This document shows, one piece after another, positions 1 to 64,000 of a stretch of 64,000 nucleotides of DNA (positions within the stretch are counted from its first letter, which is position 1; every line of letters begins with the position of its first letter). Origin of the DNA: Bacteroides finegoldii DSM 17565. GTDB taxonomy: Bacteria > Bacteroidota > Bacteroidia > Bacteroidales > Bacteroidaceae. Under the pieces are notes generated by a model. It saw only the letters and a program-made list of their open reading frames with translations. It ran no database searches and was not told the DNA's origin. A program made the translations under genes and the position numbers. Location: assembly GCF_000156195.1 (NCBI RefSeq), contig NZ_GG688323.1, forward strand, positions 152,856 to 216,855, given 5' to 3'.

Positions 1-1085
1 GTTTTATTTGCACATATCTCCCATGTAAAATTGGAAGCTTGTGCCGTGCTTAATTCTTTTAATGACAAAATATCTATAGATTTGTTTTCAAATCGCTCCA
101 TCCATTCACTCATAGATTGTATATCTTCCGGAGAAACATAGATAGCTGCTTCTCCCCCCACTTCAGATAAGGAACTGTTACGGCAAGTAATAACTGGAGT
201 TCCTGACGCCATAGATTCTAATATCGGTAATCCAAATCCTTCATACTTAGAAGGAAAAAATGTTGCGCTAGCACTTGAATATAGTTCACCCAATTCTTTA
301 TTTTCAATGTCTGAAATGAAATGAATTTTATTCTTCATTTCATCCTTACTGAATCTTTCGACAATATCCATAGGCGGGTTTCTCCATACTAGAATCAAAT
401 CATGTTCAGGATGATGTTTTAAGAAGATTTCATAAGCCCTCAACACTGAAATTGTATTTTTACGTCCAATGTCACATGATACAGATAAAAAGAAAGGTCT
501 ATTTTGTGTATATTTATTAGATATATTCGTTCGAGGTCTGAACAATTGATGATCAACTCCCCAAGGACAAACATAAACCTTGTTTTCATCTACATGCATA
601 TATTCCACGATTTCTTTTTTGGAGTTTTCACTGCATGTTATGACAGCCTTACTTTTTTGTGCAAGCAAAGGATAATGTTTACGAGCATAGCCATGACCTA
701 AAAAATCTTCCGGATAAGAAAAAAACATAGCATCATGAATCGTTACTATACATTTTTCCGGACGATGTACATATTCAAAGTTATGAGGTATGTGCATTAT
801 ATCATATCCGGTAAACCATTCACGTATTGGAAATTTTGATAGTATCTTATTCCATTTCTCCCGATACGGCAAATATAGATGTGAATAACTGAAAGGTAAT
901 CCTGTATTACGTCCACCAATGCCTTTCATGTTTTGTGAATACAATTCTATCTCAAAAGGTAAATTATCTATATCTGCCAATGCTTGTAGCAATTCCAATG
1001 TAGTACGCCCTATGCCATTTACCTTGCCTGACACATAATAAGGAACTATGGAATTTACATCAATGAGAAGTTTCTTCTTTTTCAC
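1..1085 (-). CDS. GT4-family glycosyltransferase, C-terminus cut by window edge
   Basis: Probably transfers a sugar from a nucleotide donor to the growing polysaccharide repeat unit at the cytoplasmic face of the membrane. The frame is open from a GTG at 1085 to base 1. It begins KKKKLLIDVNSIVPYYVSG, has VTIHDAMF and the GT-B hinge-type stretch VYVCPWGVDHQLFRP, and near the cut end shows the donor-binding E-x7-E region in YEGFGLPILESMASGTPVI. The GTG overlaps the TGA of the preceding gene by four bases, so the two are translationally coupled in one operon. Acceptor and sugar cannot be read from the sequence. Only the 3' end is missing. Confidence 0.85.
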   Translation of the reverse strand, partial: MKKKKLLIDVNSIVPYYVSGKVNGIGRTTLELLQALADIDNLPFEIELYSQNMKGIGGRNTGLPFSYSHLYLPYREKWNKILSKFPIREWFTGYDIMHIPHNFEYVHRPEKCIVTIHDAMFFSYPEDFLGHGYARKHYPLLAQKSKAVITCSENSKKEIVEYMHVDENKVYVCPWGVDHQLFRPRTNISNKYTQNRPFFLSVSCDIGRKNTISVLRAYEIFLKHHPEHDLILVWRNPPMDIVERFSKDEMKNKIHFISDIENKELGELYSSASATFFPSKYEGFGLPILESMASGTPVITCRNSSLSEVGGEAAIYVSPEDIQSMSEWMERFENKSIDILSLKELSTAQASNFTWEICANK

Positions 1086-2359
1086 AATTTACTCTCTTTA
1101 TATAAGTTTACTAAAGTCTTGCAATGTTCTTCAATAGATATTACACTTTTTCTTCCTGACATCTCCATTGAAGGAATAATTGAAACGTCATTGATGATAT
1201 CTTCCATCTTAGCTTTTAAGGCTTTCGCATCATTAGGCTCCACCAACCATCCGTTCACTCCATTTTCAATTTGCATTTCCGCACCTCCGCATCTTGTTGC
1301 TAACACAGATTTTCCCATAGCTAATGCTTCGGAGATATTTAACCCAAAGATTTCTAAACAAATAGAGGGTAATACTAAAACATGCAGATTTTTTATCTCA
1401 TCAAACACTTGTTCTGGTTCAACTTTTCCATGCCAAATAATACGGGAATCTTTTTTATATTTTCTCTGTAATTGAGCCATATATCTGCGTTCTCCCTTAT
1501 TACCCGCACCACCTATCAAATGTAATTCCACATTACCTTCTGCCAAGCTGTTAAAAGCTTGCAGCAAGACATGAATACCTTTTACATAACAAATACGTCC
1601 TACATAGAAAAACTTAACACACTCATTTCCGATAGAAGAGAGAGAAGAGACATTGGAAGGTAGAGGAATACCATGTGGAATTACTATAATCTTTTTTTCA
1701 TCCAACCCATTGCGTATCATCGCTTCTTTAATCGCATGACAAGGAGCTATCATGCGGGTACATCCTTCTACAATGCTTTGCCATTCTTTTTGTTTACAAT
1801 TTATATATAACGCAGACTGTCCAATAGGAGTAATAAAAGGGATAAAAGGCTTAGCCTGCAATTTCTCCCCTAAAGAAATATATTGCTCCATTGATAACTG
1901 TTTCATAAATGGATACCAATACTTCCCACTCCGAACATTCCGTAATACACATGGCAGGCAGTTTGTATGAGATACTGAAACATTACAAATTTCGTCCTTG
2001 AAGTTTAACAATGTTCCCGCAGGACAAACTATTCCACCATGATGGGACGTTACAACAACAGGTATATGTAAGGCCTGTCCAATGGTACACATTAAAGCTT
2101 TCTGACTATGAGCATGAATGATATCAGGTTGGATAGCTTGTATCAATTGTTGTAGTTCTTCTTTCTCTATATTGCCAATTTCATACAAATCAATAGCCTT
2201 ATAAGATTTCTTGCTTATGCCAATAGAATTATTGAGAAAAGAAAATATAGTAAGCAAGCATTGTTGCTTATTCATTTCATCAATAATATTTCTAACATAA
2301 ACCTGCCCACCTCCATAAGTAGAAAAGAAATTACCGGAAGCTATTTGAAGAATATGCAT
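1082..2359 (-). CDS. GT4-family glycosyltransferase
   Basis: A 425-residue GT-B glycosyltransferase, likely building the repeat unit of the capsule or exopolysaccharide. The N-terminal half starts with MHILQIASGNFFSTYGGGQ, the glycine-rich loop typical of the acceptor domain, followed by DIIHAHSQKALMC. The C-terminal half has FFYVGRICYVKGIHVLLQAF, the strand-and-lysine region that binds the nucleotide phosphate, and EIFGLNISEALAMGKSVLA, the E-x7-E motif. It lies 21 bases after the pyruvyltransferase gene and overlaps the next glycosyltransferase by four bases. A Cys-rich insert (residues about 113-140, CPAG, CNVS, CLPC) looks like the metal-binding region of some GT4 enzymes; that is inference. 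Length is normal and the frame is intact. Confidence 0.85.
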   Translation of the reverse strand: MHILQIASGNFFSTYGGGQVYVRNIIDEMNKQQCLLTIFSFLNNSIGISKKSYKAIDLYEIGNIEKEELQQLIQAIQPDIIHAHSQKALMCTIGQALHIPVVVTSHHGGIVCPAGTLLNFKDEICNVSVSHTNCLPCVLRNVRSGKYWYPFMKQLSMEQYISLGEKLQAKPFIPFITPIGQSALYINCKQKEWQSIVEGCTRMIAPCHAIKEAMIRNGLDEKKIIVIPHGIPLPSNVSSLSSIGNECVKFFYVGRICYVKGIHVLLQAFNSLAEGNVELHLIGGAGNKGERRYMAQLQRKYKKDSRIIWHGKVEPEQVFDEIKNLHVLVLPSICLEIFGLNISEALAMGKSVLATRCGGAEMQIENGVNGWLVEPNDAKALKAKMEDIINDVSIIPSMEMSGRKSVISIEEHCKTLVNLYKESKL

Positions 2360-2380
2360 TTCTATTATTTAAGTGAATTT

Positions 2381-3244
2381 CTAACAATTAAACTTTGCTG
2401 CTACTTTCAACATTAATCGGTTAAGATTTTCTTGCATATCGCGAATTTTTTCAATGGGCTTTAATGTCGTTTTAGCAATTAAAAAGTCCTCATCTTCCAA
2501 ACCTGTTATTTCTATAAACTCTTCATTAATCCCAAGAGAAGAATAATAATCTTTAAACTTATAGTCATAAAAAGTTGTTGGCATTGTATTACGATCAACA
2601 AATCGGATATTGGGTATGCCATAAGAATCAGCGATTATCAATCCATGCAATGAAGATGATGCAATTGCATCACATTTTCTTATATTGGTAATTACATCTT
2701 TAGGATCTTTTAAAACATTTATAAATAGAGTATCATTACTGAATTTTTGTTGCCATAAGGTCAATTTAGGTGAATCCATATCAACAAAATGAGCTATAAC
2801 CCCAAGACGATAAATGCGGTTAACATCTTCATTAAAAATTAAAGGCATTAAAATTCCAGGATCTCCTAATCTAATATCTTCTTTTCTTTGTTTCAAATTG
2901 GATAGAGTCATCTTTCCTCTTACTGCCAAAATTGTAGCATTAGGAAAATCGTATTTTTTTTCATCTCCGCCTGTACCGATAATATACCCTGAAAAATTAT
3001 TGGGAATCCATTGCAATATAGATCCTGCTAAAATTATATCTGATTTTACATAAGATGTAACATAAACTGGCATCAATCCATAGTGTTTCAATATATATGG
3101 AGATAGGCAATCACCAAAATTATTTAAACCTCTGCCCCAATGAACTTTTACTAAATTGTGAAATAAATACTTTCCAACAAAATACCGAGGTATTCGATTG
3201 AAGAGCAAATATATTATTTCTTTCAAAATTAAAATAGCTTTCAT
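2381..3244 (-). CDS. Polysaccharide pyruvyl transferase family protein
   Basis: A 287-residue member of the CsaB/WcaK-type family (PF04230), which transfers ketal pyruvate from phosphoenolpyruvate to a sugar, adding negative charge. Supporting stretches are HWGRGLNNFGDCLSPYIL near the N-terminus, DIILAGSILQWIPNNFSGYI, VRGKMTLSNL, RLGDPGILMPL and the C-terminal ASSSLHGLIIADSYGIP, where the S-x-L/R-H-G segment is the family hallmark. Its ATG overlaps the stop of the flippase gene by one base (TAATG), so it is coupled to it in the same operon. The polymer made here is therefore likely to be pyruvylated. Some family members act on non-sugar polymers, so the exact substrate remains open. Confidence 0.8.
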   Translation of the reverse strand: MKAILILKEIIYLLFNRIPRYFVGKYLFHNLVKVHWGRGLNNFGDCLSPYILKHYGLMPVYVTSYVKSDIILAGSILQWIPNNFSGYIIGTGGDEKKYDFPNATILAVRGKMTLSNLKQRKEDIRLGDPGILMPLIFNEDVNRIYRLGVIAHFVDMDSPKLTLWQQKFSNDTLFINVLKDPKDVITNIRKCDAIASSSLHGLIIADSYGIPNIRFVDRNTMPTTFYDYKFKDYYSSLGINEEFIEITGLEDEDFLIAKTTLKPIEKIRDMQENLNRLMLKVAAKFNC

Positions 3245-4779
3245 TATTTTTTTATTTTTAAAATACGGAAAAGAAAAAATCTAAATTCTTTAAAAATTAG
3301 AGTCATGGCAACTGTTGACAATAGTGAATAAGTTATTACTATCATAAATCCGTCAAGAGACCAATCTAATATGCTCTTCGGATTGTTAACACTTAGTCCT
3401 ATTCTTACAGATCTAATGCCCAAAAATGCAATCATTAAAGGAAAACAACACTTAAGCCATTTAATCCAATATTGTAATAAAGAAGCGTCAAATCCTTTCT
3501 TATACAGATAGTAAGGTTTCCATCCACATAAAATAACAATTAAACTAAAACAATTTGCAAATATAATACCGTTTAAAGACCAATAATATCCCCCTATAAT
3601 TGCTACTATAATAAATATAATTGTTTGAATAATTGAGGACCATACATCACGAAATAATCCATATCCATATAAAAATTGTCCTATTGTACCTTGTGTCAAT
3701 CTAATAAAAATATTAAAAAGGATTAGATAAAGAGTTATCCTACTAAGCACATACTGTTCCCCTAACCATATAATTATAAATGAATCCATTAAATAAAAAA
3801 TAGGAATTACAATTAATCCGGCAAACCAAAAACGAATAGACGTTAATTCCCAAAAAACTTCAATTATCTTTTTCCTATTACCTTCTGCAATAAGATTTCC
3901 AATCCCAGCACTTGTACTGTTTAAGAAGCTATTCATTAACAAACTCAATTTATCTATTACTAAAGTATAATTTCCATAATATGTTACGATTTGTAATGAA
4001 GTAAATGCGTAAACAAAAAATGGTGATAATTGAAATTGCACAAAGTTTGCAATTTGATGTACAAACAATTGCTTCGTGTATTTCATCACCTCCGGATACT
4101 TCTTAAAAAGAATCCTTCCCTGACTGACTTCTGATCTCAACCACGGATATACCTGATTTATTTTCCAATTCAATATAAAGGAATAGATAATACCAAAAGA
4201 GAGTTCAACAATCACCCACAAATAGTAGTTTCCTGTATAATAGGCTAAAGCCATTTGAATGATTGTTTTTATAATAGTGGCCGTCTGAAAATAAGCAGTA
4301 ACTACATAATTCTTCTGGTCAGCTCCCAACAAAGTCTGTTTATAGTTAGCAAAGTAACCAATTAAAGAAGAAGCGAGAAAAGAAAAATAAGCAAAGAAAA
4401 TAAGTCCTAAATCAAACTCTGTATTGGGGAATATAAGCGGAAGAAAACAAGCCAATATACATCCGGCTATCAATATAATTTTTCCTATCCAACGGTATAA
4501 GTAGCCAAATACAGAAATAATCTCATTGATCTTTGTTTCATCGTGATCGAATAACGGCTTATAAAGTACGTAACCAATAGCACTGCCAATACCCAATTCT
4601 GCCAGATTGAGGAAACCTAACAGATTTTGCAATGTGCCTGTCAATCCGACAAAATCCGCTCCTAACGTATCAAGAAATATCTTTCGAGAAAAGAAAGATA
4701 ATGCTAGAGTCAGGAAATAAAAAATAAGATTGACACGCGCGTTAAGCAAGGATTTCCTTACGCGAGATTCTTGTGACAT
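3244..4779 (-). CDS. Wzx-like polysaccharide flippase (MOP superfamily)
   Basis: A 511-residue polytopic membrane protein expected to flip undecaprenyl-linked repeat units across the inner membrane. About 12-14 hydrophobic segments are visible, beginning after a short basic start (RVRKSLLNARVNLIFYFL). Family-like features include SRKIFLDTLGADFVGLTGTL and LLGFLNLAELGIGSAIGYVL in the first two helices, the usual start of Bacteroidetes O-antigen translocases. It sits 14 bases downstream of the Wzc-like kinase gene, and its stop overlaps the start of the pyruvyltransferase. The DNA is much more AT-rich than the kinase gene upstream, as is common where a conserved export half meets a variable biosynthesis half of a capsule locus. 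Confidence 0.85.
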   Translation of the reverse strand: MSQESRVRKSLLNARVNLIFYFLTLALSFFSRKIFLDTLGADFVGLTGTLQNLLGFLNLAELGIGSAIGYVLYKPLFDHDETKINEIISVFGYLYRWIGKIILIAGCILACFLPLIFPNTEFDLGLIFFAYFSFLASSLIGYFANYKQTLLGADQKNYVVTAYFQTATIIKTIIQMALAYYTGNYYLWVIVELSFGIIYSFILNWKINQVYPWLRSEVSQGRILFKKYPEVMKYTKQLFVHQIANFVQFQLSPFFVYAFTSLQIVTYYGNYTLVIDKLSLLMNSFLNSTSAGIGNLIAEGNRKKIIEVFWELTSIRFWFAGLIVIPIFYLMDSFIIIWLGEQYVLSRITLYLILFNIFIRLTQGTIGQFLYGYGLFRDVWSSIIQTIIFIIVAIIGGYYWSLNGIIFANCFSLIVILCGWKPYYLYKKGFDASLLQYWIKWLKCCFPLMIAFLGIRSVRIGLSVNNPKSILDWSLDGFMIVITYSLLSTVAMTLIFKEFRFFLFRILKIKK

Positions 4780-4793
4780 AAATTGTAATTAAA

Positions 4794-7163
4794 TTATTCT
4801 TTTTCTGAATAATACCCATTTACATGCCCGTATCCGTAGCCATATCCATAACCTTGCCCGTAACCGTAGCCGTACTTCTTCTTTTCTACCTGACTGTCAT
4901 TCAACACGATACACATATTCTTGAATTTGCCGTCCTGATGCAAGCGTTCCAGTTCGGGCAAGTAACGGCGGTCTAACACTCCGTCACGAATAACATAGAT
5001 TGTGAGATCTGTCACACGGCTGACGATGGCCGCATCTGCCACCACCAAAGCGGGGACATTATCCAAGATGATGTAATCATACCGTTTCTTCAGTTCGTCG
5101 ATCAGCTGATCAAAACGTTCATTCATCAGCAGTTCTGCCGGATTGGGAGGAATGATTCCCGCAAAGATGGTATCGACTTGAGGATGGAAAGCTCCGACGG
5201 TTATCAGAGTGTCCGGATTTGAATTCAGACCGGACAGATAGGTACTTAATCCTTCTTTCCTGTTTACTCCCGCCAATTTACTTTGAGTGTGTTTGCGCAG
5301 GTCTGTGTCGAGTAATATGACTTTCTTTCCGGAAATAGCTAAAGCAACCGCCAGATTGCGGGAGACAAATGATTTTCCTTCGCCGGACAAGGTAGAGGTG
5401 AACATCAGGACACGGGCTTCTTTCGCTATGAAGTTCAGATCGACACGGAGCATACGGAAAGCTTCGGAGATACGGTCGTTTCTGCTATCACTTACTACAA
5501 TCGCATCGTCTCCTTCCGAATCTTTGCGTGCCGGAATCTCACCGACAATCGGAATGGTAGTGTATTCTTCAATATCCTTACGTCCGCGGACGGATGTGTT
5601 CAACAGCAGGATGATGACCTGTACTCCCAATGGTATCAGCAGCCCTACTATAAAGGCAGCAGCCAGTATGGAAGAACGTGCGGGAGATACCGGTGAATAG
5701 GAGCCGAAAGGTTCTTCAACCACCCGGATATTGGCTTCGGTAATGGCCAGTTGCAAGGCGTTCTCTTCACGTTTGTTGAGCAGGAAGGTATAGAGGGTCT
5801 CTTTAATAGATTGCTGGCGCATAATGCTCAACGCCATCTTTTCCTGCTTGGGTACTGCCTGAATGCTTGACGCCAGGCGGTTCTCCACTGCTTTTGCCTT
5901 ATCCAGACGAAGACGCAAGGTTTTCATATAATTGTCCATAGAGCCTGAAATTGTCGCACGCATTCCTTCCAGATTCTTATCCGCTGCCTGAACTACGGGA
6001 TTCTTCTCGCCCGAACTTTCTTTCAGGCGGTTGCGTTGCAACATAAGTTCGTTATAGGCGGTAATCTGGCTCTGCATACTGACATCTCCCACTCCTGTCA
6101 CGTTCGGAATCAGCTGGTCTTTGCGGGTAACATCCGCCAGGTAGGTCTTGATGGACCGCGCAATAGACAACTCTGTCTCCAATTGTGCGCTTTCTTCCTT
6201 TACTTTACTGCTCTCAGCCAAGTATTGCGTGGCATTGGCACTCATATCTACAATCTGATTGCGTTGCTTGAAATCGGTGAGGTCTTCTTCTACGTCACTT
6301 AGTTCACGGCTGATAATAGAGATACGTTCGTCAATGAATTTAGCTGTGTTGGCCGCAATGCGGTTTTTATCTTCTATGATCGTCTCGCTGTATACTTTCA
6401 CCAAAGCGGCCAGAATAGCGTCGGCACGGGATATATTGGTATCGGAACAGGTTATCTGTACCAACGTGGTGCGTTCGCCTGCCAATGAGGTCGCTATCTT
6501 GGACTGGTAAATGTTTGTTGCTATCTCCGGACTGATACGGCTGACTGATATCGGTTGGGAAAGATAGGCGGACAAGTTTTCCGGACGCAACTGCACGACG
6601 ATTCTTCCCGCTTCTGTCCGGATGGTGTCATTGTACGTTAGGTCCTGCTCCTGCATTCGGCCCTTTTCTCCCGCCACTTTCCAGTCGGATATACGGAACT
6701 TTGTCGTGTTGAGGGGAGTAATATTGAATGACACTGGCTGATTGTAAGGGTCGATAAAATGAACTTCTACCGGTGATTCCGCATAAAGGGGAGCATCACG
6801 CAGTATGCCGTCTTTGGCATAACCCACATCCAGATGAAGGCGATTGACTACTTCACGAAGCAACTGGTGGGAACGCAGGATATAGATTTCATTATCGACA
6901 CTGGTTCCTGTTATGCCTCCGCTCACTTCGAGCATGGCGGACATGTCCGAAGCGGATTTTTCTTTATCTTTCACCAGCATCACTGCCTGGCGCTGATAGA
7001 CCGGCTGAATGGTCAGTACATAAAAATAAGCTGATCCCACGCATACTAAAACGGACAGGACAAACCAGTACCAGTTGGCTATGATCAGTTCGACGACATC
7101 ACGAAGATTGATTCCTCCTTCGTCTTTCTTGGGTGTTCTCTCGTTTTCCTGAATATATTCCAT
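4794..7163 (-). CDS. Wzc-like polysaccharide co-polymerase and tyrosine autokinase
   Basis: A 789-residue inner-membrane protein controlling chain length and export of polysaccharide. A first membrane helix near residues 30-50 and a second near 510-530 flank a long periplasmic Wzz-type coiled-coil region. The cytoplasmic bacterial tyrosine kinase domain has a Walker A motif (STLSGEGKSFVSRNLAVAL), Walker A' (VILLDTDLRK) and Walker B (YIILDNVPALVVAD). The tail holds nine tyrosines in an alternating Gly-Tyr stretch, the expected autophosphorylation cluster. It lies ten bases after the Wza-like gene, giving the usual order export channel then kinase. The Gly-Tyr tail is encoded by near-repeats of six bases and could vary in length. 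Family assignment is firm; the polymer is not known. Confidence 0.93.
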   Translation of the reverse strand: MEYIQENERTPKKDEGGINLRDVVELIIANWYWFVLSVLVCVGSAYFYVLTIQPVYQRQAVMLVKDKEKSASDMSAMLEVSGGITGTSVDNEIYILRSHQLLREVVNRLHLDVGYAKDGILRDAPLYAESPVEVHFIDPYNQPVSFNITPLNTTKFRISDWKVAGEKGRMQEQDLTYNDTIRTEAGRIVVQLRPENLSAYLSQPISVSRISPEIATNIYQSKIATSLAGERTTLVQITCSDTNISRADAILAALVKVYSETIIEDKNRIAANTAKFIDERISIISRELSDVEEDLTDFKQRNQIVDMSANATQYLAESSKVKEESAQLETELSIARSIKTYLADVTRKDQLIPNVTGVGDVSMQSQITAYNELMLQRNRLKESSGEKNPVVQAADKNLEGMRATISGSMDNYMKTLRLRLDKAKAVENRLASSIQAVPKQEKMALSIMRQQSIKETLYTFLLNKREENALQLAITEANIRVVEEPFGSYSPVSPARSSILAAAFIVGLLIPLGVQVIILLLNTSVRGRKDIEEYTTIPIVGEIPARKDSEGDDAIVVSDSRNDRISEAFRMLRVDLNFIAKEARVLMFTSTLSGEGKSFVSRNLAVALAISGKKVILLDTDLRKHTQSKLAGVNRKEGLSTYLSGLNSNPDTLITVGAFHPQVDTIFAGIIPPNPAELLMNERFDQLIDELKKRYDYIILDNVPALVVADAAIVSRVTDLTIYVIRDGVLDRRYLPELERLHQDGKFKNMCIVLNDSQVEKKKYGYGYGQGYGYGYGYGHVNGYYSEKE

Positions 7164-7172
7164 ATTTTCTTT

Positions 7173-7970
7173 TTACTTGCTTAGTACGACAATCAGGGAT
7201 ACAATGGAGGCTAATACGGAAATGATACTTGCTCCCGCTCCCAAATATGACAATGCGGAGCTTCCTTTCACGTTGATGGATTTGTTGGGTTCTACATATA
7301 CCACATCGTTCTGCTGAAGATAATAGCAGGGAGACTCAAGTACATCCCGACCGGAAGTAAGATCGACCGTATAGGTGTGTCTTTTCCCTTCTTCTTCACG
7401 AAGTACGAGGATATTGGTACGTTTGGCCGTGGGTGTCAGGTCGCCTGCCATGCTAAGCGCTTCGAGCAGTGTGATGCGGTCGCCAGCCATCTCATGCACG
7501 CCGGGATTGCTTACCTCGCCCATTACCGATATTTTCAGTCCTTTGATGCGGACACTCACAGCGGGGGCTTTGATATATTGTCCTTCTTCCAGACGTTTTT
7601 TGATTTCGTCCGCCAGTTGGAGGCGGGTCAGTCCCGCTGCCTGTATCTCACCCAAGACAGGTACGTCTATCTTTCCGTTCTTGTCTACCTGGACTCCGGT
7701 GGTTTCCTGGATATTCGTGCCTCCACCGGATGTGGATGAGCCTAGTATCTGCGTATTGGCAAAGGGAGCAAGCAGTTCCGGCTCCTTACTGCTCACCATG
7801 ATATAGAGCTGGTCGTCCGGTTTGATACGTAATTCATAGTCCTGCTGTATCACCTGAGCGGGATTTGCCAATGAATCAACTCCTTGCAGGTAGATCATCT
7901 TCTTGGAAGAGATGCAGGAAGTTCCTGTCAGTAGGATAAATAATAAAAGTCCGAAGTTTATCTTTTTCAT
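7173..7970 (-). CDS. Wza-like polysaccharide export lipoprotein
   Basis: An outer-membrane export protein of 265 residues. I chose the ATG at 7970 (MKKINFGLLLFILLTGTSC) because it gives a clean lipoprotein signal with a lipobox ending in Cys; the longer reading from 8015 adds 15 residues that spoil the signal and overlap the upstream gene. The export domain follows (YELRIKPDDQLYIMVSSKEP, then GKIDVPVLGEIQAAGLTR), then a SLBB-like segment (KISVMGEVSNPGVHEMAG) and NDVVYVEPN. A short hydrophobic stretch at the C-terminus (LGAGASIISVLASIVSLIVV) probably inserts in the outer membrane, as in Bacteroidetes relatives. It is followed directly by the cognate autokinase. Confidence 0.92.
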   Translation of the reverse strand: MKKINFGLLLFILLTGTSCISSKKMIYLQGVDSLANPAQVIQQDYELRIKPDDQLYIMVSSKEPELLAPFANTQILGSSTSGGGTNIQETTGVQVDKNGKIDVPVLGEIQAAGLTRLQLADEIKKRLEEGQYIKAPAVSVRIKGLKISVMGEVSNPGVHEMAGDRITLLEALSMAGDLTPTAKRTNILVLREEEGKRHTYTVDLTSGRDVLESPCYYLQQNDVVYVEPNKSINVKGSSALSYLGAGASIISVLASIVSLIVVLSK

Positions 7971-8008
7971 TATTTGTTGATGTATGTATAAAGTAAGTAT
8001 GTGTTTGA

Positions 8009-9145
8009 TTACCAAAAGAAATTCCGATATGTCTTATACCATTTCCTGCCTGTGGCAGTTTCATGTTTCATGATGAAATAACGGATGATGAAATGAGTAG
8101 TCAGCCAGAAAGCCAAATCCAGTAAAAGCATGAAAGTGGTATTGATATAGAATGATAATATAAAGTTGGAGACAACGAAAAACAGTGACAGCATGAGCAG
8201 GGTTATCATCACGGTACGTACTTTCATGCCTGTACGCAACAGGCGATGGTGGATGTGGTTCTTGTCCGGTGTAAAGGGATTGCGTCCCTCACTGACACGG
8301 GAATAGAACACACGCACGACATCGAGCAGGGGAATCAGCAGTGTGGAGACGGTCACCATATTCAGGTTCATCGTAAACGGGTCCCAAAGCTGTGTCTTCT
8401 GCCAGAAATGCAGGACTAGAAAGCTGAGTATATAACCTAACGTCAGACTTCCTGCATCGCCCATGAATAGTTTCCTGCCGGAAACGCTGAATACATTATA
8501 ATAATAGAAGGTAATGACGACTCCCAATGTCGCTGCCGCCAGAAAAGCATGAGTCCATTGGCCGACGAGCGCACAAACGATAATAAGCAGTCCCAGTGCA
8601 ATGCAGCTCAGACCAGAAGCCAGACCGTCGATACCGTCAATCAGATTGATGGCATTCGTGATGTATACAGTAAGAAAGACTGTCAACGGCATTCCGATAT
8701 AAGCCGGTATCTCATGCAGCCCCAGCAATCCGCCCAAATCATTAATCCACAAACCGGACAACGGGAAAAGAAGAGCTGCCAGAATCTGTATGACAAACTT
8801 ATAACGATAGCCTACTCCGACAAGGTCGTCGGCAACTCCTACCAGGTACAAAAGGGTGAGGCCTACTATTAAGAATAAATATTGTATGAACAGATCGGAA
8901 GCCCATAGCATATCGACCGGATGATTGGTATAATAACGGATCCCCGTGACAGAACATAAGGCTATCAGGATGACAGGAAGAAAAGAAAGACCGCCCAGAC
9001 GAGGAATCGGAGTTTTATGGACTTTCCGGCTATCAGGAACATCAAAAAGACGTTTCTTGTAGGAGATGAATAAAATACGCGGAATAATTACAGTGGCAAG
9101 CAGTATGGATAGTAAGAATATGCCTGCTAGATAAGCAATAATCAT
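8009..9145 (-). CDS. WecA/MraY-like undecaprenyl-phosphate sugar-1-phosphate transferase
   Basis: A 378-residue polytopic enzyme of glycosyltransferase family 4 (PF00953), expected to start each repeat unit by moving a HexNAc-1-phosphate onto undecaprenyl phosphate. Motifs seen are RKVHKTPIPRLGGLSFLPVI near the N-terminus, LVGVADDLVGVGYRYKFVIQ with the paired Asp residues, AINLIDGIDGLASGLS, LFMGDAGSLTLGYILSFL and the C-terminal substrate motif NPFTPDKNHIHHRLL. Around ten membrane helices are evident. It is the second gene of the operon, about 90 bases after upxY, which suits an initiating enzyme. The sugar could be GlcNAc, but that is only the commonest case in the family. Confidence 0.92.
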   Translation of the reverse strand: MIIAYLAGIFLLSILLATVIIPRILFISYKKRLFDVPDSRKVHKTPIPRLGGLSFLPVILIALCSVTGIRYYTNHPVDMLWASDLFIQYLFLIVGLTLLYLVGVADDLVGVGYRYKFVIQILAALLFPLSGLWINDLGGLLGLHEIPAYIGMPLTVFLTVYITNAINLIDGIDGLASGLSCIALGLLIIVCALVGQWTHAFLAAATLGVVITFYYYNVFSVSGRKLFMGDAGSLTLGYILSFLVLHFWQKTQLWDPFTMNLNMVTVSTLLIPLLDVVRVFYSRVSEGRNPFTPDKNHIHHRLLRTGMKVRTVMITLLMLSLFFVVSNFILSFYINTTFMLLLDLAFWLTTHFIIRYFIMKHETATGRKWYKTYRNFFW

Positions 9146-9236
9146 GATTTCCCCAATAAAATTACATTGATTGTTACAAACTTATGCGGCAGAGCGCTCA
9201 CATAAGTTCTTCATATATACCCCAATTAATAAATTA

Positions 9237-9812
9237 CTACACCACCCGTTCGATATATCCCACAGGCATATCGACACTGGCACATCCGAGCATATCCAGC
9301 CGGACGGCAATTTTTGTCTTCCCGTTCAAAGTAACCAGCTCACCTTCCAGTCCTCTCAACGGGCCTTTTATGACACGTACTTTCTCACCCGGACTCAATG
9401 GAGTATTACTCATATTGACTGCTTCCTCCGAATAGTCTAACATGAATTTGAACTTCTCCATTTGGGTATCGGGTATAACAGCCGGAGCGCTCTCACCATG
9501 AAGCACCATATAACGGCTGACGGCCGATAGCATAAGAACGTCTTTCTGTTCTTGTGCATCAACACGTACAAATATTTTCATCGGAATTACGATGTGATCG
9601 ATCTGCTTGCGACGATCACTCCACAGATGGGTCTTTCTTTGAACCGGAACATAGTTTTCTATGCCCATTTTTGTTAGCCGCTCGCTTGTCTTTTTCTCGT
9701 GATAAATACGAACTTGAGCAACCAACCAACGCTTTTTAGACAAGGCTACGCCGTTACCTGTCACATGTGCAGGTAAAACCTTAGTCGTTACGCGTTCAGA
9801 AGTAAGTTTCAT
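9237..9812 (-). CDS. upxY: UpxY-family transcription antiterminator (NusG-like)
   Basis: A 191-residue NusG paralogue that, in Bacteroides capsule loci, lets RNA polymerase read through the long operon it heads. The NGN domain starts RWLVAQVRIYHEKKTSERL, continues with MGIENYVPVQRKTHLWSDRR and VIPMKIFVRVD, and a KOW motif follows (GEKVRVIKGPLRGLEGEL). It is the first gene of a minus-strand operon that runs to the window edge. In many Bacteroides capsule loci upxY is followed by upxZ, whose product inhibits the UpxY proteins of other loci; no such gene is present here. A -7 box 52 bases before the ATG suggests a leader in which the factor could act. The family call is strong; antitermination is by homology. 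Confidence 0.9.
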   Translation of the reverse strand: MKLTSERVTTKVLPAHVTGNGVALSKKRWLVAQVRIYHEKKTSERLTKMGIENYVPVQRKTHLWSDRRKQIDHIVIPMKIFVRVDAQEQKDVLMLSAVSRYMVLHGESAPAVIPDTQMEKFKFMLDYSEEAVNMSNTPLSPGEKVRVIKGPLRGLEGELVTLNGKTKIAVRLDMLGCASVDMPVGYIERVV

Positions 9813-9863
9813 TATTTATAAAGATCACCCCGTCGCCCAAAGAGCTACCGGATAATTTTGCCG

Positions 9864-9871
9864 CAAAGATA
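9864..9871 (-). promoter_or_regulatory. -7 box of the upxY operon promoter
   Basis: On the minus strand these bases read TATCTTTG, a perfect TAnnTTTG. A weak -33 match (ATTG) lies 18 bases upstream. The predicted start leaves a leader of about 45-50 nt before the upxY ATG at 9812. No inverted repeats of the kind that let a recombinase flip a capsule promoter were evident around it, so the promoter looks fixed. The 325-base gap between upxY and fabH holds this promoter and the divergent fabH promoter; nothing else is evident. Confidence 0.5.
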
Positions 9872-10040
9872 AATAAAAAAATACAGACTCAATAAAGAAT
9901 TCAAAAAACTTTTTACTTATTACTAAAAACCGTCCACGCACATCTTCCTGCAAACACAAGAAAACGATTAACGCTTTTGGAAAAATTTGGCATAATATTC
10001 CTTTTTATTATTTAAAAAGGTGGCTGTGACATAGACAGTC

Positions 10041-10071
10041 ATTGGATTTTATTCTCTTTTCTATATATTTG
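10041..10071 (+). promoter_or_regulatory. Promoter of fabH
   Basis: ATTG at 10041-10044, a 19-base spacer and TATATTTG at 10064-10071 match the Bacteroides housekeeping pattern (TTTG, 19-21 bases, TAnnTTTG). The predicted transcript starts about 60 nt before the fabH ATG at 10138, which supports that start over the earlier in-frame codon at 10042, which lies upstream of the -7 box. Confidence 0.6.
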
Positions 10072-10137
10072 CGCCCGCATTTATCATTTGGGATTAATTA
10101 CCTCATTCTAAAAAAACAGCAAAATCAATTTAAAACA

Positions 10138-11142
10138 ATGGAGAGTATAAACGCAGTAATTACAGGAGTCGGGGGATATGTGCCCGATTACATCCTGACC
10201 AATGATGAAATTTCCAAGATGGTGGATACCACCGACGAATGGATTATGGGACGTATCGGCATTAAGGAAAGGCGTATCTTAAAAGAAGAGGGACTCGGTA
10301 CTTCATACATAGCGCGTAAAGCGGCCAAACAGTTGATACAACGCACAAAAACCAATCCGGACGACATCGATCTGGTTATCGTCGCTACCACCACACCCGA
10401 CTATCGTTTCCCTTCAACCGCCTCAATCGTATGCGAAAGGTTGGGATTGAAAAATGCTTTTGCCTTCGATATGCAGGCTGTGTGCAGCGGATTCTTATAT
10501 GCATTGGAGACGGGGGCTAATTTTATCCGTTCGGGAAACTATAAGAAGGTAATCGTAATAGGAGCCGAGAAGATGTCGTCCATCATAGATTATACAGATC
10601 GTGCTACTTGTCCTATCTTCGGTGACGGTGGTGGTGCTGTCATGCTGGAGGCAACAACGGAGAATGTGGGGATTATGGACGCGGTATTGAGAACGGATGG
10701 TAAAGGGTTGCCTTTCTTACATATAAAAGCAGGCGGTTCGGTATGTCCTCCCTCCTACTATACGTTGGATAACAAGATGCATTATATTTATCAGGAAGGA
10801 CGCACCGTGTTCAAATATGCAGTAGCCAATATGTCCGATGCTTGCGAGGCTCTGATCGAAAGGAATCATCTTAGCAAGGAGAAGATCGATTGGGTAATTC
10901 CCCATCAAGCTAATCAACGCATTATCGCGGCAGTCACACAACGGTTGGGAATACCGCCGGAGAAAGTCATGGTGAACATCGAACGGTATGGCAACACAAG
11001 TGCCGGTACACTTCCGCTCTGCCTCTGGGACTTTGAGAATAAGTTCAAAAAGGGAGATAACCTGATTTTCACAGCATTTGGAGCCGGATTCGCTTGGGGA
11101 GCCATTTATGTAAAATGGGGGTACAACGGAAATAAAGAATAA
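10138..11142 (+). CDS. fabH: 3-oxoacyl-ACP synthase III
   Basis: Condenses acetyl-CoA (or a branched acyl-CoA) with malonyl-ACP to start fatty acid synthesis in the cytosol. The 334-residue protein begins [20 protein letters not shown], the normal start for the family. The catalytic triad is visible: Cys in [13 protein letters not shown], His in [11 protein letters not shown] and Asn in YGNTSAGT. The glycine-rich C-terminal segment [14 protein letters not shown] is also typical. It stands alone, with its own promoter and a strong terminator. In Bacteroides another fabH normally sits with rpmF, so this may be a second copy with a different acyl preference; that is inference. Confidence 0.92.
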
Positions 11143-11156
11143 TAGAAGAGAGTAAT

Positions 11157-11205
11157 AAAAAATCCCTTTGATTCTCAATGAATCAGAGGGATTTTTTATT
11201 TTTTC
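11157..11205. terminator. Bidirectional intrinsic terminator between fabH and tRNA-Asp
   Basis: An 18-bp stem (11157-11174 with 11180-11197, a single G-T pair) and a five-base loop are followed by a T-rich run. Because the arms begin and end in A6/T6, the hairpin works on both strands and would stop fabH reading rightward and the tRNA transcript reading leftward. Confidence 0.85.
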
Positions 11206-11217
11206 TTGGTTGAGAAG

Positions 11218-11291
11218 CGGTGCGTACGGGACTCGAACCCGTGACCCCATGCGTGACAGGCATGTATTCTAACCAACTGAACTAACGCACC
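11218..11291 (-). tRNA. tRNA-Asp (GTC)
   Basis: On the minus strand 74 nt fold into a full cloverleaf. The acceptor GGTGCGT pairs with ACGCACC, the D arm is GTTC/GAAT, the anticodon stem CATGC/GCATG encloses the loop CTGTCAC with anticodon GTC, and the T arm ACGGG/CCCGT encloses TTCGAGT. The discriminator base is G, as expected for tRNA-Asp. The 3' CCA is not encoded. It stands alone, without a second tRNA beside it. Confidence 0.95.
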
Positions 11292-11413
11292 AAAATATCA
11301 TTTGACAATCACAATCTTCTTGATTGCGGATGCAAAGGTAGATATTTTTTTGAAACCTACAATAGCTTTCATATCTTTTTTCTGAAAAAGTGGGTTTATT
11401 AAGAATTATCGTG

Positions 11414-11421
11414 TACATTTG
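11414..11421 (+). promoter_or_regulatory. -7 box upstream of the aminotransferase gene
   Basis: TACATTTG, a perfect TAnnTTTG, 27 bases before the ATG at 11449. The -33 region is not clear. Its position favours the ATG at 11449 over the TTG at 11419, which lies inside the box. Confidence 0.5.
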
Positions 11422-11448
11422 CAGCTATTACATAAAATAGAAAATAGA

Positions 11449-12765
11449 ATGAAAAATACACCAATTGAACGACATCTGATTGATGAAACCATAAATGAGT
11501 TTCAAATTGTCGATTTTTCTAAAGCAACCATTCGTGAAGTGAAAGCTATTGCTTCAAAAGCGGAAGCCGCATCAGGGGTTGAGTTTATCAAGATGGAAAT
11601 GGGTGTTCCGGGACTTCCTCCTTCTGCCGTTGGGGTGAAAGCAGAGGTTGAAGCGCTACAAAAAGGGATAGCCAGCCTATATCCGGACATTAACGGACTG
11701 CCCGAATTGAAAAAGGAGGCTTCTAACTTTATCAAGGCATTTATTAATGTGGATTTAAGCCCGGAAGGCTGTGTACCTGTTACCGGTTCTATGCAAGGCA
11801 CATTCGCTTCTTTCCTCACTTGCAGCCAATGTGATGAAAAGAAAGATACGATTCTGTTTATCGATCCCGGTTTTCCGGTGCAGAAGCAGCAGTTGGTTGT
11901 GATGGGGCAGAAATACGAGACATTCGATGTATACGATTACCGAGGCGACAAATTGAAAGAAAAATTGGAGAGTTATTTGAAGAAAGGCAATATATCTGCA
12001 ATCATCTACTCAAACCCCAATAATCCTAGTTGGATCTGCTTGAAAGATGAAGAGTTGAGGATTATCGGTGAACTGGCTACGCAATATGATGTGATTGTAC
12101 TGGAAGATCTGGCCTATTTCGCAATGGACTTCCGTCAGGATTTGAGCAAGCCGTATCAGGCTCCTTACCAGCCGTCGGTAGCTCATTATACGGATAATTA
12201 TGTCTTGTTGATTTCCGGTTCGAAAGCGTTCAGCTATGCCGGACAACGTATCGGTGTAAGTTGTATTTCCGACAAGTTATATCACAGAAGTTATCCGGGA
12301 CTGACAAAACGGTACGGCGGCGGAACTTTCGGGACCGTCTTCATTCATCGGGTGCTCTATGCACTTTCTTCCGGAACGAGTCATTCTGCACAGTTCGCTA
12401 TGGCTGCCATGCTGAAAGCAGCTAATGAAGGACAATACAATTTCCTCAATGAAGTGAAAATATATGGTGAAAGAGCGAAGAAGTTGAAAGATATCTTCCT
12501 GCATCACGGGTTCCATCTGGTATATGACAATGACTTGGGTGATCCTATTGCAGACGGATTTTATTTCACAATCGGATATCCGGGAATGACTAGCGGTGAG
12601 CTTGCCAAGGAGCTGATGTACTACGGTGTAAGCGCTATCTCATTAGTGACTACCGGAAGCCATCAGGAAGGTTTGCGCGCGTGTACCTCTTTTATTAAAG
12701 ACCATCAATATGCACAACTTGATGAAAGAATGAGATTATTTGCAGAAAATCATCCGGTAGCCTGA
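11449..12765 (+). CDS. PLP-dependent aminotransferase, class I/II
   Basis: A 438-residue fold-type I aminotransferase of the cytosol. The PLP lysine is seen in LISGSKAFSYAGQRIGV; YSNPNNPSW holds the conserved Asn-Pro cofactor-contact segment, and VIVLEDLAYFAM the Asp that pairs with the pyridine nitrogen. SLYPDINGLPELKKEAS and VPVTGSMQGTFASF match the substrate and phosphate loop regions. The start at 11449 (MKNTPIERHLID) follows a good -7 box. It is monocistronic, between a tRNA and a terminator. Which amino acid it uses is not clear; the family includes enzymes for aromatic, branched and Asp/Ala substrates. Confidence 0.85.
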   Translation: MKNTPIERHLIDETINEFQIVDFSKATIREVKAIASKAEAASGVEFIKMEMGVPGLPPSAVGVKAEVEALQKGIASLYPDINGLPELKKEASNFIKAFINVDLSPEGCVPVTGSMQGTFASFLTCSQCDEKKDTILFIDPGFPVQKQQLVVMGQKYETFDVYDYRGDKLKEKLESYLKKGNISAIIYSNPNNPSWICLKDEELRIIGELATQYDVIVLEDLAYFAMDFRQDLSKPYQAPYQPSVAHYTDNYVLLISGSKAFSYAGQRIGVSCISDKLYHRSYPGLTKRYGGGTFGTVFIHRVLYALSSGTSHSAQFAMAAMLKAANEGQYNFLNEVKIYGERAKKLKDIFLHHGFHLVYDNDLGDPIADGFYFTIGYPGMTSGELAKELMYYGVSAISLVTTGSHQEGLRACTSFIKDHQYAQLDERMRLFAENHPVA

Positions 12766-12805
12766 CGTTTGCGGTAAGACATCCATAAAAGCACCCTGCT
12801 AAATC

Positions 12806-12843
12806 AAAAAAAACGGAAATAACGATAATTATTCCGTTTTTTT
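12806..12843. terminator. Intrinsic terminator after the aminotransferase gene
   Basis: A run of A followed by CGGAAATAA pairs with TTATTCCG and a run of T, with one bulged A and a loop of about six bases. The A/T flanks would let it work in both directions; the rightward use fits the upstream gene. It ends only 15 bases before the yqgE start. Confidence 0.8.
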
Positions 12844-12857
12844 ATTAATTTAGGGGC

Positions 12858-13448
12858 ATGAATATCAACCTGGACATATTTAAGATTCAATCGAATAATG
12901 TATTGCCGTCAAGAGGAAAGATTTTGATATCCGAACCTTTTTTACGCGATGCAACGTTTGGCAGATCCGTAATTCTACTGGTCGATCATACGGAGGAAGG
13001 AACTATGGGATTGGTCATCAATAAACAATTGCCACTGCTTCTCAATGATGTTGTCATGGAATTTAAGTATTTGGATGAAATACCTCTCTACAAGGGTGGT
13101 CCTGTAGCGACTGATACTTTATTCTACCTCCATACTCTAGAGAAAATTCCCGGCTCTATCCCTGTCAGTAAGGGGCTTTTCCTAAACGGTGATTTTGAAG
13201 AAATAAAGAAATATATATTGCAAGGGAATAAAGTGAATGAATGTATCCGCTTTTTCTTGGGATATTCCGGTTGGGAAAGCAATCAGTTACATAGTGAGAT
13301 AAAGGAAAACACATGGCTGGTATCCAAAGAAGAGAACTCATATCTGATGAGAAACGACACCAAAGATATGTGGAAAGAGGCTTTGGAAAAGCTAGGCAGC
13401 AAGTATGAAACGTGGTCACGTTTTCCACAAGTGCCTACGCTGAACTGA
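12858..13448 (+). CDS. YqgE/AlgH family protein
   Basis: A 196-residue cytosolic protein of the UPF0301 family (PF02622), whose biochemical role is unsettled. Family signatures are [19 protein letters not shown] near the N-terminus, [20 protein letters not shown] with the conserved His and the Gly-hinge, VYLG-like [17 protein letters not shown], and [20 protein letters not shown]. Length is normal. It starts just after a terminator, so its promoter must lie within or next to that hairpin; none is obvious by eye. AlgH in Pseudomonas was named for alginate regulation, which does not show that this copy acts on polysaccharide. Confidence 0.9.
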
Positions 13449-13485
13449 CATTTAGGCTTTCATTACCTATCTTATAGGAATTCAG

Positions 13486-14022
13486 TTATTTTCGGGGATT
13501 CAGACATTGAAGAAGTACGGCATCTTTATAGCATCCCTCTACCTGTAACCAGTTCTTTAAGAGTCCGCATTGGGTAAAGCCACACGATGCAAATAGTTTC
13601 AGACAGACCTCGTTGTCCACTGCCACGTGTGCATAGAGCTGCTTCAAGGACAGAAAACCGAAAGCATATTCGCAAAGTAGCTTCAGCGCATCGGTTGCAT
13701 AGCCTTGCCGACGATAGTTTTTATGCACGGCAATACCGACCTCTCCACGCGAATGGAGCGGAACAAAATCAGTAATATCAATAGTGCCTAGTATGTCATG
13801 ATCGGATTTACTCACAATCATCAAGCGTAATTGCTTGTCTGCAAAGACATCACATTGTGAGCCTTCGATATATTGGCGCAGTACATAACGGGAATAAGGG
13901 ACTGTGAAATTGCTGATATCCCACATAGAAGGATCATTCTCCATCTCGTACATAATATCCATATCTTCCGGCTCTACTGCACGAAGATAGATGCGCTCGT
14001 TTGTCAGATAAGATTGTTTCAT
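13486..14022 (-). CDS. GNAT-family N-acetyltransferase, RimJ/RimL/SpeG-like
   Basis: A 178-residue acetyl-CoA-dependent acyltransferase. It opens with LTNERIYLRAVEPEDMDIMYEM, the usual start for RimJ/RimL-type members, and the acetyl-CoA pyrophosphate loop is GIAVHKNYRRQGYATDAL. The C-terminal CLKLFASCGFTQCGLLKNWL is the usual final beta-alpha unit. Members acetylate ribosomal proteins, polyamines or small amines, and the substrate cannot be told here. It is the third gene of a minus-strand set recR, membrane protein, acetyltransferase, with six bases to the gene before it, so all three are likely cotranscribed. Confidence 0.85.
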   Translation of the reverse strand: MKQSYLTNERIYLRAVEPEDMDIMYEMENDPSMWDISNFTVPYSRYVLRQYIEGSQCDVFADKQLRLMIVSKSDHDILGTIDITDFVPLHSRGEVGIAVHKNYRRQGYATDALKLLCEYAFGFLSLKQLYAHVAVDNEVCLKLFASCGFTQCGLLKNWLQVEGCYKDAVLLQCLNPRK

Positions 14023-14027
14023 GCGCT

Positions 14028-14477
14028 TTAGTCTTTTGTGATGTGAAGTTCGTTACGCAATCTTTTCTCACTGGGCAGACAGAAAAGAGAAGCCGTCAAG
14101 CCAATGAGCATACAAAGATTGCCGGTACTGCTTAATGTCAAATAGTAACATAGGATGTTGGCTACAATGGCAACTTCAAGTATTCCCAATCGGACAATGC
14201 TCCATTGCACATAACGTTTCAGTGCTAGCGTGATAGTCATATTGTCTATTTTCTTTTTGAGCACCAAGCTGAATAGCTTCAAAGAAAGAGGTACGCAAAG
14301 TGCCGTCAACAGAATGCCGATAGTCTCAAAATAATAAGTAGCCTGTACATTATCTACCAGATTTCCTACGGGCAAGAGATCGAACTCCCCTGCTCCAAGC
14401 AGAAAAGCCGGAAATACCCAAAAGAAAACATAACCTATATTCAAATTCCTGACAGCACGTTTTATCTGTTCTTCCAT
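14028..14477 (-). CDS. Unrecognised four-helix membrane protein
   Basis: I do not recognise this 149-residue protein. Four hydrophobic segments are visible: IGYVFFWVFPAFLLGAGEF, the stretch TIGILLTALCVPLSLKLFSL, GILEVAIVANILCYYLTL and LCMLIGLTASLFCL. The C-terminus is polar and basic (PSEKRLRNELHITKD). There is no signal peptide and no catalytic motif. It lies 27 bases after recR and six before the acetyltransferase gene, so it is probably cotranscribed with both. Small membrane proteins of this layout next to recR occur in other Bacteroides, to my recollection, without known function. Confidence 0.7.
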   Translation of the reverse strand: MEEQIKRAVRNLNIGYVFFWVFPAFLLGAGEFDLLPVGNLVDNVQATYYFETIGILLTALCVPLSLKLFSLVLKKKIDNMTITLALKRYVQWSIVRLGILEVAIVANILCYYLTLSSTGNLCMLIGLTASLFCLPSEKRLRNELHITKD

Positions 14478-14504
14478 GTTCGTTCTAAACTTCTAAATAT
14501 TAAA

Positions 14505-15122
14505 TTATACAGTTCCGGTGAAAAGAGTCCGGTTCACAATACTACGCCCCAAAGTTACTTCATCGGCATATTCCAATTCATCTCCAACGGATATGCCACG
14601 CGCAATCACACTCAGTTTAACCCCTAGTCTATCCAATTTACGATAGATATAGAAATTGGTAGTATCTCCTTCCATCGTTGTGCTCAAAGCCAGAATTACC
14701 TCCTTAATTCCTCCTTCGGATACCCGCCGCACCAGACTTTCAATCTGAAGGTCGCTCGGTCCCACTCCGTCCATTGGAGAAATGACTCCTCCTAAAACAT
14801 GATAGAGCCCCCGATATTGCTGGGTTGCTTCTACCGCCATCACGTCGCGGATATTCTCTACTACGCAAATAGTGGAAGCATCCCGTTGTGGATTGGCGCA
14901 GATCTGGCAAATTTCAGTATCAGATATGTTATGACATACCTTACAGTACTTCACCTCTCGTTTCAATGTCATGATGGAATTTCCGAAAGCCTCTACGGTG
15001 GCCGTATCCTGACGAAGCAGATGCAAAACAAGCCTCATGGCCGTTTTACGTCCTATACCCGGCAACTTGGAAAATTCACCGACCGCCTTTTCGAGTAATA
15101 TGGAAGGATATTGTTGATTCAT
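14505..15122 (-). CDS. recR: Recombination mediator protein
   Basis: RecR helps RecO load RecA on single-stranded DNA at gaps in the RecFOR pathway. The 205-residue protein has the N-terminal helix-hairpin-helix ([20 protein letters not shown]), the four-cysteine zinc finger [19 protein letters not shown], and a Toprim domain starting [15 protein letters not shown] and continuing [19 protein letters not shown]. Length and domain order are normal. It is the first gene of a three-gene minus-strand operon and starts 35 bases after a perfect -7 box, divergent from the symporter gene. Confidence 0.97.
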
Positions 15123-15156
15123 AGATAATAATTACGGTTCTATCGATATTTTGGCG

Positions 15157-15204
15157 CAAAGATACAGATTATTGTTATAATACCTACAAAAAACACTACC
15201 TTTG
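15157..15204. promoter_or_regulatory. Divergent -7 boxes for recR and the symporter gene
   Basis: On the minus strand TATCTTTG occupies 15157-15164 and faces recR. On the plus strand TACCTTTG occupies 15197-15204 and faces the symporter gene. Both match TAnnTTTG fully. The plus box ends only eight bases before the ATG at 15213, so the symporter mRNA may have almost no leader. Confidence 0.55.
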
Positions 15205-15212
15205 CAGTCGAT

Positions 15213-16667
15213 ATGATGATACTTGTCACTATAATATGCTACTTTGCGGTATTATTATTAATAGCCCGTATCACCGGATATAAAGGCGGATCGAATGCAG
15301 CGTTCTTCAAGGGAGAGAATAAATCTCCTTGGTATGTGGTTTCTTTTGGCATGATCGGCGCCTCTATTTCCGGAGTGACCTTCGTTTCTGTTCCCGGCAT
15401 GGTGCGTGGCATGGATATGACATATATGCAGACGGTATTCGGCTTTTTCTTCGGATATATGGTGGTAGCGCATATATTGCTTCCCTTATACTATAAACTC
15501 AACTTGACAAGTATATACGGCTATCTCGGCACACGCATCGGAACGCGTGCCTATCGTACCGGCTCGTTTTTCTTTTTATTGTCGCGTATGTTGGGAACGG
15601 CAGCCAAACTCTATCTGGTTTGTCTCATTCTCCACACTTATGTATTTCAGGAGATGCATATTCCCTTTTGGATAATCGCTGTCGGATCGGTTGCCTTAGT
15701 ATGGGTGTATACCCACAAAAGCGGAATAAAAACGATTGTATGGACAGACACTTTGCAGACTTTCTGTCTGATAGCAGCACTGATTTTTATTATCTATTTT
15801 ACAATTCAAGAATTAGGACTGGATTTTAACGGCATTATCCAGACCATTCAGCACAATGAACACAGCAGAATTTTTGTCATGGATGATTGGGTATCCCGGC
15901 AAAATTTCTTTAAACAGTTCTTTAGCGGTATCTTCATCGTGATTGTAATGACCGGACTCGACCAAGACATGATGCAAAAGAATCTGTCTTGCCGTAATCT
16001 TCGCGAAGCACAGAAGAATATGTATTGTTACGGATTCTCATTTATTCCGCTAAACTTTCTATTCTTGTGTCTGGGAATATTACTGATTACATTAGCCGGA
16101 CAAATGCAATTGGCATTACCTGCTATGAATGATGATATTTTACCCATGTTTGCAGCGCAAGGCTATCTGGGACAACCCGTTCTGATACTTTTTACAATCG
16201 GTATTATCGCAGCCGCTTTCAGCAACTCGGACTCCGCACTGACGGCCATGACAACCAGCGTATGCGTGGATTTGCTGAATACGGAAAAAGACAGTGAAGA
16301 AACGGCACGCCGCAAAAGGAATAAGGTACATTTATCCCTTTCAGTCTTACTGACTTTCTTCATCTGCCTCGTAGAAACTCTAAACAATAAAAGTGTAATT
16401 GACGCGATCTATATCATCGCCTCTTATACTTACGGTCCCTTATTAGGAATGTTTGCTTTCGGACTTTTTACCCGCAGACAAACCAACGATCGGTGGGTTC
16501 CGTTGATAGCTATCCTTTCACCCCTACTCTGTTACCTCGCCGATTGGTGGATTGGAAAAGAAACCGGATATAAATTCGGTTATGAATTGCTAATGTTAAA
16601 TGGAACACTTACCTTTGCAGGGCTAATATTGATGTCAAAGAAACAAATGACTAGAAAATGGAAATAA
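15213..16667 (+). CDS. Sodium:solute symporter family transporter
   Basis: A 484-residue inner-membrane carrier of the SSS family (PF00474) that couples uptake of an unknown solute to sodium. About 13 helices are visible. Characteristic parts are [19 protein letters not shown] in the first unwound helix, [19 protein letters not shown]-like sequence in the middle (seen as [19 protein letters not shown]) and [20 protein letters not shown], the Ser-rich sodium-binding helix. Its end overlaps the yihA start by ten bases, so the two are coupled. In Bacteroides such genes are often labelled as sialic acid or proline carriers, but nothing here settles the substrate. Confidence 0.9.
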
Positions 16668-17263
16668 CAAGCGCAGAATTTGTGATTAGCAACACAGACG
16701 TGAAGAAATGTCCGGCAGGCACTTTTCCCGAATATGCTTTCATCGGTCGTTCTAATGTAGGAAAATCGAGTCTTATCAATATGTTGACCGCCCGCAAGGG
16801 ATTGGCTATGACTTCTGCCACTCCGGGAAAAACTATGCTTATCAACCATTTCCTGATTAATAAAAACTGGTATCTTGTCGATCTTCCGGGATATGGCTAT
16901 GCCCGTCGCGGTCAGAAAGGGAAAGACCAGATACGCACGATAATCGAGGATTATATTCTTGAACGGGAGCAGATGACAAACCTTTTTTTATTAATAGACA
17001 GTCGCTTGGAACCTCAAAAGATTGATCTCGAATTCATGGAATGGCTGGGGGAAAACGGCATTCCTTTTTCTATCATTTTCACCAAAGCCGATAAACTGAA
17101 AAGCGGACGATTGAAGATGAATATCAATGCTTATCTCCGTGAACTGAGCAAACAATGGGAAGAACTCCCTCCCTACTTTATTTCTTCTTCGGAAAACCGC
17201 ACCGGACGGACAGAAATACTTGATTATATAGAAAGCATAAACAAAGATCTCAATATAAAATGA
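16658..17263 (+). CDS. yihA: Ribosome biogenesis GTPase YihA/YsxC/EngB
   Basis: An essential small GTPase that helps assemble the large ribosomal subunit. The 201-residue protein shows the G1 loop [14 protein letters not shown], the conserved [14 protein letters not shown] segment in the G2 region, the G3 motif [12 protein letters not shown] and the G4 motif TKADKL. The G5 region ([12 protein letters not shown]) is also clear. It overlaps the symporter gene by ten bases and the next gene by four (ATGA), giving a tightly packed set. Length and motifs are normal. Confidence 0.97.
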
Positions 17264-17865
17264 AAATGAAGAAGAATTTTTTATCTGCTACCTTGATGGT
17301 GGTATTTATGCTGACGGCAACTAACAGCCAGGCACAATCATGGGCGGACTTGTTGAATAAGGACAACATCTCAAAAGTTGTGAACGCCATTACAGGAAAC
17401 ACTGAAACGATCGACATGACTGGAACATGGAGTTACAAAAGCTCAGCCGTCGAGTTCGAATCGGATAATCTGCTGATGAAAGCAGGAGGTGCAGCCGCAG
17501 CGACAATGGCGGAAAACAAGTTGAACGAGCAGTTGAGCAAGATTGGCATTAAGGACGGGCAAATGAGTTTCACGTTCAATGCAGACAGTACTTTCACCAG
17601 CACAGTGGGAAAGAAAACATTGAAAGGAACTTACTCCTACAATGCTTCCACCAAACAAGTGGACTTGAAATATTTGCGATTGCTGAACCTGCACGCTAAA
17701 GTGAATTGCAGTTCTAATTCACTGGAATTGTTATTCAACTCGGATAAATTGCTAAAATTAATGGCGTTTATCGGTAGTAAAAGCAACAGTACCGCACTCA
17801 AAACCGTTAGTTCTCTGGCCGATAACTATGACGGAATGATGCTTGGATTCGAGCTTGCCAAATAG
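17260..17865 (+). CDS. DUF4923-type secreted lipocalin-like protein
   Basis: A 201-residue exported protein of unknown function. A signal peptide is clear ([19 protein letters not shown] followed by SQAQS, cut after AQA-like residues). The mature part begins [20 protein letters not shown] and continues with [20 protein letters not shown], a pattern I associate with DUF4923 and lipocalin-like Bacteroidetes proteins. Later stretches ([38 protein letters not shown]) look like beta strands. The start overlaps the yihA stop by four bases. It is intact. The family name is by recollection; no function is implied. Confidence 0.75.
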
Positions 17866-17927
17866 CAAATACAATCCGTTTAATACTATTTCGCACTCTA
17901 TAAAGTATATTTTAAGGGAAAAAGCAT

Positions 17928-17935
17928 TACCTTTG
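17928..17935 (+). promoter_or_regulatory. -7 box of the DUF1573 gene
   Basis: TACCTTTG, a perfect TAnnTTTG, 29 bases before the ATG at 17965. This supports 17965 as the ancestral start of the following gene and therefore the view that the frame is broken just after it. Confidence 0.5.
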
Positions 17936-17964
17936 GCACTTGTAATCAAAAAAGAGAAGGAAAA

Positions 17965-18365
17965 ATGAAAAAGATACTTTTTTTTATGACTTTGTTCAGT
18001 AATGGGGGCGAAGTTTTAGTCATTTGCTCAAACCAAATGCAGATATTAAGTTTGACAAAACAACTCACGACTTCGGCAAGCTCTCAGAAAACAGTCCGGT
18101 AGTTAGTTGTACATTTACCTTTACTAATATCGGTGACGCTCCTTTGGTAATCCACCAGGCGGTAGCTTCATGCGGATGTACTGTACCCGAATATACGAAA
18201 GAACCTATCATGCCGGGCAAAAAAGGTACAATCAAAGTGACTTATAACGGAACAGGCAAATATCCGGGACATTTCAAGAAATCAATCACTTTGCGTACCA
18301 ACGCCAAAACAGAGATGGTAAGATTGTATATTGAGGGCGATATGGTAGCAAAAGACGCTAAATAA
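17965..18365 (+). pseudogene. DUF1573 protein gene with frameshifted signal peptide
   Basis: The DUF1573 domain is intact in the frame that ends at 18365 (IKFDKTTHDFGKLSENSPVV, FTNIGDAPLVIHQAVASCGC, TVPEYTKEPIMPGKKGTIKV), but no ATG serves that frame; a TAA at 18000-18002 closes it upstream and only a TTG at 18024 could start it. An ATG at 17965, with promoter and purine-rich ribosome site, starts MKKILFFMTLFS, a signal peptide in another frame. Joining short pieces from three frames would give a plausible export signal (MGAK, then SFAQT) leading into NADIKFDK, so one or more small indels lie between about 18000 and 18040. The protein would normally be exported. Either a real pseudogene or a base-calling error. 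Confidence 0.7.
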
Positions 18366-18385
18366 AAAATTTTAGGCTATTACAT

Positions 18386-18418
18386 AAAGGAGAATCTTTC
18401 GGTTCTCCTTTTTTTTTG
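18386..18418 (+). terminator. Intrinsic terminator after the DUF1573 gene
   Basis: AAAGGAGAATC (18386-18396) pairs with GGTTCTCCTTT (18401-18411) around a TTTC loop and is followed by seven more T. It separates the DUF1573 gene from the OPT transporter gene. Confidence 0.85.
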
Positions 18419-18469
18419 TTTACTTTGAAGACGGAAACGTAAATTGACACATTAGCAAATTATAAAACT

Positions 18470-20458
18470 ATGAAACAAGAAGAAGACAAATTCACCGGGT
18501 TGCCCGAGAATGCGTTTAGAGAATTGAAACCGGGGGAAGTATACAACCCGTTGATGGGTCCCTCAAAAAATTATCCGGAAGTTAACTTCTGGTCGGTAGC
18601 ATGGGGTATTGCTATGGCAATCCTCTTCTCAGCCGCCGCAGCCTATCTGGGATTAAAGGTAGGCCAAGTATTCGAGGCGGCTATTCCTATCGCCATTATT
18701 GCTGTAGGAGTCTCCGGAGCTGCCAAAAGAAAAAATGCGTTAGGAGAAAATGTTATTATCCAGTCTATCGGAGCTTGTTCCGGAGTGATTGTGGCCGGAG
18801 CGATCTTCACACTTCCTGCTCTTTATATCCTTCAGGCAAAATATCCAGAGATGACAGTTACTTTCATGCAGGTATTCATCAGTTCCCTGCTGGGTGGTGT
18901 ACTGGGAATTCTGTTCCTGATTCCTTTCCGGAAATATTTCGTAAGTGATATGCATGGCAAATACCCTTTCCCTGAAGCGACAGCTACCACACAGGTATTG
19001 ATCTCCGGAGAAAAAGGCGGAAGCCAAGCCAAACCCTTGCTGATAGCGGGAATGATTGGTGGACTATATGACTTTATCGTAGCCACATTCGGTTGGTGGA
19101 ATGAGAATTTTACGACCCGTGTGTGCAGTGCCGGAGAAATGCTGGCGGAAAAAGCCAAACTGATATTCAAGGTAAATACCGGAGCTGCCGTATTGGGATT
19201 AGGTTATATAGTCGGATTAAAATATGCTTCCATCATCTGCGCCGGTTCATTGGCTGTATGGTGGATTATCATTCCGGGCATGTCCGCTATTTGGGGAGAC
19301 AGTGTGCTGAATGCATGGAATCCGGAGATTACATCCACTGTAGGAATGATGAGTCCGGAAGAAATATTCAAATATTACGCTAAGAGCATTGGTATCGGCG
19401 GTATTGCTATGGCAGGTGTCATTGGTATCATCCGTTCATGGGGAATCATTAAAAGTGCAGTTGGGCTAGCTGCCAAAGAGATGGGCGGTAAAGGCAATGT
19501 AGAGAAAAACATCATCCGTACACAACGGGATCTCTCGATGAAGATTATTGCAATCGGTTCTATCATCACTTTGATACTCATCGTACTGTTTTTCTACTTT
19601 GATGTAATGCAAGGAAATCTGCTACACACATTGGTAGCGATTCTTCTAGTTGCCGGCATTTCTTTCCTGTTCACTACGGTAGCCGCCAATGCGATTGCAA
19701 TTGTCGGTACAAATCCCGTATCGGGTATGACATTGATGACACTGATTCTGGCCTCTGTAGTAATGGTAGCCGTAGGACTGAAAGGCCCTTCAGGCATGGT
19801 TGCAGCATTAGTGATGGGCGGTGTGGTATGTACCGCACTTTCAATGGCCGGAGGTTTCATTACCGACTTGAAAATCGGTTATTGGCTGGGAAGTACCCCT
19901 GCCAAACAGGAGACCTGGAAGTTCTTGGGAACAATTGTATCGGCTGCAACTGTAGGCGGTGTAATGATTATCCTGAATAAGACATATGGATTTACGAGCG
20001 GAGCATTAGCTGCTCCACAGGCAAATGCGATGGCTGCTGTTATCGAACCGTTGATGAGTGGTGTAGGCGCACCCTGGTTATTATATGGCATCGGTGCTGT
20101 CTTAGCGATTATTCTGACTCTTTGCAAGATTCCTGCATTAGCTTTCGCACTAGGTATGTTTATTCCATTGGAACTGAATGTGCCGTTGGTTGTAGGCGGA
20201 GCTGTCAATTGGTTTGTGACCAGCCGCAGCAAAGATTCGACTATCAATACGGAAAGAGGAGAAAAAGGAACATTGCTGGCTTCCGGTTTCATTGCCGGTG
20301 GCGCGTTAATGGGGGTTATCAGTGCCGCAATGCGCTTCGGTGGAATCAACTTGGTGAACGAAGCATGGCTGAACAATACTTGGTCGGAAGTGTTGGCATT
20401 AGGGGCATACGCCCTACTGATTCTCTATTTTATCAAAGCCTCAATGAAAATTAAATAA
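18470..20458 (+). CDS. OPT-family oligopeptide transporter
   Basis: A 662-residue inner-membrane carrier of the oligopeptide transporter family (PF03169), probably importing peptides or metal-peptide chelates with protons. About 16 helices are visible. Family-like stretches include AAAAYLGLKVGQVFEAAIP near the first helix, GKYPFPEATATTQVLISGE, the repeated glycine-rich helices around VMGGVVCTALSMAGGFITDL and the C-terminal PALAFALGMFIPLELNVPLV. Six bases separate it from the DUF1460 gene, and a PorQ-like gene follows, so three genes may form one operon. Prokaryotic members have few characterised substrates. Confidence 0.92.
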   Translation: MKQEEDKFTGLPENAFRELKPGEVYNPLMGPSKNYPEVNFWSVAWGIAMAILFSAAAAYLGLKVGQVFEAAIPIAIIAVGVSGAAKRKNALGENVIIQSIGACSGVIVAGAIFTLPALYILQAKYPEMTVTFMQVFISSLLGGVLGILFLIPFRKYFVSDMHGKYPFPEATATTQVLISGEKGGSQAKPLLIAGMIGGLYDFIVATFGWWNENFTTRVCSAGEMLAEKAKLIFKVNTGAAVLGLGYIVGLKYASIICAGSLAVWWIIIPGMSAIWGDSVLNAWNPEITSTVGMMSPEEIFKYYAKSIGIGGIAMAGVIGIIRSWGIIKSAVGLAAKEMGGKGNVEKNIIRTQRDLSMKIIAIGSIITLILIVLFFYFDVMQGNLLHTLVAILLVAGISFLFTTVAANAIAIVGTNPVSGMTLMTLILASVVMVAVGLKGPSGMVAALVMGGVVCTALSMAGGFITDLKIGYWLGSTPAKQETWKFLGTIVSAATVGGVMIILNKTYGFTSGALAAPQANAMAAVIEPLMSGVGAPWLLYGIGAVLAIILTLCKIPALAFALGMFIPLELNVPLVVGGAVNWFVTSRSKDSTINTERGEKGTLLASGFIAGGALMGVISAAMRFGGINLVNEAWLNNTWSEVLALGAYALLILYFIKASMKIK

Positions 20459-20464
20459 GCAAAC

Positions 20465-21235
20465 ATGAGGAGACTTTTATCCGTCATAGTATCGTTTATA
20501 AGTGCAATGACTTTTGCCCAACAACAGCCTGCGGAGCTTACTCCGCAGGACTCTCGAACGATGCTGCAAATCGGAAAGTCTTATTTGGGAACCCAATATG
20601 TGGCCAATACGCTAGACCGGGATGGAGAAGAAGAGCTGGTTATCCGGACCGATGCAGTGGATTGCCTCACTTTTGTAGAATACACACTGGCGCAAGCTCT
20701 CGGATCTTCTTTTACTGAGAACCTGCAAAAGATACGCTACAGAGATGGAATTATCGACGGATATCCTTCCCGTTTGCATTACACCTCCGATTGGATCGAG
20801 AATGGTATCCGTCAAGGATTCCTTACGGATGTGACGGCAGAGAACAGCGTACAAACTCTTCAATTAAGCCTCTCTTATATGTCCGCTCACCCAAAACTAT
20901 ATAAAAAGCTAGCCAATTCTCCGGAAAACGTAACCCGAATGACCGAATACGAGAAAGCATTATCCGGGAAAATCGTACATTGGCTGCCGAAAAGCGAATT
21001 ACCGGAAAATGGATTATCCTGGATTATGGACGGAGATATTATCGCCATCACAACGAAACTTCCCGGGCTGGACATTGCTCACGTTGGGATAGCGCAATAT
21101 ATAAAAGGGAAACTGCATCTGCTACATGCTTCCTCTACACTGGGAAAAGTAGTTGTCAGTGATAAGCCCCTCAATCATATGCTTAACAATAATAAATCGT
21201 GGACAGGTATACGTGTTGTCCGAATGTCTCACTAA
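20465..21235 (+). CDS. DUF1460 family putative amidase, exported
   Basis: A 256-residue protein of PF07313, described as N-acetylmuramoyl-L-alanine-amidase-like with an NlpC/P60-type fold. A signal peptide precedes AQQQPAEL. The probable catalytic Cys is in RTDAVDCLTFVEYTLA and the His in LDIAHVGIAQYIKGK; KIRYRDGIIDGYPSRLHYTS and GDIIAITTK are further conserved-looking stretches. It follows the OPT transporter by six bases. A link between a peptide transporter and a cell-wall amidase would make sense for muropeptide recycling, but that is inference from order only. Confidence 0.85.
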   Translation: MRRLLSVIVSFISAMTFAQQQPAELTPQDSRTMLQIGKSYLGTQYVANTLDRDGEEELVIRTDAVDCLTFVEYTLAQALGSSFTENLQKIRYRDGIIDGYPSRLHYTSDWIENGIRQGFLTDVTAENSVQTLQLSLSYMSAHPKLYKKLANSPENVTRMTEYEKALSGKIVHWLPKSELPENGLSWIMDGDIIAITTKLPGLDIAHVGIAQYIKGKLHLLHASSTLGKVVVSDKPLNHMLNNNKSWTGIRVVRMSH

Positions 21236-21249
21236 AAAAATAACGAATT

Positions 21250-22167
21250 ATGAAACGAGTTAAACATTTCCTTCTAGCCTCGTGCTTATTCCCCGCTTTG
21301 CTGGGAGCACAAGAAATGGCAAATGCCAACTTTCTGGAACTTACTCCGGATGCCCAATCGGCAGGTATGGCAGGTACAGGATTAGCTATCACCGATAACG
21401 GTAGCACAGCTATCTTTCATAACGCCTCTACAATCGCTTTCTCACAGGAAGCAATGGGCGCTAGTTATTCATACGCTGATATCAACAAGGACTGTGCGCT
21501 GCACAGCGCATCTCTTTTCTATCGGATCGGAAGAGAAGGTATTCATGGATTTGCTTTGGGATTCCGCCACTTCAAGGATCCTAAAATAATGGATTACCGT
21601 CCCCGTATATGGGATTTGGAAGCTGCCTACTTCAGGAATGTAGCCAAGAACTTATCACTGTCATTGACATTCAGATATCTGCAAGAAAAAGTAGCAAAGG
21701 AAGCAGATAGCAAGAGCAGTGTTGCTCTTGACTTTGGTGCCACCTATTATCGGAATACGGATCTTCTGGATGGAATGGCTTCTTGGTCTATCGGTTTCCA
21801 AGCCGCCAACTTGGGCAAAAAGCTGGATGGTCAGAAATTGCCTGCACGATTGGGATTGGGAGGTAGTGTCGACCTTCCATTCAGCGTGGAGAATCGTTTG
21901 CAAGTAGCACTTGACTTCAACTATCTTCTTCCTTCCGAAATCCGGCATTTGCAAGCAGGAATAGGAGCCGAATATAACTTCCTGAAATATGGAGTAGTCC
22001 GCGCAGGATATCATTTCGGAGACAATGATAAAGGAATAGGTAACTATGGTGCGCTGGGTTGTGGAATTAATTTCTGGCCAATGCGCGTCGATTTCTCTTA
22101 TGCACTGGCCGATAAGGATTGCCTTATGCACCAAACTTGGCAACTGGGATTCGGAGTAGTTTTCTAA
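21250..22167 (+). CDS. PorV/PorQ-like outer-membrane beta-barrel protein
   Basis: A 305-residue protein with signal peptide (MKRVKHFLLASCLFPALLGA) and the FadL-like pattern of the PorV/PorQ group. It opens with NFLELTPDAQSAGMAGTGLA and TAIFHNASTIAF, the family's conserved N-terminal plug, then alternating-residue strands through to a C-terminal aromatic (LGFGVVF). In organisms with type IX secretion, PorQ-like proteins serve the attachment complex; this window shows no other component, so the role here is unclear. Its last 44 bases overlap the convergent lipB gene, an unusual arrangement. Confidence 0.8.
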   Translation: MKRVKHFLLASCLFPALLGAQEMANANFLELTPDAQSAGMAGTGLAITDNGSTAIFHNASTIAFSQEAMGASYSYADINKDCALHSASLFYRIGREGIHGFALGFRHFKDPKIMDYRPRIWDLEAAYFRNVAKNLSLSLTFRYLQEKVAKEADSKSSVALDFGATYYRNTDLLDGMASWSIGFQAANLGKKLDGQKLPARLGLGGSVDLPFSVENRLQVALDFNYLLPSEIRHLQAGIGAEYNFLKYGVVRAGYHFGDNDKGIGNYGALGCGINFWPMRVDFSYALADKDCLMHQTWQLGFGVVF

Positions 22168-22807
22168 ATTCATTTTCAAGGCGCTGCTTCACTTCGTCCA
22201 TAGGTATCTCACGTTTCAATTCCTGACGAAGAGAAGTGACGCCTTTATCAATAAACCCGCAAGGGTGAATATAACTGAAATACCGTAAATCCGTATTTAC
22301 ATTCAATGCCAACCCGTGCATTGTAACATAATGACTGCTCCTTACTCCTATCGCACAAATCTTACGGGCACGAGGGGTATCACCTTCCAACCATACGCCT
22401 GTAGCTTTCTCCAACCTCCCCGCTTCAATGTCATAAGAAGCACATACACGTATCACCGCTTCTTCCAACAAATGAACATATTCCTTTAGTCCTAATGCAA
22501 ATTCATCCAAATTCAATATCGGATAACACACCAACTGTCCGGGACCATGATAAGTGATGTCCCCTCCCCGATCTATATGATAAAGAGTAGCGCCAATCGC
22601 CTTCAGCTGCTCATCACTCAGCAACATATTATTTTCTTTTCCACTGCGCCCCAATGTATAAACGTGCGGATGCTCACACATAATAATGAGGTTCTCATAG
22701 ACTTCACTCTGGGCTTTTGCCCGAACTACACCGTCAAACCACTCCGCCTGCCGTTGCCATGCTTCGGCATACGGTATTAAATTCCAATCGATAAAAGTTG
22801 TTTTCAT
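22124..22807 (-). CDS. lipB: Octanoyl-ACP:protein N-octanoyltransferase
   Basis: Moves octanoate from ACP onto lipoyl domains, the first step of lipoate synthesis, supporting among others the glycine cleavage system whose P-protein is encoded at 29162. The 227-residue protein has EHPHVYTLGRSGKENNML, the stretch RGGDITYHGPGQLVCYPIL, and the catalytic Lys-Cys pair in RKICAIGVRSSHYVTMHGLA. GFIDKGVTSLRQEL closes the domain. A -7 box ends five bases before the ATG, so the mRNA may be leaderless. Its 3' end overlaps the PorQ-like gene on the other strand by 44 bases. Confidence 0.96.
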   Translation of the reverse strand: MKTTFIDWNLIPYAEAWQRQAEWFDGVVRAKAQSEVYENLIIMCEHPHVYTLGRSGKENNMLLSDEQLKAIGATLYHIDRGGDITYHGPGQLVCYPILNLDEFALGLKEYVHLLEEAVIRVCASYDIEAGRLEKATGVWLEGDTPRARKICAIGVRSSHYVTMHGLALNVNTDLRYFSYIHPCGFIDKGVTSLRQELKREIPMDEVKQRLENEFRKLLRIPVAKFGA

Positions 22808-22812
22808 AAAAA

Positions 22813-22848
22813 CAAAGGTAAGAAATAAAAAGAAAATATGTACTTTTG
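22813..22848. promoter_or_regulatory. Divergent -7 boxes for lipB and the AraC gene
   Basis: The minus strand has TACCTTTG at 22813-22820, facing lipB, five bases before its ATG. The plus strand has TACTTTTG at 22841-22848, facing the AraC gene, 25 bases before the ATG at 22874. Both match TAnnTTTG. Confidence 0.55.
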
Positions 22849-22873
22849 CACTGTAAATATAACAAACACAACT

Positions 22874-23713
22874 ATGAAAATGGACTTCCCACAGGTAGAC
22901 TTGCCTACCGAAGTATTAGCATGGACGAATGTTACGGAAGACATTCTCAATATTTATAAGCAATCGTGTCGGTTGCAGGCATGTATTGTTGCCATCTGCA
23001 CCGAAGGCTCGATGAAAGCCTCCATCAATCTGCTTGATTATGAAATTCGTCCTAATGACCTGATAACATTGTTACCGGGAACAATCATCCAATTTCGGGA
23101 GAAAACAGAAAAAGTATGCCTCTGCTTTGCCGGTTTCTCCGCCTATTGTGCCGAACGAATCAATCTGATGAAAAACATCGGTAATGAATATCCAAAACTG
23201 ATAGAACAGCCGGTAATCCCTCTCAATGAAGAAGTAGCCAGCTATCTGAAAGACTATTTTGCTCTATTATCGCGTGTCAGTTGTAATGAGAACTTTGAAA
23301 TGGATTCTGAATTGGTTGAATTATCTCTTCAGACTATCTTGACAAGCATACGGTTGATATATCGTAAATTTCCGGGTGAAAACAATAGTTCGAACCGTAA
23401 AAAGGAAATTTGCCGGGAATTGATTCAAGCCATCACCGAGAATTATAGAGATGAACGTCGTGCACAATTCTACGCAGATAAACTAGGAATATCGCTTCAA
23501 CATCTAAGTACAACCGTAAAACAAGTGACAGGCAAAAGTGTGTTGGATACCATTGCGTATATTGTGGTCATGGACGCCAAAGCGAAACTGAAAGGAACTA
23601 ATATGACTATTCAAGAGATAGCTTATTCTCTAAATTTCCCCAGTGCCTCATTCTTTGGTAAGTATTTTAGACGGTACGCAGGAATGACACCATTGGAATT
23701 CAGGAACAGATAA
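22874..23713 (+). CDS. AraC-family transcriptional regulator
   Basis: A 279-residue regulator. The ATG at 22874 is preferred to the one at 22838 because it lies downstream of a -7 box that overlaps the earlier codon region. The N-terminal part resembles a cupin-like sensor (LLDYEIRPNDLITLLPGTII). The C-terminal double helix-turn-helix is clear: YADKLGISLQHLSTTVKQVT and then MTIQEIAYSLNFPSASFFGK followed by YFRRYAGMTPLEFRN. It is divergent from lipB and convergent with copA. The ligand and targets are unknown; self-regulation or control of copA are possibilities only. Confidence 0.9.
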   Translation: MKMDFPQVDLPTEVLAWTNVTEDILNIYKQSCRLQACIVAICTEGSMKASINLLDYEIRPNDLITLLPGTIIQFREKTEKVCLCFAGFSAYCAERINLMKNIGNEYPKLIEQPVIPLNEEVASYLKDYFALLSRVSCNENFEMDSELVELSLQTILTSIRLIYRKFPGENNSSNRKKEICRELIQAITENYRDERRAQFYADKLGISLQHLSTTVKQVTGKSVLDTIAYIVVMDAKAKLKGTNMTIQEIAYSLNFPSASFFGKYFRRYAGMTPLEFRNR

Positions 23714-23767
23714 TTCCTGTGAAGAGCGATAGAGGATAAAATTATAAATAACGACCCCAAAAAAACG

Positions 23768-23810
23768 AACGGTGAACAAGTTGCGCATAATCCGCAAAGT
23801 ATTCACCGTT
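23768..23810. terminator. Bidirectional terminator between the AraC gene and copA
   Basis: AACGGTGAA (23768-23776) pairs with TTCACCGTT (23802-23810), and an inner stem TTGCG/CGCAA lies between them. On the minus strand the hairpin is followed by TTCGTTTTTTT, a good tail for copA; the plus-strand tail is weaker (TATTATTT). Confidence 0.75.
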
Positions 23811-23852
23811 TATTATTTACTTACAGTTTGTTTTCTTTTTACAGTCGCTTAC

Positions 23853-26063
23853 TCATTTTCTTCCCAAGCTCAATGAATTGAGCACTACGCTCACACTGGA
23901 GAAGGCCATTGCAGCACTTGCCAACATCGGATTCAATAACAAACCGTTCAATGGAAACAAGATACCGGCAGCAATAGGAATGCCGATCAGATTATAAATA
24001 AACGCCCAGAAAAGATTCTGATGAATCAGTTTAACTGTCTGCTTTGACAACTGAAAAGCTTTAGGAAGCAGCAATAAATCCGATGTCATCAAAGTTACCA
24101 TAGCTACGTCCATAGCAATATCAGTTCCTTTCCCCATGGCAATGCTCACGTCAGCCAGTGCCAAAGCCTGCGAATCGTTGACACCATCTCCTACCATAGC
24201 GACTTTCTTTCCCTGCATTTGAAGCTCACGCACAAACTCGGCCTTATCGTCCGGCAGAGCGTCAGCGACAAAACGTTCAATCCCTAAACGGGAAGAAACA
24301 GCTAATGCCGTCCGTTGCCCGTCACCCGTCAACATACAGATGTCAATACCTTGACGTTTCAGTTCTTTTACCGCTTCGGCAGAAGTAGCCTTTATCGGGT
24401 CAGAAACAGCAATGATAGCCAATAATTCATTTTCACGTCCAAAGTAGATGATACCATTGCCATCCGATTCATAGCGAACCAGCATTTCAGCCATCACATC
24501 ATTTACTGTCGCACTGAAATCTTTTAGGAGTTTATGACTACCTACCCAATAGGTATCTCCCTCATAAGAGACCTTGATTCCTTTTCCCGTAATACTCTCG
24601 AAGCTGTCCAATGCAGCGGGTTTTACCTTCTCCTCGTTTTGAAGAGCAGACACGATAGCACCGGCAAGCGGATGTTCCGATCTCATTTCCGCAGCTAAAA
24701 GCACATCTTTGAAATAAGGTTCCTGCGATTGTGCCCATAACCATCCGGTAGCAGTAGGGTGTCCTTCGGTCAATGTCCCGGTTTTATCCAGTACAACGAC
24801 ATCCACTTTACGCATTTGTTCCAAAGCTACCGCGTCTTTAATCAGAATATGCTGGCTGGCAGCTTTGCCTATTCCCACCATCAATGCAGTAGGCGTAGCA
24901 AGTCCCAAAGCACACGGACAAGCAATGACAAGGACAGAAACAGCCGACAGAATACCATAAGAGATATATTCACTGCCACCGATGGCAACCCATAAAACAA
25001 ATGTCAGGATAGCAATCCCCAATACGACAGGTACGAAAATTCCGGTAATGCGGTCGACAATACGTTGTACGGGAGCTTTGCTGCCCTGTGCTTCCTGCAC
25101 CATGGAAATGATGCGGGCAAGCACCGTTTCACTACCTACCTGTGTGGCATATATGATGAACGAGCCACGCTGGTTGATCGTTCCTGCCAAGACTTTATCG
25201 CCTTTCTTCTTTTCTACCGGAACCGGTTCACCACTAATCATACTTTCGTCAACATACGAATCGCCTTCGGAAAGCTGACCGTCCACCGGTATCTGTTCTC
25301 CCGGGCGTACAACAACCATATCACCTATCTGGAGGTTCTCGATCAGAATCTCCTCTTCCGCTCCATTGCGCAGAACCCGGGCAACTTTAGGCTGCATTCC
25401 CATCAACTTGCGAATAGCAGTCGAGGTATTGCCTTTAGCACGCTCCTCCATCAATTTTCCGGTAAGAACGAAAGCGATAATCACTGCAGAAGCCTCATAA
25501 TAGACGTGCGGTTCCAATCCACGAGCATACCAAAATTCGGGGAAGAACGTATTGAACAGACTGAACAGAAAAGCAATGGAAGTACTAAGTGCAACCAGTG
25601 TATCCATATTGCTCCGTCCCAGTTTAGCCTGTTTCCAAGCCCCGGTAAAGAAACCACCTCCGAAAAAGACCATGACAGGGATAGCAAGTACCATCTGAAT
25701 CTCATTAGAGTATGGTACATGCATCAGTATCATGGAAAACACCAGCAACGGTACTATCAAAATCCAAGCCCCAACCACTTTCCACGTCAAACGAGTGTAC
25801 CGCTTATGCTGCTCCTCTTCCCGGCGTTCCTCCCTGTGGGCTTCTTCCACAATCAGGTCATAACCTGCCGCAAGCACAGCCGCACGGATTTCTCCGGGAG
25901 TCAGTTGATCCTTCTCATAAGAAACAGTCAACGTATTGGTAGCAAAATTAACGGAAGCCTCGATAACTCCCGGCATTTTTTTCACTGTTTTTTCTACATT
26001 ATTAGCACATCCTGCACAGTGCATATTAAGCACAGGAAATGCCTTCTTTATTGTGTTACCCAT
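23853..26063 (-). CDS. copA: Copper-translocating P-type ATPase
   Basis: A 736-residue P1B-type ATPase that pumps Cu(I) out of the cytosol. An N-terminal heavy-metal-associated domain has the CxxC site in [15 protein letters not shown]. Membrane metal site CPC is in [19 protein letters not shown], the phosphorylated Asp in [18 protein letters not shown], the actuator loop in [13 protein letters not shown] and the hinge in [19 protein letters not shown]. The N-domain HP motif ([10 protein letters not shown]) is present. The N-terminal linker is rich in Glu, Arg and His ([17 protein letters not shown]), perhaps an added metal site. A perfect palindrome lies 18 bases before the start. No CsoR, CopY or CopZ gene is next to it. 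Confidence 0.95.
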
Positions 26064-26081
26064 ATAATTATAGTTTACGCC

Positions 26082-26111
26082 TTTCCCGACTCCTTAAAAG
26101 GAGTCGGGAAA
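26082..26111. promoter_or_regulatory. Perfect palindrome upstream of copA, possible operator
   Basis: TTTCCCGACTCCTT (26082-26095) and AAGGAGTCGGGAAA (26098-26111) form a perfect 14-bp inverted repeat with a two-base centre, 18 bases upstream of the copA ATG. No T tract follows on either strand, which argues against an intrinsic terminator. It could be an operator for a dimeric regulator or a leader hairpin. A -7 box for copA was not found upstream. Confidence 0.5.
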
Positions 26112-26289
26112 GAACCATTGTTTATTAATAGAAACAAGCTAACACAGGTATTTGTTCAATTACTTCTTATCAGTCTTTTGATTACCTTTCTTTTTTTCTT
26201 TTTCAAGTTTCTTTGTTCGCTATTTCCTGTTTTTACTCACTATTCCTAGCTAAATTAAAACGTATTCCGATATATCCTTTTGCCCCGTG

Positions 26290-26544
26290 TACCGGTATAT
26301 TATTGGATCATCAACCTTTTACCCTGAAAGAAACGGAAGCTGCCGACATCGACTTGCAATTCAGAGGGCATACACACCACGGACAAACATGGCCTATCAA
26401 TTGGGTGACTGATTATATATGCAAAGCCACGGTTATCGCCAATGGGGAAACACACATATATATGTATCTTCCGGATTGTCTCTATGGGGACCACCCTTCA
26501 GAATAGGGACACATGGCGAAATGGTTATTTTCAATTTTCAATGA
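26290..26544 (+). pseudogene. C-terminal remnant of a YkuE-like metallophosphoesterase
   Basis: The plus strand encodes GILLDHQPFTLKETEAADID followed by LQFRGHTHHGQTWPINWVTD, the conserved end of calcineurin-like phosphoesterases of the YkuE/YaeI type, with the metal-binding GHTHHGQ. A frameshift near 26460 moves the rest to another frame (SSGLSLWGPPFRIGTHGEMV), ending at TGA 26542-26544. The N-terminal two thirds are gone: between 26112 and 26290 no matching sequence is evident. The remnant lies between copA and the YecH-like gene and has no visible start. It cannot make an active enzyme. Confidence 0.75.
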
Positions 26545-26596
26545 ATATTAATATAACATTGTCACATATGTTACAACCTCCGGGCAATCTCTGCCT

Positions 26597-26604
26597 TATC
26601 TTTG
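26597..26604 (+). promoter_or_regulatory. -7 box just before the YecH-like gene
   Basis: TATCTTTG, a perfect TAnnTTTG, ending eight bases before the ATG at 26613. Transcription would begin almost at the start codon. Confidence 0.45.
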
Positions 26605-26612
26605 CAGAAAAA

Positions 26613-26813
26613 ATGATGGAAGGCAATAGCTACTCGGAAGCATCATTACGGGAAGCAATCATTCAAAAATTCGGTAAACAACAGCATTTCTATGCCTGTT
26701 CGGCAGAAGATATGGATGTGGATACCCTCATCGAATTTCTGAAGAAGAAAGGAAAATTCATGCCGGTAGAAAATGGGTTTACAGTAGACATAAGTAAAGT
26801 CTGCAACCACTAA
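26613..26813 (+). CDS. YecH-like (DUF2492) protein, N-terminally shortened
   Basis: A 66-residue protein matching the C-terminal three quarters of the YecH/DUF2492 family, small proteins proposed to bind metal. Seen are MMEGNSYSEASLREAIIQKF, FYACSAEDMDVDTLIEFLKK, GKFMPVENGFTVDISKVCNH, with the two conserved cysteines and a final His. The usual N-terminal segment containing His-Gly-His-Glu is absent. A promoter-like TATCTTTG sits eight bases before the ATG at 26613; an earlier in-frame ATG at 26541 would add residues unlike the family. A deletion may have joined the promoter to the middle of the gene, next to the phosphoesterase remnant. Function without the N-terminus is doubtful. Confidence 0.6.
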   Translation: MMEGNSYSEASLREAIIQKFGKQQHFYACSAEDMDVDTLIEFLKKKGKFMPVENGFTVDISKVCNH

Positions 26814-26885
26814 GCCTAATTCCCGCACTCTACAAGAAAAGCAGCTTACCGAAAGAGCGAATACCTGAATATTTTTCTGTTTTTA

Positions 26886-26917
26886 TTCGTCCGATTCATG
26901 AATTTCATCTATATTTG
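26886..26917 (+). promoter_or_regulatory. Promoter of the DUF3298 lipoprotein gene
   Basis: TTCG at 26886-26889, a 20-base spacer and TATATTTG at 26910-26917 fit the Bacteroides promoter pattern. The transcript would begin about 43 nt before the ATG at 26966. Confidence 0.6.
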
Positions 26918-26965
26918 TCAATAGTGAATGATAGAACAAATGTAGAATTTATAGAAAAAACGAGT

Positions 26966-27817
26966 ATGAAAAAACAATATGTCAGTTTGCTTGCTATTAT
27001 ACTTTCAGTAAGCGGCTTTTTCTTTTCTTGTCATGACAAGATGAACAAAAACACTGGTGCGTTACAGTTCGATAGTATCCGGGTAAATGAGACGGTACAC
27101 CTCTTTAATGATACAGCCAAACCGGCATGTAACATCATCATCAATTTCACCTATTCCGACAAGTCAACGGATGATATGCTGAAAGACAGTCTGAATGCCT
27201 ATTTCATATCCGCTTGTTTCGGCGACAAGTATATCGGAGAAAAGCCGGAGGAGGTTATAAAGCAATATACAGAGAATTATGTCAACGAATATCGCCGTGA
27301 TCTGGAACCGATGTATGCCGAAGACGAAAAAGACAAAGAGGACGAATCCTCCATCGGTGCCTGGTATTCATATTATAAAGGTATAGAAAGCCATGTACAA
27401 CTATATGAAAAGGACTTGCTTGTATATCGCATCGACTATAACGAATATACCGGAGGCGCACACGGCATTTACATGACTACCTATCTGAATATGGACCTCA
27501 CACTGATGCGTCCGCTCCGTCTCGATGACATCTTCGTAGGAGAATATAAAGATGCGCTGACCGACTTAATATGGAACCAGCTCATGGCTGATAATAAAGT
27601 GACGACTCACGAAGCATTGGAAGACATGGGCTATGCTTCTACCGGAGACATCACTCCAACCGAAAATTTCTATTTAAGCAAAGAAGGGGTAACTTTCTAT
27701 TACAATGTCTACGATATCACTCCATACGCTATGGGTCCTGTGAAAGTGACCGTGCCGTTCCCGATGATGGAGCATTTATTAGGCAGTAACCCGATTCTGG
27801 GAGAACTAAAAGATTAA
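26966..27817 (+). CDS. DUF3298 (RsiV-like) lipoprotein
   Basis: A 283-residue predicted lipoprotein of unknown function. The ATG at 26966 gives MKKQYVSLLAIILSVSGFFF followed by SCHDK, a lipoprotein signal with Cys at about residue 23; the earlier codon at 26915 lies in the promoter. A DUF4163-like N-terminal part leads to YRIDYNEYTGGAHGIYMTTY, the hallmark of DUF3298, then MDLTLMRPLRLDDIFVGEYK and NFYLSKEGVTFYYNVYDITP. RsiV, an anti-sigma factor, shares the domain, but this copy has no cytoplasmic anti-sigma part and no sigma gene beside it, so that role is not implied. Confidence 0.85.
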   Translation: MKKQYVSLLAIILSVSGFFFSCHDKMNKNTGALQFDSIRVNETVHLFNDTAKPACNIIINFTYSDKSTDDMLKDSLNAYFISACFGDKYIGEKPEEVIKQYTENYVNEYRRDLEPMYAEDEKDKEDESSIGAWYSYYKGIESHVQLYEKDLLVYRIDYNEYTGGAHGIYMTTYLNMDLTLMRPLRLDDIFVGEYKDALTDLIWNQLMADNKVTTHEALEDMGYASTGDITPTENFYLSKEGVTFYYNVYDITPYAMGPVKVTVPFPMMEHLLGSNPILGELKD

Positions 27818-27840
27818 ACTTCATAAAAAACGAAACAGCA

Positions 27841-28461
27841 GTGGAAATCATACTGAAATATTTTCCTGATCTGACAGAAGAGCAGCGTAAACAATTTGCA
27901 GCTCTATATGACCTCTACATCGACTGGAACTCAAAAATCAACGTTATCTCCCGTAAGGATATCGAGAATTTATATGAACATCATGTGCTCCATTCGTTAG
28001 GCATTGCAAAAGTAATTCAATTCCGTCCCGGCACCAGTGTTATGGATTTAGGTACGGGCGGAGGTTTTCCGGGCATTCCTTTAGCAATATTATTTCCGGA
28101 AACCCAATTTCATCTGGTTGACAGTATCGGTAAGAAAGTGCGCGTAGCCACTGAAGTGGCAAATGCCATCGGATTGAAAAATGTCACTTTCCGCCATGCC
28201 CGTGCCGAAGAAGAGAAGAGAATGTTCGATTTCGTTGTCAGCCGTGCAGTCATGCCTCTGGCGGATCTGATAAAGATCATCAAGAAAAACATTTCTTCCA
28301 AACAGCAGAATGCGTTGCCAAACGGATTGATCTGCCTTAAAGGCGGTGAGCTGGAACACGAAACAATGCCTTTCAAACATAAGACGGTCATTCACAACCT
28401 AAGTGACAATTTTAAGGAAGAGTTCTTTGAAACCAAAAAAGTGGTATATGTTCCGATTTAG
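27841..28461 (+). CDS. rsmG: 16S rRNA (guanine527-N7)-methyltransferase
   Basis: RsmG (GidB) methylates G527 of 16S rRNA using S-adenosylmethionine. The 206-residue protein has the SAM loop SVMDLGTGGGFPGIPLAILF, preceded by HHVLHSLGIAKVI and followed by HLVDSIGKKVRVATEVANAI; VSRAVMPLADLIK is the later family motif. The start is GTG at 27841, 23 bases after the preceding gene, where the conserved N-terminus (EIILKYFPDLTEEQ) begins. Length is normal and the protein intact. An MBL hydrolase gene follows. Confidence 0.95.
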   Translation: MEIILKYFPDLTEEQRKQFAALYDLYIDWNSKINVISRKDIENLYEHHVLHSLGIAKVIQFRPGTSVMDLGTGGGFPGIPLAILFPETQFHLVDSIGKKVRVATEVANAIGLKNVTFRHARAEEEKRMFDFVVSRAVMPLADLIKIIKKNISSKQQNALPNGLICLKGGELEHETMPFKHKTVIHNLSDNFKEEFFETKKVVYVPI

Positions 28462-28501
28462 AAACTATATGCTTGATATATAAGATAAATCATAGAGAAC
28501 C

Positions 28502-29141
28502 ATGAAAATAAAGAGATTTGAGTTTAATATGTTTCCCGTAAACTGTTATGTTTTATGGGATGAAACAAAGGAAGCGGTTGTTATCGATCCGGGCTGCTTT
28601 TACGAAGAAGAAAAGCAGGTACTAAAAAAATTACATTCTATCAAATGAACTGAACGTGAAACATCTGCTGAATACTCATCTACACTTGGATCACATTTTC
28701 GGAAACCCGTTCATGCTCAAAGAGTTCGGTCTGTCGGCAGAAGCAAACAAAGCGGATGAATATTGGATCGACGAAGCACCGAAGCAAAGTAGGATGTTTG
28801 GTTTTCAGTTGCAGGAAGCCCCTGTGCCATTGGGCAAATACTTGCATGATGGAGATATTATCACCTTCGGACATACCCAACTGGAAGCAATCCATGTGCC
28901 CGGCCATTCTCCCGGCAGTCTGGTGTACTATTGCAAAGAAGAGCACTGTATGTTTTCCGGTGATGTCCTGTTTCAAGGCAGTATCGGACGTGCAGACCTT
29001 ACAGGAGGTAACTTCGACGAACTGATAGAGCACATTTGCAGCCGTCTGTTCGTACTCCCTAACGAAACCGTCGTATATCCGGGACACGGTGCTCCTACGA
29101 CCATCGGAATGGAAAAAGCAGAAAACCCTTTTTTTAGATAA
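28502..29141 (+). pseudogene. MBL-fold metallohydrolase gene with an internal frameshift
   Basis: A glyoxalase-II-like metallo-beta-lactamase-fold hydrolase split into two frames. The first piece, from ATG 28502, reads MKIKRFEFNMFPVNCYVLWD and stops at TGA 28646-28648. The second continues the protein in the +1 frame (ILSNELNVKHLLNTHLHLDH), with the metal motif THLHLDH, then HVPGHSPGSLVYY, SGDVLFQGSIGRADLTGG and VVYPGHGAPTTIG. One base inserted in the A7-TT run at 28624-28632 explains the break. The second piece alone could start at GTG 28656 but would lack the first beta strands. It lies between rsmG and gcvP. True mutation or sequencing error cannot be separated here. Confidence 0.75.
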
Positions 29142-29161
29142 AATATAATCCCCCACAAATT

Positions 29162-32011
29162 ATGAAAACCGATTTGTTAGCTAGCCGTCACATCGGCATC
29201 AATGAACAAGACACAGCCGTAATGCTTCGCAAGATTGGTGTAGAATCATTAGACGAACTTATTGACAAAACAATTCCTGCCAATATCCGGCTGAAAGAAC
29301 CGCTTGCATTGACTAGTCCGTTGACGGAATACGAATTTGGAAAACACATAGCCACATTGGCTGGTAAAAACAAACTTTATACGACCTATATTGGATTGGG
29401 TTGGTATAATACGATTACTCCTGCCGTCATTCAACGGAATGTATTCGAGAATCCGGTGTGGTACACCTCTTATACTCCTTATCAGACGGAAGTATCACAG
29501 GGACGTCTGGAAGCATTGATGAACTTTCAGACTGCCGTATGTGACCTCACCGCCATGCCGCTAGCCAACTGCTCATTGCTCGACGAAGGTACTGCCGCTG
29601 CCGAAGCCGTAAGTATGATGTATGCCCTCCGCTCACGCGCACAGCAAAAGTCCGGCGCCAATGTAGTCTTTGTGGACGAAAATATTTTCCCGCAGACATT
29701 GGCTGTTATGACAACACGTGCCGTTCCTCAAGGTATCGAACTGCGTGTCGGCAAATATAAAGAGTTCGAACCTTCACCGGAAATATTCGCCTGCCTCTTG
29801 CAATATCCCAATTCCAACGGAAATGTGGAAGACTATGCCGCATTCACAGAGAAAGCGCATACGGCAGAATGCAAAGTGGCTGTTGCTGCCGATATTCTGA
29901 GCCTTGCCCTGCTGACTCCTCCGGGAGAATGGGGAGCGGACATCGTGTTTGGAACAACGCAACGTTTAGGTACGCCCATGTTCTATGGCGGTCCGTCTGC
30001 AGCCTACTTCGCCACACGGGATGAGTATAAGCGGAATATGCCGGGACGAATCATCGGATGGTCTAAAGATAAATATGGAAAACTCTGTTACCGGATGGCA
30101 TTGCAGACTCGCGAACAGCACATCAAACGTGAAAAAGCGACCTCAAATATATGCACGGCACAGGCTCTGTTGGCCACAATGGCAGGCTTCTATGCAGTCT
30201 ACCACGGACAGGAAGGAATTTCGACCATTGCCTCCCGCATCCACAGTATCACAGTGTTTCTCGACAAGCAACTGAAGAAATTCGGTTACACGCAAGTAAA
30301 TGCACAATATTTCGACACACTGCGTTTTGAATTGCCCGAACACGTTTCCGCACAACAGATTCGCACGATTGCTCTTAGCAAGGAAGTTAATCTGAGGTAT
30401 TACGAGAACGGAGACGTAGGTTTCAGTATTGACGAAACAACGGACATTGCAGCCGTTAATGTGCTGCTTTCCATTTTCGCCATTGCCTCCGGAAAGGACT
30501 ATCAGAAGGTAGACGACATCCCGGAAAGAAATACGATCAGCAAAGCCTTGAAACGTACGACTCCTTTCCTTACCCATGAAGTGTTCAGAAAATATCATAC
30601 GGAAACGGAAATGATGCGTTATATCAAACGCTTGGATCGAAAGGATATCTCATTGGCGCAATCCATGATCTCTCTCGGATCATGCACCATGAAGCTGAAT
30701 GCAGCCGCAGAAATGTTGCCTTTAAGCCGTTCCGAGTTTATGGGAATGCATCCGTTAGTTCCGGAAGACCAGGCGGAAGGGTATCGTGAACTTATAAGGA
30801 ATTTGAGTGACGACTTGAAGATTATTACCGGCTTCGCCGGTGTCAGCCTACAACCGAATTCGGGGGCTGCGGGAGAATATACGGGCCTTCGCGTTATTCG
30901 TGCCTATCTGGAAAGTATAGGTCAAGGACACCGGAACAAGATATTGATACCCGCATCGGCTCATGGAACGAATCCTGCATCGGCTATCCAGGCGGGATTT
31001 ACAACAATCACCTGCGCGTGCGACGAGCACGGAAATGTGAAGATGGATGACTTACGTACCAAAGCCGAAGAGAACAAGGAGGAATTGGCTGCGCTGATGA
31101 TCACTTATCCCTCCACCCACGGTATATTTGAAACGGAAATAAAAGAGATCTGCGACATTATCCATGCTTGCGGAGCGCAAGTATATATGGATGGAGCCAA
31201 TATGAACGCGCAAGTGGGATTGACTAATCCGGGATTCATCGGCGCGGATGTCTGCCACTTGAATCTTCATAAGACATTCGCCTCACCACACGGTGGCGGA
31301 GGTCCGGGAGTAGGTCCTATCTGTGTAGCGGAACATCTGGTTCCTTTCCTGCCCGGACACGGTATCTTCGGCAATACACAGAATCAGGTATCGTCCGCTC
31401 CGTTCGGTAGTGCGGGTATTCTCCCCATTACATACGGATATATCCGGATGATGGGTACGGAAGGACTCACCCAAGCTACAAAAATAGCGATCTTGAACGC
31501 CAACTATCTGGCTGCCTGTCTGAAAGATACATACGGCATTGTCTATCGTGGAGCAAATGGTTTTGTTGGTCATGAGATGATTCTGGAATGCCGCAAAGTG
31601 TACGAAGAGACCGGTATCTCCGAAAATGACATCGCCAAGCGTTTGATGGACTACGGTTATCATGCCCCTACCCTCTCATTCCCTGTTCACGGCACATTGA
31701 TGATTGAACCTACGGAAAGCGAGAGTTTGGCGGAATTGGATAACTTCGTAGCTGTCATGCTGAATATCTGGAAAGAGATTCAGGAAGTGAAGAATGGCGA
31801 AGCGGACAAGAACGATAATGTATTGGCTAACGCGCCGCATCCGGAATACGAGGTTGTGAATGACCGTTGGGAACATTCCTACACACGTGAGAAGGCAGCT
31901 TATCCGATAGAGAGTGTACGCGATAATAAATTCTGGGCAAATGTAGCACGTGTAGACAACACATTGGGAGACCGTAAGTTGCTACCCACTCGCTATGATA
32001 CCTTTGAGTAA
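29162..32011 (+). CDS. gcvP: Glycine dehydrogenase (decarboxylating), P-protein
   Basis: The PLP enzyme of the glycine cleavage system, which decarboxylates glycine and passes the aminomethyl group to lipoylated H-protein. At 949 residues it is the single-chain form with both halves fused. The N-terminal half starts SRHIGINEQDTAVMLRKIGV; the C-terminal half has the PLP lysine in HLNLHKTFASPHGGGGPGVG, and QPNSGAAGEYTGLRVIRAYL and PASAHGTNPASAIQAGFTTI in the active site. The other gcv genes are not in the window, and no glycine riboswitch was seen before it. It follows the MBL gene by 20 bases and ends in a hairpin. Confidence 0.97.
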   Translation: MKTDLLASRHIGINEQDTAVMLRKIGVESLDELIDKTIPANIRLKEPLALTSPLTEYEFGKHIATLAGKNKLYTTYIGLGWYNTITPAVIQRNVFENPVWYTSYTPYQTEVSQGRLEALMNFQTAVCDLTAMPLANCSLLDEGTAAAEAVSMMYALRSRAQQKSGANVVFVDENIFPQTLAVMTTRAVPQGIELRVGKYKEFEPSPEIFACLLQYPNSNGNVEDYAAFTEKAHTAECKVAVAADILSLALLTPPGEWGADIVFGTTQRLGTPMFYGGPSAAYFATRDEYKRNMPGRIIGWSKDKYGKLCYRMALQTREQHIKREKATSNICTAQALLATMAGFYAVYHGQEGISTIASRIHSITVFLDKQLKKFGYTQVNAQYFDTLRFELPEHVSAQQIRTIALSKEVNLRYYENGDVGFSIDETTDIAAVNVLLSIFAIASGKDYQKVDDIPERNTISKALKRTTPFLTHEVFRKYHTETEMMRYIKRLDRKDISLAQSMISLGSCTMKLNAAAEMLPLSRSEFMGMHPLVPEDQAEGYRELIRNLSDDLKIITGFAGVSLQPNSGAAGEYTGLRVIRAYLESIGQGHRNKILIPASAHGTNPASAIQAGFTTITCACDEHGNVKMDDLRTKAEENKEELAALMITYPSTHGIFETEIKEICDIIHACGAQVYMDGANMNAQVGLTNPGFIGADVCHLNLHKTFASPHGGGGPGVGPICVAEHLVPFLPGHGIFGNTQNQVSSAPFGSAGILPITYGYIRMMGTEGLTQATKIAILNANYLAACLKDTYGIVYRGANGFVGHEMILECRKVYEETGISENDIAKRLMDYGYHAPTLSFPVHGTLMIEPTESESLAELDNFVAVMLNIWKEIQEVKNGEADKNDNVLANAPHPEYEVVNDRWEHSYTREKAAYPIESVRDNKFWANVARVDNTLGDRKLLPTRYDTFE

Positions 32012-32050
32012 GCCCGGGGCTCACATTCCTTGAGGTGTGGGCTTATTTCT
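32009..32050 (+). terminator. Hairpin after gcvP, probable terminator
   Basis: TAAGCCC (32009-32015, including the stop codon) pairs with GGGCTTA (32039-32045), with an inner CTCA/TGAG stem, and is followed by TTTCT. The short T tail makes it a moderate terminator. Confidence 0.5.
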
Positions 32051-32075
32051 ATAAGCCAAGGGGGCAAACAAACTG

Positions 32076-32109
32076 AAGCCTTGGAGAAACATTGATTTCC
32101 CCAAGGCTT
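32076..32109. terminator. Second hairpin between gcvP and the nitroreductase gene
   Basis: AAGCCTTGGAGAAA (32076-32089) pairs with TTTCCCCAAGGCTT (32096-32109) with one mismatch and a six-base loop. Neither strand has a full T tract, but on the minus strand the flank reads CAGTTTGTTTG, so it may end the nitroreductase transcript that stops at 32162. Confidence 0.4.
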
Positions 32110-32161
32110 ATGCTTTGTGACATAGAAGATAAGTCCAAGTGTAAATCTGAAAGTATGATTT

Positions 32162-32740
32162 CTACTTAACAATAGTTACAGTATCCGCTTTTACCTTCTT
32201 CTCTTTCATTGGAATCTTCGGATCGCCATATCCTAACGCAACACAGCCATATACTTTATGACTAACCGGTACTCCCAATGCAGTGATAAATTCACGTACT
32301 CCGGGATCATCACAAGTCGTACCTAACTGATTGATCCAACAAGAGCCGATACCTAAAGACTGTGCAGCCAAAAACATATTCTCTATTGCACAAGCGCAAT
32401 CCATACCCGCCCACCATTGAGTAGGTTCGTTCGAAACGATTACCAAAGTCGGGGCATGATAGTAACAGCAATAAGCCTTATTGCGGGCACGTTCCTGCAA
32501 ACGGACATCATCACTTTTAGCAAAAGCTCCTTTTATGCGTTCATTTAGTTCTGCCAGTTTACTGACATTCTGGATAGCAGTGAAATGCCATGTTTCCAAA
32601 TGCATTCCACTCGGAGCATACGTTGCAGCCTCCAGGATTGTCCGCAAATCTTCTTCCGGAACTTGTTGCTCCGTATAAGCACGCACGCTACGGCGCGCCT
32701 TGATGTTTTCTAAAACTTCATTTGTTTTCATGGGCGACAA
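32162..32740 (-). CDS. Nitroreductase family protein
   Basis: A 192-residue FMN-dependent oxidoreductase (PF00881) reducing nitro groups or quinones with NAD(P)H. FMN-binding residues are seen in IKARRSVRAYTEQQVPEEDL and ATYAPSGMHLETWHFTAIQN; the later signature is NMFLAAQSLGIGSCWINQLG, and VYGCVALGYGDPKIPMKEKK closes the fold. It follows the HpaII-like gene by 61 bases in the same direction. The natural substrate is unknown; such enzymes in Bacteroides are of interest for activating metronidazole, which is family knowledge, not shown here. Confidence 0.92.
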   Translation of the reverse strand: MSPMKTNEVLENIKARRSVRAYTEQQVPEEDLRTILEAATYAPSGMHLETWHFTAIQNVSKLAELNERIKGAFAKSDDVRLQERARNKAYCCYYHAPTLVIVSNEPTQWWAGMDCACAIENMFLAAQSLGIGSCWINQLGTTCDDPGVREFITALGVPVSHKVYGCVALGYGDPKIPMKEKKVKADTVTIVK

Positions 32741-32801
32741 GTGTTTTATATAAGTATATCATCATTATTAGTTTGACAGTCTCAATACTTTGTACTTTTT
32801 C

Positions 32802-33887
32802 CTACCGTTTGACCAATCCGATCTTTGCGTTTAGTTTGAAATAATAGACCCCATTCTCCCTCTCCAAAAATCCGTATTTATCCTTCTCCAAAGATCCTTT
32901 TTCGAAGCGAGTATTCAGAAACAAGAAATCTTCCATCACTTGTTTCTCGGATTTATGGTAGCAAAGCACATCTCCATTACCATCTACCAGCAGAATACCT
33001 TCCACTGCCGAATCCAGCCCGGTATAAATCTTTGCAGGACGCATTCCCAATGCCAGTGCCATCAGAAATTGCTTTATTTTAAATTCATAGAACTTATGCT
33101 TGTTTATCAGCTCATCCTTGATCTTCAGCGGATTCATTTGTTTGATAATCTCCGTCAACTCACTCACACGCGATATGCCGTCAAGGTGCATAATACGAAC
33201 CATCTCTGTCAGTACACGCGGGAAATGCAAATCAATCATCAAAAGATTGCTACGAAATACACGGTCGGCCACATCCGAATATTTAAGTACTCCTCCCAAA
33301 CGTTCGATCATCATCATACGCTCGGCAACTTCATTAGGGCTCTCCGGCAAAGCATTGATCTTGTTTACTGTCGGAGTAGCAAATTTAATCCCGGTCTGCT
33401 CCAGCTTAAGATTCGCCGCACGCCCTCCATCCAACAATGGATTCATGGCACTCAACCGCGAACGGACATTAAATCCTCTCAAAGGCGCTTCCGAATGCCA
33501 GAATGCAATAGAGAAATCGGTGCGATCCTCCGTTTTTGCCTCCAAGTCGAAGATAGCCGCTTCATCCAGAAACTCCTCTACTCCATCCGGAGAGGTCACA
33601 TCGTTTTCCGAAGAGGATTTAACCGCTTTCAGTATCAAGTCCGCTACGATACCGAAATCTTCACGAGACATAGTTTTAACTCCTGTTTCCCCTTCTATGC
33701 GAATCGTCTCTTCCTCAATATAATACCGACGTGTCCCGTCGTGCTCTTCCCTCTGAATCATTGCAACAGGCCAGAATATATCTCCTGCCTTTGCTTCCGC
33801 CGTGCCTAACGCTACTCTCCCGTCCGCCAACAAACGGAAGAAAGTATAAAGTTCACACCATTCTTTTTTAGTTGCTTCGAATGCCAT
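32802..33887 (-). CDS. HpaII-family restriction endonuclease-like protein
   Basis: A 361-residue protein that I assign to the HpaII family (PF09561), whose named member cuts CCGG. Matching stretches are the central DFSIAFWHSEAPLRGFNVRS, with the following PLLDGGRAANLKLEQ, and the C-terminal EGILLVDGNGDVLCYHKSE then EDFLFLNTRFEKGS, GFLERENGVYYFKLNAKIGL. I recall the same order in HpaII-type enzymes; the catalytic residues were not assigned. No cytosine methyltransferase or Vsr gene is nearby: neighbours are a nitroreductase and a C39 peptidase. Either the protection gene lies elsewhere, or the protein no longer cuts. It is intact, with base composition like its neighbours. Confidence 0.65.
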   Translation of the reverse strand: MAFEATKKEWCELYTFFRLLADGRVALGTAEAKAGDIFWPVAMIQREEHDGTRRYYIEEETIRIEGETGVKTMSREDFGIVADLILKAVKSSSENDVTSPDGVEEFLDEAAIFDLEAKTEDRTDFSIAFWHSEAPLRGFNVRSRLSAMNPLLDGGRAANLKLEQTGIKFATPTVNKINALPESPNEVAERMMMIERLGGVLKYSDVADRVFRSNLLMIDLHFPRVLTEMVRIMHLDGISRVSELTEIIKQMNPLKIKDELINKHKFYEFKIKQFLMALALGMRPAKIYTGLDSAVEGILLVDGNGDVLCYHKSEKQVMEDFLFLNTRFEKGSLEKDKYGFLERENGVYYFKLNAKIGLVKR

Positions 33888-33990
33888 ATATTTTTTCTTT
33901 ATTTTGCTACAACTGTTTTTATCTTAATCTAATTTTATCCTATCTCTGCGACTGCTATCTTCCTTATTATATATAGGCTATAAGCAACTC

Positions 33991-34797
33991 CTACTGATTG
34001 ATAACCTGCGGCAAAATTGCAGACGGCACAACCGGAGGAAGGATATGAGTCACCTCTTCCAACGGAGGGAGCTTGCCGACTTGTGCAAACAGGGAGTTCC
34101 GTATCCATTCTCCGGGAGTGACTACGATAAATCGTCCCGTCCAGCAACCATCAAAATAAGAAGGATTGCCCGGCTGTTTCTTAATAGGATAACAGATGTT
34201 TTCCCCTTTGCTCCGCATCTCCGGTGAACGTCCGGGATCATTCACCCACACATATTTGTCATCAATACCGCGAAGTACCATCCAATGTCCTCTCGGACCG
34301 GGACGCAAACCACGAACCGCACCTGTATATCTCACATTCACAAGCACAGGTATACCACGATCGATATAATCTTTCAATATCCGATAATCTTTCTGCTGGA
34401 AATGTTCGGCACTTATCATGTTTTCATAATAGCGTGCCAAAGAATCAATTTCAAAAGAATAGTATCCTCCTTGCCCTATCGAAGTGCGACGACGGAAAGG
34501 AGCACGCTTTTTCAGAAAGTAATTCCGCTGATATTCAATCAGTTTCTGTTCTGCATCCTGAGCTGTGCGTTGCGTATCAGCCGTCATCCCTTTAAAATAA
34601 TCAAAGACCATTAACGAGGAAGCCAGAGAACAATGCGAATAAGGGTATCCCGCTATTTTCTGCGAATACCAAGGAACAGGAATGTTGTTGGGAGCGAACT
34701 TTTGAGCTTCCTGTGCACAGGCTTGTACACCGTTCCACACAAGAAAAACCAAAAGTAATCTCGATATCATGTAGTATTTCTTTCTCATCCGGTTCAA
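33991..34797 (-). CDS. Exported C39-like cysteine peptidase
   Basis: A 268-residue papain-like protein of the Peptidase_C39_2 type (PF13529). A basic N-terminus and hydrophobic stretch (ISRLLLVFLVWNGVQACAQE) form a signal peptide, possibly a lipoprotein signal though the lipobox is weak. The catalytic set is visible: Cys in YPYSHCSLASSLMVFDYFKG, His in RGHWMVLRGIDDKYVW and Asp in VNDPGRSPEMR. It lacks the transporter domains of bacteriocin-processing C39 proteins, so it is a stand-alone secreted peptidase of unknown target. It sits 52 bases after yigZ. The C-terminal tail is Pro-rich (LPPLEEVTHILPPVVPSAIL). Confidence 0.8.
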   Translation of the reverse strand: MNRMRKKYYMISRLLLVFLVWNGVQACAQEAQKFAPNNIPVPWYSQKIAGYPYSHCSLASSLMVFDYFKGMTADTQRTAQDAEQKLIEYQRNYFLKKRAPFRRRTSIGQGGYYSFEIDSLARYYENMISAEHFQQKDYRILKDYIDRGIPVLVNVRYTGAVRGLRPGPRGHWMVLRGIDDKYVWVNDPGRSPEMRSKGENICYPIKKQPGNPSYFDGCWTGRFIVVTPGEWIRNSLFAQVGKLPPLEEVTHILPPVVPSAILPQVINQ

Positions 34798-34849
34798 TTT
34801 CTCTTTCTCTCCTATTCTACTTTCAGTATATTAACTGGCACTTTTCCAT

Positions 34850-35467
34850 TCAATGATTTTCTTCTTCATCCAAAATCCGAGCCGTTTCTACCTTTTCCAG
34901 CCGAGCACGCAGTTTCGCCATCATCGAACGACGAATGCGCAATGTCATACTGCAATCCATATCATACGACTGATTGAGTATTTCCGGTTCTTCTTCCTTC
35001 ACGATACGCATTATATCATTCATAAAAGGATACTCAAACATAACAGTCACTTCCTCGTCCACCGTTTTTTCTATGATTGTAGCGGCAGCAATGGCTTCGG
35101 CAGCAGCAGCCTTGTAAGCTACAATCAATCCGCTTGTGCCCAACTTGATTCCACCGAAATAACGGACTACAATGATCAATATATCTGTCAACTCGTTCGA
35201 ATTGATTTGTCCGAGAATCGGTTTTCCTGCAGTGCCCGAAGGCTCTCCGTTATCATTGGCCCGAAAATCCTTGCGTGCTGCTCCGAGCATATAGGCATAA
35301 CACACATGGCGCGCATCATAGTATTTCTTCTGATACGTTTCAAGATGCGCCTTTATTTCATCAAGGCTACGCACAGGAAGAGCGATAGCGATAAACTTGC
35401 TTCGCTTTTCCGTATAAATACCTTCAGAGGGTTCGGAGATGGTTTTATAAGTATCTTCAGCAGTCAT
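34850..35467 (-). CDS. YigZ/IMPACT family protein
   Basis: A 205-residue protein of UPF0029 (PF01205). The N-terminal Impact domain is plain: RSKFIAIALPVRSLDEIKAH, KKYYDARHVCYAYMLGAARK, DNGEPSGTAGKPILGQIN and IIVVRYFGGIKLGTSGLIVA; a DUF1949-like domain follows (VMFEYPFMNDIMRIVKEEEP). Eukaryotic IMPACT regulates GCN2 signalling; the bacterial role is unknown. It starts after a 234-base gap containing two palindromes and leads into the C39 peptidase gene. Confidence 0.92.
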   Translation of the reverse strand: MTAEDTYKTISEPSEGIYTEKRSKFIAIALPVRSLDEIKAHLETYQKKYYDARHVCYAYMLGAARKDFRANDNGEPSGTAGKPILGQINSNELTDILIIVVRYFGGIKLGTSGLIVAYKAAAAEAIAAATIIEKTVDEEVTVMFEYPFMNDIMRIVKEEEPEILNQSYDMDCSMTLRIRRSMMAKLRARLEKVETARILDEEENH

Positions 35468-35564
35468 GTTGCAAAGATACGGCTTTACACGGAAAATACC
35501 ATCTGTCGTTTGGAAATATTAAATGATACGTTTGCCACAAATATACGGTTGATGTGGCACAAAG

Positions 35565-35594
35565 GAGCAGTCGTTTCGCTATAAACAACCGCTC
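35565..35594. repeat. Imperfect inverted repeat upstream of yigZ
   Basis: GAGCAGTCGTTT (35565-35576) faces AAACAACCGCTC (35583-35594) with ten of twelve positions pairing around a six-base loop; TTTTTC follows on the plus strand. No plus-strand gene ends here, so a terminator role is doubtful. Its GAGCGGT-type arm resembles the larger palindrome just to the right. Confidence 0.5.
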
Positions 35595-35609
35595 TTTTTC
35601 ATCGAAACA

Positions 35610-35659
35610 AGCGGTCGATCTGACGCAATTAACCGTATGATTGCAACAGATCGACCGCT
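35610..35659. repeat. Long palindrome downstream of the DUF1015 gene
   Basis: AGCGGTCGATCTG (35610-35622) and CAGATCGACCGCT (35647-35659) form a perfect 13-bp inverted repeat; inside it GCAAT/ATTGC pair again around a ten-base loop. It begins 43 bases beyond the DUF1015 stop. Without a T tract it is a weak terminator candidate; it may stabilise the mRNA end or be a protein-binding site. Confidence 0.65.
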
Positions 35660-35701
35660 CAATTTTATAAGATATCAGCTCTTGTTATAAGATGACGGTT
35701 A

Positions 35702-36949
35702 TTAATCCAACTTATGAATCACAAGTCCCGAACGGAGTTTGGGTTCAAACCAAGTGGTTTTCGGCGGCATGATATTACCAGTATCGGCAATGTCCATCAA
35801 CTGTTTCATGGATACGGGATAGAGAGCCAAAGCCACTTTCATTTCACCGCTATCCACACGCTTCTTGAGCTCTCCCAAACCACGGATACCCCCCACAAAG
35901 TCGATGCGTTTATCCGAGCGTAAATCCTTGATTCCCAAAATCTCATCTAAAATCAAATTGGAAGAGATAGTAACGTCCAGCACACCGATAGGATCATTGT
36001 CATTATATGTGCCTGCTTTAGCTGTCAAGCTGTACCATTTGCTATCCAGATAAAGAGAGAAATTATGCAAACCGGAAGGCTTGTAGATATCTGTCCCTTT
36101 TTCTTCTACGATAAAGTTTTTGCCTAACGCATCAAGGAATTGTCCGGGAGTCAACCCGTTAAGATCTTTCACTACACGATTGTAATCGATAATGGTCAGT
36201 TGGTTGGCAGGGAAACAGACAGCCATAAAGTAGTTGTACTCTTCGTTGCCACGATGGTTAGGATTCTGTTTCGCCTTTTCTGCACCGACCAATGCGGCGG
36301 CGGCAGAACGATGATGACCGTCGGCAATATAAAGAGCCGGCATTTTAGCAAATTCTTCGGTAATGAGGGCAATGTCTTCCTCCCGGTCAACAATCCAGAA
36401 AGTATGACCGAAGCCATCACCCGGAGCGATGAAGTCGTAGACAGGTTTTTCTGCCGTATACTTCTTGATGATTGCATCCAACTTGTCATCATCAGGATAA
36501 GCGAAGAAAACAGGCTCGATGTTGGCATTATTCACACGAACGTGCTTCATACGGTCTTCCTCTTTGTCACGGCGGGTAAGTTCATGCTTTTTAATCACCC
36601 CATTCATATAATCGGGAACGTATGCGCCGACTACCAATCCGTATTGGGTTTTCCCGTTCATGGTCTGGGCGTAAATATAATAGTTTTCCTTGCCATCCTG
36701 CACCAACCAGCCTTTATCCTGAAACAGTTGGAAATTTTCTGCAGCTTTGGCATACACACGCTCATCATGCTCGTCTGTACCTACCGGGAAATCAATCTCC
36801 GGTTTAATGATATGATAAAGAGACTTTTCGTTACCTTCCGCTTCTACGCGGGCCTCTTCGGAGTTCAATACGTCGTAAGGACGTGAAGCGACCTGCTCTA
36901 CCAGGTCTTGCGGAGGACGAATGCCCTTAAAAGGTTTAATTATTGCCAT
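35702..36949 (-). CDS. DUF1015 family protein linked to serine synthesis
   Basis: A 415-residue cytosolic protein of PF06245. It begins IIKPFKGIRPPQDLVEQVAS with RPYDVLNSEEARVEA, the family start, and contains LYIADGHHRSAAALVGAEKA, where the DGHHR motif recalls the ParB/sulfiredoxin fold that also includes the free-serine kinases SerK and SbnI. The C-terminal half has VGGIRGLGELKKRVDSGEMK and MPPKTTWFEPKLRSGLVIHK. It is the third gene after serC and serA in the same direction, separated from serA by a terminator-like hairpin. A role in serine metabolism is inferred from position and motif; no activity has been assigned here. Confidence 0.85.
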   Translation of the reverse strand: MAIIKPFKGIRPPQDLVEQVASRPYDVLNSEEARVEAEGNEKSLYHIIKPEIDFPVGTDEHDERVYAKAAENFQLFQDKGWLVQDGKENYYIYAQTMNGKTQYGLVVGAYVPDYMNGVIKKHELTRRDKEEDRMKHVRVNNANIEPVFFAYPDDDKLDAIIKKYTAEKPVYDFIAPGDGFGHTFWIVDREEDIALITEEFAKMPALYIADGHHRSAAAALVGAEKAKQNPNHRGNEEYNYFMAVCFPANQLTIIDYNRVVKDLNGLTPGQFLDALGKNFIVEEKGTDIYKPSGLHNFSLYLDSKWYSLTAKAGTYNDNDPIGVLDVTISSNLILDEILGIKDLRSDKRIDFVGGIRGLGELKKRVDSGEMKVALALYPVSMKQLMDIADTGNIMPPKTTWFEPKLRSGLVIHKLD

Positions 36950-36979
36950 GATATTAGTATTTTAGATGTAAAAAATAAA

Positions 36980-37008
36980 AGCCACAGACTTATTTAAAAT
37001 CTGTGGCT
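36980..37008 (-). terminator. Intrinsic terminator between serA and the DUF1015 gene
   Basis: AGCCACAGA (36980-36988) pairs with TCTGTGGCT (37000-37008). Read on the minus strand, the direction of serA, the hairpin is followed by TTTATTTTTT. It would reduce reading from serC-serA into the DUF1015 gene, whose own promoter is not evident. Confidence 0.7.
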
Positions 37009-37036
37009 CAAATATACTATTTATTTCTATGAAATA

Positions 37037-37957
37037 TTATTTATTCACACGGAATTTTTCGCAACCGTCCTTCAAGAAGCCTACAATCTGTTTAGCGGCA
37101 GCAATACCGGCATTGATATTGGCTTCGGCCGTCTGCGCTCCCATCTTCTTCGGAGTAGAGAAATAACGTCCGGCAAACTTCTCTGCAAATTCCGCATTAG
37201 CGGCAGGCATAATATCTGTGATATATTTGAAGTCGGCACGTTCCTCCATCAATTTAATCAGCTCAGCCTCATTGATAACTTCCTTACGGGCTGTATTGAC
37301 CAACATCGCACCTTTCGGCATGTCCTTCAACAGAGCATAATTGATAGAATTCTTCGTTTCGGCAGTTGCAGGGATATGCAATGACACTACTTGGCAAGTC
37401 TTATAGAGTTCTTCTGCAGAATCCAGCGCTTTCACACCGTCTTTCTCGATTACTTCTTTCGGGCAGAATGCATCGTAAGCATACACTTCCATTCCAAAAC
37501 CTTTGGCAATGCGGGCTACGTTACGGCCTACGTTTCCATAAGCGTGAATACCCAGTTTCTTACCCATCAATTCTGTACCGGAAGTACCGTTGTAGAAGTT
37601 GCGGACAGCATATACCATCATACCCAAAGCCAGTTCGGCAACAGCATTCGAGTTCTGTCCCGGAGTGTTCATCACACATACATTGTGGGCAGTGGCAGCG
37701 GCCAAATCCACGTTATCGTAGCCAGCACCGGCACGAACTACAATCTTCAGTTCTTTAGCGGCATCAAGCACTTCCGCGTCAATGATATCACTACGGATAA
37801 TAATGGCATTCGCATCTTTCACTGCATCCAGCAACTGGGCTTTATCTGTATATTTCTCAAGTAAAGCAAGCTCGTATCCGGCTGCTTCTATTTCTTTACG
37901 AATACCGTCTACTGCCACTTTAGCAAACGGTTTCTCAGTAGCTACAAGTACTTTCAT
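37037..37957 (-). CDS. serA: D-3-phosphoglycerate dehydrogenase (short form)
   Basis: Oxidises 3-phosphoglycerate with NAD as the first step of serine synthesis. The 306-residue protein has the NAD-binding glycine loop in KLGIHAYGNVGRNVARIAKG, the substrate Arg in VRAGAGYDNVDLAAATAHNV, and MPKGAMLVNTARKEVINEAE with the usual Arg and Glu. The catalytic His, in most relatives near the end of the second domain, is not in the usual GxHxGG context; the sequence there is STPKKMGAQTAEANINAG, in which a Lys or Met stands in its place. It has no ACT domain, so no serine feedback by that route. It follows serC in the same operon. Related 2-hydroxyacid dehydrogenases cannot be excluded, but the neighbour makes serA likely. 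Confidence 0.88.
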   Translation of the reverse strand: MKVLVATEKPFAKVAVDGIRKEIEAAGYELALLEKYTDKAQLLDAVKDANAIIIRSDIIDAEVLDAAKELKIVVRAGAGYDNVDLAAATAHNVCVMNTPGQNSNAVAELALGMMVYAVRNFYNGTSGTELMGKKLGIHAYGNVGRNVARIAKGFGMEVYAYDAFCPKEVIEKDGVKALDSAEELYKTCQVVSLHIPATAETKNSINYALLKDMPKGAMLVNTARKEVINEAELIKLMEERADFKYITDIMPAANAEFAEKFAGRYFSTPKKMGAQTAEANINAGIAAAKQIVGFLKDGCEKFRVNK

Positions 37958-37980
37958 ATTCTGATTCTATTTATAAAGGC

Positions 37981-38055
37981 TCACCACAGATTACGCAGAT
38001 TTCCACAGATTATAGAACCTTAGAAATCTGTGCCAATCCGTGTAATCTGTGGTGA
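37981..38055. repeat. Nested inverted repeat in the serC-serA spacer
   Basis: TCACCACAGATTAC (37981-37994) and GTAATCTGTGGTGA (38042-38055) are perfect 14-bp inverted repeats, with an inner CAGATTT/AAATCTG pair (37996-38002, 38024-38030). The motif ACAGATT also recurs as direct repeats. I recall similar ACCACAGATTACACAGATT elements as repeats in many Bacteroides intergenic regions. Confidence 0.7.
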
Positions 38056-38065
38056 AAATAATATA

Positions 38066-39133
38066 TTAATGAAGTTTCTCAAATTCCTGCATACAATCGA
38101 TCAATGCCTGCACGCTTTCTTTCGGCATAGCGTTATAGCAAGATGCTCGGAAACCACCTACCGAACGGTGTCCCTTGATACCTACCATACCTTTTTCAGT
38201 AGCAAACTTCAAGAAGTCGGCTTCGAGGTCTTTGTATTCGGGAGCCATTACGAAACAGATATTCATGCGTGAACGGTCTTCCTTAGCGGCAGTACCCACG
38301 AACATTTTGTTACGGTCGATTTCTGCATACAACATATCAGCTTTTTCGATAGCACGACGTTCCATTTCTTTCACACCACCCTGTGCTTTGATCCAGCGCA
38401 AAGTCAGCAATGCAGCGTAGATAGGCACAACAGGAGGAGTATTGAACATAGAACCGCCATCAATGTGAGTCTGATAATTCAACATTGTCGGGATGTAGCG
38501 GGAAACTTTTCCCACAGCGTCATTCTTCACAATTACGAATGTCACACCGGCAGGAGCCAGGTTCTTCTGTGCACCACCATAAATACAGATATATTTGGAA
38601 ACGTCGATCGGACGTGAGAAAATGTCAGAAGACATATCGGCAACCATAGGAACCGGAGAATCAAGATCTTTCTTTAATTCCGTACCGTAAATGGTGTTGT
38701 TAGTAGTAATGTGGAAATAATCTGCATCTGCCGGGATTGTATAGTCTTTGGGGATATAAGTATATGTAGCTTCAGCAGAGGAAGCAACTTCTACAACTTC
38801 ACCAAATCCTTTAGCTTCTTTCATCGCTTTTTTAGCCCATACACCTGTGTTCAGATAAGCAGCCTTTTTTTCCAGGAAGTTATAAGGAACCATGCAGAAC
38901 TCCATACTAGCACCTCCACCCAGGAACAGTACCGAATAGCCTTCGGGGATATTAAGTAATTCCTTGAATAATGCCTCTGCTTCGTCAACCACAGGTTGGA
39001 AGTCTTTGGCGCGGTGGCTGATTTCCATCAAAGAGAGACCAGAGCCGTTGAAATCTAAAATAGCCTTCGCTGTATCCTCTATCACCTCACGCGGAAGAAT
39101 GGAAGGTCCTGCATTGAAATTATGCTTTTTCAT
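38066..39133 (-). CDS. serC: Phosphoserine aminotransferase
   Basis: Makes O-phosphoserine from 3-phosphohydroxypyruvate and glutamate with PLP. The 355-residue protein starts [20 protein letters not shown], the SerC N-terminus. The PLP Lys is in [20 protein letters not shown], and [40 protein letters not shown] and [20 protein letters not shown] are family motifs. It is the first gene of serC-serA and has a promoter at 39186-39216. Length is normal. The next step, phosphoserine phosphatase, is not in the window. Confidence 0.97.
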
Positions 39134-39185
39134 TTGAAGTTTGTTTTTGGTTTAACAATTTCGTTACTTTTGTCTTTTGACCTTG

Positions 39186-39216
39186 CGAATTTACGAATTT
39201 ATTTCCGCCGCACAAA
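39186..39216 (-). promoter_or_regulatory. Promoter of serC-serA
   Basis: On the minus strand TTTG (39213-39216), a 19-base spacer and TAAATTCG (39186-39193, one change from TAnnTTTG) make a good Bacteroides promoter. The leader to the serC ATG at 39133 would be about 45 nt. Confidence 0.6.
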
Positions 39217-39319
39217 TCTTTCCTTATAAAAATACTGTTTTAAAGCAGATTTTCCTTTCTTTTTATTGGTTTATACAGGATATATACACCATATTGTTAT
39301 CCGTAGATGTCAACCTATC

Positions 39320-40654
39320 CTACTTTGCCTCCTCAATAATGGTTTTCATACCTTTTATCTTCTCGCCTTGAATCAGATTCAGGAGTTGTTTGACCTTTGC
39401 ACGCCGGACAGCGACAAAAGCATAATGCTCTTTCACATCTATCGCTCCTACATCTTCACGAGTCAGATTACCTTTCTTATACAAGAATCCGGCAATGTCC
39501 ATTTTGCTTAGTTTTTCCTTCTTGCCCTTACCTATATATATAGTACTCCAAACAGATTTGGGCGGACGGGGTGGATTTTCAGGCAATGCGACGGTTTCCA
39601 TATCTTCCGGGATATAGGCAGGGAGTTTCTCCTCGGCATGAAGAATCAAATAAGAAGTTCCGGTAGCGTCCCAACGTGCCGTACGCCCGTTCCGATGCGT
39701 AAAGGCTTCCTCATTCACGGGCAAGTGATAGTGGATGATGTGCTCAATCTCCGGAATATCCAGTCCACGGGCAGCCAAGTCGGTAGATATCAACACGTGG
39801 CAACTGCCGTTACGGAACTTATATAATGCCCGCTCACGATCCGGCTGTTCCATACCGCCATGAAAACGTTCGGCAAACAGTTTCTTATCCGCCAGCAGTT
39901 TTTGCACACGATCCACCGCATCCCGATGATTGCAGAAAACAATGCTCGAACTGCTTCCCAATGTGCAAAGCAGATTGTATAAAGTATCAACTTTATCTTT
40001 TGCCGGAGAAAATACTTTCATCAATTTCAAACGGGACTCCTGTTCGTCGGCAGCATCCGGCAAGAAGTTCAGTCTGACTGTACGGTTCAGCCCTGTAAAT
40101 TCCGGGATCTCTTCTGCGTCGGTTGCAGAAAGCAACATCCGCTTTTTCAGTCCGGGCAGTTGCGTGATAATCTCTGCCATCTCATCATGGAAACCGAATT
40201 CTAATGATTTATCAAATTCATCGATGATCAAAGTTTCAATCGTTTCGGGATTGAAATTTCCTTTAGATAGATGGTCGGTAATACGTCCCGGAGTACCAAT
40301 AATAATAGCGGGATGATTGCCTGATATACTCTTCTTTTCTTCCGCGATAGGATGTCCGCCATAGCAACAACAGGTCTTCCAAGCAGTTCCCATTGCCTTA
40401 AATACACTATCAATTTGCAGAGCCAGCTCACGTGAAGGAACCAGAATCAAAACCTGTACATTGTCATTGCCAGGTTTCAGCGTGAGCAATAAAGGCAACA
40501 AATAGGCAAGTGTCTTTCCCGACCCGGTCGGCGACAACAAGATAACGTCTTTCCTTCCGGTAGCCTGTTCCAGTGACGCTTCCTGCATCGGATTCAACTC
40601 TTCAATCTTCAGGTTGTGAAGGGCTGACTGTATAATTTCATTTTTCTCTAACAT
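39320..40654 (-). CDS. DEAD-box RNA helicase, DbpA-like
   Basis: A 444-residue RNA helicase. The ATG at 40654 (MLEKNEIIQSALHNLKIEEL) is chosen; the longer reading from 40699 runs through the promoter. Motifs: Q motif LNPMQEASLEQA, I in LSPTGSGKTLAYLLPLL, Ia PSRELALQ, II as IIDEFDKSLEFGF (DEFD rather than DEAD), III LLSATDAEE, V STDLAARGLD and VI HRNGRTAR. The C-terminal part KLSKMDIAGFLYKKGNLTRE resembles the RNA-binding domain of DbpA, which acts on 23S rRNA. The DEFD box is a conservative change found in some relatives. Its -7 box ends five bases before the ATG. Confidence 0.92.
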   Translation of the reverse strand: MLEKNEIIQSALHNLKIEELNPMQEASLEQATGRKDVILLSPTGSGKTLAYLLPLLLTLKPGNDNVQVLILVPSRELALQIDSVFKAMGTAWKTCCCYGGHPIAEEKKSISGNHPAIIIGTPGRITDHLSKGNFNPETIETLIIDEFDKSLEFGFHDEMAEIITQLPGLKKRMLLSATDAEEIPEFTGLNRTVRLNFLPDAADEQESRLKLMKVFSPAKDKVDTLYNLLCTLGSSSSIVFCNHRDAVDRVQKLLADKKLFAERFHGGMEQPDRERALYKFRNGSCHVLISTDLAARGLDIPEIEHIIHYHLPVNEEAFTHRNGRTARWDATGTSYLILHAEEKLPAYIPEDMETVALPENPPRPPKSVWSTIYIGKGKKEKLSKMDIAGFLYKKGNLTREDVGAIDVKEHYAFVAVRRAKVKQLLNLIQGEKIKGMKTIIEEAK

Positions 40655-40659
40655 GGCGA

Positions 40660-40667
40660 CAAAGATA
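40660..40667 (-). promoter_or_regulatory. -7 box of the DEAD-box helicase gene
   Basis: TATCTTTG on the minus strand, a perfect TAnnTTTG, ends five bases before the ATG at 40654, so the mRNA may lack a leader. The nqr terminator hairpin starts ten bases upstream of it. Confidence 0.45.
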
Positions 40668-40676
40668 GCAAAAAGA

Positions 40677-40721
40677 AGCGGGAAATCTGAGAAGCACATC
40701 GGCTTTTTCAGATTTCCCGCT
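40677..40721 (-). terminator. Terminator of the nqr operon
   Basis: AGCGGGAAATCTGA (40677-40690) pairs with TCAGATTTCCCGCT (40708-40721), a perfect 14-bp stem. On the minus strand the sequence TCTTTTTGC follows. It lies 56 bases beyond the nqrF stop. Confidence 0.75.
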
Positions 40722-40776
40722 CTGTCTTATATTATCCGCCGATCGTCCTACCGACCGGTTTGACACTTCTCAGATA

Positions 40777-42051
40777 CTATCCTCCGAAGTTATCGAACAT
40801 CAAGTTCTGTGCCGGAACACCGAGATCGTCGAGCATTTTCTCAACGGCTTTCGACATCGGGCCAGGACCACACATATAGTATTCAATATCTTCAGGAGCT
40901 TCGTGATTCTTCAAGTAAGTTTCATAAATCACATTATGAACGAATCCCGGGGTATACTTCACACCTGCGGCGTCGGCAGCAGGATCCGGACGGTCAAGTG
41001 CCAGATGGAATGAGAAGTTCGGGAAATCCTTTTCGATTTGCAGGAAGTCTTCCAAGTAGAACACTTCGTTCAAGGCACGGGCACCATAGAAGTAAGACAT
41101 CTTGCGGTTGGTAGTATGCAACGTCTTCGTCAAGTGCATGATTTGCGCACGCAACGGAGCCATACCGGCACCACCACCGATCCACATCATTTCCTTGTCG
41201 GAATTGAAGATCGGGTGGAAGTCTCCGTAAGGACCACTCATGATTACCTTGTCACCCGGTTTCAGGGTAAAGATATAAGAAGAAGCGATACCCGGCATCA
41301 CATCCATAAATCCAGGTCCCTGATCTTTCGGTTTGAACGGAGGAGTAGCGATACGTACTGTCAACATGATACGGTCACCTTCGGCAGGATAGTTCGCCAT
41401 AGAATAGGCACGAATCGTCTCTTCGTCATTTCTACATTTCAATCCCATCAGGCCGAATTTCTCCCATGCAGGCAAGTATTCGTCACCGATCAGACTCTTA
41501 TCAATATCCTTGTCATAGTCCATTGAGAATTTAGGAATCTTGATCTGCGCGTAAGAACCCGGAATAAAGTCCATGTGTTCGCCCTTAGGCAAAGCAACGA
41601 TAAACTCTTTGATAAATGTAGCTACGTTCTTGTTGGAGATAACCTCGCACTCCCACTCTTTTACGCCAAGTATAGACTCATCAATCTTGATAGACATATC
41701 CCCTTTCACTTTCACCTGGCAGCCCAGACGCCAATGATCTTGTTGCTGTTTGCGGCTGAAATGAGGAATTTCCGAAGGAAGGATCTCTCCACCACCTTCG
41801 AGCACCTGGCATTTGCACTGTCCGCAAGACCCCTTACCACCACAAGCGGATGACAGGAATATACCATTCACAGACAGCGTATTCAGCAAAGTAGAGCCGG
41901 AAGCCACCTCCAGTTCCTTTTCGCCATTAATTGTCAGTTTCACGTCACCTGAAGGCACCAGGAAGTTCTTGGCAACCAACAGGATAACCACAAGCAAGAG
42001 AATAACCACAAGGAATACCCCAATGCTCGCTAATATTAAATTCATATCCAT
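40777..42051 (-). CDS. nqrF: Na+-translocating NADH:quinone reductase subunit F
   Basis: The NADH-oxidising subunit of the sodium pump. The 424-residue protein has one N-terminal membrane helix (LASIGVFLVVILLLVVILLV), a plant-ferredoxin-type 2Fe-2S site (SACGGKGSCGQCKCQVLEGG), the FAD motif TIRAYSMANYPAEGDR and the NADH site MWIGGGAGMAPLRAQIMHLT, ending in YYMCGPGPMSKAVEKMLDDL. It is the last gene of nqrABCDEF, 18 bases after nqrE, and is followed by a terminator. All cofactor residues appear present. Confidence 0.97.
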   Translation of the reverse strand: MDMNLILASIGVFLVVILLLVVILLVAKNFLVPSGDVKLTINGEKELEVASGSTLLNTLSVNGIFLSSACGGKGSCGQCKCQVLEGGGEILPSEIPHFSRKQQQDHWRLGCQVKVKGDMSIKIDESILGVKEWECEVISNKNVATFIKEFIVALPKGEHMDFIPGSYAQIKIPKFSMDYDKDIDKSLIGDEYLPAWEKFGLMGLKCRNDEETIRAYSMANYPAEGDRIMLTVRIATPPFKPKDQGPGFMDVMPGIASSYIFTLKPGDKVIMSGPYGDFHPIFNSDKEMMWIGGGAGMAPLRAQIMHLTKTLHTTNRKMSYFYGARALNEVFYLEDFLQIEKDFPNFSFHLALDRPDPAADAAGVKYTPGFVHNVIYETYLKNHEAPEDIEYYMCGPGPMSKAVEKMLDDLGVPAQNLMFDNFGG

Positions 42052-42069
42052 TGTCTTATTCCTTTCTTT

Positions 42070-42696
42070 TTAGATGTTCAAACCAGAGAAACACATAAAT
42101 GCGATTGCCATCAGACCTACTGTGATAAATGTGATACCCAAACCCTTCAACGGAGCAGGCACATCAGAGTAAGCCATCTTCTCACGGATAGCAGCCAGAC
42201 CAACGATAGCCAGCAACCAACCGATACCCGAACCCAGCGCGTATGAGATAGCATCCCAGATGTCACCGATATATTTCGGATCGCTCGGACCTAGGTTGAT
42301 ACGTTGTTGCATAAACAGAGAAGCACCCATGATAGCACAGTTAACGGCAATCAGCGGAAGGAAGATACCCAATGAAGCGTAGAGCGAAGGGCTGAAACGT
42401 TCCACCACCATCTCCACCAATTGCACGATACCGGCAATAACGGCAATGAAAAGAATAAAACTCAAGAAACTAAGGTCGACACCTTCGATAATAGCGTTGG
42501 CAGCCAGCACCTTAGTCTGCAACAGATAGTTGACCGGAAGCGTCACCAGCAACACGAAAGTCACGGCGATACCCAGTCCTACGGCAGTCTTCACATTCTT
42601 CGATACAGCCAGGTATGAACACATACCCAAGAAGAACGCGAATATCATGTTGTCCACAAAGATAGAGCGGACGAATAAGCTTAATAAATGTTCCAT
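42070..42696 (-). CDS. nqrE: Na+-translocating NADH:quinone reductase subunit E
   Basis: A 208-residue integral membrane subunit with six helices that, with NqrD, forms the inverted pair holding the membrane iron site between them. Its start is [20 protein letters not shown], with the conserved [14 protein letters not shown] Cys; [20 protein letters not shown] and [20 protein letters not shown] follow, the latter with the second conserved Cys. It lies 30 bases after nqrD. Length is normal. Confidence 0.96.
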
Positions 42697-42726
42697 ATCT
42701 TTTAATTAAGAATTAAGAATGAAGAA

Positions 42727-43368
42727 TTAATTACTTTCTTCCTGCAGTTCTTTGTGACGTGAACGTTGGTACCAGATAATGCAAGCGACGATAATCAGCG
42801 CCATCGGAGGCATCAACATCAGACCGTTGTTCACGTATCCGATTTTCTGAATAGGCTCGTAGTTCAAGATGTTGAAACCGAGCAATGTTCCCGAACCCAG
42901 CAGTTCGCGGAAGAACGCAACGATAACAAGAATCTTGGCGTAACCCAATCCGTTACCTACACCATCCAGGAAAGATTCCCACGGGCCGTTCTGCATGGCA
43001 AATGCTTCCAGGCGTCCCATCAGGATACAGTTGGTAATGATCAGACCTACATATACAGAAAGCTGCACGCTTACATCGTATGCAAATGCTTTCAGAATCT
43101 CACTTACGATAGTCACCAACGCAGCTACCACAACCAACTGAACGATGATACGGATACGGTTAGGAATGGTTTTGCGCAACAATGAAATCACCACGTTAGA
43201 AAACGCCGTAATAACCGTAACCGAAAGTCCCATCACGATAGCAGGCTCCAGTTTTGCGGTAACGGCAAGTGCGGAACAGATACCGAGCACCTGTACGGTT
43301 ACCGGATTGTCTATTCCCAACGGAGCAGAGAATACTTCTTTATTCTTCTTCGAAAACAATTGTCCCAT
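42727..43368 (-). CDS. nqrD: Na+-translocating NADH:quinone reductase subunit D
   Basis: A 213-residue membrane subunit paired with NqrE. It starts MGQLFSKKNKEVFSAPLGID, then has VTVQVLGICSALAVTAKLEP with the conserved Cys, and VGLIITNCILMGRLEAFAMQ with the second. SFLDGVGNGLGYAKILVIVA is the typical later helix. Twenty-one bases separate it from nqrC. The related rnf subunits A and E are similar, but the gene order here is that of nqr. Confidence 0.96.
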   Translation of the reverse strand: MGQLFSKKNKEVFSAPLGIDNPVTVQVLGICSALAVTAKLEPAIVMGLSVTVITAFSNVVISLLRKTIPNRIRIIVQLVVVAALVTIVSEILKAFAYDVSVQLSVYVGLIITNCILMGRLEAFAMQNGPWESFLDGVGNGLGYAKILVIVAFFRELLGSGTLLGFNILNYEPIQKIGYVNNGLMLMPPMALIIVACIIWYQRSRHKELQEESN

Positions 43369-43389
43369 ATTCTATTTTTCTCCTCCTCA

Positions 43390-44070
43390 TTATTTAGTTA
43401 AAAATTTCACGTATTCTTTCAAACACTTTTTCAGCATAGTGTCCACGCCTACCGAAGTGATTGTACCACCGGAGATACCATCCACCTGATAATCAGCTTT
43501 CTCCACCTTACCATGTTTCACCACACTCAAGGCAACACTATCATTCGCCAATGTTTTCTTGCCCACAAATTCCTGTTGGAACCAGTCAGTTGCGATCTCA
43601 GCACCCAACCCCGGAGTTTCACTCGCATGAGAGAAATAAGTACCGTATACAGTATCTTTGTCCTCATTCAGTGCGACATATCCCCAGATAGCGCCCCAAA
43701 GACCTACACCGTAAACAGGAACTACGTATTTCGTCTGTCCGTCCACTTCGCAGACAAACACATGAAGACGTTTTTTCTCTTTCGCTTCTTTCTCATAGTT
43801 CGTAGCAAAGTCTCCTGTGTTTTCGGTCAACGTACCGTCAGCGTTCATCAGCATATCGCCTTTCACATATTTCTTATATTCAGCATCCGCATCCTCCACA
43901 TTCTTAATATTCAATGCGGCAAGAATCTGCTTCTTCGTATCCAACTGTACATTCTTGTCTTGCGTAGCTTTCAGTGAAGAGCTGACGAATGCCAGAAGGA
44001 ATGCAACGATAATAACCATTACCGAAGCATAAATGATAGTATAACTGTTACTATTTGTATTCATTTTCAT
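43390..44070 (-). CDS. nqrC: Na+-translocating NADH:quinone reductase subunit C
   Basis: The subunit carrying a covalently bound FMN on its periplasmic face. The ATG at 44070 (MKMNTNSNSYTIIYASVMVI) is chosen because it follows nqrB by seven bases; the earlier start at 44136 would overlap nqrB. A single N-terminal helix (ASVMVIIVAFLLAFVSSSL) anchors it. The flavinylation motif is DGISGGTITSVGVDTML, in which the Thr takes FMN. GVGLWGAIWGYVALNEDKDT and HASETPGLGAEIATDWFQQE are family motifs. 226 residues, slightly short but complete. The ApbE transferase that would add the FMN is not in the window. Confidence 0.95.
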   Translation of the reverse strand: MKMNTNSNSYTIIYASVMVIIVAFLLAFVSSSLKATQDKNVQLDTKKQILAALNIKNVEDADAEYKKYVKGDMLMNADGTLTENTGDFATNYEKEAKEKKRLHVFVCEVDGQTKYVVPVYGVGLWGAIWGYVALNEDKDTVYGTYFSHASETPGLGAEIATDWFQQEFVGKKTLANDSVALSVVKHGKVEKADYQVDGISGGTITSVGVDTMLKKCLKEYVKFLTK

Positions 44071-44077
44071 TCGGTAT

Positions 44078-45250
44078 TTATTGGTTAGACTTGATAGCAC
44101 GTTTTTCACGACGGCTGATATTGCCCTGTACCACACAGTAGTCGATCAACGGAGCGAAGATGTTCATCAACAGGATGGCGAGCATCATACCTTCCGGATA
44201 ACCCGGGTTCAGCACACGGATGACAACAGCCATCACACCGATGAGGAATCCGAAGATATACTTGCCTTTTTCAGTACGTGCGGACGTTACGGGGTCGGTA
44301 GCCATAAATACGGCGCCGAAACAGAAACCGCCGAGCACAAGATGTTCGTACCACGGCATATTTGCCATAGCATTGCCTTCCATGCCGATCGCGTTGAATA
44401 CCCATGCCATGAACGCGCCACCTACAAATACGGAAATCATTGTCTTCCAACTAGCAACGCCTGTCCAAAGCAAGATAACCGCACCAATCAGAATAGCGAT
44501 CACACTGGTTTCACCGATCGAACCGGGAATCAGCCCTGTCACCATGTCCATACTGAACTCAGGAGCAGCGCCTGTCGTAGCGGCCACACCGAGCGGAGTG
44601 GCAACCGTCAATCCATCCACCGTCTGTCCCAAACCGAAGATACTGTCGCCCGACACCCAAACGGCATCACCGGACATCTTGGTCGGATATGCGAAGAACA
44701 GGAATGCGCGAGTGATCAATGCCACATTAAAGATATTCATACCTGTACCGCCGAAAACCTCTTTTGCGAAGATCACAGAGAATGCGGTAGCTACGGCAAG
44801 AATCCACAGCGGACAGTCTACCGGAACGATCATCGGGATCAGGATACCGGAAACGAGGAATCCTTCCTGAATTTCCTCCTTCTTCCATTGAGCCACAACG
44901 AACTCAATACCCAGACCTACCACGTATGATACGATAATTTTCGGCAACACTGCCAGGAATCCGTAGATAAACATCTCAAAGAAACTACCGGTAGCGCCCG
45001 TGTGAGTGAAATGCTGATAACCTACGTTGTACATACCGAACAAGAGAGCCGGTATTAACGAAATAACCACAATCGACATGATGCGTTTGCTATCGATTGC
45101 GTCGTGTATGTGCGTTCCCGTTTTCGCAGTCTTGCTGGGCACGAACAGGAATGTTTCGAAGCCGTCGAACACCGACTGGAATGCGTGGAATTTGCCGCCT
45201 TCTTCAAAGTTCGGCTTTATCTTATCGAGATAATTTCTTAACGCTTTCAT
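44078..45250 (-). CDS. nqrB: Na+-translocating NADH:quinone reductase subunit B
   Basis: The 390-residue membrane subunit that carries both FMN and riboflavin and forms the sodium path. It begins MKALRNYLDKIKPNFEEGGK, followed by helices such as VISLIPALLFGMYNVGYQHF. The region GLTVATPLGVAATTG probably holds the Thr that takes FMN, and MFIYGFLAVLPKIIVSYVVG and FGAVFMATDPVTSARTEKGK are conserved. It lies 55 bases after nqrA. The end reads KRAIKSNQ. Assignment is secure by sequence and order. Confidence 0.96.
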   Translation of the reverse strand: MKALRNYLDKIKPNFEEGGKFHAFQSVFDGFETFLFVPSKTAKTGTHIHDAIDSKRIMSIVVISLIPALLFGMYNVGYQHFTHTGATGSFFEMFIYGFLAVLPKIIVSYVVGLGIEFVVAQWKKEEIQEGFLVSGILIPMIVPVDCPLWILAVATAFSVIFAKEVFGGTGMNIFNVALITRAFLFFAYPTKMSGDAVWVSGDSIFGLGQTVDGLTVATPLGVAATTGAAPEFSMDMVTGLIPGSIGETSVIAILIGAVILLWTGVASWKTMISVFVGGAFMAWVFNAIGMEGNAMANMPWYEHLVLGGFCFGAVFMATDPVTSARTEKGKYIFGFLIGVMAVVIRVLNPGYPEGMMLAILLMNIFAPLIDYCVVQGNISRREKRAIKSNQ

Positions 45251-45305
45251 TAATATATTTACTATTTTACTATTTACAATTTACTATTTGCCGACAGTCG
45301 GGCGA

Positions 45306-46655
45306 TTATGCCATTTCAGCTCGCAGCATATCGAGTCCGGCACGAACGATGCGTTGCAGTTCCATCTTCGAAGAGCAGACGAATTCGCAGAGGGCGAAAT
45401 CTTCGGGTGCGACTTCGTAGATACCAAGCGCTTCCATACGGTCGATATCACCGGCGATGATAGCCTTAATCAGAAATTCGGGCAGGATATCCATCGGTAA
45501 TACCTTGTCGTACTCACCGGACATGATCATATGGCGTTCGCCACCTTTCACGCGGGCATCCAATGTATACTCCTTCTTGCCCATCAGCCAACTGAAGTAT
45601 GAGCGGTTGGCACTGAACTGATTGAAACGCGGCATGATCCATCCGAGCATTTCATGAATATCATCCCCTTCGGGAATCACCGTCAACTGGCTGTGGAACG
45701 CTCCCAAGAATCCGTTCGGAGACACTTGCTTTCCAGTCAGCACATTACCGCTGATATAGCGCAAGTCCTTGTCCTTGGTGACATTGTCGGCAAACACGTT
45801 GGTGAGCAGCGCCCCTACCTGAAGTTTGCAGTAAGCAGGTTTCAGCACTTCGGAACCTGTCACTGCCACCGTACGGGTGAAATTCACACGACCGGTATTG
45901 AAAAGACGGCCGATGAAGATAACAGCTTGCGGATCAATAGTCCATACCGTTTCTCCTTTAGAGACAGGGTCGAGATGGTTGATCTGAACGCCCACGTTAC
46001 CGGCGGGGTTCGGTCCGTCGAATGCGGTGATTGTAACGTTCTTGGCCTGCGTCAGAGCGGCAGCATTCTGTTTCACGCTGATACTCAGATAAGTTTTTGC
46101 CAGTTTGGCGAGCGCATCGAGTCCTGTCTGGAAATTTGCTTCTTCACCTTTCAGCGCAAACTCAAAATCGGGTGCCAGCGGATTGGTATCGAAAGCAGAA
46201 ACGAAGATACCTTTCGGAGTCACCGTCGGATCTGCGATAATGTCATAAGGACGTTGTCTGATAAATGCGAAAAGACCGGCTTCCAGCAAAGCGTTCTTTA
46301 CAGCCTCCGCATCCATCGTTGCCACATTCTTCTTGCCAAATTCCTCGTAGTCCTGCTCAGTAGCAGCTTCTACCACGATGTTCAACACCTTACGACGAGC
46401 TCCACGCTCTACACTCGTCACTACGCCGCTCACGGGCGAAACAAATTTAATTTCAGGATGATACTTGTCGATAAACAAGGGTCCACCGGCCATCACATAT
46501 TCCTGTTCCTTTACAAGCACCTTCGGTGTCACACCAGGAAAATCATCGGGCACGAGGGCGTAAAAACCCGGCTCCTTCACTGTTGTGTACGTTTCAGCAG
46601 CTTTACCTTTCAGGTTTATGTCAAGGCCTTTGCGTAACTTTATTACATTTGCCAT
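45306..46655 (-). CDS. nqrA: Na+-translocating NADH:quinone reductase subunit A
   Basis: The cytoplasmic subunit of the sodium-pumping complex, implicated in ubiquinone or menaquinone binding. The ATG at 46655 (MANVIKLRKGLDINLKGKAA) is the family start; the reading from 46784 adds 43 residues that run through the promoter. VPDDFPGVTPKVLVKEQEYV, DKYHPEIKFVSPVSGVVTSV and FIRQRPYDIIADPTVTPKGI are characteristic, as is ALGIYEVAPEDFALCEFVCS near the end. 449 residues. It heads nqrABCDEF. Bacteroides uses this pump with fumarate respiration to build a sodium gradient, which is established family knowledge. Confidence 0.97.
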   Translation of the reverse strand: MANVIKLRKGLDINLKGKAAETYTTVKEPGFYALVPDDFPGVTPKVLVKEQEYVMAGGPLFIDKYHPEIKFVSPVSGVVTSVERGARRKVLNIVVEAATEQDYEEFGKKNVATMDAEAVKNALLEAGLFAFIRQRPYDIIADPTVTPKGIFVSAFDTNPLAPDFEFALKGEEANFQTGLDALAKLAKTYLSISVKQNAAALTQAKNVTITAFDGPNPAGNVGVQINHLDPVSKGETVWTIDPQAVIFIGRLFNTGRVNFTRTVAVTGSEVLKPAYCKLQVGALLTNVFADNVTKDKDLRYISGNVLTGKQVSPNGFLGAFHSQLTVIPEGDDIHEMLGWIMPRFNQFSANRSYFSWLMGKKEYTLDARVKGGERHMIMSGEYDKVLPMDILPEFLIKAIIAGDIDRMEALGIYEVAPEDFALCEFVCSSKMELQRIVRAGLDMLRAEMA

Positions 46656-46688
46656 GCTATATAAAATAATGGTTTCATAAATTTGCCG

Positions 46689-46696
46689 CAAAAGTA
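46689..46696 (-). promoter_or_regulatory. -7 box of the nqr operon
   Basis: TACTTTTG on the minus strand, a perfect TAnnTTTG, 33 bases before the nqrA ATG. A -33 box was not clear. This supports the nqrA start at 46655. The 243-base gap to the next gene otherwise shows nothing definite. Confidence 0.5.
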
Positions 46697-46898
46697 ATAA
46701 ATAAGATTGGGATTCGGGAGGAAAAAAGGGAGTAATTACGGAGATTTTTCCGTAATTATCTTCGTGCTCGCACACGTACCCCATCTTTCTTTTCTCCCGA
46801 AAGCAAAGAAAAAGAGCGAATTTACATTTATTATCTATGAATATGAAAACTAATCAGAATAAAAGCGTTTTCTTTGTATCCTGAAATTAAGAAAGAAT

Positions 46899-48110
46899 AT
46901 GAAACAGCCGAAGCTCTACAAGATGAAGAAATATATAATAGGTATATGGATGGCGTTGTTGCCTATCGGTGTCATGCTGGCACAGACAGACAGTACAAGG
47001 ACGGTAAAAGATACCAAACGCGAGTTACGCCGCCAGCGTGTGGCGAAGCGGAATTTGCATTACAACATTCTGGGAGGTCCCAGCTACACACCCGATTTCG
47101 GTTTTCTGGTGGGTGGTAGCGCGTTGATGACGTTCCGGATGAATCCGAGCGACACCACCCAGAGACGTTCCGTCGTACCCATGTCCATCGCGTTGATATT
47201 CAAAGGAGGGCTCAATCTCATGACAAAGCCGCAACTCTTCTTCAAAGGCGACCGTTTCCGCATATTCGGCACTTTCTCCTACAAAAACACCATCGAAAAC
47301 TTCTACGGTATCGGATATAACACAAACAAGGACTATCCGCGAGGGGAAGATACGAGTGAATACCGATATAGCGGTATTCAGGTGAATCCGTGGTTTCTGT
47401 TCCGGTTGGGGGAAAGCGATCTCTTCGCAGGTCCTCAGGTTGACTTGAACTACGACAAGATTACCAAACCTGCGGCGGGAATGATTGAGCAACCGTCATA
47501 TATCGCAGCAGGGGGTACGGAGCATGGATACACCAATTTCAGTTCGGGACTCGGATTCCTGCTGACCTACGACACACGCGATGTGCCCGCCAATGCCTAT
47601 CAGGGCACTTACCTCGACTTTCGGGGGATGATGTACAGCAAAGCTTTCGGAGGTGACGACAATTTTTACCGTCTGGAGATAGACTACCGTCAATACAAAA
47701 CGGTCGGAAAACGGAAAGTTCTCGCCTGGACCGTACAAAGCAAAAACGCATTCGGAGACGTTCCTTTGACGAAATATGTATTGAGCGGAACCCCTTTCGA
47801 CCTTCGCGGCTATTACATGGGACAGTTCCGCGACAAGTCCTCTCATGTAATGATGGCTGAATACCGCCAGATGATAAATACAGACAAAAGCACATGGATC
47901 AAAAAGATGTTGAGCCACATAGGATATGTGGCCTGGGGAGGCTGCGGATTCATGGGACCCACACCGGGAAAGATAGAAGGCGTCCTGCCTAATCTCGGAG
48001 TCGGCCTGCGTATTGAAGTCCAGCCCCGCATGAACGTTCGTCTCGACTTGGGAAGAGACATGGTGAACAAGCAGAATTTATTCTATTTCAACATGACGGA
48101 GGCCTTCTAG
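46899..48110 (+). CDS. BamA/TamA-like outer-membrane beta-barrel protein
   Basis: A 403-residue exported protein of the Omp85-type surface antigen family. A signal peptide is present after a basic start (MKKYIIGIWMALLPIGVMLA then QTDS); either the ATG at 46899 or the in-frame ATG 24 bases on could start it. The barrel part includes NILGGPSYTPDFGFLVGGSA, GFLLTYDTRDVPANAYQGTY, LRGYYMGQFRDKSSHVMMAE and GLRIEVQPRMNVRLDLGRDM, the last being the domain's typical final strands. No POTRA repeats are visible, unlike BamA. It ends FNMTEAF, and that end is repeated twice more downstream. Role unknown; possibly export or assembly at the surface. Confidence 0.85.
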   Translation: MKQPKLYKMKKYIIGIWMALLPIGVMLAQTDSTRTVKDTKRELRRQRVAKRNLHYNILGGPSYTPDFGFLVGGSALMTFRMNPSDTTQRRSVVPMSIALIFKGGLNLMTKPQLFFKGDRFRIFGTFSYKNTIENFYGIGYNTNKDYPRGEDTSEYRYSGIQVNPWFLFRLGESDLFAGPQVDLNYDKITKPAAGMIEQPSYIAAGGTEHGYTNFSSGLGFLLTYDTRDVPANAYQGTYLDFRGMMYSKAFGGDDNFYRLEIDYRQYKTVGKRKVLAWTVQSKNAFGDVPLTKYVLSGTPFDLRGYYMGQFRDKSSHVMMAEYRQMINTDKSTWIKKMLSHIGYVAWGGCGFMGPTPGKIEGVLPNLGVGLRIEVQPRMNVRLDLGRDMVNKQNLFYFNMTEAF

Positions 48111-48157
48111 TTCAACGTAACAGAGGCCTTCTAGTTCCAATGTCAGGGCCCTTCTAG
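48087..48157 (+). repeat. Tandem triplication of the BamA-like gene's last codons
   Basis: Three tandem units at 48087-48110, 48111-48134 and 48135-48157 (24, 24 and 23 bases). The first encodes FNMTEAF and the stop TAG, the second FNVTEAF and TAG, and the third, degenerate, ends CCTTCTAG. Only the first is translated. Confidence 0.85.
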
Positions 48158-48222
48158 CACAAATTAGCAAGAAAGAATGCAAAATAGACAACAAAAGACT
48201 GTTCATAAATGAAATTAATCCT

Positions 48223-48230
48223 TATATTTG
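48223..48230 (+). promoter_or_regulatory. -7 box of the second polysaccharide locus
   Basis: TATATTTG, a perfect TAnnTTTG, 52 bases before the ATG at 48283. A weak -33 match (TGTT) lies 19 bases upstream. It probably drives the genes from the TolC-like gene through the GT4 gene at 55881, which are closely packed. Confidence 0.5.
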
Positions 48231-48282
48231 CGCAAGCTATGTCACAACAAAACACAGCAGAAGCAAATAACAGGGTTATTTT

Positions 48283-49029
48283 ATGAAACAAATTATATAT
48301 ATCTGTTTAGGATTACTCCTTCTATTCACCTCCAACACACCGATTGTTGCGCAAGAGGTCAGTGATTATACTCAATTAAGCGAAGAAGATTACAGCAATA
48401 TCACTCTTCCCCCACTCTCCGTCCTGTTTGAGAATGCCAAAGACAATCCCATCTATGAGATGGCAGATGTCAAAGCGGCGGTAGAGCGCAAACTGCTGGC
48501 GAAAGAAAAGCGTGCATTTCTCGGATTCTTCAGTCTGCGGGGAAGCTACCAATACGGTACTTTCGGCAATGAATCCACCTATACGGACGTTTACGTAGAG
48601 CCATACCCCACCTACTCCACCCAAGCCCAGAACGGATATACGGTAGGAGCGGGAGTCAGCATCCCATTGGACGACCTGTTTGACCTCAAAGCGCGTGTCA
48701 GTCGTCAGAAGCTCAATCTGAAAAGCGCGGAGCTTGAGCGGGAAATCAAATACGATGAGATCAAGAAGAACATAATCGAAATGTACGCGATGGCTACATC
48801 ACAGATCAAAGTCCTTCAGATGCGAAGCGAGGGTCTGGTGCTGGCGAACGTGCAATATGAGATTTCCGAAAAGAATTTTGCTAACGGAACCATCGAATCC
48901 ATCGACTTGGCGACAGACAAGGAAAGGCAGTCGCAAGCCCGTGAAGCATATGAAAAGAGCAAGTTCGAGTTAACCAAGAGTCTCATGATGCTTGAAATTA
49001 TTTCACGCACGCCCATTATACGAAAATAA
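48283..49029 (+). CDS. Half-length TolC-like outer-membrane efflux protein
   Basis: A 248-residue exported protein with a single outer-membrane-efflux-protein repeat. A signal peptide (MKQIIYICLGLLLLFTSN then TPIVAQ) is followed by a long alpha-helical pattern: ADVKAAVERKLLAKEKRAFL, the strand-like LRGSYQYGTFGNE, VGAGVSIPLDDLFDLKARVS and LNLKSAELEREIKYDEIKKN. TolC itself has two such repeats and about 430-490 residues, so this is half-size and could assemble as a hexamer; that is inference. It begins the second polysaccharide locus, 11 bases before the Wzz-like gene, and may be its outer-membrane channel in place of a Wza protein. Confidence 0.75.
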   Translation: MKQIIYICLGLLLLFTSNTPIVAQEVSDYTQLSEEDYSNITLPPLSVLFENAKDNPIYEMADVKAAVERKLLAKEKRAFLGFFSLRGSYQYGTFGNESTYTDVYVEPYPTYSTQAQNGYTVGAGVSIPLDDLFDLKARVSRQKLNLKSAELEREIKYDEIKKNIIEMYAMATSQIKVLQMRSEGLVLANVQYEISEKNFANGTIESIDLATDKERQSQAREAYEKSKFELTKSLMMLEIISRTPIIRK

Positions 49030-49040
49030 AAGACTAAGAT

Positions 49041-51266
49041 ATGAATCTCATCATTTCCATCATACGGACCCTATTTCGGCATCGTTGGCTGATACTGATA
49101 GGGACCACTCTCTTCACATTACTGGTCATTTATTACACACGCCATATGCGAGGCGGGTATGATGTGAAAGCAACCCTTTACACAGGAGTTGCTTCGGGCT
49201 ACAACCTCGAAAGTGACAAACGCACCGATTGGGCAACCGTGCAGAACTCCATGGACAACCTCATCAGTATCATGCAGGCCGAAAGTACGCTGAAAAGAGT
49301 CAGTCTGCGATTGTTCGCCCGCATACTGATCAAAGGGAATCCTGAAAAAGAGAATGACGGAATCACCCCTGCCAGCTACAACTACACATACAACCATCTG
49401 AAAAACAGCCCTCCGGGAGACGAGATACTGAAACTGATCGACAAATCGAGCGAAGATAAGACAGTAGCCAATCTGGAAGCATATATGCGCCCGCACAAGG
49501 ACAATTACATCTACGGGCTCTTTTATTATTCCCATCCCTATTACAGCTACGGTGCTCTGAAAAACGTAAAGGTACAGCGCCGCCTCACCAGTGACCTGCT
49601 GGACATCAGCTATACTTCCGGTGATCCGGGTATCGCCTACAACACCGTAAGTATCCTGATGCACGAGTTTGTCGAGGAATACCGCCGTATCCGTTACGGA
49701 GAGACGGACAAAGTGATCAAGTATTTCGAAGAAGAGCTGAAACGTATCGGCAAGCAACTGAGAGCGGAAGAAGAAGACCTGACGAAGTATAATGTACAAA
49801 AACGCATTATCAACTACCTCGACGAGACCAAGGAAATAGCCGCCATCAGCAAGGAATTCGAGCTGAGAGAACAGGATGCGCTTTTCGCATTCAACAGCAC
49901 CGCGTCCATGCTCAAAGAGTTGGAAAAACACATGGACAACAACGCCAGGCAAGTACTGAAAAACATGGAATTCGTAGACAAGCTGCGCGAAGCCTCCAAC
50001 ATCACCGGCAAGATATCGGAAGCCGAAGCAATGACCGATTCCAGCAAGAAAGACCTCCATTCGCTGGAAGGAGACAAAAAGCGGTTGAACGAGCTTAAAC
50101 AAGAACTGAACGCCCTGACTACCTCATACGTAGGTCACAAATATACCAAAGAAGGTGCGTCGCGCACCAATATCATCGACCAATGGCTGGAACAGACATT
50201 GCTCTACGAGAAGGCGAAAGCCGAACTGAAAATCGTACAAAGCGCCCGTCGCGACTTGAACAACCGTTACGTATTCTTCGCACCTGTGGGTACCACCATC
50301 AAGCAGAAAGAACGTAGCATCAACTTCACGGAACGCAGCTACCTGACCGTCCTGCAAAGTTACAACGAAGCTTTATTGAGGAAAAAGAATCTGGAGATGA
50401 CCTCCGCCACGCTGAAAGTCCTCAATGAGCCTACCTATCCGATCGGAGCCAACTCAACCAACCGGAAACAGATCGTCATAGCAGCCTGTATTGCCATCTT
50501 CGTGATTATCATAGCTTTGCTGGTATTGGTAGAATTGCTTGACAGAACACTGCGTGACGCCAGCCGCACCCTGCGGGTGACGGGATATAAGGTGATAGGT
50601 GCCGTTCCCAGCCTTTCGACCGCCCGCTACGGAGGACTGACCAGAACGTACATACAACTTTCCGTAAGAGAGCTGACCAACTCCCTGCTCCGCTTCCTGA
50701 CCAAGCGGAAATCCCCCGGTGTGTTTATCATCAACCTGTTCAGCACTAGCGAGGATTCCGGAGAAGACATAATCGGGACACTGATCTGCGGATTCATGCA
50801 AAGCCGCAAACTGAACACGAAGTTCATCTGCTACAATAAAGATTTTGACATTGCATCCACCCAATACCTGCTTGCAAGGAGCGTCACGGATTTCTATACG
50901 CCGCAAGGAGAAGACGTACTGATCGTCGCCTATCCTCCTCTGTCAAAGAGCAGCATATCGAGTGCCCTGTTGCATGACACCAACGCCAATATACTGGTGA
51001 CTCCGGCCAATCGCGGATGGAAAACGATAGACAAGCAACTATGCGAGCAGCTCATGTTGCAGTTGGGCAAGAGCAATGTGCCTTTCCGTATCTGCCTGAC
51101 CAACGCCAGCCGTGAAGCCGCCGAAGACTTCACCGGACAGTTGCCGCCATATACCCTGTTGCGCAGGTTCAGTTATCACTTCAGCCAGTTGTCATTGACA
51201 GAAAAAATCATATTCAACCTCAGAAGAAAAGCAAAGGAAGCAGAAGACGAGGACGATGACGAATAG
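49041..51266 (+). CDS. Wzz/GumC-like polysaccharide co-polymerase, degenerate kinase domain
   Basis: A 741-residue inner-membrane protein with two helices (about residues 18-35 and 482-502) around a long periplasmic part rich in coiled coil (YFEEELKRIGKQLRAEEEDL, KRLNELKQELNALTTSYVGH). The cytoplasmic end keeps the shape of a tyrosine-kinase domain, LLRFLTKRKSPGVFIINLFS then TSEDSGEDIIGTLICGFMQS, but where Walker A should read GxGKS the sequence is EDSGEDI, and the Walker B Asp is not seen (EDVLIVAYPPL). The tail is acidic with no Tyr cluster (KEAEDEDDDE). It is therefore likely to control chain length or export without autophosphorylation. It overlaps the Wzy-like gene by 11 bases. Confidence 0.8.
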   Translation: MNLIISIIRTLFRHRWLILIGTTLFTLLVIYYTRHMRGGYDVKATLYTGVASGYNLESDKRTDWATVQNSMDNLISIMQAESTLKRVSLRLFARILIKGNPEKENDGITPASYNYTYNHLKNSPPGDEILKLIDKSSEDKTVANLEAYMRPHKDNYIYGLFYYSHPYYSYGALKNVKVQRRLTSDLLDISYTSGDPGIAYNTVSILMHEFVEEYRRIRYGETDKVIKYFEEELKRIGKQLRAEEEDLTKYNVQKRIINYLDETKEIAAISKEFELREQDALFAFNSTASMLKELEKHMDNNARQVLKNMEFVDKLREASNITGKISEAEAMTDSSKKDLHSLEGDKKRLNELKQELNALTTSYVGHKYTKEGASRTNIIDQWLEQTLLYEKAKAELKIVQSARRDLNNRYVFFAPVGTTIKQKERSINFTERSYLTVLQSYNEALLRKKNLEMTSATLKVLNEPTYPIGANSTNRKQIVIAACIAIFVIIIALLVLVELLDRTLRDASRTLRVTGYKVIGAVPSLSTARYGGLTRTYIQLSVRELTNSLLRFLTKRKSPGVFIINLFSTSEDSGEDIIGTLICGFMQSRKLNTKFICYNKDFDIASTQYLLARSVTDFYTPQGEDVLIVAYPPLSKSSISSALLHDTNANILVTPANRGWKTIDKQLCEQLMLQLGKSNVPFRICLTNASREAAEDFTGQLPPYTLLRRFSYHFSQLSLTEKIIFNLRRKAKEAEDEDDDE

Positions 51267-52590
51267 GAACACTACTTTCCATATCCTGCTTGCCGCACAA
51301 TTCGCGCTAATAGCGGTAAGTATGCTTGTAAACGTCAAGACAGGACTGTTCTCAATGGTTCTTATCTTGTTGCTCACTACCGTTTGCCTGATACAGCTCA
51401 GTAACGGCAAGTCCACCGAATGGAAGCGCGGGCAAAACATCATGACCTGGCTGTTCATCGTCTGGCTGTTGTACTATATCATGGAGATCATGAACCCCAA
51501 CTGCGTGTTGGAGGCATGGAACATCAACATCACGCCCTACGCGCTCATTCCCCTGATATGCGCATTTGTCGTTCCGGTCGTCATACGTACCAGGAAAGAC
51601 ATAGAACTGCTATTGCTCGTATGGTCCGTGTTCGTCATCATCTTCACCCTCAAAGGATACTGGCAGAAAAATCACGGTTTCAGCACCAAAGACCTTTACT
51701 TCCTGCACGTTCTCGGCGGTGCGCGAACCCACATCATCTGGTCGGGCATACGATACTTTTCCTGTTTTTCGGACGCGGCAAACTACGGTGTGCACTCAGC
51801 GATGGCAGCCGTCACCTTCTCCATCTCCGCATTCTTTGTCGACTCCAGATGGAAGCGCCTCTATTTCCTTTTTATAGCCTTGTGCGGTATCTACGGCATG
51901 GGTATTTCCGGAACCCGTTCCGCTATGGGAGTGCTCATGGGCGGTATGCTGATGATTACTATCATAGCCAAGAACTGGAAAGCGTTGCTAGGGGGAATAT
52001 TCATATCTATCGGCATTTTCGTATTTTTCTATTACACCAATATCGGGAGCGGCAACCAGTATATCCATAAGATGCGCTCCTCCTTCCATCCCACCGAAGA
52101 CGCCTCCTACCTCGTGCGTGTCGAAAACCGCCAGCGGATGAAGGAGCTGATGGCAAGGAAACCGATAGGCTATGGAATCGGGCTGGCCAAAGCGGGAAAC
52201 TTCGATTCGAAAGAACAAATGCCTTATCCACCCGACTCGTGGCTGATTGCCGTCTGGGTGGAAACCGGAATTGTAGGGCTGATACTTTATCTTGCCATAC
52301 ACGGCACTCTCTTCGCCTGGTGTTCATGGCTCCTGATGTTCAAAGTACGCAATAAGAATCTACGAGGACTGGCGGCGGCATGGCTTTGCATGAATGCCGG
52401 ACTCTTCATTGCCGCCTACGTCAACGACGTGATGCAATATCCCAACCAACTGACTGTATACACAGGCTTCGCCCTCTGCCTCGCCGCACCTTATATAGAC
52501 AAACACATCGGTGAGGAGCCGGAGGAAAGTAAAAATCCGGAGGAAAGTGAGAAACAAGAACCGCACCTGATTAAAGAACCAAACGAATAA
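51256..52590 (+). CDS. O-antigen ligase/Wzy-like polymerase
   Basis: A 444-residue inner-membrane protein with ten or more helices, in the O-antigen ligase/polymerase family (PF04932). Helices at both ends flank a large periplasmic loop; FISIGIFVFFYYTNIGSGNQ and ENRQRMKELMARKPIGYGIG are near the family's region, and the C-terminal NPEESEKQEPHLIKEPNE is a polar tail. It would join repeat units, as a polymerase, or attach them to a carrier, as a ligase; sequence alone does not decide. It overlaps the preceding gene by 11 bases and lies five bases before the first GT2 gene, so the locus is one tight transcript. Confidence 0.8.
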   Translation: MTNRNTTFHILLAAQFALIAVSMLVNVKTGLFSMVLILLLTTVCLIQLSNGKSTEWKRGQNIMTWLFIVWLLYYIMEIMNPNCVLEAWNINITPYALIPLICAFVVPVVIRTRKDIELLLLVWSVFVIIFTLKGYWQKNHGFSTKDLYFLHVLGGARTHIIWSGIRYFSCFSDAANYGVHSAMAAVTFSISAFFVDSRWKRLYFLFIALCGIYGMGISGTRSAMGVLMGGMLMITIIAKNWKALLGGIFISIGIFVFFYYTNIGSGNQYIHKMRSSFHPTEDASYLVRVENRQRMKELMARKPIGYGIGLAKAGNFDSKEQMPYPPDSWLIAVWVETGIVGLILYLAIHGTLFAWCSWLLMFKVRNKNLRGLAAAWLCMNAGLFIAAYVNDVMQYPNQLTVYTGFALCLAAPYIDKHIGEEPEESKNPEESEKQEPHLIKEPNE

Positions 52591-52594
52591 AAAA

Positions 52595-53539
52595 ATGACA
52601 GACAGCCACCGGACGGACATATCATTTATCACGATCTGCTACAATGGTTTCAAAGACACTTGCGAGCTGATAGAATCGTTACAGGAGAAACTGCATTCCG
52701 TAACCTACGAGATCATTGTGGTAGACAACGCCTCGCACGAGGACGAGGCTGCCAAGATATCCAGACTATACCCCTCAGTCATCGCCATCCGCAGCGAGGT
52801 AAACAGAGGATTCTCCGGCGGCAATAACATCGGAATCCGTGCGGCAAGAGGAAAATACCTCTTCTTCATTAACAACGACACCTATATCGAGTCAGACGCA
52901 ATCTCCTGCCTGGTAGAACGGCTGGAAAGCCGTCCCGAAATCGGAGGCGTATCGCCGAAAATACGTTTCGCTTTCCCGCCGCAGCACATACAGTTCGCAG
53001 GCTTCACCCCCTTGTCGCGAATCACGTTACGTAACCATATGTTGGGGTTCGGCTGTCCCGATGACGGGAAATACGACACTCCCCACCCCACTCCCTACCT
53101 GCATGGCGCAGCCATGATGATCAAACGTGAGGTAGTCGAGAAAGCGGGGATGATGCCTGAGATCTTTTTCCTGTACTACGAAGAGCTGGACTGGAGCACA
53201 AGCATGACACGTGTCGGCTACGAGCTATGGTACGAGCCCCGTTGCACGGTCTTCCACAAAGAAAGCCAGAGTACCGGACAACTCAGTCGGCTGCGTACCT
53301 ATTATCTGACCCGCAACCGCCTGCTCTACGCCCGCCGCAACCTGAGGGGAGCCGCACGTCTGGGCTCCGTGCTCTATCAAAGCACTGTCGCAGCCTTGAA
53401 GAACGGTCTGCTCTATGCTTTAAAAGGACGCTTCGATCTCTTCCTGGCCGTCTGCAGAGGCGTCAATTCAGGACTGATCCTTCCGTCGGCCACCAAAGAA
53501 ACAAAAGAACAAAAAAACGAATACTATGAACATCATTGA
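52595..53539 (+). CDS. GT2-family glycosyltransferase, rhamnosyltransferase-like
   Basis: A 314-residue GT-A glycosyltransferase of the cytoplasm. The N-terminal donor domain has DISFITICYNGFKDTCELIE, YEIIVVDNASHEDEAAKISR, and the metal site NNDTYIES preceded by NRGFSGGNNIGIRAARGKYL. An acceptor-side segment FFLYYEELDWSTSMTRVGYE with EELDW is typical of rhamnosyl and related transferases. The C-terminal part is basic (RNRLLYARRNLRGAARLGS) and likely membrane-bound. Fourteen bases overlap the next gene. Rhamnose as donor is a guess from family resemblance. Confidence 0.88.
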   Translation: MTDSHRTDISFITICYNGFKDTCELIESLQEKLHSVTYEIIVVDNASHEDEAAKISRLYPSVIAIRSEVNRGFSGGNNIGIRAARGKYLFFINNDTYIESDAISCLVERLESRPEIGGVSPKIRFAFPPQHIQFAGFTPLSRITLRNHMLGFGCPDDGKYDTPHPTPYLHGAAMMIKREVVEKAGMMPEIFFLYYEELDWSTSMTRVGYELWYEPRCTVFHKESQSTGQLSRLRTYYLTRNRLLYARRNLRGAARLGSVLYQSTVAALKNGLLYALKGRFDLFLAVCRGVNSGLILPSATKETKEQKNEYYEHH

Positions 53540-54726
53540 CTGGGTTCTCTACATCCCCCTCACGCTATGCGTATGCTACTTGCTGCTTTACGCCATCGCC
53601 TCCAAGTTCTACCGGGCTCCCCAATATCCCGAAGCCCGTACGCTCCGGCACATTGCCGTGCTCTTCCCCGCCTACAAGGAAGACCGTGTGATACTCTCTT
53701 CGGTCCGCAGTTTTCTCGAGCAGGACTATCCGAAGGAGTTGTTCGACCTTGTCGTCATTTCCGACCAGATGCAACCGGAAACGAACGAAGCCTTACGCAC
53801 GCTCCCCATCCGGCTACTGATGGCGGATTACACGGAAAGCTCCAAAGCCAAAGCGCTGGCTATGGCCATGAACAACATCGACACTGATCTCTATGACATA
53901 GTGGTTATCATGGACGCCGACAACGTGACCGTCCCCGAATTCCTGTCCTGCATCAACCGTGCGTTCGACAGTGGCGTAAGATCCATACAGGCTCACCGGA
54001 CAGGTAAGAATCTGAATACCGATATCTCCATTCTGGACAGCGCAAGCGAAGAGATCAACAACGGCTTCTTCCGGAGCGGGCACAACGCGCTCGGACTTTC
54101 CGCCGGGTTATCCGGCTCGGGAATGGCCTTCGATGCAAAATGGTTTCAACAGAATGTGCAATACCTGCAAACGGCAGGCGAAGACAAAGAACTGGAATCC
54201 ATGCTGTTGCAGCAACGGATCCATACAGTCTATCTGAACGACCTCCCTGTGTTCGATGAGAAGACACAGAAAAAAGAAGCGATCAGCAACCAGCGCAAAC
54301 GTTGGATAGCGGCGCAGTTCGGAGCACTCCGCGCTTCGTTGCCCCACCTGCCGAAAGCCCTGCTGCAAGGCAATATAGACTATTGCGACAAGATATTCCA
54401 ATGGATGCTGCCTCCCCGCCTGATACAGTTGGCAGGAGTGTTCGGACTGACTTTCGTTTTCTACCGTTATCGGTCTTGTCATGAGCCTGCGCAATGGAGG
54501 AAATGAATGGACGATGGCCATCAAATGGTGGATTCTGTCGGTAGCACAGGTCTCCGCCATGATTCTACCCGTACCGGGAGGGCAACTGTTTACCAAAGAG
54601 GTAGGGAAAGCCATCATGAAGGTACCCATGCTGGCTGTCACCATGACAGGCAATTTATTCAAACTTAAAGGAGCAAATAAGAAGTTCATCCATACAGAGC
54701 ACGGTGAACATCACTCTCATTCATAA
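53526..54726 (+). pseudogene. Processive GT2 glycosyltransferase with C-terminal frameshift
   Basis: A membrane GT2 enzyme resembling cellulose-synthase-type glycosyltransferases. The first piece (53526-54506) has an N-terminal helix, then VLFPAYKEDRVILSSVRSFL, VVIMDADNVTVPEFLSC (DxD), TAGEDKELESMLLQQRIH and SNQRKRWIAAQFGALRA (the QxxRW motif). It should end in membrane helices, but an extra base near 54459-54462 moves the frame and stops it at 54506. The +1 frame continues it (TVIGLVMSLRNGGNEWTMAI, then WWILSVAQVSAMILP, LAVTMTGNLFKLKG) to the stop at 54726. All catalytic motifs precede the break, so partial function is possible. The overlapping start at 53526 shows coupling to the first GT2 gene. 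Confidence 0.8.
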
Positions 54727-54750
54727 ACACATTATCCCAAACAAGAAGCA

Positions 54751-55881
54751 ATGAAAATAGCCATTGAAGCACAGCGCATCTTCCGCCCCAACAAACATGG
54801 AATGGATTTCGTCGCTCTTGAAACAATCCGTGAGTTACAGAAGATGGATCACGAAAACGAGTATTTCATTTTCGTCAGTCCCGGTGAAGACAAATGCCTG
54901 AAGAGTTCGGAGAATATGCACGTCATCGAACTGAAATGCGCTACCTATCCGTTGTGGGAACAGGTGGCTCTTCCGCGAGCGGTGAAGCGCATCCGCCCCG
55001 ACTTGTTGCATTGTACCAGCAATACGGCTCCGTTGAACTGCCCCGTGCCGTTGGTGCTGACGCTGCACGACATCATTTATCTGGAGAAACGCCAATCGTC
55101 CAGCCTGTCGCTATATCAGGAGATGGGATGGCATTACCGCCGCCTGATAGTGCCCCGCATACTCCCCAAATGCAAGAAAATCATTACAGTTTCCCAGTTT
55201 GAACGTCAGCGTATCCTCGATGCTCTGCACCTGTCCGACGAACAGTTGGTTGCCGTATACAACGGATTCAACAGCCATTTCCATCTTCAGCCCAAAGCTC
55301 CGGAAATCACCCGGAAGTATATAGATGCGGACGAATATCTCTTTTTCTTGGGAAATACTGATCCGAAAAAGAATACGCCGCGAGTGCTGAAAGCGTACAG
55401 TGACTATCTGAAACGTTCGCAGAAGAAGCTCCCGCTGCTCATAGCCGACCTCAAGGAAGACGCTATCGACCGGATACTGGGGGAAGAGAAGATTACGGAC
55501 ATCAAAGGCTACCTCCGTTTTCCCGGATACATTGCGAACACCGACCTTCCGGCACTGTATAGCGGTGCATTCGCATTCCTTTATCCTTCTCTTCGCGAGA
55601 GTTTCGGTATCCCTATGCTCGAAGCAATGGCCTGCGGTACGCCTGTCATTGCCGGAAACACTTCGGCAATGCCCGAAATAGCGGGTGAAGGGGCTTTGCT
55701 GGCTGATCCGTTCAGTTCGGAGGACATCACGGCGAAGATTCTTCAGTTGGAAGGAGATGCGGAATTTTACCGGCAACAAGCGGACTGCGGAGTGGAGCGC
55801 AGCAAACTGTTCTCATGGAAGAACAGTGCGAAAGCATTGCTCGATATTTATAGGAATATGGCGTTGGAAAAGCACGTATAA
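54751..55881 (+). CDS. GT4-family glycosyltransferase
   Basis: A 376-residue GT-B enzyme. It begins MKIAIEAQRIFRPNKHGMDF, then LPRAVKRIRPDLLHCTSNTA and VLTLHDIIYLEKRQSSSLS. Donor-side motifs are YLFFLGNTDPKKNTPRVLKA, FPGYIANTDLPALYSGAFAF and YPSLRESFGIPMLEAMACGT, with the E-x7-E pattern. It is the last gene of the second polysaccharide locus and is complete. 24 bases separate it from the preceding gene. The sugar is unknown; this GT4 type is often seen adding mannose. Confidence 0.9.
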   Translation: MKIAIEAQRIFRPNKHGMDFVALETIRELQKMDHENEYFIFVSPGEDKCLKSSENMHVIELKCATYPLWEQVALPRAVKRIRPDLLHCTSNTAPLNCPVPLVLTLHDIIYLEKRQSSSLSLYQEMGWHYRRLIVPRILPKCKKIITVSQFERQRILDALHLSDEQLVAVYNGFNSHFHLQPKAPEITRKYIDADEYLFFLGNTDPKKNTPRVLKAYSDYLKRSQKKLPLLIADLKEDAIDRILGEEKITDIKGYLRFPGYIANTDLPALYSGAFAFLYPSLRESFGIPMLEAMACGTPVIAGNTSAMPEIAGEGALLADPFSSEDITAKILQLEGDAEFYRQQADCGVERSKLFSWKNSAKALLDIYRNMALEKHV

Positions 55882-55906
55882 CCGTATCGCTGGACAAAGC
55901 TCTGAT

Positions 55907-56545
55907 TTATGGAAAAAGATCGAATCTCTTTTGTGGATATTTCTGCATTTGCAACAATCTCTTTTCTATCTTTTTCCATTTGAAAGGTGCAGAGCCCAGC
56001 ATTCTTATAGGTTCGTCAAAATTAATATCTTCCCAATATGTAAGGGCCTTCAGAGGCATGATTACATTTGCTTTATATTTATGTTCATAGGCCTCCAGCA
56101 TTTCTCCCAATGAAAGCAAAGTGGAGAGATAGGCCAAATCGATAAAGTCCTTTATACGAGTGCCGTTGCCCGCAATAGCATTCAGTTTCATAGCAGCAAT
56201 ATCGACAGGAGAAGCCAAACGGATAACATCTTCCTCAACACACGGAGACAACCAAGGATATTGGTGCGAAATACAGTCTATCTGGACCCCTCTAATTTCC
56301 CCTTTCAGCGTACTTCTGGAAATAAAATCCAACTCTAAATCATAATTTTCCACCAAATAGGAAGACAGTTCGGATTCATCGAACGACAAATCTGAGAACA
56401 AATCCAAATCAACACTTATACGATGCCCCAACTGCAAGGATAATGAAGTTCCACCCACCAATACAAAGTGTTTGAGTCGGCAGTCTTTCATTAACGTTGT
56501 CAAGAGTTCCAATGTTGAGGGTGAGACAGTTTCCTTGTGTAACAT
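55907..56545 (-). CDS. AbiEii/AbiGii-type nucleotidyltransferase toxin
   Basis: A 212-residue nucleotidyltransferase of the AbiEii/AbiGii toxin family (PF08843), known from abortive-infection toxin-antitoxin pairs. The hallmark HFVLVGGTSLSLQLGHRISV with DLDLF is intact (GG-TSL and DLD). IRLASPVDIAAMKLNAIAGN with NGTRIKDFIDLAYLSTLLSL is the second conserved region, including KDFIDL. It overlaps the DUF6922 gene by 46 bases on the same strand, and lies at the edge between the second polysaccharide locus and the accessory module. In AbiE systems the antitoxin is usually AbiEi; the DUF6922 protein stands in that position here. Confidence 0.85.
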   Translation of the reverse strand: MLHKETVSPSTLELLTTLMKDCRLKHFVLVGGTSLSLQLGHRISVDLDLFSDLSFDESELSSYLVENYDLELDFISRSTLKGEIRGVQIDCISHQYPWLSPCVEEDVIRLASPVDIAAMKLNAIAGNGTRIKDFIDLAYLSTLLSLGEMLEAYEHKYKANVIMPLKALTYWEDINFDEPIRMLGSAPFKWKKIEKRLLQMQKYPQKRFDLFP

Positions 56546-56823
56546 TTTAAATCCTCCTTTTTTAAGTCAAACACGGCACAGACAAAAGAAATGTCTTTCG
56601 CGTTCATTGTCGGAATTTCCTTGATACTTTCCTTTACTCCTTCCACTCCATACCTATTTAAGATGGCAAAGAAATCATCTTTCCGCCCCCGTTCAATCAC
56701 CCGCTGAACGACCAGCGTACGCATCTTCTCCCAATCAAAACGTGACATATCATACTCCCAAAATAGGGACTGACGTATCTGCGCATCTGTATGTTGCTTA
56801 TAATTGTCGAAAAACATCCTCAT
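56500..56823 (-). CDS. DUF6922-like protein, possible antitoxin of the AbiEii pair
   Basis: A 107-residue protein (ATG 56823; the longer reading from 56877 adds 18 hydrophobic residues unlike the family). Seen are SLFWEYDMSRFDWEKMRTLV, QRVIERGRKDDFFAILNRYG and EGVKESIKEIPTMNAKDISF, with the FWEYD start I associate with DUF6922, a family often placed before AbiEii-like genes. The last part, VCAVFDLKKEDLKCYTRKL, is basic. Its 3' end overlaps the AbiEii gene by 46 bases. An antitoxin role is inferred from position only. The ATG at 56817 is another possible start. Confidence 0.65.
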   Translation of the reverse strand: MRMFFDNYKQHTDAQIRQSLFWEYDMSRFDWEKMRTLVVQRVIERGRKDDFFAILNRYGVEGVKESIKEIPTMNAKDISFVCAVFDLKKEDLKCYTRKLSHPQHWNS

Positions 56824-56898
56824 CAAAATTAGATTTCCTATCAACAAAGTAACAAATAAAATTCCACTTTTCCTCATTTGAAAAAGAAAATATATAAA

Positions 56899-56942
56899 AA
56901 GACTTGCAACACCGGTATTCAGCTACCAGTGTTGCAAGTCTT
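56899..56942 (-). terminator. Strong terminator after the amidase gene
   Basis: AAGACTTGCAACAC (56899-56912) pairs with GTGTTGCAAGTCTT (56929-56942), with an inner GGTA/TACC stem. On the minus strand it is followed by TTTTTATATATTTTC. It ends the amidase transcript and insulates the DUF6922/AbiEii pair, which then needs its own promoter. Confidence 0.85.
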
Positions 56943-56953
56943 GTTTTTCCATT

Positions 56954-57412
56954 CTACTCTTGACCGGAGAAGAAGTCGGATTCTTTCACCTCAAAGCACG
57001 GACACGCCTTAATCCACTCTTCCGGCTCTATCTCCCCGTTTCCGTTCAGGTCGGGGCTCAAGTCACGATGACCGCAGATACGGCAACCGGGATAATCACG
57101 CAGCAACGCGAGAACGAGCACACGCATGGAATGAATCTGCCACTCGGTACGGGTATCGGCGGGACGACCGTGACAATCCAGCCCACCCTCATAACAGATG
57201 CCAATCGAACGGGCGTTATAGCCACGCACGTGAGCTCCGATACGTTCTATTTCACGGGTAGACTTGATGTCGCCATTTTTTCGGATATAAAAATGATACC
57301 CCACACCGTTGAAACCACGACGGCGATGGCACACGTCCAGGTCGTCTTCCGTGAAATCCCTGTCCGCCCTAGTGGCGGAACAGTGGATCACAATCAGGTC
57401 AATCTTCCTCAT
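56954..57412 (-). CDS. N-acetylmuramoyl-L-alanine amidase, zinc type
   Basis: A 152-residue amidase_2 domain (PF01510) that splits the bond between muramic acid and the stem peptide. The start is ATG at 57412; a TTG just upstream is the alternative. Zinc ligands are visible: His in IDLIVIHCSATRAD, His in CRICGHRDLSPDLNG and Cys in KACPCFEV. HFYIRKNGDIKSTREIERIG and GAHVRGYNARSIGICYEGG are the usual intermediate motifs. There is no signal peptide. Similar amidases follow an HU-type gene in many Bacteroides, often near polysaccharide loci, and relate to phage lysins; that origin is inference. Confidence 0.88.
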   Translation of the reverse strand: MRKIDLIVIHCSATRADRDFTEDDLDVCHRRRGFNGVGYHFYIRKNGDIKSTREIERIGAHVRGYNARSIGICYEGGLDCHGRPADTRTEWQIHSMRVLVLALLRDYPGCRICGHRDLSPDLNGNGEIEPEEWIKACPCFEVKESDFFSGQE

Positions 57413-57500
57413 CAACCTGTCCTTTCATTCTTTTAGCTTTTCTCTTTCTGCGAAAGAAAAACAACACTTCCAATACAACTTCCAAGATTTTGTCAACCAT
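57399..57500 (-). CDS. Small 33-residue ORF before the amidase gene
   Basis: The ATG at 57500 and TGA at 57399 give a 33-residue peptide with a hydrophobic start (MVDKILEVVLEVLFFF) and a strongly basic middle (RRKRKAKRMKG), ending VDEED. It overlaps the amidase start by 14 bases and lies 49 bases after the HU gene. Bacteroides often encode small hydrophobic-basic peptides at this spot between HU and amidase genes, which makes it plausible. It could be membrane-associated, even holin-like, but no motif shows that. Too short for a firm call. Confidence 0.55.
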   Translation of the reverse strand: MVDKILEVVLEVLFFFRRKRKAKRMKGQVDEED

Positions 57501-57549
57501 AGCTTTGCATTTTTAATTGATTATTTATTCACTGAACATCCCCGCCGGA

Positions 57550-58083
57550 TTACTCCGCCGGATCCGGAGCTTCCCCATTGTTATCTCCGTCCTCTCCTCC
57601 GCCAGAACCATTCGGGTTGTCCGGACTGCCGCCATCACCTCCCGCAGCGTTCTTCTTATCCGAGAGCAACTCAAACACCATATTATTATCTCCGCCACGA
57701 GTAGTGGCCGTACTGTCGTTTGCCAGTCTGAGGGAATTGTCGACTTTGAAACGAAGATTGACACGGGTAATGCTTTTCACGGTGCAGTCTTTCTCCAATT
57801 CCACACCGGGACAGGTCAGCGTGGTATAGAAGATTCCCAACCCCTCCACTTTCACTTTATTGCCTGCCACAAGGACTTTCTTCATCGCGCGGACAAAGGA
57901 TTTCATGACGTGCGACACATCCTCCACCGAAAGCGAACCGATCGTTTCGATTTCGCGCGCCAGCGCCTCTATTGAATAGATTTTTGACTCCCCCGACTTA
58001 GGTTTGAGGGCAAATACCATCGGCGAATCCGCATCGCTGATTCGTTTTCTGCGCTTATAGCGCACCACTGTAACTGTTGCCAT
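57550..58083 (-). CDS. HU-family DNA-binding protein with acidic Gly-rich tail
   Basis: A 177-residue HU-type protein of the Bacteroides kind that carries extensions. The core is YSIEALAREIETIGSLSVED, MKSFVRAMKKVLVAGNKVKV and EGLGIFYTTLTCPGVELEKD, the usual HU helices and the first beta arm. The start MATVTVVRYKRRKRISDADS is basic. The C-terminal 45 residues are a Gly, Asn, Asp-rich tail (GGDGGSPDNPNGSGGGEDGD). It starts below a good -7 box, behind a row of GGATTA-like boxes. It probably shapes DNA or regulates the module; that role is inference. Confidence 0.85.
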   Translation of the reverse strand: MATVTVVRYKRRKRISDADSPMVFALKPKSGESKIYSIEALAREIETIGSLSVEDVSHVMKSFVRAMKKVLVAGNKVKVEGLGIFYTTLTCPGVELEKDCTVKSITRVNLRFKVDNSLRLANDSTATTRGGDNNMVFELLSDKKNAAGGDGGSPDNPNGSGGGEDGDNNGEAPDPAE

Positions 58084-58136
58084 AAAAATTGTTGTTTCTA
58101 CGAAAAGAAGGACATTCTTCCTTTCTGTTGGTACAA

Positions 58137-58144
58137 CAAAAGTA
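58137..58144 (-). promoter_or_regulatory. -7 box of the HU-family gene
   Basis: TACTTTTG on the minus strand, a perfect TAnnTTTG, 53 bases before the ATG at 58083. Upstream of it, 15-80 bases away, lie seven GGATTA-like boxes. Confidence 0.5.
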
Positions 58145-58159
58145 CGACAACCGAAAGAC

Positions 58160-58223
58160 GGATTAACGGATTACACCGGACTAGGAGGGATTAGAAAGGA
58201 TTAAAAAAGGATAACAAGGAATA
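58160..58223. repeat. Seven GGATTA-like boxes at helical spacing
   Basis: GGATTA-type hexamers begin at 58160, 58168, 58178, 58188, 58198, 58209 and 58218 (sequences GGATTA, GGATTA, GGACTA, GGATTA, GGATTA, GGATAA, GGAATA), so the steps are 8, 10, 10, 10, 11 and 9 bases. They lie on the upstream side of the HU promoter. On the minus strand the box reads TAATCC. Confidence 0.75.
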
Positions 58224-58243
58224 AGAGCAAAAAACAGTTTTTT

Positions 58244-58531
58244 TTAAGCTGTGCGCTCACTTCTTACCAATTGCTCCACAGCATTAATGAATGCTTCCGC
58301 ACGCGGACGAAGCACATCCACCAGAGCAGCGTCACAATAAGCAAAGTCACCATAGTCGCTACTATGGCGTTTATCAAAAAGCAAACCGAAAGTTGTACTA
58401 TGTTCCAAATCAAGCAAACCCGTCCGGACAAAATGCATTGAAAGTTGTGTTTTTACTCCATTATGGGTATTAGCCTCAATATGACGGTTCAACAACAGAG
58501 CAGACGCGGCATAATAACAAGCATAATACTT
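58244..58531 (-). pseudogene. N-terminally truncated HEPN-domain protein gene
   Basis: The C-terminal two thirds of a HEPN-domain protein of the HepT type (PF05168): KYYACYYAASALLLNRHIEA followed by NTHNGVKTQLSMHFVRTGLL, LFDKRHSSDYGDFAYCDAAL and VDVLRPRAEAFINAVEQL. About 40-45 residues are missing, compared with full HEPN partners of MNT nucleotidyltransferases. The coding frame runs directly, without shift, from the TGA of the MNT gene (58532-58534) into the HEPN residues, so a deletion removed the spacer and N-terminus. An ATG is absent; a TTG near 58495 is the only likely start. The neutralised partner would normally be this ribonuclease. Confidence 0.75.
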
Positions 58532-58840
58532 TCATAACACAATGCCTTCCCGATTAATGTTAAGTGTCAGTGGTGTAGTAATATTTTCCCATACACGTTT
58601 CAACACGACCAATGTATTAATAGCTACCCCCGTTTGCGCTTCCAGTTCGCTTAAAGGACGGCGCAAAGTAAGCTCGGTTTCCGGTGTCAGTTCCTTCTCA
58701 TCCACTACGATAAGCAAGTCTATATCAGAATCATGCCGGGCTTCCCCACGAGCTTCCGAGCCATAAAGTATGGTACGTGCCGTAGGCGCTATGCGATGCA
58801 TTGTCTCTGCAATACGATGAACAATATCTGTACGTTTCAT
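58532..58840 (-). CDS. MNT-domain nucleotidyltransferase (MntA-like)
   Basis: A 102-residue minimal nucleotidyltransferase. The catalytic ILYGSEARGEARHDSDIDLL shows the GSx(10)DxD motif, followed by VVLKRVWENITTPLTLNINR and EGIVL. MntA proteins AMPylate and silence HEPN toxins in MNT-HEPN toxin-antitoxin systems. Its HEPN partner, next on the same strand, is truncated, so the pair probably no longer functions as a toxin system. The start at 58840 is followed by KRTDIVHRIAETMHRIAPTA, usual for the family. Confidence 0.85.
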   Translation of the reverse strand: MKRTDIVHRIAETMHRIAPTARTILYGSEARGEARHDSDIDLLIVVDEKELTPETELTLRRPLSELEAQTGVAINTLVVLKRVWENITTPLTLNINREGIVL

Positions 58841-58942
58841 AAGCTATTTTCCTCCTCTCCCACAAAGTTAAGAAAAGAATAGCTAAAACCTATATTTTCT
58901 TTCATTTTCTTTTTATCTCATCCCCAAAAACAGCCTGAACAG

Positions 58943-58974
58943 CTTGGCAAATCCGGTAAAAAAGCGTAACTTTA
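58943..58974 (+). promoter_or_regulatory. Possible promoter of the DUF4248 gene
   Basis: CTTG at 58943-58946, a 20-base spacer and TAACTTTA at 58967-58974 (one change from TAnnTTTG) precede the ATG at 59009 by 34 bases. Confidence 0.4.
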
Positions 58975-59008
58975 CACTCTATAAATACGGACTAAAAACA
59001 ATCAGAAA

Positions 59009-59266
59009 ATGAAGACAGATGCAGAGCCGACCGATGACGAAAAGAAAGAGAAAACATTTGAATACCGAAGCTACGGAAAAGGGGAGCTTGCCATGTTGTA
59101 CCTCCCCGACATACAACAACAGAGTGCGGTAGACCGTTTCAACAAATGGATAGCCGCCGCTCCGGGACTGAAAGAACGACTCATCGCCACCGGCATGAAT
59201 CCCCGAAGCAGAAGCTATACCCCCGCACAAGTACGGCTAATCGTAGAAGTACTGCAAGAACCCTGA
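59009..59266 (+). CDS. DUF4248 family protein
   Basis: An 85-residue cytosolic protein of DUF4248, a small family found near polysaccharide and integrated elements in Bacteroides. The family stretch is FEYRSYGKGELAMLYLPDIQ then AVDRFNKWIAAAPGLKERLI, with SRSYTPAQVRLIVEVLQEP closing it; the Tyr-Gly-Lys-x-Glu-Leu-Ala segment and the final TPAQV part are the conserved pieces. It reads away from the primase-helicase gene and converges on it, with 13 bases between their stops. Function unknown; a DNA-linked role is often suggested from its neighbours. Confidence 0.85.
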   Translation: MKTDAEPTDDEKKEKTFEYRSYGKGELAMLYLPDIQQQSAVDRFNKWIAAAPGLKERLIATGMNPRSRSYTPAQVRLIVEVLQEP

Positions 59267-59279
59267 GTACGAGTGCCGC

Positions 59280-61082
59280 TTACGACTCAAACAGCTCCTT
59301 ATCCGGCAGCCAGCAACTGGAGTCGAACGTCACACCTCCGACGCGCTGTTCTACGGGAACAGCCGGATCATGCGATTCCACGCACGGCAGGTAACGCCCG
59401 CTCACGGGATCATACGCGAAAGTCACCATCCCACCCATTCCGAGATGTTTGAACTTCACCTTATCCACATACACACGGGTCACCCCCACCCCCTTGTCAC
59501 GTTCCACCACAATACCATAATCCGCCTTATTGAAGAAATCGGCAGAGCCGTTGATATCATACATCTCCACGCGCGGAGTAGTGTTCGTCACCGGGTTACG
59601 GTTCATCTTGCGCGGATGGGCGACAAGCACCACCAGGCAATTATGCTGCACCGCAAATTCCGTAATCATATTCAGGAAATTGGAAAGATACTGCGTCTCC
59701 GTCTGTCCCGGCTGCGGAGTGTGGTCAAGCCGGTTGAGCGGGTCGATCACCAGAATACGGCACCCCCGCCGCAACACCAGCTCGTGCGCCTTCGCAAGCA
59801 CCCGCTCCGGCGTGGCGTTCCCCTTCAGAGAGATATGCGACACGTTATCGGTAAGAAACTCCTCCGACCGCATCAGCAGCCCTTCCGAAATGCCGCACCC
59901 CTTCTGGAAACGGTGTCCGGTCAGCTTCTCCACCAACTTTCGGATGTGATAGACAATCGGCGTATTCTCCGGACTGAAAAAAGCGATCTTCCACTGATGG
60001 CGCAGACAAAGCCGCAACACCAGCTCATCGAGCCACTCCGATTTTCCCGCACCCGGCACTCCCGTGAGGATGATAAGCCTCCCCCGTTCGTAAGTGCAGA
60101 TCTTGTCCATTTCCTCCCAGCCGGTTTCCGCGCCCGGTCCGAAACCATTCTCAAAAAGAGCAAGCAGGTCGCTGTGCAGGTCGGTGGCCGTGAACACCCC
60201 TTCGAGCGGAACCTCCGCCGCCTGCTCGATGGCTACCCGCAGACTGGCAACCCCGTATTTGCACAGATGCTCGTTCGCATCCTTGCAGCCGGGCCCGTAC
60301 GCCACCACACGGCAACGCTCGGCACCCAAACGGTTGATCAATTCGTCACGCAGTTGCAGTCCGGCAGAATCGGTATCGACGGCAATGATAACCTCCGTCA
60401 AATCCTCGAAATGCGTCTCCATGAAACGGTCGAGCCAGGACAAGTTCGAGTTGGCTCCGGCAGGGACGGAAATCACGCTCTTGAATCCGGCGGCAAGGGA
60501 AGAGGCGGCATCCAGTTCGCCTTCGTGGATGATGCAGGAAGTCTGTCCGAGCACGGAGTCGATGTTGTAGGGAATCAGTTCGGCACCCTGAACCATCTTG
60601 AAATGCTTCGCGTCCACACTACGGAATTTCGTGTTGACCAGTTGTCCGTCCTCGAAATAGTTGAAGCAGACGCAACGCTCCTTCTGACCGGATTGCGGCA
60701 TGAATTCCTCCTGTTCCGTGATGCGCAGTCCGGCGATGACGCCCTGCGGGATGCAACGTGTCTCCACCAGCCAACGTTCTACAGATTCGGAAAGCGTAGT
60801 CCGTGCCGGATCGAACACCGGACGCTGGAAATGACGGGGAACGGCTGCCGCACGACGCTGGCGGGCAGCACGCCGTTCGGCTTTCTCACGCTCTTCCGCT
60901 TCGTCGGGGACGTAAAAGTCCGCCCCGCAATGATAACAGTGACAATGCCCCGTATCAACGTTGACACGCAGCGAACGGTCGCGTTTGTTGTGGCGCGTGG
61001 CCTGACATTTATTACAAACAGTTTTCACTACGCCGCTTGTCCTCCAACGGACATCGACATCGTAACTGGCAAAATTTCTCAT
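59280..61082 (-). CDS. Primase-helicase with zinc finger, Toprim and DnaB-like domains
   Basis: A 600-residue protein in the order of phage T7 gp4. The ATG at 61082 (MRNFASYDVDVRWRTSGVVK) is chosen. An N-terminal zinc-binding part has CNKC and CHCYHC; a Toprim region reads TEVIIAVDTDSAGLQLRDEL and GCKDANEHLCKYGVASL; the helicase domain has Walker A in IILTGVPGAGKSEWLDELVL, Walker B in CRILVIDPLNRLDHTPQPGQ and VVLVAHPRKMNRNPVTNTTP. It would make primers and unwind DNA for an integrated element. The 22-bp repeat array lies upstream. A 576-codon open frame on the opposite strand is a composition artefact. Confidence 0.88.
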   Translation of the reverse strand: MRNFASYDVDVRWRTSGVVKTVCNKCQATRHNKRDRSLRVNVDTGHCHCYHCGADFYVPDEAEEREKAERRAARQRRAAAVPRHFQRPVFDPARTTLSESVERWLVETRCIPQGVIAGLRITEQEEFMPQSGQKERCVCFNYFEDGQLVNTKFRSVDAKHFKMVQGAELIPYNIDSVLGQTSCIIHEGELDAASSLAAGFKSVISVPAGANSNLSWLDRFMETHFEDLTEVIIAVDTDSAGLQLRDELINRLGAERCRVVAYGPGCKDANEHLCKYGVASLRVAIEQAAEVPLEGVFTATDLHSDLLALFENGFGPGAETGWEEMDKICTYERGRLIILTGVPGAGKSEWLDELVLRLCLRHQWKIAFFSPENTPIVYHIRKLVEKLTGHRFQKGCGISEGLLMRSEEFLTDNVSHISLKGNATPERVLAKAHELVLRRGCRILVIDPLNRLDHTPQPGQTETQYLSNFLNMITEFAVQHNCLVVLVAHPRKMNRNPVTNTTPRVEMYDINGSADFFNKADYGIVVERDKGVGVTRVYVDKVKFKHLGMGGMVTFAYDPVSGRYLPCVESHDPAVPVEQRVGGVTFDSSCWLPDKELFES

Positions 61083-61178
61083 AACTTGCTTTATTTTTAA
61101 ATGAATAATTATATTTCCCACACACAGGGAAAGGAAGACAAACGCTTCGTGTAGAACACGGAGAGATTGATACTTTCA

Positions 61179-61354
61179 AATACGGGATAAACCGCTTTCG
61201 GACGTGGGATGAATGACATTCAAGCATGGGGTGAACGGCACTCAGACGTGGGATGAATGACATTCAAGCATGGGGTGAACGGCACTCAGACGTGGGATGA
61301 ATGGTGTCCAGACGTAGGATGAATGGTGTTCAAACGTAGGATGAACTAATGCCC
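61179..61354. repeat. Eight 22-bp tandem units between the replication genes
   Basis: Units begin at 61179, 61201, 61223, 61245, 61267, 61289, 61311 and 61333, exactly 22 bases apart, about two helical turns. A typical unit is GACGTGGGATGAATGACATT; units at 61223 and 61267 are a second type (AGCATGGGGTGAACGGCAC), so a 44-base pair of types repeats twice. GGATGAA or GGGTGAA is the shared core. The last unit reaches into the 3' end of the DUF4373-like gene. Confidence 0.9.
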
Positions 61355-62407
61355 CCATCTTTTGTGCGCATCATCCCACACCGCCGAGTTGTCGGGTCTT
61401 GGCGGTGCGCTGTCGGGAATAAGACGTCCCAGATACATCCGTTTTCCATCCACAACACTTTCAAAACGGCTCACATCCCTGCTCTCCCGCTCCTTGATTT
61501 CCCGCATCAACTCTTCGCGCAGCATACGGCAAGTAGGCGATCCGGCAGCGATATAATTGGAAAAATAGCGTTTCACGTCCTCAAAGAAGAGCAAGCCGCT
61601 CTCCTTTCCGTAGAGAAGGATATGCTTTTTGAACAGACCGATAATCTGCTGCTGATGGTCGATAAAAAGCCGTCCCAGACCGGAACGCTGCCCCGCCAGC
61701 TCCATATACAAGCGTGAGTCGGCAAGCCGGTCTACCAGCGTTTCCCAAGACAGCACCGGCTGCAACGGTTGCTGCCCCTCCTCATCCACCGCCCGAATCC
61801 TCATTCCCCTTCCAACAGGAACGGAAGAAGCAGTTCGGACTTCCGAAGTTTCCGAACTCCCCGAAGCAGAAATCTTCTCCTCCGTTTCCGCCACAACCAT
61901 AGCAGCGTCAGCAGCTCCTCCCGCGAGGGTATTGCTGCTGTTGTTTACAACAGGAGTAATACCTATCTTCTCCTCTTCTCTCCTCTCTTGGGTTTCGTTG
62001 GGTTTTCGCCCTTTGGTGGCGGGCGTTTCAGCGCATTTCGCACGCTTCTTCGGGCGCCCTCCTTTTTTACCGTTTTCGGTATCCATTCTCCACTTTTCCT
62101 CAAGCCTTTGCATCACCCGGTCGAGATACGGAGCCCGGAACGTCTGCCGCTCCTCGTCCACCTCAAAAAGATTATAATCATGGAGCACCTTTTCCAGCAT
62201 ATCCAACTCAAGGTCATGCCGCCGCGCGAACGCCCTCAACAGAAGCGGAGTGCACGACGCCTCATAATTATCTTTCGTGCGCAGGTGCAACAGCAACATC
62301 ACATAAATGCCGAGCGCTTCCGCCGCATCCAGTTCCGACATCATACCGGCGATATTATCGTCATTCAGCAGATTTACTTCCAGATTAAAATACTGATCCT
62401 TCTTCAT
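61346..62407 (-). CDS. DUF4373/Lin1244-like replication-associated protein
   Basis: A 353-residue protein whose N-terminus (KKDQYFNLEVNLLNDDNIAG then MMSELDAAEALGIYVMLLLH) matches the DUF4373/Lin1244-like domain, a winged-helix module of phage and element replication proteins. The middle (KKGGRPKKRAKCAETPATKG) is a basic linker, and the region VEKIFKKH-like ADSRLYMELAGQRSGLGRLF to RFYFSNYIAAGSP-like RYFSNYIAAGSPTCRMLREE is a second, helicase-loader-like part. It ends AVWDDAHKRWGH. It lies upstream of the primase-helicase gene on the same strand, with the 22-bp repeats between them, so it probably serves as its loader or as an initiator; that is inference. Confidence 0.75.
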   Translation of the reverse strand: MKKDQYFNLEVNLLNDDNIAGMMSELDAAEALGIYVMLLLHLRTKDNYEASCTPLLLRAFARRHDLELDMLEKVLHDYNLFEVDEERQTFRAPYLDRVMQRLEEKWRMDTENGKKGGRPKKRAKCAETPATKGRKPNETQERREEEKIGITPVVNNSSNTLAGGAADAAMVVAETEEKISASGSSETSEVRTASSVPVGRGMRIRAVDEEGQQPLQPVLSWETLVDRLADSRLYMELAGQRSGLGRLFIDHQQQIIGLFKKHILLYGKESGLLFFEDVKRYFSNYIAAGSPTCRMLREELMREIKERESRDVSRFESVVDGKRMYLGRLIPDSAPPRPDNSAVWDDAHKRWGH

Positions 62408-62474
62408 TATTCTTTCTATTTTAATAAATTATTCACGAAAATCATCCTTTTCGGACGAGCTAACTCAGTGAGCG

Positions 62475-62482
62475 CAAAGGTA
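62475..62482 (-). promoter_or_regulatory. -7 box of the DUF4373-like gene
   Basis: TACCTTTG on the minus strand, a perfect TAnnTTTG, 67 bases before the ATG at 62407. It likely serves both replication genes. The 180-base gap up to 62588 also holds a weaker plus-strand box, AACCTTTG at about 62545-62552. Confidence 0.5.
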
Positions 62483-62587
62483 TTTTAAATGTTTTGGTTA
62501 CACTTGTTGAAAAAAACAGAGGGCTATTACGATTCTTTTAACAACCTTTGCAGCAATATAATAACCATAAATAAAAATGTTTTTTAA

Positions 62588-64000
62588 ATGAAAATGAAGT
62601 CAAATGTCATCCTGAATGACGACAAAGTAATCAAAGAGAGATTGAAATATTGTGTCCACATCACGTTAGGACGTTTTCTGAACATCCAACGCACCGTATC
62701 GCCCCTGTCGCACGAGAAAGTGGCGGGACAGACCACCATCAATTCCAGCACGACATGGAACATGGAACAAGTCCGGAATTACAGCATATTATCGTACGCG
62801 CAAGTGATCTACACGCATTTCATAGCCTTGAAGTGCAATTTCTACGTCCTGCATCTCTCAAAGGCGATGATCAAAGCGATTCAAAACGGGCAGTGCGTCA
62901 TCATCAAAACCGTAGATCCCGACAAACTGGACGATTACCTTCCCGGCGAAATCCTCCTCGAACAGCACCCCGACGCGGAAGAACTGGAGCGGAGGACAAA
63001 GGCGAGAGAGGCGTTACTGAGCAAATCCATGCACCTGCGGATAAGCAAAAGTCAAGAACAGGAAAAGGAAAATGAAAAGAAGAAAAAGGGAAAAGGAAAG
63101 AAAAAAGAGAAAGATAAAGGAAATAAGGGAAAAAAGAAATCGGAAAAAAGAGAAAGTTATCATAAGTTTACTACCTTTGTAGCACAAGAAGGATACAAAA
63201 GCAAGGACATGAACGATTGTGAAGAGACGAATGGCAAGGCAATAAAAGCGCTCATAGTATTCAGAGAAATAAGTGATACGGACAATCTGTTCGCTCCTAT
63301 TCTATGCGATGCTATCCGCATGACGGGTATTGACGTACGATGTTCCAAAGAAGCATTTTGGGAATCAGACACGGCGTATGACATCATACACTTCCAATGG
63401 CCGGAAGAAGTAGTAGGCTGGAACTGCGAAGACCCCGACGTGATACGCCGGCTCGAAGAGCGCATCCGTTTCTTCCGTTCGCGCGGGGCGCATTTCGTCT
63501 ACACGCGGCACAATGTGCGCCCGCACTACGCAAACGACATCATCAGCCGCGCCTACGACATCATCGAGACGCAAAGCGACATCGTGGTACACATGGGACA
63601 TTTCAGCGCGGATGACTTTGCCGCCAGATACCCCCAAAGCCGGAATGTCGTCATTCTCCACCATATCTATGAATATACTTATCAGGAGGACATCAGCGAG
63701 GCGCGCGCACGCCAATATCTCAATCTGCCGCAGAACGCGTTCATCGTCACCGCCTTCGGCAAATTCCGCAACCGGGAAGAGATACGCATGGTGCTCGGAG
63801 CATTCCATGCATGGAAACGGCCGCATAAACTGCTGCTCGCTCCCCGTCTCTACCCTTTCTCCAGACGCAACAGGTACGGCAAGAACTTCCTCAAGAGATG
63901 GCTCTCGCGCTTCGGCTACTACGTGGTCAGGCCCCTGCTCAACCGTTGGCTGCATCTGAGAGCCGGAGGTAACGACGACCTGGTGGACAGTTGCGACCTA
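62588..64000 (+). CDS. Fusion ORF: unknown domain, Lys-rich linker and glycosyltransferase, open at window end
   Basis: One frame is open from ATG 62588 to the last base (471 codons). Residues 1-160 (VIKERLKYCVHITLGRFLNI, NYSILSYAQVIYTHFIALKC, NGQCVIIKTVDPDKLDDYLP) match no family I recognise. Residues about 158-195 are almost all Lys, Glu and Gly, coded by a polypurine tract. From about residue 208 (MNDCEETNGKAIKALIVFRE) a glycosyltransferase of GT-B look follows: DIIHFQWPEEVVGWNCED, HFVYTRHNVRPHYANDIISR, VVILHHIYEYTYQEDISEAR and FGKFRNREEIRMVLGAFHAW. A TACCTTTG box at 63172 and an ATG at 63209-63211 could start the second half alone. Either a natural fusion or two genes with a lost stop. 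Confidence 0.75.
   Translation, partial: MKMKSNVILNDDKVIKERLKYCVHITLGRFLNIQRTVSPLSHEKVAGQTTINSSTTWNMEQVRNYSILSYAQVIYTHFIALKCNFYVLHLSKAMIKAIQNGQCVIIKTVDPDKLDDYLPGEILLEQHPDAEELERRTKAREALLSKSMHLRISKSQEQEKENEKKKKGKGKKKEKDKGNKGKKKSEKRESYHKFTTFVAQEGYKSKDMNDCEETNGKAIKALIVFREISDTDNLFAPILCDAIRMTGIDVRCSKEAFWESDTAYDIIHFQWPEEVVGWNCEDPDVIRRLEERIRFFRSRGAHFVYTRHNVRPHYANDIISRAYDIIETQSDIVVHMGHFSADDFAARYPQSRNVVILHHIYEYTYQEDISEARARQYLNLPQNAFIVTAFGKFRNREEIRMVLGAFHAWKRPHKLLLAPRLYPFSRRNRYGKNFLKRWLSRFGYYVVRPLLNRWLHLRAGGNDDLVDSCDL
63172..63179 (+). promoter_or_regulatory. -7-like box inside the fusion ORF
   Basis: TACCTTTG, a perfect TAnnTTTG, lies inside the open frame, about 30 bases before an internal ATG that begins the glycosyltransferase half; a purine-rich AAGAAGGA lies between them and could serve as ribosome site. 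Confidence 0.4.

Follow-up and report, generated by a model that had tools for sequence, protein, structure and literature searches.

A solitary HpaII-family protein of Bacteroidaceae without the presumed catalytic lysine: a candidate non-cutting DNA binder adopted by its host

A gene annotated as a restriction endonuclease in Bacteroides finegoldii probably encodes a host-adopted member of the HpaII family, most likely acting as a binder of a short DNA site that does not cut. In the set of proteins compared here, a single residue, the presumed catalytic Lys, sets the methylase-paired HpaII enzymes apart from this solitary form. The Lys has been lost throughout the clade while selection on the gene has stayed strong, which supports one of two options raised by an earlier note made from the DNA alone, namely that the protein has been domesticated.

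The gene lies in a 64,000-nucleotide stretch of DNA (hereafter the window), and its open reading frame begins with ATG. The product covers the Pfam model PF09561 (RE_HpaII) end to end (447 bits for a cut-off of 25, protein residues 6–357 aligning with model positions 1–358 of 359; Table 1), so that the HpaII-family assignment proposed in the earlier note is borne out. The surroundings are also as described there: open reading frames and Pfam matches confirm the housekeeping neighbours (nitroreductase, C39 peptidase and YigZ), no methylase was found among the genes around the HpaII-like gene, and its GC content (0.449) is that of the three adjoining genes (0.442–0.452) and of the window (0.448), gcvP being at 0.48. 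A Bacteroides finegoldii record holds an identical protein (100%) in an identical gene order, under the annotation 'HpaII family restriction endonuclease', and PADLOC assigns the window protein to REase_II (3.6e-46); catalogues therefore probably count the solitary protein as restriction. The name is apt for the ancestry of the protein but probably not for its activity. With the window protein as query, NCBIfam gave no match, PHROGs two weak ones (E 0.17 and 0.2), and the PDB chains, searched by sequence and by profile, none. Note that two records filed as extrachromosomal look like chromosomal pieces: MT837575.1 (L079), filed as a phage, has phosphoglycerate dehydrogenase, DUF1015, yigZ, C39, the HpaII-like gene, nitroreductase and gcvP in chromosomal order, and NZ_OY725969.1 (L075), filed as a B. 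finegoldii plasmid, contains gcvP, serC and nqrF.

Table 1. Positions in the window of the HpaII-like gene, of codons discussed in the text and of neighbouring genes
Feature	Position	Strand	Basis
Solitary HpaII-family protein, presumed non-cutting, 361 aa	32802..33887	-	PF09561 E=7.1e-134; clusters with non-lysine clade
Arg142 codon, in place of the lysine-type Lys	33462..33464	-	Alignment; position computed from residue number
Asp124 codon, aligned with the invariant Asp of the lysine type and kept in 159/161 solitary proteins	33516..33518	-	Position computed from residue number
Codons 153–159, solitary motif D-G-G-R-x-A-N (lysine type: N-A/S-...)	33411..33431	-	Position computed from residue numbers
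Nitroreductase	32162-32740	-	
C39-like peptidase	33991-34797	-	
UPF0029/YigZ	34850-35467	-	
gcvP, beyond nitroreductase	29162-32011	+	

The comparison set comprises 188 distinct full-length HpaII-family proteins pooled from the genus, family, phylum and other record matches, sequences identical over the last 250 residues being counted as one. Excluded were 18 rows covering fewer than 325 of the 361 window positions (including the lysine-type L078, L172 and L174 and the remnants L070, L089, L090, L168 and L241) as well as L071 and L136, which fall below the Pfam cut-off; one family match (G643), four plasmid matches and two phage matches are not in the set. The residue at window position 142 defines two groups: (i) 27 of the 188 homologues have Lys, and a C5-cytosine methylase gene lies within 2 kb in 25 of them (in a slightly different set, the methylase gene is the next one upstream, in the same orientation, for 26 of 27 loci); (ii) the 161 others, called solitary here, lack the Lys, and no methylase gene lies within 2 kb of any of them (0/161). 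In the solitary proteins, position 142 is occupied by Arg (130), Tyr (17), Gln (7), His (3), Phe (2), Cys (1) or Leu (1); the window protein has Arg142 where lysine-type homologues keep the Lys of a G-F-S-x-K-S motif. A looser filter gave the identical split, bar the misaligned partial row L168, where a Met was read next to a methylase gene. L221 and L231, the two lysine-type rows that lack a methylase, match the model only from position 20–22 on and look like remnants; L221 (G665; 5019–5642 and 4206–4970) is a copy without a start that adjoins Vsr and HNH genes. A methylase belonging to a nearby lysine-type system lies 7.7 kb from the solitary L162 and 3.7 kb from the solitary L168: in G573 (L162) and G514 (L168), one contig carries both the solitary gene and, within ~10 kb of it, a lysine-type HpaII gene with its methylase.

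Aligning the catalytic residues, a check that the earlier note had proposed, finds the presumed catalytic Lys replaced and Asp124 kept. We infer the catalytic role of this Lys from its conservation pattern and from related enzymes. In the solitary clade, D121, T123, G154 and N159 are identical in 161/161 proteins, R156 in 160/161, and R122 and D124 in 159/161, His replacing Asp124 in L176 and L178; K122, D124, S140, K142, T150 and N153 are present in 27/27 lysine-type rows of a slightly different alignment set. The Ser two residues ahead of the Lys, found in 27/27 lysine-type proteins, is lost in the solitary clade. That the presumed cutting residue varies amid invariant surroundings suggests that these surroundings are held by another demand. 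Over the whole chain, the lysine type has 49 constant positions; the solitary clade retains 26 of them, including R46, N178, N214, D219, Y267, K270 and K272, and K255, K257, K263, R283 and K286 are nearly constant in the solitary clade only. Constant positions lost versus kept number 8 versus 3 in the 116–160 hairpin and 8 versus 23 elsewhere (Fisher p=0.011), a comparison that is partly circular because the groups are set by position 142.

The window protein is predicted to keep the HpaII-family fold. AlphaFold2 models of the window protein and of the lysine-type L064 (mean pLDDT 96.0 and 94.7, respectively) have closely similar secondary-structure elements. The Foldseek search suggested in the earlier note returned nothing significant against the PDB for either model (the top row for L064 being HinP1I, E 0.064), but the best, albeit weak, structural rows were MspI and HinP1I, with Z scores of 4.8–6.4. 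In a second comparison, by VIA, the window model gave MspI at Z 6.4 (rmsd 4.3, 181 residues aligned) and HinP1I at 5.9, the first unrelated row being at 3.7, and the L064 model gave HinP1I at 6.4 and MspI at 6.0, the first unrelated row being at 4.7; values of Z below 8 may reflect a shared arrangement only, so that a PD-(D/E)XK fold of the MspI/HinP1I type is at best a tentative assignment for the catalytic domain.

Of the 99 genus genomes, 75 have a PF09561 match, and so do 56 of the 63 that are of good quality. In all 56 the gene has the non-lysine form (the G053 copy is split across two frames), which is what the comparison of the locus across Bacteroides, also proposed in the earlier note, brings out. 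Its absence from the seven other good-quality genomes indicates that the gene is dispensable to some species. In the family, PF09561 occurs in 127 of 249 genomes, with lysine and non-lysine forms mixed, the non-lysine form being present in ten coded genera of Bacteroidaceae; in the phylum, it occurs in 11 of 392 genomes (10 above cut-off). The seven full-length copies compared from outside Bacteroidaceae, which come from five phylum genomes and from Acinetobacter and Lactococcus plasmids, all belong to the lysine type and have an adjoining methylase. In a tree of 63 rows, built quickly after removal of the active-site columns, with SH-aLRT support only and a long-branch warning for L173, one branch (SH-aLRT 100) splits 38 non-lysine from 25 lysine rows, corresponding to one state change; the methylase label needs two changes. 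On this tree, the solitary form has a single origin within Bacteroidaceae. Both forms occur together in six genomes (G068, G656, G636, whose lysine copy is partial, G573, G647 and G490), so the solitary gene and the restriction system are not alleles of each other. In G067 (L089), G060 (L090), G579 (L241) and G201 (L070), C-terminal pieces of additional HpaII-family genes remain, no methylase being found next to them; they are signs of past lysine-type systems.

As regards gene order, 74/82 loci of the first sets, which are mostly from the genus, have yigZ upstream in the same orientation and 57/82 have nitroreductase downstream; in the later family loci the figures are 5/57 and 3/57, respectively. 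Given the short flanks, these counts are lower bounds. The C39 gene is missing beside the HpaII-like gene in many species. Neighbour clustering at 20 other loci, read by eye, revealed no steady gene partner, and a comparison by eye of the regions upstream of 13 orthologues revealed no convincing shared element.

These patterns bear first on the possibility that the protein is a conserved pseudo-enzyme whose work, scaffolding or the regulation of another protein for instance, is no longer linked to DNA. The net charge of the window protein, −8, is in keeping with such a role, as is the scattering of clade-specific invariant residues along the whole chain. We nevertheless regard this explanation as unlikely, though the strongest of the competitors: more than half of the lysine-type constant positions are retained, the basic residues listed above (K255 to K286) are nearly constant in the solitary clade only, and no steady gene partner was found outside the genus set. 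Note that the net charge and the metal-binding Asp kept in 159/161 proteins also count against the reading that we prefer, that of a DNA binder that does not cut, as do the weakness of the structural matches and the seven good-quality genus genomes that lack the gene.

The window protein very probably does not cut DNA, because its site is changed and because many genomes with the gene have no methylase match. Second-hand support comes from a homologue of B. thetaiotaomicron, BthVORF1149P, which the available portion of PMC3488263, citing REBASE, describes as lacking restriction endonuclease activity. It is rather improbable that the protein is still a nuclease, one whose chemistry or target has changed and which would nick, act on modified or damaged DNA or be under tight control and hence need no methylase. 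Such a nuclease would account for the retention of Asp124, and the portion of PMC4081073 considered here lists active enzymes, BamHI, BglII, NotI and even MspI, that have E, Q or N where the active-site Lys would stand, so that loss of the Lys is no proof of inactivity. Against it stand the seven different residues at position 142 inside one orthologous clade, the His in place of Asp124 in L176 and L178, the loss of the Ser that precedes the lysine-type Lys by two residues, and the homologue reported as inactive.

An ordinary but separated restriction-modification system, with its methylase elsewhere in the genome, was the other option of the earlier note. An active CCGG cutter without protection should be lethal. 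The same lethality is stated for solitary type II enzymes in the available portion of PMC3488263, which also assigns probable methylases to five of the orthologues in Bacteroides, 11 in all, and finds none for the remaining six. Cytosine methylase genes, which the earlier note had advised looking for, are indeed present in the B. finegoldii genome, three of them of the C5 type, but when these three are compared with the methylases encoded upstream of lysine-type enzymes, the best-scoring matches reach only ~26–31% identity, whereas nearly every one of those partner methylases has another partner at 60–98% identity (L074: 44%). L164 and L205 have a second methylase, located downstream, to which the host methylase L002 shows 34.6% identity. 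One of the three adjoins a gene for an NgoMIV-family enzyme: on contig C15, the frame next to this methylase (L001, L137) matches the C-terminal part of the NgoMIV model PF09015 (E=1e-84), and the host probably has a separate NgoMIV-like system. Moreover, PF00145 has no match in 20 of the 56 gene-bearing genus genomes of good quality, five of these 20 being single-contig, and all 20 carry the Arg form. PF01555 is above cut-off in 13 of these 20; seven have none above cut-off (four with a weak match below it, three with none), G060 being the only one of the five single-contig genomes among them. A distant methyltransferase is thus not supported as a general answer, and we consider a separated system very improbable. 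Avoidance of CCGG, looked at as a sign of cutting, is absent in the window (324 observed, 331 expected, ratio 0.98); the ratios for pooled solitary loci (0.89) and pooled lysine-type loci (0.73) are rough, the pools mixing species and repeated loci. In the window (1–64000), CTAG (0.41), GGCC (0.44) and GATC (0.61) fall well short of expectation.

Purifying selection on the solitary gene is strong. Relative to B. congonensis, B. acidifaciens, Bacteroides sp. GM023 and B. xylanisolvens, dN/dS is 0.019, 0.023, 0.023 and 0.034, respectively, figures that are rough since synonymous distances of 1.6–1.8 are near saturation; these are the four nearest of ten comparisons, L043 giving 0.050 and the five others being saturated at synonymous sites. 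The corresponding ranges for the neighbours are 0.019–0.024 (gcvP), 0.018–0.026 (yigZ), 0.037–0.058 (nitroreductase) and 0.068–0.123 (C39), the C39-like peptidase gene being the faster evolving. Long residence of the gene, which the earlier note had preferred to recent arrival, is upheld by GC content, synteny and dN/dS, which together disfavour the latter. Decay of a former restriction system, although the active-site Lys is lost and the G053 copy split, is scarcely credible for a gene with dN/dS as low as that of gcvP, full-length open frames in nearly all genus matches and one ancient clade.

The history that we propose for a host-adopted, non-cutting binder is as follows. The comparison and the tree place in a single Bacteroidaceae ancestor the loss, by an HpaII-type enzyme, of its methylase and of the presumed catalytic Lys; the gene then became a chromosomal resident in most good-quality genomes of the genus, under strong purifying selection. 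The protein would bind a short site, perhaps CCGG or a relative, without cleavage and may have a regulatory role, be associated with the chromosome or shield such sites. A more far-reaching version, which we put forward tentatively, is that a single domestication in Bacteroidaceae gave rise to a widespread, sequence-specific reader or shield of CCGG-like sites that binds DNA without cutting it and is part of the core chromosome in highly abundant gut bacteria, true HpaII systems meanwhile continuing to circulate in the same family. Most restriction enzymes are mobile and can be dispensed with; this one appears as a long-term resident, its non-lysine form being found in every good-quality genus genome that has the gene.

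Several known systems can be set beside the solitary protein. MspI, which cuts CCGG, and HinP1I, which cuts GCGC, are the top structural rows for both models, the first and last aligned residues lying near the chain ends, but identity is 7–15%, 174–183 of ~360 residues are aligned, and both enzymes are ~100 residues shorter. The spacing in the lysine-type L064 (D124-X18-S143-X-K145; D124-X15-N140-X-R142 in the window protein) resembles D...Q/N-x-K active sites such as that of HinP1I. For MspI, PMC4081073 gives Asn instead of the active-site Lys, which does not agree with such a site, and we do not lean on the residues of MspI. With the HpaII type II family (PF09561) and its adjacent C5 methylase, the solitary protein shares a full-length match, a similar predicted secondary structure, Asp124 and 25 further positions; it differs by the absence of an adjacent methylase, by the replacement of the Lys and Ser of S-x-K and by a motif of its own, D-R-T-D ... 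L-L-D-G-G-R-x-A-N. The open-access literature, taken as main texts, yielded no functional study of the solitary protein and no active-site comparison, Bacteroidaceae-wide clade or separation from methylase-paired enzymes; the available main text of PMC10333322 makes no mention of CCGG or HpaII, and in the portion of PMC13114119 considered, HpaII serves as a reagent. The closest precedent is the set of 11 orthologous solitary HpaII-like enzymes described in Bacteroides in 2012 (PMC3488263, available portion), to which the window protein very probably belongs as a member of the same orthologous group: the genus, the HpaII likeness and the solitary state are shared, and one of those proteins is the homologue reported as inactive. 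The anomaly has thus been known since 2012, when a changed function was proposed; the available parts of that paper go as far as this possible change and contain neither an active-site comparison nor a clade analysis. New here are the lost active-site Lys, the single Bacteroidaceae origin and the separation from true HpaII systems sharing six genomes, and the 2012 question about the role of the solitary Bacteroides proteins can now be addressed experimentally with a single protein and a small number of mutants.
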